Assembly: GCA_902775075.1 (NCBI GenBank)
Contig: CACYKX010000033.1
Coordinates: 1 to 18,450, forward strand
Source: an uncultured Prevotellaceae bacterium
GTDB lineage: Bacteria > Bacteroidota > Bacteroidia > Bacteroidales > Bacteroidaceae
Length of the DNA: 18,450 nucleotides
Direction: 5' to 3'
Numbering within the stretch: position 1 is the first letter of the stretch; the number at the start of each line of letters is the position of its first letter. The notes below the pieces were generated by a model, which saw nothing but the letters and a program-made list of their open reading frames with translations, had not been told where the DNA came from and made no database searches. Both the position numbers and the translations under genes were made by a program. This document shows, piece after piece, positions 1-18,450 of the stretch.

Positions 1-716
1 GTCTTCAAGTCTTTCGGACTCATCACGTACTTATTATCTATTTCCAGTTGATTACCGGTTTCATTATCTGTTACCGTATAAGAACGACGACAGATTTGCA
101 CACACTCACCACGATTGGCTGAACGATTGGCATTGGCAAGACTGAGATAACATTTGCCACTTACTGCCATACAAAGTGCTCCATGACAGAACATCTCAAT
201 ACGAATTTGATTGCCCATCGGGCCACAGATATTCTGCTTGATGATCTGCTCATGAATTTCCTTCACCTGATCCATATTCAGTTCACGAGCCAATACTGAG
301 ACATCAGCAAAACGAGAATAAAACTTTAATGCTTCTGTATTTGATATGTTAAGTTGGGTGGAAAGGTGTACTTCCTCGCCTACTTCATTACAATATGACA
401 TGACAGCAACATCACTTGCGATGACGGCAGAAATCCCAGCCTCTTTGGCTGCATCGATGATTTCTTTCATCGTGGCAATGTCTCCATCATAAATTACGGT
501 GTTCACCGTGAGATAGGTTTTTATACCATGCTCATTACAAGTAGCCGCAATCTCACGCAAATCACTAATGTCAAAGTGATTGGCTGAATGAGAACGCATA
601 TTCAACTTGCCAATACCGAAATATACTGAGTCGGCACCAGCTTGAATGGCAGCCGCCAGCGATTCGCGCGAACCGACAGGCGCCATAACTTCGAATTCTT
701 CAATTTTTGCATTCAT
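1..716 (-). CDS. U32 peptidase family protein (C-terminus outside window)
   Basis: The minus-strand frame is open from ATG at 716 to the window edge, giving 238 complete codons. The N-terminus (EVMAPVGSRESLAAAIQAGA, residues 9-28) is the usual opening of U32 proteins. Residues 174-192 match the U32 signature exactly: E-x-F-x2-G-A-L-C-x4-G-x-C-x-L-S, with C182 and C189. Family members once called collagenase-like proteases include RNA-modifying proteins: RlhA (23S rRNA C2501 hydroxylation) and TrhP (tRNA ho5U34 synthesis). The signature cysteines fit that role, so RNA hydroxylation is more likely than proteolysis, but the subfamily cannot be fixed because the C-terminal part is missing. A TAnnTTTG box lies only five bases before the ATG, so the mRNA probably has almost no leader. 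The gene is divergent from the peptidase lipoprotein at 758. Confidence 0.9.
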   Translation of the reverse strand, partial: MNAKIEEFEVMAPVGSRESLAAAIQAGADSVYFGIGKLNMRSHSANHFDISDLREIAATCNEHGIKTYLTVNTVIYDGDIATMKEIIDAAKEAGISAVIASDVAVMSYCNEVGEEVHLSTQLNISNTEALKFYSRFADVSVLARELNMDQVKEIHEQIIKQNICGPMGNQIRIEMFCHGALCMAVSGKCYLSLANANRSANRGECVQICRRSYTVTDNETGNQLEIDNKYVMSPKDLK

Positions 717-721
717 GGCTG

Positions 722-749
722 CAAAGTTACAAAAAAAATTGTATTTTTG
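722..749. promoter_or_regulatory. Divergent pair of -7 boxes with almost no leaders
   Basis: TATTTTTG on the plus strand (742-749) and TAACTTTG on the minus strand (722-729) both fit the Bacteroidota -7 consensus TAnnTTTG. The boxes end eight bases before the ATG at 758 and five bases before the ATG at 716. Transcripts would therefore start within a few bases of each start codon. Neither box has a clear TTTG at the expected -33 position. The promoter assignment is inferred from motif and position. Confidence 0.6.
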
Positions 750-757
750 CATCTTGT

Positions 758-1789
758 ATGAAGAATCATGTATTTTTTATTGCTCTTATCATCTTATTAT
801 GTGGGTGCAAGGATCACAAAGTGCCTGTTGCTCAGCATCTTGGAATACATAACGATGTACTCCTGAAAACCACTCCGGTAAAGAATCAGGGGCATAGTGA
901 TGTGTGCTGGATTTATGCGATGCTCGCCACCATCGAAAGTGAACATCTGATGAAGGGGGATTCGGTAAATCTGTCGCCTGCTTTCTATGCTAGGATGATG
1001 TTCAGGGATAAAGCCAATAAAGTGTTTTTCAATAATAGAAACTGCGGTATCTCGATGAGAGGTATGGGTATGACTTTCATTCACCTTATTAATAAGTATG
1101 GTGCCGAGCCATACGATTCATACCCTGACAAGGATAATATCAACTATAAGGTGTTATCAAGGAAGATTGAAAAGATGGCCTTGTGCTACACTCGTCTATC
1201 GAAAGGTCTCCGAACTTATCAGGAGGATGTGGAGGATATCATCGATGAAGATATGGGATATATGCCAGCAAAATTCGTACATATGCTCGGTGCTGAATAC
1301 ACGCCATTAGAGTTTGCTCATAGTGTTTGTGTGCCTGATGAGTATCTGTTCTTTACCAGTTTCACTCACCATCCGTTCGGAAAGATGTTTGCAGTAGAAT
1401 CTCCGGACAACGTAATGAATGATTCGTGTTATAATGTAGATATGAAGACGATGATGACGACCATCGAGAATGTTCTTCGAAAGGGGCATCCTGTGTTCTG
1501 GGAGGGTGACATCAGCGAACCGGGTTTCTCTTTTGCCGATGGTATTGCCGTATTACCTTCTTCGTGCAGCATCACACAGGAGAACCGACAAAGGATGTTT
1601 GAGAACCATCAGACAACTGATGACCATGCCATGGCACTTGTGGGATTGGCTCATGACAAGAAGGGGAGAAAATATTTCATCGCCAAAAATTCATGGGGCA
1701 CAGGTAATGCTCTTCATGGATTTATGTACCTGAGCTATGAATATGTGGCGATGAAAACCATCTGTTTCGGTCTGTCAAGACAGAGATAA
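758..1789 (+). CDS. Papain-like (C1) cysteine peptidase, lipoprotein
   Basis: This is a 343-residue protein counted from the ATG at 758. That start is preferred over the in-frame ATG at 707 because it gives a clean lipoprotein signal: a hydrophobic stretch and a lipobox ending in C17 (L14-C15-G16-C17). Residue C17 would be lipidated and the enzyme anchored outside the inner membrane. The papain-type active site is complete: an oxyanion Gln in VKNQG (Q44), nucleophile C50 in CW, H290 in DDHAMALVG and N311 in KNSWG. The spacing between Cys and His (240 residues) is longer than in classic papains and the centre (residues 90-270) has no motif I recognise, so it may be closer to the bleomycin-hydrolase-like C1 group. 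It is divergent from the U32 gene and convergent with the phosphatase. Its substrate is unknown. Confidence 0.85.
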   Translation: MKNHVFFIALIILLCGCKDHKVPVAQHLGIHNDVLLKTTPVKNQGHSDVCWIYAMLATIESEHLMKGDSVNLSPAFYARMMFRDKANKVFFNNRNCGISMRGMGMTFIHLINKYGAEPYDSYPDKDNINYKVLSRKIEKMALCYTRLSKGLRTYQEDVEDIIDEDMGYMPAKFVHMLGAEYTPLEFAHSVCVPDEYLFFTSFTHHPFGKMFAVESPDNVMNDSCYNVDMKTMMTTIENVLRKGHPVFWEGDISEPGFSFADGIAVLPSSCSITQENRQRMFENHQTTDDHAMALVGLAHDKKGRKYFIAKNSWGTGNALHGFMYLSYEYVAMKTICFGLSRQR

Positions 1790-1810
1790 ACAGTTGTAGG
1801 AGAGTTTATC
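1785..1810. terminator. Possible weak bidirectional hairpin between convergent genes
   Basis: GATAAAC (1785-1791) and GTTTATC (1804-1810) form a 7-bp stem with a 12-base loop. The stem overlaps the peptidase stop codon and reaches the phosphatase stop codon. It is AT-rich and has only a short T run on the plus side, so termination activity is uncertain. Confidence 0.35.
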
Positions 1811-3098
1811 ATTTAAGATAACCATCCAATTTCTTCAGATAATATTCTTTGAAGTCGTTCCAATGATAATATGGGGCTATATCGGTCTTAATAGGCAAAG
1901 TAGCCTCATTTTCATTTCTCAATACCTTAAAGATGATGTCTTTGTCTCCGTAGTTTTTGCGATAGAAAACAAACTGGATGTTACATGCCATCGGGAAGAT
2001 ACGATAATCGAGCCATCCTTCTTTATCCAAGTCATCAAGGTTTTTGATCTGTTTACCCAGCCCGTCCAAATCAAGCAGACAGGTAAGAGGCATAACCATC
2101 GTGTCGTGCCCGTAGCGTAATGTTGCGCCAGGATGCTCAAGGGCAATACAACTATCAGCCTCGGTAATGATCTTGCGAAGAAGGTTACGCTGGCTATAAG
2201 GTTGCTGTCCACCGCTCAAAGGAGATGGGCCGAAAGCCACATACCAGAAAGCATTATCACATTTCCAACTATTGTATATCTCTTCATCACTAAAGATATC
2301 ATACAAAGAGATGCTATTACGCAAGTCTAGACTCTGCATATTGCTGGCCATACTGAATAACTTACGACCCAACCAATTTGCATCAATCTGCTTCTTCCAG
2401 TAATCTTCATCGTTAAAGATCAACTTCATAGCATGACTATAATTGGTATGGCTCTTGATGAAATCGGTGTATTCTTTGCAATGGGTGCCCTTTTTCTTCC
2501 AACCACCAATATTGTCATCATCACTAAGATTCATATAATACATATCATGATAACTTGCGTCATGACGTATCTTGAGTTTAGGGTTCTCTATCAATAACTG
2601 TTGTAGAGCATTCTCCATCGAGAGAATACAACGAATGACAACAGTACTTTTCGCATCTATATGGGCTGAATCGCTGAATATCTCAGGGAAATTCTCATAC
2701 ATACGTTTTGCAATCTGCTTATGCTGTTCTGCGCCACGAAGTGTCAACTCTCCATCTCTACCCATGGCAGACTGGCGAATACGGCGCACCTTCTCCAAGA
2801 GTTCCTTGCCCTTTGGGGTAAGTTTGTTGAGAGAGTCAGCCTTGAGCAACATAAAATAAGGTTTGTCATAATCACCCTTCCCTATCTGATATCTACTGCC
2901 ATGACGACCATAATGACTCAAATAAAAAGCATGGTATCCTGTAGGAGCAGGAGTTAGTTGCTTCTGTAATGGTCCGGGATATGCAAGATAATTACTAGCC
3001 GATAAACGACGATCCAACTTAAAATCTTTCTTTGCCTGTTGTCCCATCATAGAAACAGACAACATCATCAAAGAAAGCATAATAATAGTTCTTTTCAT
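1809..3098 (-). CDS. Secreted histidine-type acid phosphatase (branch 2)
   Basis: This is a 429-residue protein with an N-terminal signal peptide (residues 1-20, MMGQQ at its end). The branch-2 histidine phosphatase motifs are visible: RHGSR at 65-69, with H66 as the phosphohistidine nucleophile; a second conserved Arg near R156 in the STVVIRCILS segment; and the proton-donor HD pair at H331-D332 in RYGHD. Enzymes of this branch include phytases, MINPP-like inositol-phosphate phosphatases and general acid phosphatases. The substrate cannot be told from the sequence. The export signal suggests that it releases phosphate from external or periplasmic organic phosphates. The start at 3098 gives the signal peptide directly. 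A TATATTTG box lies 22 bases upstream, and two FNR-like palindromes lie further upstream. Confidence 0.88.
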   Translation of the reverse strand: MKRTIIMLSLMMLSVSMMGQQAKKDFKLDRRLSASNYLAYPGPLQKQLTPAPTGYHAFYLSHYGRHGSRYQIGKGDYDKPYFMLLKADSLNKLTPKGKELLEKVRRIRQSAMGRDGELTLRGAEQHKQIAKRMYENFPEIFSDSAHIDAKSTVVIRCILSMENALQQLLIENPKLKIRHDASYHDMYYMNLSDDDNIGGWKKKGTHCKEYTDFIKSHTNYSHAMKLIFNDEDYWKKQIDANWLGRKLFSMASNMQSLDLRNSISLYDIFSDEEIYNSWKCDNAFWYVAFGPSPLSGGQQPYSQRNLLRKIITEADSCIALEHPGATLRYGHDTMVMPLTCLLDLDGLGKQIKNLDDLDKEGWLDYRIFPMACNIQFVFYRKNYGDKDIIFKVLRNENEATLPIKTDIAPYYHWNDFKEYYLKKLDGYLK

Positions 3099-3120
3099 TT
3101 TTATTAAATCTTAGATGTTG

Positions 3121-3128
3121 CAAATATA
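3121..3128 (-). promoter_or_regulatory. -7 box for the histidine phosphatase gene
   Basis: On the minus strand the sequence reads TATATTTG, an exact TAnnTTTG, 22 bases before the ATG at 3098. No convincing TTTG is visible 19-21 bases upstream, so strength may depend on an activator. The palindrome at 3163-3176 would be centred about 55 bases upstream of the predicted transcript start. Confidence 0.6.
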
Positions 3129-3162
3129 AAACTAAAAATCTACAGATAACCTGCTTGATAGC

Positions 3163-3176
3163 TTGATTTATATCAA
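3163..3176. promoter_or_regulatory. FNR-box-like palindrome, copy 1
   Basis: The sequence TTGATTTATATCAA matches the FNR consensus TTGAT-N4-ATCAA in all ten defined positions. CRP/FNR-family regulators occur in Bacteroidota, but which one would bind here is unknown. It sits between two divergent promoters (box 3121-3128 on minus, 3266-3296 on plus). Confidence 0.5.
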
Positions 3177-3194
3177 AAACTGCTTAATAACATG

Positions 3195-3210
3195 TTGTGT
3201 CCGCACACAA
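3195..3210. promoter_or_regulatory. Perfect 6-bp-arm palindrome between the FNR-like sites
   Basis: TTGTGT (3195-3200) and ACACAA (3205-3210) are perfect inverted arms around CCGC. The form TTGTG-N6-CACAA resembles binding sites of CRP-superfamily regulators. It lies between the two TTGA-type palindromes. Operator function is an inference. Confidence 0.4.
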
Positions 3211-3214
3211 TTAT

Positions 3215-3228
3215 TTGACATATATCAA
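3215..3228. promoter_or_regulatory. FNR-box-like palindrome, copy 2
   Basis: TTGACATATATCAA differs from copy 1 at two of fourteen positions and fits TTGAT-N4-ATCAA with one mismatch. The two copies start 52 bases apart, close to five helical turns, so they face the same side of the DNA. It is centred about 80 bases upstream of the predicted plus-strand start near 3302. Confidence 0.45.
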
Positions 3229-3265
3229 GAAAGCGTATCATTTATTGACTTTTTCTTGAAAAACA

Positions 3266-3296
3266 TTGTGCATTACTAAAAATCGACCTACCTTTG
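3266..3296 (+). promoter_or_regulatory. Promoter of the cytosine-free transcript
   Basis: TTG at 3266-3268 (within TTGTG) is followed by 20 bases and then TACCTTTG at 3289-3296, an exact TAnnTTTG. The transcript would start near 3301-3303 and run through the C-free tract to the terminator at 3661-3689. Confidence 0.65.
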
Positions 3297-3350
3297 CAAT
3301 GTCAAAAGGAAAAAGCGGAAGTTGTTCCGCACATGGTTATTAGGTTTTTA

Positions 3351-3509
3351 GGTTTAAGATTGTTTAGTTGATAGGATTAGAAAAGGTAAGAAAGATTGTT
3401 AGTTTAAAAATAGGATTAGATTAGATAGGTAAATTGAGATTGTTATTAAGGGACAACAGGTATTAGGATAGGGATAAGGTAAATTAAAGATTGTTTTACA
3501 AGGGACGAC
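3351..3509 (+). repeat. Four degenerate tandem repeats around AGATTGTT
   Basis: Units start at about 3351, 3385, 3428 and 3478, each with GGT..AGATTGTT. The octamer AGATTGTT lies at 3358, 3393, 3437 and 3488. The first two units end in ATAGGATTAG (3371-3380 and 3410-3419). The last two end in AAGGGACAAC and AAGGGACGAC and are near-identical over about 30 bases. Spacing grows from 34 to 43 to 50 bases, so this is a decayed or functional array rather than a simple microsatellite. Confidence 0.6.
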
Positions 3510-3543
3510 AATTCAGTAGGTAGATAGAAAGAAAGGTAGAAAG

Positions 3544-3624
3544 ATGAACATGATGTTAGTAATTACCTGGGCTGCAATATTTGCAACCACAGGTTACGTG
3601 ATGAGGGATAGAACAAACCTTTAA
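3544..3624 (+). CDS. Candidate 26-residue membrane-type small protein
   Basis: The ORF runs from ATG at 3544 to TAA at 3622-3624. It begins MNMMLVITWAAIFATTGYVM and ends RDRTNL, so a hydrophobic segment of about 18-20 residues is followed by a short charged tail. That is the layout of a single-pass small membrane protein with the C-terminus on the positive, cytoplasmic side. A purine-rich AAAGG lies nine bases before the ATG. It is followed five bases later by an 8-codon ORF encoding MKNLRRKK (3630-3656) and then by a terminator. I recognise no homolog, and an ORF of this length can occur by chance. Support comes from its place inside a promoter-terminator unit with no other coding candidate. 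Confidence 0.4.
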   Translation: MNMMLVITWAAIFATTGYVMRDRTNL

Positions 3625-3660
3625 AGGTTATGAAAAATTTGAGAAGAAAGAAATAGATGG

Positions 3661-3689
3661 ACGCGTAGCAATAATGCCACGCGTTTTTT
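3661..3689 (+). terminator. Rho-independent terminator
   Basis: ACGCGTAGC and GCCACGCGT (3661-3684) pair as a 9-bp stem with one A-C mismatch and an AATAAT loop, followed by a run of six T (3684-3689). It closes the candidate transcript beginning near 3302 and separates it from the promoter at 3807-3837. Confidence 0.8.
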
Positions 3690-3741
3690 GTTGTCTATAC
3701 TTTTCTTCTTATGCTAAGAAAAGCACGAAAACGGTCTGCAC

Positions 3742-3774
3742 AGTTTGCCAGTTTAACCCTTTCGGCAAACTTTT
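3742..3774 (+). other. Unassigned inverted repeat before the next promoter
   Basis: AGTTTGCC (3742-3749) and GGCAAACT (3764-3771) are perfect 8-bp arms around a 14-base loop, followed by TTTT. It could be a second weak terminator or an operator, because it ends 33 bases before the -33 element at 3807. Nothing else is visible in 3690-3806. Confidence 0.4.
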
Positions 3775-3806
3775 AAGAATGAACCGAAAAAACCATCATA
3801 TAATAT

Positions 3807-3837
3807 TTTGTGTTTACTCTCTTTTTTTGTATTTTTG
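3807..3837 (+). promoter_or_regulatory. Promoter of the rpoN-ispG operon
   Basis: TTTG at 3807-3810, exactly 19 bases, then TATTTTTG at 3830-3837. This is the best match in the window to the Bacteroidota vegetative promoter. The predicted start near 3843 gives a leader of about 22 bases before the ATG at 3865. No further TAnnTTTG box was seen between the genes up to ispG. Confidence 0.75.
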
Positions 3838-3864
3838 CATCAAAGTATAAATACGGAAAGTATT

Positions 3865-4509
3865 ATGGCAAAACATCCTTTGTGGTCTGATGAATACTGG
3901 TTACTGCTCATGCAACTGTATATGAAAAAACCAGTCGGAGTAAAGCCTCTTTACTCTCGTTCCATTGTCGACTTGAGTCTGGAGCTTCACATACCACCCC
4001 AGTTTCTGTATGAGCAAATGTTTAAACTCAGAATGGTCACACCTAAAATGGAAAGGCTTTGGGATACCTTCGGAAAGAACCCGAGAAAACTGGCCAAAGA
4101 GGTAGACCTTCTCAGAAACATGAAAGGATATGGTAATGCTGAAAAATTCTATGAAGGGGTAAACATCAAGGAATCCTTTGAGAAAGATTGGAAACCTATC
4201 AACGGATATCCAAATCTTACGAATATTAAACTTATCCTCATTCTGGATTTATACTTTCAACTTACACCCATCACAATGGTTCCTGAAACTCCGGAAATTA
4301 TTGATTTGGGAAAACTTATTCACGTGGAGCCTGTTCTTATCTCTGAGGTGTTGCAGGTGTATCAATTCTGTGACCCTTATCTTAACAGGGATGATCTGAT
4401 GATATCACCATTACTTGCTCCCTGTCAGAGTATATGGAATAAATTCGGAAACGATAATCCGAAGATTTTATACGACTTGGCAACACAACTCAAAGAATAC
4501 TACAAATAG
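3865..4509 (+). CDS. Uncharacterised protein with two-fold internal repeat
   Basis: This 214-residue protein is read from the ATG at 3865. The in-frame ATG at 3808 lies inside the promoter and is rejected. I do not recognise the family. It has no signal peptide or membrane segment, so it is cytoplasmic. It looks duplicated: residues 7-86 and 117-213 align, each with an L-x-L-Y/F helix, an IVDL/IIDL followed by helices that could form a helix-turn-helix, and a closing W-x-x-F-G-x-(x)-N-P-(x)-K-L/I block (W66-G70 and W191-G195). The linker 87-116 is charged. A link to transcription is suggested by the helix pattern and by the position 41 bases before rpoN in the same likely operon, but this is inference only. 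Confidence 0.8.
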   Translation: MAKHPLWSDEYWLLLMQLYMKKPVGVKPLYSRSIVDLSLELHIPPQFLYEQMFKLRMVTPKMERLWDTFGKNPRKLAKEVDLLRNMKGYGNAEKFYEGVNIKESFEKDWKPINGYPNLTNIKLILILDLYFQLTPITMVPETPEIIDLGKLIHVEPVLISEVLQVYQFCDPYLNRDDLMISPLLAPCQSIWNKFGNDNPKILYDLATQLKEYYK

Positions 4510-4550
4510 ATAAAACGGGTAGAAAGATAATATAAATCTCTATAGACTAT

Positions 4551-6062
4551 ATGGTTCAGAAATTAATTCAAACGCAAACGCAGAAGTTACAGCAACTTCA
4601 ACGACTGTCGGCTCAACAGATGCTACAGGTGAAGTTGCTCGAGATGCCGTTGACTGAACTGGAGGAGAATATAGATGCTGAACTCGATGATAATCCTGCT
4701 CTCGAAAAAATCGAAGAGGAAGAAAATTTCAATGAGGAAGCCGTTACTCTATCAGGTGATTCTGATGACATGAATAATGATGAAGACTTCGAAATGCAGA
4801 ATGAACGCGAGGAAAGAGAAGAGGCTCTGGATTCTGCACTGGAGAGTATCGGTCGAGACGATGAGATGCCTGACTATGACAATGGGCATTATAATAAACA
4901 AAATGCTGATTACGAGGAAATCGTATATGGAGATACCACTTCTTTCTATGATAAGCTGAAAGAGCAAATGGATATGCTCGAACTTACTGATCAAGATCAT
5001 GATATCATGGAATATCTCATCGGCTCACTCGATAGTGATGGTATTCTGCGAAAAGATCTTGACTCTATCTGTGATGAACTTGCTATCTATCACAACATTG
5101 ATGTAGATAGCGCACACATTGAAAATATATTGAAAAGACTACAACAGTTTGACCCTGCTGGTATCGGGGGAAGAAATCTACAAGAATGTCTGCTGCTGCA
5201 AATTCAGAGATTACCACAAGGAAAACTCGCTGATGCCATGCGAACCGTAATCCAAGAGTATTTCGACGACTTTACCAAAAAGCATTGGGATAAAATAAAA
5301 TCAGGTATGCAGCTCTCTGATACTCAGGTTGAAACTTTACAGGATGAAATTCGTAAACTCAATCCCAAACCTGGATCATCACTAGGAGAAACAGAAGGTA
5401 GAAACATCCAACAGATTACACCAGACTTCATCGTTGAGACAAATGATGATGGAAGCATCTCTTTTTCTCTCAACAATGACAGTCTTCCACAACTTACCAT
5501 CTCACCGTCTTTCTCTGAAATGATGGACTCTCTGAAAAATAATAAAGAAGGACTGAACAGACAGGAAAAAGAAGCATTACTTTATGTTAAAGAAAAGGTA
5601 GATAAAGCCAAAGGATATATCGACGCCATCCGTCAACGCCAACATACTTTGACCATTACCATCAAAGCCATTATCGAATGGCAAAGAAAATTCTTTCAAG
5701 ATGGAGACGAGGCTGACTTGCGACCGATGATTCTAAAGGATATCGCAGATAAAACAAATCTTGATATCTCTACGATATCACGAGTAAGCAACGTAAAGTA
5801 CGTACAAACAAAATGGGGTATCTATCCGCTGAAATTCTTCTTTACGGATAGTTATACTACTGAAGATGGCGAAGAGTTGTCTACTAGAAAAATAAAAATA
5901 GCACTAAAGGAAATTATAGAAAATGAAGACCATCAAAAGCCAAAGAGTGATGAAACTTTAGCTTCTGATATGAAAGAAAAGGGATACCCTATAGCTCGAA
6001 GAACTATTACCAAATATCGTGAGCAATTAGGAATACCCGTAGCTCGACTAAGAAGAAAATGA
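4551..6062 (+). CDS. rpoN: RNA polymerase sigma-54 factor RpoN
   Basis: This 503-residue protein has the usual sigma-54 layout. A Gln/Leu-rich activator-interacting region I (about 1-50, TQTQKLQQLQRLSAQQML near the start) is followed by a strongly acidic region II (about 55-125), a core-binding region (about 130-320), a helix-turn-helix segment around 393-412 and the RpoN box ARRTITKYRE at 482-491, which reads the -24 element. It recruits RNA polymerase to GG-N10-GC type promoters and needs an AAA+ activator to open them. No such activator gene is in the window. The ATG at 4551 has no Shine-Dalgarno sequence, as expected in this phylum. Its stop codon overlaps the next ATG by four bases, which indicates translational coupling. 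Confidence 0.96.
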   Translation: MVQKLIQTQTQKLQQLQRLSAQQMLQVKLLEMPLTELEENIDAELDDNPALEKIEEEENFNEEAVTLSGDSDDMNNDEDFEMQNEREEREEALDSALESIGRDDEMPDYDNGHYNKQNADYEEIVYGDTTSFYDKLKEQMDMLELTDQDHDIMEYLIGSLDSDGILRKDLDSICDELAIYHNIDVDSAHIENILKRLQQFDPAGIGGRNLQECLLLQIQRLPQGKLADAMRTVIQEYFDDFTKKHWDKIKSGMQLSDTQVETLQDEIRKLNPKPGSSLGETEGRNIQQITPDFIVETNDDGSISFSLNNDSLPQLTISPSFSEMMDSLKNNKEGLNRQEKEALLYVKEKVDKAKGYIDAIRQRQHTLTITIKAIIEWQRKFFQDGDEADLRPMILKDIADKTNLDISTISRVSNVKYVQTKWGIYPLKFFFTDSYTTEDGEELSTRKIKIALKEIIENEDHQKPKSDETLASDMKEKGYPIARRTITKYREQLGIPVARLRRK

Positions 6063-6667
6063 AAGAAAAAAATATCATATTTACAGCAAGGGTGATGAGT
6101 TTGATCTTCACACCATTCTATCTCCCTCTTGTAGGATTTCTAGCCCTCTTTATCTTTAGTTATATGAGAGAATTGCCTTTTACCTATAAACTGTTCATGA
6201 TTCTCTTCGTATATCTCTTTACGGTATTGATACCATCCATGTTGATACATCTATATCGTAGATATCAGGGATGGACACCTATGCAATTAGGACGAAAGGA
6301 ACGCCGAATAGTTCCATATATCATATCTATCATCTGCTATGTATTCTGCTTCTTCTGGATGGTATATCATAATGTACCACGATTTCTCAGCATCATCTTG
6401 GTTGCAGCTCTCACCATTCAGATGGTTTGTGCGTTTGTCAACGTTTGGTGGAAGATATCTACACATTCGGCGGCTATCGGAGGAGTGGCAGGAGCACTTC
6501 TGGCCTTTGCCGAAATATTCACATTCAATCCCACATGGTGGCTCTGTCTTGTACTACTAGTTTCTGGAATGGTGGGTACCAGCAGAATGATCTTAAAACA
6601 ACACAGTCTATCTCAAGTGCTTATAGGATTTCTATTAGGCTTTGTTTCGGCCTATATCATTATATAG
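6059..6667 (+). CDS. PAP2-like integral membrane phosphatase (variant active site)
   Basis: This is a 202-residue protein with about five to six membrane segments (near 10-34, 43-65, 87-103, 108-128, 138-155, 160-173 and 185-202). It carries PAP2-type motifs: K80-x5-P86 in GRKERRIVP for motif 1, STH around H136 for motif 2, and S175-R176-x5-H182-x3-Q186 for motif 3. Motif 3 normally ends in Asp, which supports the catalytic His, but here it is Gln. Motif 1 also lacks the usual Arg-Pro pair. PAP2 enzymes remove phosphate from lipid phosphates such as undecaprenyl pyrophosphate or lipid A. This variant may be weakly active, have another substrate or be non-catalytic. Its start overlaps the rpoN stop by four bases. 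Confidence 0.72.
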   Translation: MKEKNIIFTARVMSLIFTPFYLPLVGFLALFIFSYMRELPFTYKLFMILFVYLFTVLIPSMLIHLYRRYQGWTPMQLGRKERRIVPYIISIICYVFCFFWMVYHNVPRFLSIILVAALTIQMVCAFVNVWWKISTHSAAIGGVAGALLAFAEIFTFNPTWWLCLVLLVSGMVGTSRMILKQHSLSQVLIGFLLGFVSAYIII

Positions 6668-6698
6668 AGAATACTAAACAACAATAAAATAAGATTAT

Positions 6699-7208
6699 AT
6701 GAAACCATTAGTCAGCATTATCATGGGCTCTACAAGCGATATGCCCGTTATGGAAAAAGCATGTAAATGGTTGAACGACAATGAGATTCCATTCGAGGTT
6801 AACGCACTGTCTGCTCACCGTACACCTGATGCCGTAGAGGCTTTCGCTAAAGAAGCTAAAAATCGTGGCATCAAAGTTATTATCGCAGCAGCAGGTATGG
6901 CTGCAGCATTACCAGGCGTCATTGCTGCGTCTACTCCTTTACCAGTAATCGGTGTACCTATCAAGGGCATGCTTGATGGTCTTGATGCTATGCTTTCTAT
7001 CATCCAGATGCCTCCTGGCATCCCTGTAGCTACTGTTGGTGTAAACGCAGCACAGAATGCCGCAATCTTAGCAGCTGAGATGATTGCTCTTACCGATACT
7101 GAGGTAGCCAAAAAGGTTGATGCATGGAAAGCTGGTCTCGGAGCCAAAATAGAAAAAGCTAACAAGGATTTGGCCGAAATCAAAGACTATCAGTTTAAAT
7201 GTAACTAA
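6699..7208 (+). CDS. purE: N5-carboxyaminoimidazole ribonucleotide mutase PurE
   Basis: This 169-residue protein converts N5-CAIR to CAIR in purine synthesis; the AIR-carboxylase reaction is the alternative activity in class II enzymes. Phosphate and ribose binding motifs are clear: GSTSD at 10-14 and SAHRTP at 38-43, with the catalytic His as H40. The glycine-rich active-site loop reads AAGMAAALPG (64-73), in place of the E. coli GGAAHLPG with its histidine. The length is typical of a stand-alone PurE. It lies 31 bases after the PAP2-like gene and 33 bases before ispG, with no promoter box between them, so it is probably co-transcribed. Confidence 0.95.
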   Translation: MKPLVSIIMGSTSDMPVMEKACKWLNDNEIPFEVNALSAHRTPDAVEAFAKEAKNRGIKVIIAAAGMAAALPGVIAASTPLPVIGVPIKGMLDGLDAMLSIIQMPPGIPVATVGVNAAQNAAILAAEMIALTDTEVAKKVDAWKAGLGAKIEKANKDLAEIKDYQFKCN

Positions 7209-7241
7209 TATTTCTTTCAAATAAAGAATATTTCTATAGAT

Positions 7242-9131
7242 ATGGATCTTTTTAATTATCATAGACGAGAAACATCTGTTGTCCACGTAGGTGCCATCGA
7301 TATAGGGGGAGAGAACCCTATACGTGTGCAATCGATGACAACAACCAATACTAATGATACACAAGCCTGCATAGAACAGGCTGAACGCATTATCAAGGCT
7401 GGTGGTGAATTAGTTCGACTCACAACACAAGGTTCTCGTGAGGCTGAGAATCTAAAAAATATCAATGCAGGTATTCGTGCTGATGGCTACAACACGCCAT
7501 TGGTGGCAGATATTCATTTCAATCCTCATGTTGCTGATGTTGCTGCACTATATGCAGAAAAAGTACGTATCAATCCGGGCAACTACGTAGACCCGGCACG
7601 TAAATTCATTCATCAGGAATATACTGACGAGGAATATGCTCAGGAACTCCAAAAAATTGAAGATCGTCTTGTTCCTTTCATCAATATTTGCAAAGAAAAT
7701 CATACTGCTGTACGTATCGGTGTAAACCATGGCTCTCTCAGCGACCGTATTCGTAACAGATATGGTGACACTCCTGAAGGTATTGTAGAAAGTTGCATGG
7801 AATTCCTTCGTATCTTCAAAAAAGAGAACTTCAATGATGTTGTCATCTCTATTAAGTCTTCAAACACTGTTGTCATGGTACGGTCTGTTCGATTACTTGT
7901 AGAAACCATGAACAAGGAGGGTATGAACTACCCTCTCCATCTCGGTGTTACCGAAGCTGGTGAAGGTGAGGACGGAAGAATAAAGAGTGCTGTGGGTATC
8001 GGTGCATTACTTTCTGATGGTATTGGAGATACTGTTCGTGTAAGTCTTACAGAGGAACCTGAATGTGAGATTCCTGTTGCCCGTCATTTAATTGACTACA
8101 TTGGCCAAAGAGAGGGGCATTTGGTTATTCCTGCTACAGAAGCAAAGGACTTTGACTGGTTACATCCTACACGTAGAAAGACATTGGCCAACAATAATAT
8201 TGGTGGGGAAAATGTACCTGTAGTCATCACAAGTCGCACAGGAAAGAATGTTGAAGTCGTATCGGATTCTGATATCAAAGCCGATTATATATATGTTGGA
8301 AGTCAACTTCCGAAACATCCTAAGTCTAATGAGACATATATCGTGGATTATAATGTCTATGGTATGCTTGAGCAGGAAAATAAGCTCACAGCCGATGGTA
8401 AACTTAAAAATGTAGACTGCCAACTTTATCCAATATTCCCTGTTGTAGCTATTCCTATGTTGTCTATGCTGCAATGTAAGATGAAGTTCCTGGTTTTGCA
8501 GTTTGGTACCCCAGCAGAGGAATATCTCACTTGTTTGAAGTATCATCCAGAGGTTGTTGTGGTATGTGCTACAAATCATCAGAATTGCCTTGGCGACCAA
8601 CGCGCTTTAGTACATGAGATGATGAATGCTGGTGTGAAAACCCCTGTAATCTTCACAGAGATGTATCATCATAACCAAAACGAAAAGAGTGATTTCCAAT
8701 TGGAATCTGCTGCTGACCTAGGAGCACTTCTTATAGACGGTCTTACTGACGGCATTTGGTTAATGAACGATGGTGACCTTAGTGAACAAGATATTACAGA
8801 GACGGCATTTGGTATTCTACAGGCTGCACGCCTTCGCACATCAAAAACTGAATATATCAGTTGTCCTGGTTGTGGAAGAACTCTTTATGACCTAAGAGAT
8901 ACTATTGCCAAGATTCGTGAGGCTACCAAGGGTATGAAAGGACTGAAGATTGGAATCATGGGATGTATCGTAAACGGACCAGGTGAAATGGCTGATGCTG
9001 ATTATGGTTATGTCGGTGCCGGTCCAAAGCGTGTCAGTCTATATCGTAAACAGGTATGTATTGAGAAAAATATTCCTGAGGAATTGGCCGTAGAACATCT
9101 TCTGGCTTTAATCAAAAGTGACCAAAAATAA
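7242..9131 (+). CDS. ispG: 4-hydroxy-3-methylbut-2-enyl diphosphate synthase IspG (long form)
   Basis: This is a 629-residue protein of the MEP isoprenoid pathway, reducing MEcPP to HMBPP with electrons from a [4Fe-4S] cluster. The N-terminal TIM-barrel part contains the typical RVQSMTTTNTND opening and DIHFNP segment. The C-terminal domain holds the cluster ligands C541 and C544 (CPGCGR) and C575 (MGCIVNGPGE), with E582 as the fourth-ligand or catalytic Glu. The E. coli enzyme has about 370 residues. The extra 240-260 residues between barrel and cluster domain (roughly 290-535) are the insertion known from plants, Chlorobi and Bacteroidota. It is last in its operon, and a strong hairpin follows the stop. 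Confidence 0.96.
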   Translation: MDLFNYHRRETSVVHVGAIDIGGENPIRVQSMTTTNTNDTQACIEQAERIIKAGGELVRLTTQGSREAENLKNINAGIRADGYNTPLVADIHFNPHVADVAALYAEKVRINPGNYVDPARKFIHQEYTDEEYAQELQKIEDRLVPFINICKENHTAVRIGVNHGSLSDRIRNRYGDTPEGIVESCMEFLRIFKKENFNDVVISIKSSNTVVMVRSVRLLVETMNKEGMNYPLHLGVTEAGEGEDGRIKSAVGIGALLSDGIGDTVRVSLTEEPECEIPVARHLIDYIGQREGHLVIPATEAKDFDWLHPTRRKTLANNNIGGENVPVVITSRTGKNVEVVSDSDIKADYIYVGSQLPKHPKSNETYIVDYNVYGMLEQENKLTADGKLKNVDCQLYPIFPVVAIPMLSMLQCKMKFLVLQFGTPAEEYLTCLKYHPEVVVVCATNHQNCLGDQRALVHEMMNAGVKTPVIFTEMYHHNQNEKSDFQLESAADLGALLIDGLTDGIWLMNDGDLSEQDITETAFGILQAARLRTSKTEYISCPGCGRTLYDLRDTIAKIREATKGMKGLKIGIMGCIVNGPGEMADADYGYVGAGPKRVSLYRKQVCIEKNIPEELAVEHLLALIKSDQK

Positions 9132-9154
9132 ACTTACGGATAACTATAATAGAA

Positions 9155-9190
9155 AAAGGGGCACATTTTGTGATGTGCCCCCTTTCTTAT
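9155..9190. terminator. Bidirectional terminator between ispG and the DUF3108 gene
   Basis: GGGGCACAT (9158-9166) pairs with ATGTGCCCC (9173-9181) around a six-base loop. A-rich sequence precedes the stem and T-rich sequence follows it, so a T tail is present on both strands. It lies between the ispG stop at 9131 and the convergent stop at 9262. Confidence 0.85.
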
Positions 9191-9261
9191 TTTATTACCA
9201 TAAACTAATTAAATTCAGAACTCTAGCAAATTATATTATTAACAGAATAAAACGATTGCTA

Positions 9262-10074
9262 TTATTTAATAATAGAAGTAATCGGATTTCTGATACCTTT
9301 CATACCAACAAGAAAGGCCTTAGCACTACCAAACTTTAAGAACATATCCAAACGTACTGGTATATGATTGTTGTCATCGGTAACATAGAAATCTACAATA
9401 CGCTTAAATTTACCATCTTCCTGTTCCATATAAGCTAACTTCAAACAACGATAGGTATGACCATTATCAGCCTTAACCTTCTGAATGCCCATATAACGTA
9501 ATTGAGCCGGTGTACGGTCGTCTCCGTCTACAATCGGGAATTTCACCACATATCCCTTTGTCCATCCTTTAGGATTAAAGCTACGAGCTCTTAAGAAAAT
9601 GCTCATCATATCATATACACAGTCATTATAAGAACGTTTCTTCCACAACTGTTCACCTGTGTGACGAATGCGATGCTGACGAATATTAGTATTTCCACCA
9701 GCATAGCTATAGAATACTTCATCTACAGTATATCGATTACCTTCACGAGCACCTTTTCTGAAATAAAGAGGCTCTAAATCTAAACTATTATAACAGAGAA
9801 GGGTATCACGCAAGACAAAGAAATCATCTAGTCTATTATTACCTCTCGTGGTAAGACTTCCACGATATGCAGGTTGTCCATGATAATTACTTTTCACGGT
9901 ATACATACTGGCAGTACCCGCTTTTACCCATACGAATTTCCAATTATAATACATATTATAAGTAAGAAATTCACCAGAGCCAAAAGCAGTATTCTTATAA
10001 CTGCATTGTGCTAAAGCCGATGATGTAGCACATATCATCATGGCTGATATTAAAAGAGTTCTTAAGTGTTTCAT
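9262..10074 (-). CDS. DUF3108-type exported protein
   Basis: This is a 270-residue protein read from the ATG at 10074. The in-frame start at 10122 would put 16 unrelated residues before a good signal peptide. The signal peptide covers about residues 1-23, ending in SSALA before QCSY. The mature part is beta-rich, with aromatic repeats such as GEFLTYNMYYNWKFVWVKAG and a VVKFPIVDGDDR segment, resembling DUF3108 proteins of unknown function. The start is one base after the stop of the Ig-like lipoprotein gene, so the two are almost certainly translated from one mRNA. A role in the envelope together with that lipoprotein is an inference. Confidence 0.75.
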   Translation of the reverse strand: MKHLRTLLISAMMICATSSALAQCSYKNTAFGSGEFLTYNMYYNWKFVWVKAGTASMYTVKSNYHGQPAYRGSLTTRGNNRLDDFFVLRDTLLCYNSLDLEPLYFRKGAREGNRYTVDEVFYSYAGGNTNIRQHRIRHTGEQLWKKRSYNDCVYDMMSIFLRARSFNPKGWTKGYVVKFPIVDGDDRTPAQLRYMGIQKVKADNGHTYRCLKLAYMEQEDGKFKRIVDFYVTDDNNHIPVRLDMFLKFGSAKAFLVGMKGIRNPITSIIK

Positions 10075-10075
10075 G

Positions 10076-12007
10076 TTATTTAGCAATATATTGAATACCC
10101 AACTTACTAGCTCTCTGGGCATTCTGATTTTTTATTTTCTTTTCTTTATCAGGTTTCTGCTTAGTCACCTTACTAGGTTTCTGCAAATAAAGAGGACGTT
10201 CTTCAGGATCCCAGCTTTCATTAACATCCCACTTTTCGCGACATTCTATCGATTCCGGATAATAATAAACAGCCTCTGGCTGCAGGTCTTTACCATAATC
10301 ACCAGTATCCCATTTACCATTCTGATTGCTATCCACAATCATTCTCATATAATAAGTACCAGGATTGATATAATAGAACTCAGCCAAACCATTATTAGAA
10401 ATAACCTCTTTCACCACTTTATCGGAACCATCCAGCAACTGAACAATAATCTGTTTACCATTATATTTAGATATGTTGACAAAAAGTGAACTATAAGAGT
10501 CGTTACTCTTTACCTTGAATCCTTTCTTCTGAGCAATAGAAGTAAGACCGTATATATCTTGGAAAGCAGCAGAATCTATCTCCAAACTATATTCGATATC
10601 AGGACGCCACTCTCCTCTGAGTTGATATCTCCGATTCTCTAATTTGTCAAAAGCAAAAGGTGATCTATACCACAATGTATCATGCCTAGCATAGAGATGT
10701 ATCTTCGAAACATCTACTTTTGCCAATGGCTTCACAAATTCGAATATGATATTTTTATCAGGATCAAGCATAGAAGGAGCACTGATATTGAAGATCAAAG
10801 GTTCCGGTTTACGGATAGAATCATAAGGTTCTCCTTTTTCCTTTGCTTTCTTTTGTGCCTTTTCCCATTTTTCTTGTTCCTTCTCCAAACGCTTCATTCT
10901 CTTGGCATAAGTATCCTTGGATAATACTTCCAACGACTCCGTAGAATTCTGAAGTACACCCATACTGTCTGTCTTCAGATAAGTCATATCAAAACGAAGT
11001 GTATCTTGATTTACCAAGGCAGTATCCTTCAGCCAATAAGTGACAGTATCTCTTTTTTCTGAACTTTCAACTACAAAAGCATTGGTTGCATCGAAATTCA
11101 ATCCTTTGATTTCTGGTAACTTATCATTACCATAGGTAAAATACAACGTAAAGTGATCGGCGTACTTACGTTCGCTCTTTATAAATGCTCTATCTGTAAG
11201 TGTCTCTGTAAAAGCACGTAAGACAATATCATCTGGCAAGAAATGAGTATAAGGAACTTGTTCTATAGACTTGATATGTAAAGAATCTATCCAAGTGGTA
11301 TCCTGTCTTATATCCGGACGAGAAGATGGAACGATAAGATCATGTGAGAAAGCTATTTTCTCACTCTTCTGATTAAATACATAGTCTCCATCAGCATCTT
11401 GTAATGCATATATCCGATAGGATCCCGGAGCTATACCCTTAATAACAAAATGTCCACGACTATCCGTTCTGCTTACACGAAGCATTGGTTCTTTACAGAA
11501 TACGGTATCCGACAGATTTTTATACAACCCCACCAGAATTCCCTTGATAGGTTCCAAGTTTTCTGATTCAAGAACATAGCCAGACACTTCCATCGTATCT
11601 ATAGTTTCACCTGTAGAGAAACTATAAGTATAATTGCCTAATGGATTTCCTTCGTTATTATCACTGATAGCGTCACTAAAATCAATGGTATAAGTGGTAT
11701 TCTCTTTTAAAGAATCCAACAGTTTGATATCTATATATTTACCCTTACCAACAATTTCGGCTGCTTCCAATTGCGGAGGAGAAACCACAACCTTATTTTG
11801 CGCATCCTCAATCTTGATAAATTCATCAAAGTATATCTTGATATTTTTAGTCTTTACATTAGTAGCCTGATCAGCAGGCGAGGCACCAATTACTTTTGGT
11901 GGTGTCTCATCATACCATCCACCATCAGGACTACCCATTTTAGCACAAGCACTAAAAAGTATTAATGCTAAAAGACTATAGATATGTATATAGAATAGTT
12001 TCTTCAT
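10076..12007 (-). CDS. Lipoprotein with N-terminal Ig-like (Big_5) domain
   Basis: This is a 643-residue protein. Residues 1-21 form a lipoprotein signal ending in F-S-A-C21. Residues 35-132 look like a Big_5/SbsA Ig-like domain, with the hallmark PPKVIGASPADQATNV opening and a closing YTYSFSTG. Residues 139-205 resemble a carboxypeptidase-regulatory/Cna-B type domain (VSGYVLE..PIKGILVGLY..DSRGHFVIKGIAPGSYRIYAL). A highly charged helix follows at about 370-405 (MKRLEKEQEKWEKAQKK), and the tail is Lys-rich. It is likely surface- or periplasm-exposed. The function is unknown; similar proteins are found throughout Bacteroidota. It starts two bases after the GH3 gene stop and is followed by the DUF3108 gene after one base, a tight three-gene unit. 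Confidence 0.8.
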   Translation of the reverse strand: MKKLFYIHIYSLLALILFSACAKMGSPDGGWYDETPPKVIGASPADQATNVKTKNIKIYFDEFIKIEDAQNKVVVSPPQLEAAEIVGKGKYIDIKLLDSLKENTTYTIDFSDAISDNNEGNPLGNYTYSFSTGETIDTMEVSGYVLESENLEPIKGILVGLYKNLSDTVFCKEPMLRVSRTDSRGHFVIKGIAPGSYRIYALQDADGDYVFNQKSEKIAFSHDLIVPSSRPDIRQDTTWIDSLHIKSIEQVPYTHFLPDDIVLRAFTETLTDRAFIKSERKYADHFTLYFTYGNDKLPEIKGLNFDATNAFVVESSEKRDTVTYWLKDTALVNQDTLRFDMTYLKTDSMGVLQNSTESLEVLSKDTYAKRMKRLEKEQEKWEKAQKKAKEKGEPYDSIRKPEPLIFNISAPSMLDPDKNIIFEFVKPLAKVDVSKIHLYARHDTLWYRSPFAFDKLENRRYQLRGEWRPDIEYSLEIDSAAFQDIYGLTSIAQKKGFKVKSNDSYSSLFVNISKYNGKQIIVQLLDGSDKVVKEVISNNGLAEFYYINPGTYYMRMIVDSNQNGKWDTGDYGKDLQPEAVYYYPESIECREKWDVNESWDPEERPLYLQKPSKVTKQKPDKEKKIKNQNAQRASKLGIQYIAK

Positions 12008-12009
12008 TA

Positions 12010-13521
12010 TTATTTATTCATTTCGAGCATTTCATCAAGATTTTTTCTTGAATTACTTAATCTTGGTATTTTATGCTGTCCACCTAATTTACCCTTTGAT
12101 TTCAACCAGTCATTAAACAGTCCCTCACGAGCCTTAACAATTTCTAAAGGTTGTAGCGTCACATTATGGAAACGTTTAGCCTCATAGTCGCTATTGATTT
12201 CCTGTAATTTATTGTCAAGTATCTTAGCAAACTCTTCGAGATTTGTCGGTTCCTTAGAGAATTCTATTAGCCATTGATGACGACATTTGGCATTACTATC
12301 CATATATACCGGTGCTGCTGTATACTCTGAAACTTGTGCACCTGTCTTCTCACAAGCATAGGCCAATCCTTTCTCAGCATTATCCATGATGAGTTCTTCA
12401 CCAAAGGCATTGATAAAGTATTTAGTACGACCTGTAATCACAAATTTATATGGATTCTTGCTTGTAAACTGAACTGTATCTCCTATTAGATATCTCCAGA
12501 GTCCACAGGATGTAGTAATCACCATAGCATAGTTTTTACCGATTTCTACACCAGTAAGAGGTACTATCGTAGGATGATCTTCTGTACCGAACTCATCCAT
12601 TGGAATGAATTCATAGAACACATCATAATCTAACATCAACAACATACTCTTATCTTCAGGATCACTCTGTAATCCGAAAAATCCTTCACTTGCATTATAG
12701 GTTTCCATATAATGCATATTAGGCGAAGTGATTAGTTGTTCATACTGTTTGCGATAAGGTGTGAAGGCAATACCTCCATGGAAGAAGACTTCCAGATTAG
12801 GCCATACATCTTCAAGATGCTTTTTACCTGAAATCTCCATGACACGTACTAATACACTGAGCATCCAACTAGGAACACCAGATATATTTGTCACATTTTT
12901 ATGAAGACATTCATGGGCTATACGGTCACGCTTTAATTCAAAATCACTCAACAAGGCTGTGGATTTCTTTGGTACACGAACCAAATTGGCCAAAGGATTG
13001 ATATTCTCGATAAGTATAGCACTCAGATCACCAACCAAACTTCCTTCTATATTATAGTTAGGGGCATGACTACCTCCAAGGATCAATGCACGACCATCAA
13101 AGATTTTACTATTAGGGTGATTACGAAGATAAAGTGCTACAGTATCAAATCCTCCTTTGTAATGAATATTCTGTAAGCCATCACTTGAAACAGGAATAAA
13201 TTTACTCTTATCATTAGTTGTTCCTGACGACTTTGCATACCATCTCACTTGTCCAGGCCAAAGTACGTCACTCTCACCATGACGCATTCTGTCAATATCC
13301 CCTTTCAGTTCCTCATAGGAATTTATAGGAACATTCTTTGAGAAATCCTCATAATCTTTAGTATTATTAAGTAAATGATTGATTCCATATTCCGTATTCT
13401 GTCCCTTCTCGACAAGGCGCATTAACACATCATGCTGCAATTGTTCTGCACCATTAATATATTTTTCAAATTCCCTCTGACGAGGTTTAAAAACATTTGC
13501 TACAAGTTTTGTTAAACTCAT
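12010..13521 (-). CDS. GH3-family acyl-adenylate/acyl-amido synthetase-like protein
   Basis: This is a 503-residue protein read from the ATG at 13521 (MSLTKLVANV). The upstream in-frame ATG at 13626 would start inside the rnc terminator and before the promoter box. Motifs of the GH3 branch of adenylate-forming enzymes are present: SSGTT (98-102) for the phosphate-binding loop, YNASEG (275-280) and GLWRYLIGDTV (340-350), plus a C-terminal domain with K484. Plant GH3 proteins join amino acids to jasmonate or auxin through an acyl-AMP intermediate. Bacterial members are common in Bacteroidota but their substrates are unknown, so auxin chemistry should not be assumed. It is first in an operon with the Ig-like lipoprotein and the DUF3108 protein. 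Confidence 0.88.
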   Translation of the reverse strand: MSLTKLVANVFKPRQREFEKYINGAEQLQHDVLMRLVEKGQNTEYGINHLLNNTKDYEDFSKNVPINSYEELKGDIDRMRHGESDVLWPGQVRWYAKSSGTTNDKSKFIPVSSDGLQNIHYKGGFDTVALYLRNHPNSKIFDGRALILGGSHAPNYNIEGSLVGDLSAILIENINPLANLVRVPKKSTALLSDFELKRDRIAHECLHKNVTNISGVPSWMLSVLVRVMEISGKKHLEDVWPNLEVFFHGGIAFTPYRKQYEQLITSPNMHYMETYNASEGFFGLQSDPEDKSMLLMLDYDVFYEFIPMDEFGTEDHPTIVPLTGVEIGKNYAMVITTSCGLWRYLIGDTVQFTSKNPYKFVITGRTKYFINAFGEELIMDNAEKGLAYACEKTGAQVSEYTAAPVYMDSNAKCRHQWLIEFSKEPTNLEEFAKILDNKLQEINSDYEAKRFHNVTLQPLEIVKAREGLFNDWLKSKGKLGGQHKIPRLSNSRKNLDEMLEMNK

Positions 13522-13546
13522 TTCTTTAGATATATCTATTAAATTG

Positions 13547-13554
13547 CAAAAGTA
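13547..13554 (-). promoter_or_regulatory. -7 box for the GH3 operon
   Basis: The minus strand reads TACTTTTG, an exact TAnnTTTG, 25 bases before the ATG at 13521 and downstream of the rnc terminator. No clear TTTG is seen at -33. Confidence 0.6.
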
Positions 13555-13601
13555 ACCTAAAGTTTTGAGATAATGGAATATATTTAAGATTTTTAATATA
13601 G

Positions 13602-13642
13602 AAAAAACATCCACAAATGATATCAAAAATCATCTGTGGATG
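13602..13642 (-). terminator. Strong Rho-independent terminator after rnc
   Basis: On the minus strand CATCCACAGATGAT (13642-13629) pairs with ATCATTTGTGGATG (13621-13608) over 14 bp with a single G-U pair and a seven-base loop, followed by six T (13607-13602). It begins six bases after the rnc stop and ends the acpP-fabF-rnc operon. Confidence 0.92.
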
Positions 13643-13648
13643 CATTTG

Positions 13649-14713
13649 CTAATCTTCAAAGGCTGCATTCTCAGCAGCTGCAACAATATCTTCTTTAGAT
13701 AATTTCTTTGGAGATGAAGTAATATCACTCAAGTCGAACTCATCACGTTTCTTATCGCTCTTATTAGAAGAATACATCGGAGCATTTCTGCGATTGTTAC
13801 TTGGTTTATCCTCAAATACTTCCTCCTGGAAAACATTAACATGCTTTTCAGACTGTTTCTCACAGTCATCGTGTGAGATAATAAAATCGTCTTTAACCTC
13901 AGTATCAGGAACATTTTCCACAGGTTCTTCCTCCATCTTCGTTCTATTAGTTTTTGCCTCAAACACAGCATCGAGAAAAGAACTGTCCTTACGAAGTCGC
14001 TCTAAGGTAACCTTAGATGCTTGCTGTTGACTCTCCTTCTTAGAGAACCCACGACCATCTCCTCCTTTTATTCCCTCAATGATTACCTCATAACTAAAGA
14101 TAGGACTTCCATTGGCATCTTTATCCTGCCCAATCTGAGAATATTCTAGTTCTACACGGTTTTTCTGACTCCATTCGATGAGTTTGCTCTTAAAATTAAC
14201 TTCTTTATAAGCAACCTTATCAATGTTTATCATTTGTGACAGAATACGCTGCTTCATAAATTTCATACAAGCATCGTAACCGCGATCTAAATACATAGCA
14301 CCAACCAGAGCTTCGAAAGCATTTCCTCCCATATAACTATTATGAGAAGAACTGTGTCCACTACTCAAAATCAATCGGTTGATACCTAACTCCTTAGCAA
14401 GTTTGTTCAGAGTTTCTCTCTGCACAAGTTTACTACGAGTGTTTGTTAAGAAACCTTCTCTTTTTCCAGGGAAATGCTGATAGACAATATCGCCAACGAT
14501 AGCGTCAAGAATGGCATCACCTAAGAATTCCAATCTTTCATTATTTACAGGCTTGCCTTTTGCATTACGATGCATTACACTCTTATGCATTAAAGCAAGT
14601 TTGTAGAGTTTAATATCGTGAGGATAGAAACCGATAATTTGGTATAAAGACAAATAAAGCTCCTTATCCTTACGGAATGGGAGCTTTATTTTATCTAGTA
14701 TATTATTCAGCAT
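13649..14713 (-). CDS. rnc: Ribonuclease III with long acidic C-terminal tail
   Basis: This is a 354-residue protein that cuts double-stranded RNA and matures rRNA. The RNase III signature NERLEFLGDAIL is at 58-69. By comparison with E. coli, the metal and catalytic residues are E59, E62, D66 and E134, but the D114 equivalent is N131 (GNAFEALVGAMYLD). A dsRNA-binding domain follows at about 173-243, with the typical GFSKKESQQQASKVTLERL end. Residues 250-354 are an extra tail, rich in Glu, Asp, Ser and Lys, with no recognised domain; E. coli RNase III ends at 226. The tail is in frame with no sign of a frameshift. The start overlaps the fabF end by 11 bases, so translation is probably coupled. 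Confidence 0.94.
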   Translation of the reverse strand: MLNNILDKIKLPFRKDKELYLSLYQIIGFYPHDIKLYKLALMHKSVMHRNAKGKPVNNERLEFLGDAILDAIVGDIVYQHFPGKREGFLTNTRSKLVQRETLNKLAKELGINRLILSSGHSSSHNSYMGGNAFEALVGAMYLDRGYDACMKFMKQRILSQMINIDKVAYKEVNFKSKLIEWSQKNRVELEYSQIGQDKDANGSPIFSYEVIIEGIKGGDGRGFSKKESQQQASKVTLERLRKDSSFLDAVFEAKTNRTKMEEEPVENVPDTEVKDDFIISHDDCEKQSEKHVNVFQEEVFEDKPSNNRRNAPMYSSNKSDKKRDEFDLSDITSSPKKLSKEDIVAAAENAAFED

Positions 14714-15965
14714 ACTTCTTGAATACTACACAGCAGTTATGACCACCAAATCCAAATGTATTACTTAGAGCTGCACGAACAGTACGCTTCTGCGCCTTGT
14801 TGAATGTGAAATTCATCTTGTAATCCAATTCAGGATCCTCATCACCCTCTTCATGGTTGATGGTTGGAGGTATAATATCGTTCTTAACACTCAATACACA
14901 AACCATTGCCTCTACAGCACCGGCAGCACCAAGAAGGTGACCTGTCATTGATTTGGTAGAAGAGATGTTAAGTTCATATGCATGATCACCAAAGACATCC
15001 TTGATAGCCTTAGCCTCAGAGATATCACCAACATGAGTTGAAGTACCATGAACATTGATATAATCAATATCCTCAGGCTTCAAGTTGGCATCATCAAGTG
15101 CATTCTGCATAACCAGTTTTGCACCGAGACCTTCTGGATGAGAAGCTGTGATGTGATAAGCATCAGCACTTTCACCTTCACCGACCATCTCAGCATAAAT
15201 CTTTGCACCACGAGCTTTGGCATGTTCCAATTCCTCGAGAATCAAGCAACCAGCACCCTCACCCATGATAAATCCATCACGGCTTCCACTGAATGGACGT
15301 GATGCATGCTCAGGATCATCATTACGTGTAGATAAAGCCTTCATTGCATTAAATCCACCTACACCTGTAGCACAGATTGCACTTTCAGCACCACCGCTAA
15401 CAATAACATTTGCCTTACCCAAACGGATCAGGTTAAATGCATCAGCAACAGCATTACTTGAAGAAGCGCAGGCAGAAGTTGTTGTATAGTTTGGTCCATG
15501 GAATCCAAAATGAATTGAAATCTGACCAGATGCAATATCAGCAATCATCTTAGGAATAAAGAAAGGGTTGAATTTAGGGCCATTTTCAATATGCTGACCA
15601 TAGTAAACCACTTCTTCCTCGAAAGTACGGATACCACCGATACCTACACCAAATACAACACCAATGCGGTTTTTATCTTCTTTTTCCAAATCAAGACCAG
15701 CATCTTTAACACCCTGCATTGCAGAAATCATAGCAAGCTGAGTATAACGATCCATCTTACGAGCCTCTTTACGATCGAGATAGTCATTGACATTTAAGTC
15801 TTTTACCTCGCAAGCAAACTGGGTCTTGAATTTAGAAGCATCAAATGAAGTAATAGGAGCAGCACCGCTTTTACCTGCAAGGAGATTATTCCAAGTCTCC
15901 TCAGGTGTATTACCTACAGGAGTTACGGCACCGAGTCCTGTTACTACTACTCTTTTTAATTCCAT
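14703..15965 (-). CDS. fabF: 3-oxoacyl-[acyl-carrier-protein] synthase II
   Basis: This 420-residue cytoplasmic condensing enzyme elongates fatty acyl-ACP with malonyl-ACP. The active-site triad is complete: C166 in TTSACASSS, H306 in NVHGTST and H343 in MTGHLLGA. The N-terminal RRVVVTGLG-like opening (KRVVVTGLGAVTPVGN) and the C-terminal NTFGFGGHN glycine-rich loop are typical. In the segment after H306, HGTST is followed by H311 where KAS II enzymes normally have Pro (HGTSTPxGD or HGTSTPxND); the codon is clearly CAT. It lies 20 bases after acpP and overlaps rnc by 11 bases, the standard acpP-fabF-rnc arrangement. Confidence 0.97.
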   Translation of the reverse strand: MELKRVVVTGLGAVTPVGNTPEETWNNLLAGKSGAAPITSFDASKFKTQFACEVKDLNVNDYLDRKEARKMDRYTQLAMISAMQGVKDAGLDLEKEDKNRIGVVFGVGIGGIRTFEEEVVYYGQHIENGPKFNPFFIPKMIADIASGQISIHFGFHGPNYTTTSACASSSNAVADAFNLIRLGKANVIVSGGAESAICATGVGGFNAMKALSTRNDDPEHASRPFSGSRDGFIMGEGAGCLILEELEHAKARGAKIYAEMVGEGESADAYHITASHPEGLGAKLVMQNALDDANLKPEDIDYINVHGTSTHVGDISEAKAIKDVFGDHAYELNISSTKSMTGHLLGAAGAVEAMVCVLSVKNDIIPPTINHEEGDEDPELDYKMNFTFNKAQKRTVRAALSNTFGFGGHNCCVVFKKYAE

Positions 15966-15985
15966 TTATATCGATTAAATTGCAA

Positions 15986-16222
15986 TTACTTAGCGTTCTC
16001 TTCAATGTACTTGATAGCGTCGCCTACAGTAGCAATCTTCTCTGCCTTATCATCAGGAATAGAAATAGAGAACTCTTTCTCAAATTCCATGATCAACTCT
16101 ACAGTGTCAAGAGAATCTGCACCAAGATCGTTAGTGAAGCTTGCTTCTGGCTTAACTTCTGCCTCATCAACACCAAGTTTATCAACGATAATAGCTTTTA
16201 CTTTGCTTTCAATTTCTGACAT
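15986..16222 (-). CDS. acpP: Acyl carrier protein
   Basis: This 78-residue acidic four-helix protein carries growing acyl chains on a 4'-phosphopantetheine arm attached to S37 in the DSL motif ([15 protein letters not shown]). Length, acidity and the motif are standard for fatty-acid ACP. It is first in the acpP-fabF-rnc operon, with a leader of about 45 bases from the promoter at 16274-16305. Confidence 0.98.
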
Positions 16223-16273
16223 AATTGTAACTTTTAAAATGTTTATAAATAGTTTCTAATTAAAAAACGGTTG

Positions 16274-16305
16274 CAAAGAAACACATTTTTCTTTGAATTA
16301 GCAAA
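16274..16305 (-). promoter_or_regulatory. Promoter of acpP-fabF-rnc
   Basis: On the minus strand TTTG (16305-16302), 20 bases, then TTTCTTTG (16281-16274), which differs from TAnnTTTG only at its second base. The predicted start is near 16268. Confidence 0.55.
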
Positions 16306-16384
16306 TTATTTTTAGGAAAAAGCGCATTTTAGTGCACACTGACCCCTATTTTGTGCAACTTTTATGCCTTTTTTTGCGTTTTAG

Positions 16385-16415
16385 TTGCTCATTTAGAATA
16401 AATTAGCTACTTTTG
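16385..16415 (+). promoter_or_regulatory. Promoter of the DUF4254-GT9 operon
   Basis: TTG at 16385-16387, 20 bases, then TACTTTTG at 16408-16415, an exact TAnnTTTG. The leader is about 30 bases. The promoter is divergent from that of acpP, with about 80 bases between the two -33 elements. Confidence 0.65.
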
Positions 16416-16450
16416 TACAATCAAAAATAATTAATAAAAATCAAGGAAGT

Positions 16451-17056
16451 ATGTCATTTACTAACCAGGCTAACAAGATTTTCAATCAGGCTATTGCCGA
16501 TTATCATGTAAAAGATAACATTGATACTCCAATCAATAACCCATTTACAACAGGTTCTATTGAAAACATATTGTATTTGAAGAACTGGATTGATACTGTT
16601 CAGTGGCATTTTGAGGATATCATTCGTGATCCTAATATCGACCCTGTTGCAGGTATGAACCTCAAGCATCGTATTGATAAAAGTAATCAGGATCGTACAG
16701 ATCTTGTTGAGCAGATTGATTCATACTTCTTGGATAAGTATAAAGATGTGAAGCCTTTGGCTGATGCGAGCATCAATACAGAAAGTCCTGCATGGGCTAT
16801 CGACAGATTAAGTATTCTAGCACTTAAAATTTATCATATGCAAGAGCAGGTAGACCGTAAGGATGCCAGCGAAGATCATATTGCCAAATGCCAAGCTAAA
16901 CTGAACATTCTTCTCGAGCAACAGAAAGACCTTAGCGCAGCTATTGATCAGTTGCTTGATGATATTGCTTCCGGACATAAGTATATGAAAGTATATCGAC
17001 AGATGAAGATGTACAACGATAAGGAAACAAATCCTATTCTTTACGGAAAGAAATAA
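16451..17056 (+). CDS. DUF4254 domain protein
   Basis: This is a 201-residue soluble, mostly helical protein with no signal peptide or membrane segment. The sequence resembles the DUF4254 family: WIDTVQWHFEDIIRDPNIDP near 47-66, LKHRIDKSNQDRTDLVEQID near 71-90, and a C-terminal RQMKMYND..NPILYGK tail. No catalytic motif is evident and no function is assigned to the family. It is followed after 14 bases by a GT9 glycosyltransferase and has its own promoter, so it is probably a partner or regulator of that enzyme in surface polysaccharide synthesis. This role is inferred from pairing alone. Confidence 0.8.
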   Translation: MSFTNQANKIFNQAIADYHVKDNIDTPINNPFTTGSIENILYLKNWIDTVQWHFEDIIRDPNIDPVAGMNLKHRIDKSNQDRTDLVEQIDSYFLDKYKDVKPLADASINTESPAWAIDRLSILALKIYHMQEQVDRKDASEDHIAKCQAKLNILLEQQKDLSAAIDQLLDDIASGHKYMKVYRQMKMYNDKETNPILYGKK

Positions 17057-17070
17057 ATTACCTAAGATAA

Positions 17071-18129
17071 ATGAAGACTGAGCATATTCTTATTATTCGC
17101 TTTTCAGCGATAGGCGATGTGGCTATGACAGTACCAGTAGTTTATTCTTTGGCCAAACAGTATCCACATCTTCGTATTACTGTGCTCAGTCGTCCTTTTG
17201 CCCGTCACTTCTTTGAGAATCTAGCTCCAAACGTAGGATTCATGGGAGCAGATATCAAAGTAGAATACCACGGCATAAAGGGTCTCAATGCTTTGTATCG
17301 CCGATTAGCAGCCAAGCATTTTACAGCAGTAGCAGATTTCCACAATGTCTTACGATCTAACTATCTTAGATTGAGATTTAATATGGCAAAATATCCTGTT
17401 GCGCATATCAACAAGCATCGTGATGGGAAACGTCGACTCACTGCTACTTCAAATAAAAAGATGCAGCAACAGCCTACATCTTTTCAAAATTATGCCGACG
17501 TATTAGCAGAATTAGGATATCCTATCCACATCGAGTTTAATTCCATTTTCCCTCCAGAAGGAGGAAACCTCCGCCTACTCCCTAATAATATAATAGGTGA
17601 AAAGAAAGGATTTCAACAATGGATAGGTATAGCTCCTTTTGCTGCTCATAAAGGTAAGATCTACCCTATCAGATTAATGGAGCAAGTTATCAACCAACTT
17701 ATCAACAATCATCCTTCTTGCCGGATCTATCTTTTTGGAGGAGGTAAGGAAGAAAAAGAGATACTTAATGGTTGGGCTTCTAAATACGATAATTGTACGA
17801 ATGCATCTGCAAAGCTCAAAGGATTAAGCGAAGAGTTAATACTTATGAGTCATCTTGACGTGATGATAAGTATGGATAGCGCCAATATGCATTTAGCCTC
17901 ACTTGTCCACACTCCAGTAGTCAGCGTTTGGGGAGCAACTCATCCTTATGCAGGTTTTATGGGATGGGGGCAGAATCCAGATAATGCTGTTCAGATATCT
18001 TTAGAATGTCGTCCTTGTAGTATATATGGTAAGAAACCATGTATGCGTGGTGATTATGCATGTTTGCAAAACATTACACCAGAACTTATCGTAGCCCGTA
18101 TCGAAGCTACTTTAAAACTTAAGAAGTAA
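17071..18129 (+). CDS. Glycosyltransferase family 9 (heptosyltransferase-like)
   Basis: This 352-residue GT-B fold protein is related to the ADP-heptose:LPS heptosyltransferases. The N-terminal nucleotide-fold start has RFSAIGDVAMTVPV (10-23). The C-terminal donor-binding half shows IAPFAAHKGKIYP (187-199), an SMDSANMHLAS loop (267-277) and VWGATHP (286-292). Four cysteines near the end (C313, C316, C324, C331) match the cluster often seen in GT9 proteins and may bind metal or form disulfides. It probably adds a sugar to the lipopolysaccharide core; which sugar is not decidable here. It is second in an operon after the DUF4254 gene. No terminator hairpin was seen after its stop. Confidence 0.9.
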   Translation: MKTEHILIIRFSAIGDVAMTVPVVYSLAKQYPHLRITVLSRPFARHFFENLAPNVGFMGADIKVEYHGIKGLNALYRRLAAKHFTAVADFHNVLRSNYLRLRFNMAKYPVAHINKHRDGKRRLTATSNKKMQQQPTSFQNYADVLAELGYPIHIEFNSIFPPEGGNLRLLPNNIIGEKKGFQQWIGIAPFAAHKGKIYPIRLMEQVINQLINNHPSCRIYLFGGGKEEKEILNGWASKYDNCTNASAKLKGLSEELILMSHLDVMISMDSANMHLASLVHTPVVSVWGATHPYAGFMGWGQNPDNAVQISLECRPCSIYGKKPCMRGDYACLQNITPELIVARIEATLKLKK

Positions 18130-18147
18130 TCATATCCTTTTTATTAT

Positions 18148-18431
18148 TGTTGATAACTTCGTGTATAACCACGTTGATATCCACTGTATAACCCAATGCA
18201 TAACTTTGGGGATATCCACCGCATATATACCTGTTCCCCAAAAAAGTTGATATCAACATCTTTATACCGTCGAATTTCATAACTTTTCCACTTTTTTTTA
18301 ATGATAAAAGATATAAACTTATTAACTTTGCACCAAAATGAGAAATTGTGGATAACTATGTTAAGTTGCTAAAAATCAGTTATAAAAAATCCACAAAGTA
18401 TGTGTACAACTGGAATACATATGTTGATAAC
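18148..18431. other. oriC: Candidate replication origin: cluster of DnaA-box-like motifs
   Basis: The 321 bases after the GT9 gene hold no ORF. A perfect DnaA box TGTGGATAA lies at 18347-18355. Single-mismatch boxes are TGTTGATAA at 18148-18156 and 18422-18430, CGTGTATAA at 18160-18168 and TGTGTACAA at 18401-18409. Weaker two-mismatch forms occur at 18177-18185, 18183-18191, 18195-18203, 18212-18220 and 18387-18395. The motif GTKGATAWC recurs on both strands, for example in GTTGATATCCAC at 18173-18184 and the palindrome GTTGATATCAAC at 18246-18257. An AT-rich block at 18284-18327 could be the unwinding element. This density fits oriC or a DnaA-controlled promoter region; which of the two cannot be decided from this window. 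Confidence 0.65.
18323..18330 (+). promoter_or_regulatory. -7 box pointing out of the window
   Basis: TAACTTTG is an exact TAnnTTTG; the -33 region is weak. The transcript would start near 18336, and the perfect DnaA box at 18347-18355 would lie just downstream of the start. That position would suit negative control by DnaA. The gene served lies beyond 18450; dnaA is a possibility, not shown here. Confidence 0.45.
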
Positions 18432-18450
18432 GAAATATACAAGAAAAAAG

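Follow-up and report, generated by a model that had tools for sequence, protein, structure and literature searches.

Why would a bacterial transcript dispense with one of the four bases over more than a hundred nucleotides? The question is raised by a stretch of Prevotellaceae DNA of 18,450 nt (hereafter the window, meaning the whole stretch that was analyzed), in which C makes up 20.1% of the bases and in which 121 consecutive positions of the plus strand, 3333-3453, count 44 A, 31 G, 46 T and no C. Only six C (at 3454, 3457, 3499, 3506, 3509 and 3514) occur within 3333-3540. The runner-up among runs without C or without G in the window spans 50 nt, and in 300 dinucleotide shuffles of the window the longest such run averages 44 nt and reaches at most 66 nt, which confirms the view of a preliminary description of this DNA that the tract lies beyond chance. 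The same description expected the RNA to be almost unstructured. This holds for the isolated tract, which folds at -8.4 kcal/mol compared with -21.7 ± 5.6 kcal/mol for random 121-mers from the window (n = 150, none as weak), but not for the tract within the whole transcript, where its mean unpaired probability of 0.46 is ordinary (0.44 ± 0.04 in 25 random slices), presumably because A-U and G-U pairs are possible elsewhere. The whole transcript is predicted to fold slightly more strongly than its shuffles (z = -1.65).

The tract was also said to begin about 30 nt past a predicted transcription start, and its surroundings bear this out: the start is predicted at ~3302, behind a Bacteroidota-type promoter, and a terminator-like hairpin closes what appears to be a self-contained unit (3196-3689), composed in this order of palindrome, FNR-like box, -7 element, leader, 26-codon ORF and terminator-like hairpin (Table 1). 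We call the box FNR-like on account of the half-site TTGAT. The box-promoter pattern has one match in the window and none in 200 shuffles. GATTG recurs at 3358, 3394 and 3438 in the C-free tract and at 3489 in its C-poor continuation.

Table 1. Features of the unit by position in the window, with the kind of evidence behind each
Feature	Position	Strand	Evidence
Palindrome TGTGTCCGCACACA, putative operator	3196..3209		sequence
FNR/CRP-like box TTGACATATATCAAG, 59 nt ahead of the -7 element	3215..3229	+	pattern match
Bacteroidota -7 element TACCTTTG	3289..3296	+	sequence, conserved spacing
5' hairpin GCGGAAGTTGTTCCGC	3315..3330	+	predicted by MFE and centroid folding
C-free tract, core of the repeat leader, with TTAGGTTTTTAGGTTTAAGATTGTTTAG and AGGATTAG..AAGGTA..AGATTG modules	3333..3453	+	base count, sequence
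C-poor continuation with one more module (TATTAGGATAGGGATAAGGTAAATTAAAGATTGTT), then pre-ORF stretch	3454..3543	+	sequence
26-codon ORF MNMMLVITWAAIFATTGYVMRDRTNL, likely single-span membrane peptide	3544..3624	+	ORF, comparison with S. baroniae B14
Possible second mini-ORF MKNLRRKK, translation putative	3630..3656	+	sequence
Terminator-like hairpin ACGCGTAGCAATAATGCCACGCGT, then T-run	3661..3689	+	in MFE structure

The terminator consensus scan lists the stem at 3661-3689 on the minus strand only, and the TTTTT that directly follows on the plus strand was read from the sequence. Downstream of the unit lie another TAnnTTTG element, a gene for a 214-aa protein (3865-4509) and rpoN; the 214-aa protein, conserved in Prevotellaceae and encoded directly ahead of rpoN, has no Pfam family. 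Upstream, at 3163-3176 and thus 38 nt ahead of the box, a second FNR-like palindrome, TTGATTTATATCAA, sits between the unit and a divergent phosphatase gene (1809-3098, minus strand), which it may serve. The regulator Cur was considered for the unit and rejected: no Cur-type site (TATGTTnTAnAACATA) was found near the unit at up to three mismatches, and the three matches in the window with three mismatches compare with 2.79 ± 1.90 in shuffles. The published Cur consensus, wwwTATGTTnTAnAACATAwww, is unlike the box, as far as an excerpt of the source goes (PMC11501099); by eye, ATAACATG at 3187-3194 resembles a Cur half-site. A search of the window against Rfam gave no family at gathering score, and a comparison of 3290-3700 with plasmids gave no match.

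The nearest named relative of the window is Segatella albensis DSM 11370, in which the neighboring 214-aa protein is 95% identical and the unit 98% identical over 421 nt, so that the absence of C from its copy says little about selection. The more distant S. baroniae B14 likewise has the unit in the syntenic position, with a C-poor leader, a related peptide and a terminator-like hairpin followed by a T-run; C makes up 4.5% of 110 nt of this leader, and no C-free run in it exceeds 41 nt. As to random divergence in relatives, a contingency raised by the preliminary description, the poverty in C and the AGATTG- and TTAGG-type modules are present in S. baroniae B14, strict freedom from C is not. 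The 5' hairpin is identical in S. albensis and has no counterpart in the leader of S. baroniae B14 as read, and two short stretches, GAAAGGTAGAAAGATG within the C-poor continuation and TTATGARAAATTTGAGAAGAAA in the mini-ORF region, are kept in all three syntenic copies, the former without any change. Among 24 loci of the 214-aa gene, 20 of which have at least 1 kb of upstream sequence, the unit is present only in these two species (L001 and L012): it stands as an island at this locus.

Comparison of the ORF with its S. baroniae B14 counterpart, MGITMMIAWIAAFTASGYVVKRFE, supports its conservation as a peptide gene, from which a peptide would be made. The differences fall 10/4/10 on the three codon positions, and the BLOSUM score of 50 compares with 23.2 ± 9.5 in a random-substitution null, in which 5 of 2574 stop-free trials scored as high and 2426 further trials contained a stop. 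The S. albensis ORF differs at two positions, both first codon positions and both amino-acid-changing, and therefore says little either way about selection on the peptide. The 26-aa peptide has no Pfam family, and a search of 301 genomes returned, besides S. albensis, weak matches in eight genomes only; four of the ten loci concerned were read (L051, L052, L059 and L060) and showed no box, leader or related peptide.

The leader is not confined to this island. Its words recur elsewhere in three genomes by BLAST, and about 10 of the 15 places read follow a common plan at unlinked loci: box, 59-60 nt, TAnnTTTGCA, and a C-poor leader built of TTAGGTTT, AAGGTA and AGATTG modules. The pattern box-N55-63-TAnnTTTGCA finds 8 loci in S. 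albensis, 14 in S. baroniae B14 and 3 in a third genome (G003), in total 25, with none in the reversed control, and within the genus it occurs at least once in 254 of 299 genomes, again with none in the reversed control. When all 51 box loci of seven genomes were classified, 20 had repeat leaders (at least two GATTG and at least three TTAGG/AAGGTA/TTAAGG in 220 nt, and less than 10% C in 110 nt), 7 were of the type of the sRNA FopS, 3 lay ahead of tRNAs, possibly by chance, and 21 were other, a count that includes L204, L209 and L213, which look related and fall outside this strict rule. The spacing from box to -7 element is 59 or 60 nt at all 20 repeat-leader loci, none of which matches a family of Rfam 15 at gathering score, and the upstream palindrome is found at 16 of these 20 but at only 5 of the remaining 31 box loci (Fisher's test, 7.9e-6).

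A 33-nt C-free leader word, AAAGGTTAATAGATTGTTTAGGTTWGTAGTWAT, is found in 111 of 299 genomes when up to three mismatches are allowed, and never in the control, and its exact pattern has no match in viral contigs. Among the matches listed, read at one locus per genome in 30 genomes that are not a random draw, a -7 element is present in 30 of 30, a box (at least 11 of 13 positions) starts 89-91 nt ahead of the word in 30 of 30, and the palindrome is present in 21 of 30; the control stretch yields 0 of 30 for either. The 5' part is nearly invariant in an alignment of eleven family members. The leader of the window itself lacks the 33-nt word and has the shorter modules in common with the family. 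Among the papers listed in a literature search of CC-licensed PMC, none describes such a family. Taken as a whole, these relatives indicate that the tract is part of an RNA leader maintained by selection, as judged from comparative sequence.

Several further features of the box-driven loci deserve mention. At L201 (genome G008), six copies of GTATTAGATTAAGG follow each other at 45-47 nt; this leader has a C-free run of 125 nt, exceeding that of the window, which is followed by near-identical 47-nt repeats. Seven loci with the same box and short, repeat-less leaders (L074, L080, L081, L082, L212, L216 and L218) encode 29-aa hydrophobic peptides similar to MMTLMVVLAVVVAVAANAVNVNNKIAAGK, and small proteins with signal-peptide-like starts similar to MKKMILLAVALFSMTATFAADE form another recurrent class under the box (L063, L070, L106, L200 and L202). 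By eye, L062, L069 and L083-L085 end alike in a 3' domain with two hairpins (in L085, for instance, GAGGATTCGGCCGTGAGGCTGACCTC and then a GGCGGRG..CTTCGC-like stem and a T-run), in which some changes look compensatory; the domain is a candidate structured RNA, and Rfam gave no match to these loci at gathering score. Another common 3' part, also seen by eye (L061, L065, L077, L214 and L217), comprises a CGTGAGG-type hairpin, AGTTAAACATA and a terminator with GCTCGT, and its GTTAAAC could pair with GTTTAAC of the leader. The box pattern ahead of tRNA genes occurs at L068, L078 and L219; at L068 and L219 the box is weaker (TTGACCAAATTCAAG, TTGACAAAATTCAAG) and possibly due to chance.

What such a leader might do is suggested by its likeness to FopS (RF04319), an sRNA that is multicopy in related bacteria and has an unstructured 5' seed, the R1 core of which (GTATTAGATTTAAGGTTAACAAA..GATTG) resembles the leader modules. 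In B. thetaiotaomicron, according to excerpts of its description, FopS is ~65-70 nt long, has GTGTTTTTCATAGTATTAGATTTAAGGTTAACAAA as its R1' and, with the RRM protein RbpB as its binding partner, represses susC at the start codon (PMC11697453). All seven genomes contain FopS, with 25 matches to the model, 24 of them above its cut-off of 56 bits; the seven FopS-type box loci are all among these matches, six above the cut-off. The box lies at 89-90 nt in 11 of the 25 copies (L329, L331, L332, L333, L334, L336, L337, L338, L341, L342 and L347), and is missing from the other 14, so that there are at least two types of FopS promoter in Prevotella/Segatella. Neither the window leader nor any of the 20 repeat-leader loci reaches the FopS model at 56 bits or more, and the window leader, as read, has modules like the R1 core only, without the R1' 5' end GTGTTTTTCATAGTATTAGATTTAAGGTTAACAAA and without GTTTTTCAT. 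Its local score of 29 against the R1 core is equaled in 8 of 500 dinucleotide shuffles. The similarity is clearest in L083, L084, L094, L201 and L208 (0 of 500 each), weak or not significant in L065 and L076 (34 of 500), L204 (86 of 500) and L073 (98 of 500), and ranges from 26 to 431 of 500 in six non-repeat leaders.

To look for targets, RNAduplex energies of leaders against 1253 predicted gene starts were tried and set aside, as they gave many loose long duplexes and did not clearly set the leaders apart from their reversed or shuffled versions; ungapped helices were used instead. Genome-wide, there is no excess of complementarity to start regions, with 65 start regions at -16 kcal/mol versus 78 ± 12 in shuffles, and at -14 kcal/mol there are fewer than in shuffles, 170 versus 263 ± 23. 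Of 1251 S. albensis start regions, the first- and second-ranked both fall in a single nine-gene sugar cluster (C8:35073-46909), which includes, by Pfam, an aldose epimerase, a Na:solute symporter and an FGGY kinase and is probably of arabinose/galactose type. The target test used composition-matched start regions and 150 dinucleotide-shuffled leaders, and because the S. albensis kinase had first been seen via BLAST, SusC-like genes served as a neutral set and S. baroniae B14 as a replicate; only the orthologous cluster of the latter, with its own leaders, was pre-specified, and SusC-like genes were defined by homology. The test has to be read with its crude gene starts, non-independent paralogous leaders and moderate, computed effects in mind.

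Averaged over all four repeat leaders of S. albensis, complementarity to the sugar cluster amounts to -4.06 kcal/mol versus -0.71 ± 0.38 in shuffles, and to eight SusC-like genes to -2.15 versus -0.42 ± 0.40 kcal/mol (0 of 150 shuffles as good in both). The S. albensis copy of the 121-nt tract alone is matched by 0 of 150 shuffles for the cluster and 2 of 150 for the SusC-like genes, and leader L072 fails the SusC-like test (88 of 150). In S. baroniae B14, where the ten leaders below 9% C were taken from 14 box loci, the means are -1.56 versus -0.43 ± 0.22 for the orthologous cluster (0 of 150) and -0.54 versus 0.04 ± 0.28 for five SusC-like genes (4 of 150). The cluster signal resides in repeat leaders (L069 and L077, 0 of 150; L085, 3; L079, 4; L083, 6; L084, 10), and the repeat-less leaders L080, L081 and L082 are not significant in the cluster test (30-37 of 150). 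Nor is the S. baroniae B14 counterpart of the window leader, L073, when taken alone (cluster 20 of 150, SusC-like 19 of 150). The matched start regions themselves show no excess (78 of 150 and 123 of 150). In 40 nt of start region, G averages 2.2 and 1.8 in the sugar cluster and 5.9 and 5.4 for the remaining genes. The FGGY-kinase start holds the best single site; none of the five other genomes with this gene (L193-L197) shows the site at its orthologous start. A cross-genus antisense seed pattern, AACTAAAAACCTA followed by ATG, at first looked strongly enriched, with matches in 93 of 299 genomes and six in the control, and was then rejected as a target signal: since 10 of the 30 loci read are antisense to box-driven leaders and 12 are neither this nor have an ORF of at least 90 aa (8 have), it lends weak support only. 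With moderate strength, these comparisons argue for a preference in complementarity of the leaders for one sugar cluster, in two species, and for SusC-like starts, and not for starts generally, which gives computational backing to the part of the preliminary description that had the RNA pair with other RNAs.

The reading that we consider most likely, at a probability of roughly 0.48, makes the C-free tract the seed-bearing part of a multi-seed base-pairing RNA, which at this locus is dual-function, with a membrane peptide as its second product. A protein platform ranks next and is in our view unlikely: repeated single-stranded modules would bind an RbpB-like RRM protein or another protein, the RNA titrating the protein or being protected by it, and pairing would be secondary. 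FopS, whose R1 seed the modules resemble, is after all bound by RbpB in B. thetaiotaomicron (PMC11697453, in part), and a word of 33 nt strongly conserved across species would suit a protein or another constant partner. However, RRM_1 (PF00076) was undetected in five of the seven family-holding genomes (S. albensis, G001; S. baroniae B14, G002; G003; G311; G312), among them both with the syntenic unit, while it is present in G153 and G008 and the search also works in a Bacteroides control. An RbpB-type platform is therefore not general, and the RNA-binding-protein platform put forward in the preliminary description is not supported where RRM proteins in general are concerned; composition-matched complementarity to sugar start regions would also not be expected from a platform. 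FopS itself could be the object of the array, if R1-like modules occupied its mRNAs or its protein and so relieved FopS repression. Similar modules and a box in common with 11 of 25 FopS copies speak for such a decoy, yet competition would require the same targets and, the modules being of the same sense as R1, pairing with the FopS seed is not expected; we regard it as improbable.

The phylum of the window makes little use of Shine-Dalgarno pairing, and the tract may do no more than keep the mRNA of the 26-aa peptide accessible to ribosomes, as a plain mRNA leader with no function in trans. This explanation, which we place after the platform and judge less likely again, draws on the conserved ORF, on the identity of GAAAGGTAGAAAGATG in the three copies and on the weak folding of the isolated tract. 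Against it, at least seven family members (L061, L065, L076, L077, L079, L094 and L217) end in a terminator-like hairpin without a similar ORF, and the same-box genes for 29-aa peptides mentioned above do without repeat leaders, so that peptide genes do not require a C-free leader, nor are such leaders found with them alone. Finally, it is very improbable that the tract has no RNA function and arose through compositional accident or biased mutation on the coding strand. In the 1.58 Mb of S. albensis that were covered (~58% of the genome, both strands), 31 of the 34 C-free runs of at least 55 nt have no box upstream, and these reach up to 83 nt; but the longest run of all is the orthologous tract (120 nt), the three runs with a box rank 1, 2 and 5, and neither the recurrence of the leader word in 111 of 299 genomes nor its fixed distance to the box in 30 of 30 among the matches listed, with controls at zero, would follow from an accident.

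For the multi-seed base-pairing RNA, the following course of events can be envisaged. A Crp/Fnr-family activator would act on the box at 3215-3229 and a second factor on the palindrome at 3196-3209, and activation would yield a transcript of ~390 nt, the leader of which would present, as an array, degenerate seed modules akin to the FopS R1 seed. The start regions of its putative targets, mRNAs for sugar transport and catabolism, are G-poor, with motifs like AACCTAAAAACCT just ahead of the ATG. Since the antisense of a G-poor region is C-poor, this would explain the composition of the leader: the array would be made only of letters able to pair with such targets, and its freedom from C would mirror their poverty in G, which fits the sugar-cluster start regions. 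Binding of the leader would then block translation initiation, as FopS does at susC, and translation of the downstream ORF would yield a small membrane peptide in addition, in the manner of dual-function sRNAs.

More tentatively, and with less than even confidence, the loci could be extended to a genus-wide class of multi-seed RNAs in Prevotella/Segatella. Its seed domain would be C-free since G-poor starts of sugar genes allow no C, so that base composition itself would be the adaptation; it would work without RRM chaperones; the class, some FopS copies and tiny membrane peptides would be switched jointly by one Crp/Fnr-type promoter code; and a peptide gene would be fused to it in some copies. 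The family offers a testable account of an RNA free of one base, and FopS-type seeds do occur in genomes in which no RRM chaperone was detected.

The plan of the unit recalls SgrS/SgrT, a dual-function sRNA that combines a base-pairing RNA and a small peptide in sugar control. The likeness is one of plan alone, and the order of parts is reversed, the seeds lying ahead of the ORF in the window. FopS has one seed, including the start-codon-pairing part GTTTTTCAT, which contains C, whereas the repeat leaders are, by reading, arrays of ~75-200 nt without that part, mostly have an extra palindrome (16 of 20) and, in the window copy, precede a peptide ORF. From excerpts of its description, GibS has a promoter motif 2 and two seeds, R1 and R2, and employs a long single-stranded 5' part as an extended seed at start codons (PMC7366714); its model (RF04182) has no match at the gathering score of 115 bits in the window or the 20 repeat-leader loci, and the best weak match among eight loci ranked by E-value, the FopS loci L064 and L199 apart, is L094 (32.7 bits, E = 0.47). 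Excerpts of the HcpR/SnoA preprint (PMC13370916) reveal no sequence link to the unit. MasB of B. thetaiotaomicron, likened here by regulation alone, is described in part as an sRNA under the Crp/Fnr-family regulator Cur (PMC10994844), and SrcF, the S. copri RNA colonization factor, compared by description alone, is, to go by an excerpt (PMC11814227), a Segatella sRNA that acts on PUL genes; it could belong to the box-driven leader family. Control of sugar use by RNA in gut Bacteroidota is known mainly from Bacteroides, with GibS, FopS and MasB as examples; if the proposed reading is true, the present family would be the Prevotella/Segatella counterpart, with a recognizable promoter code, strong conservation of a seed word, and a cluster of arabinose/galactose type as the source of candidate targets.
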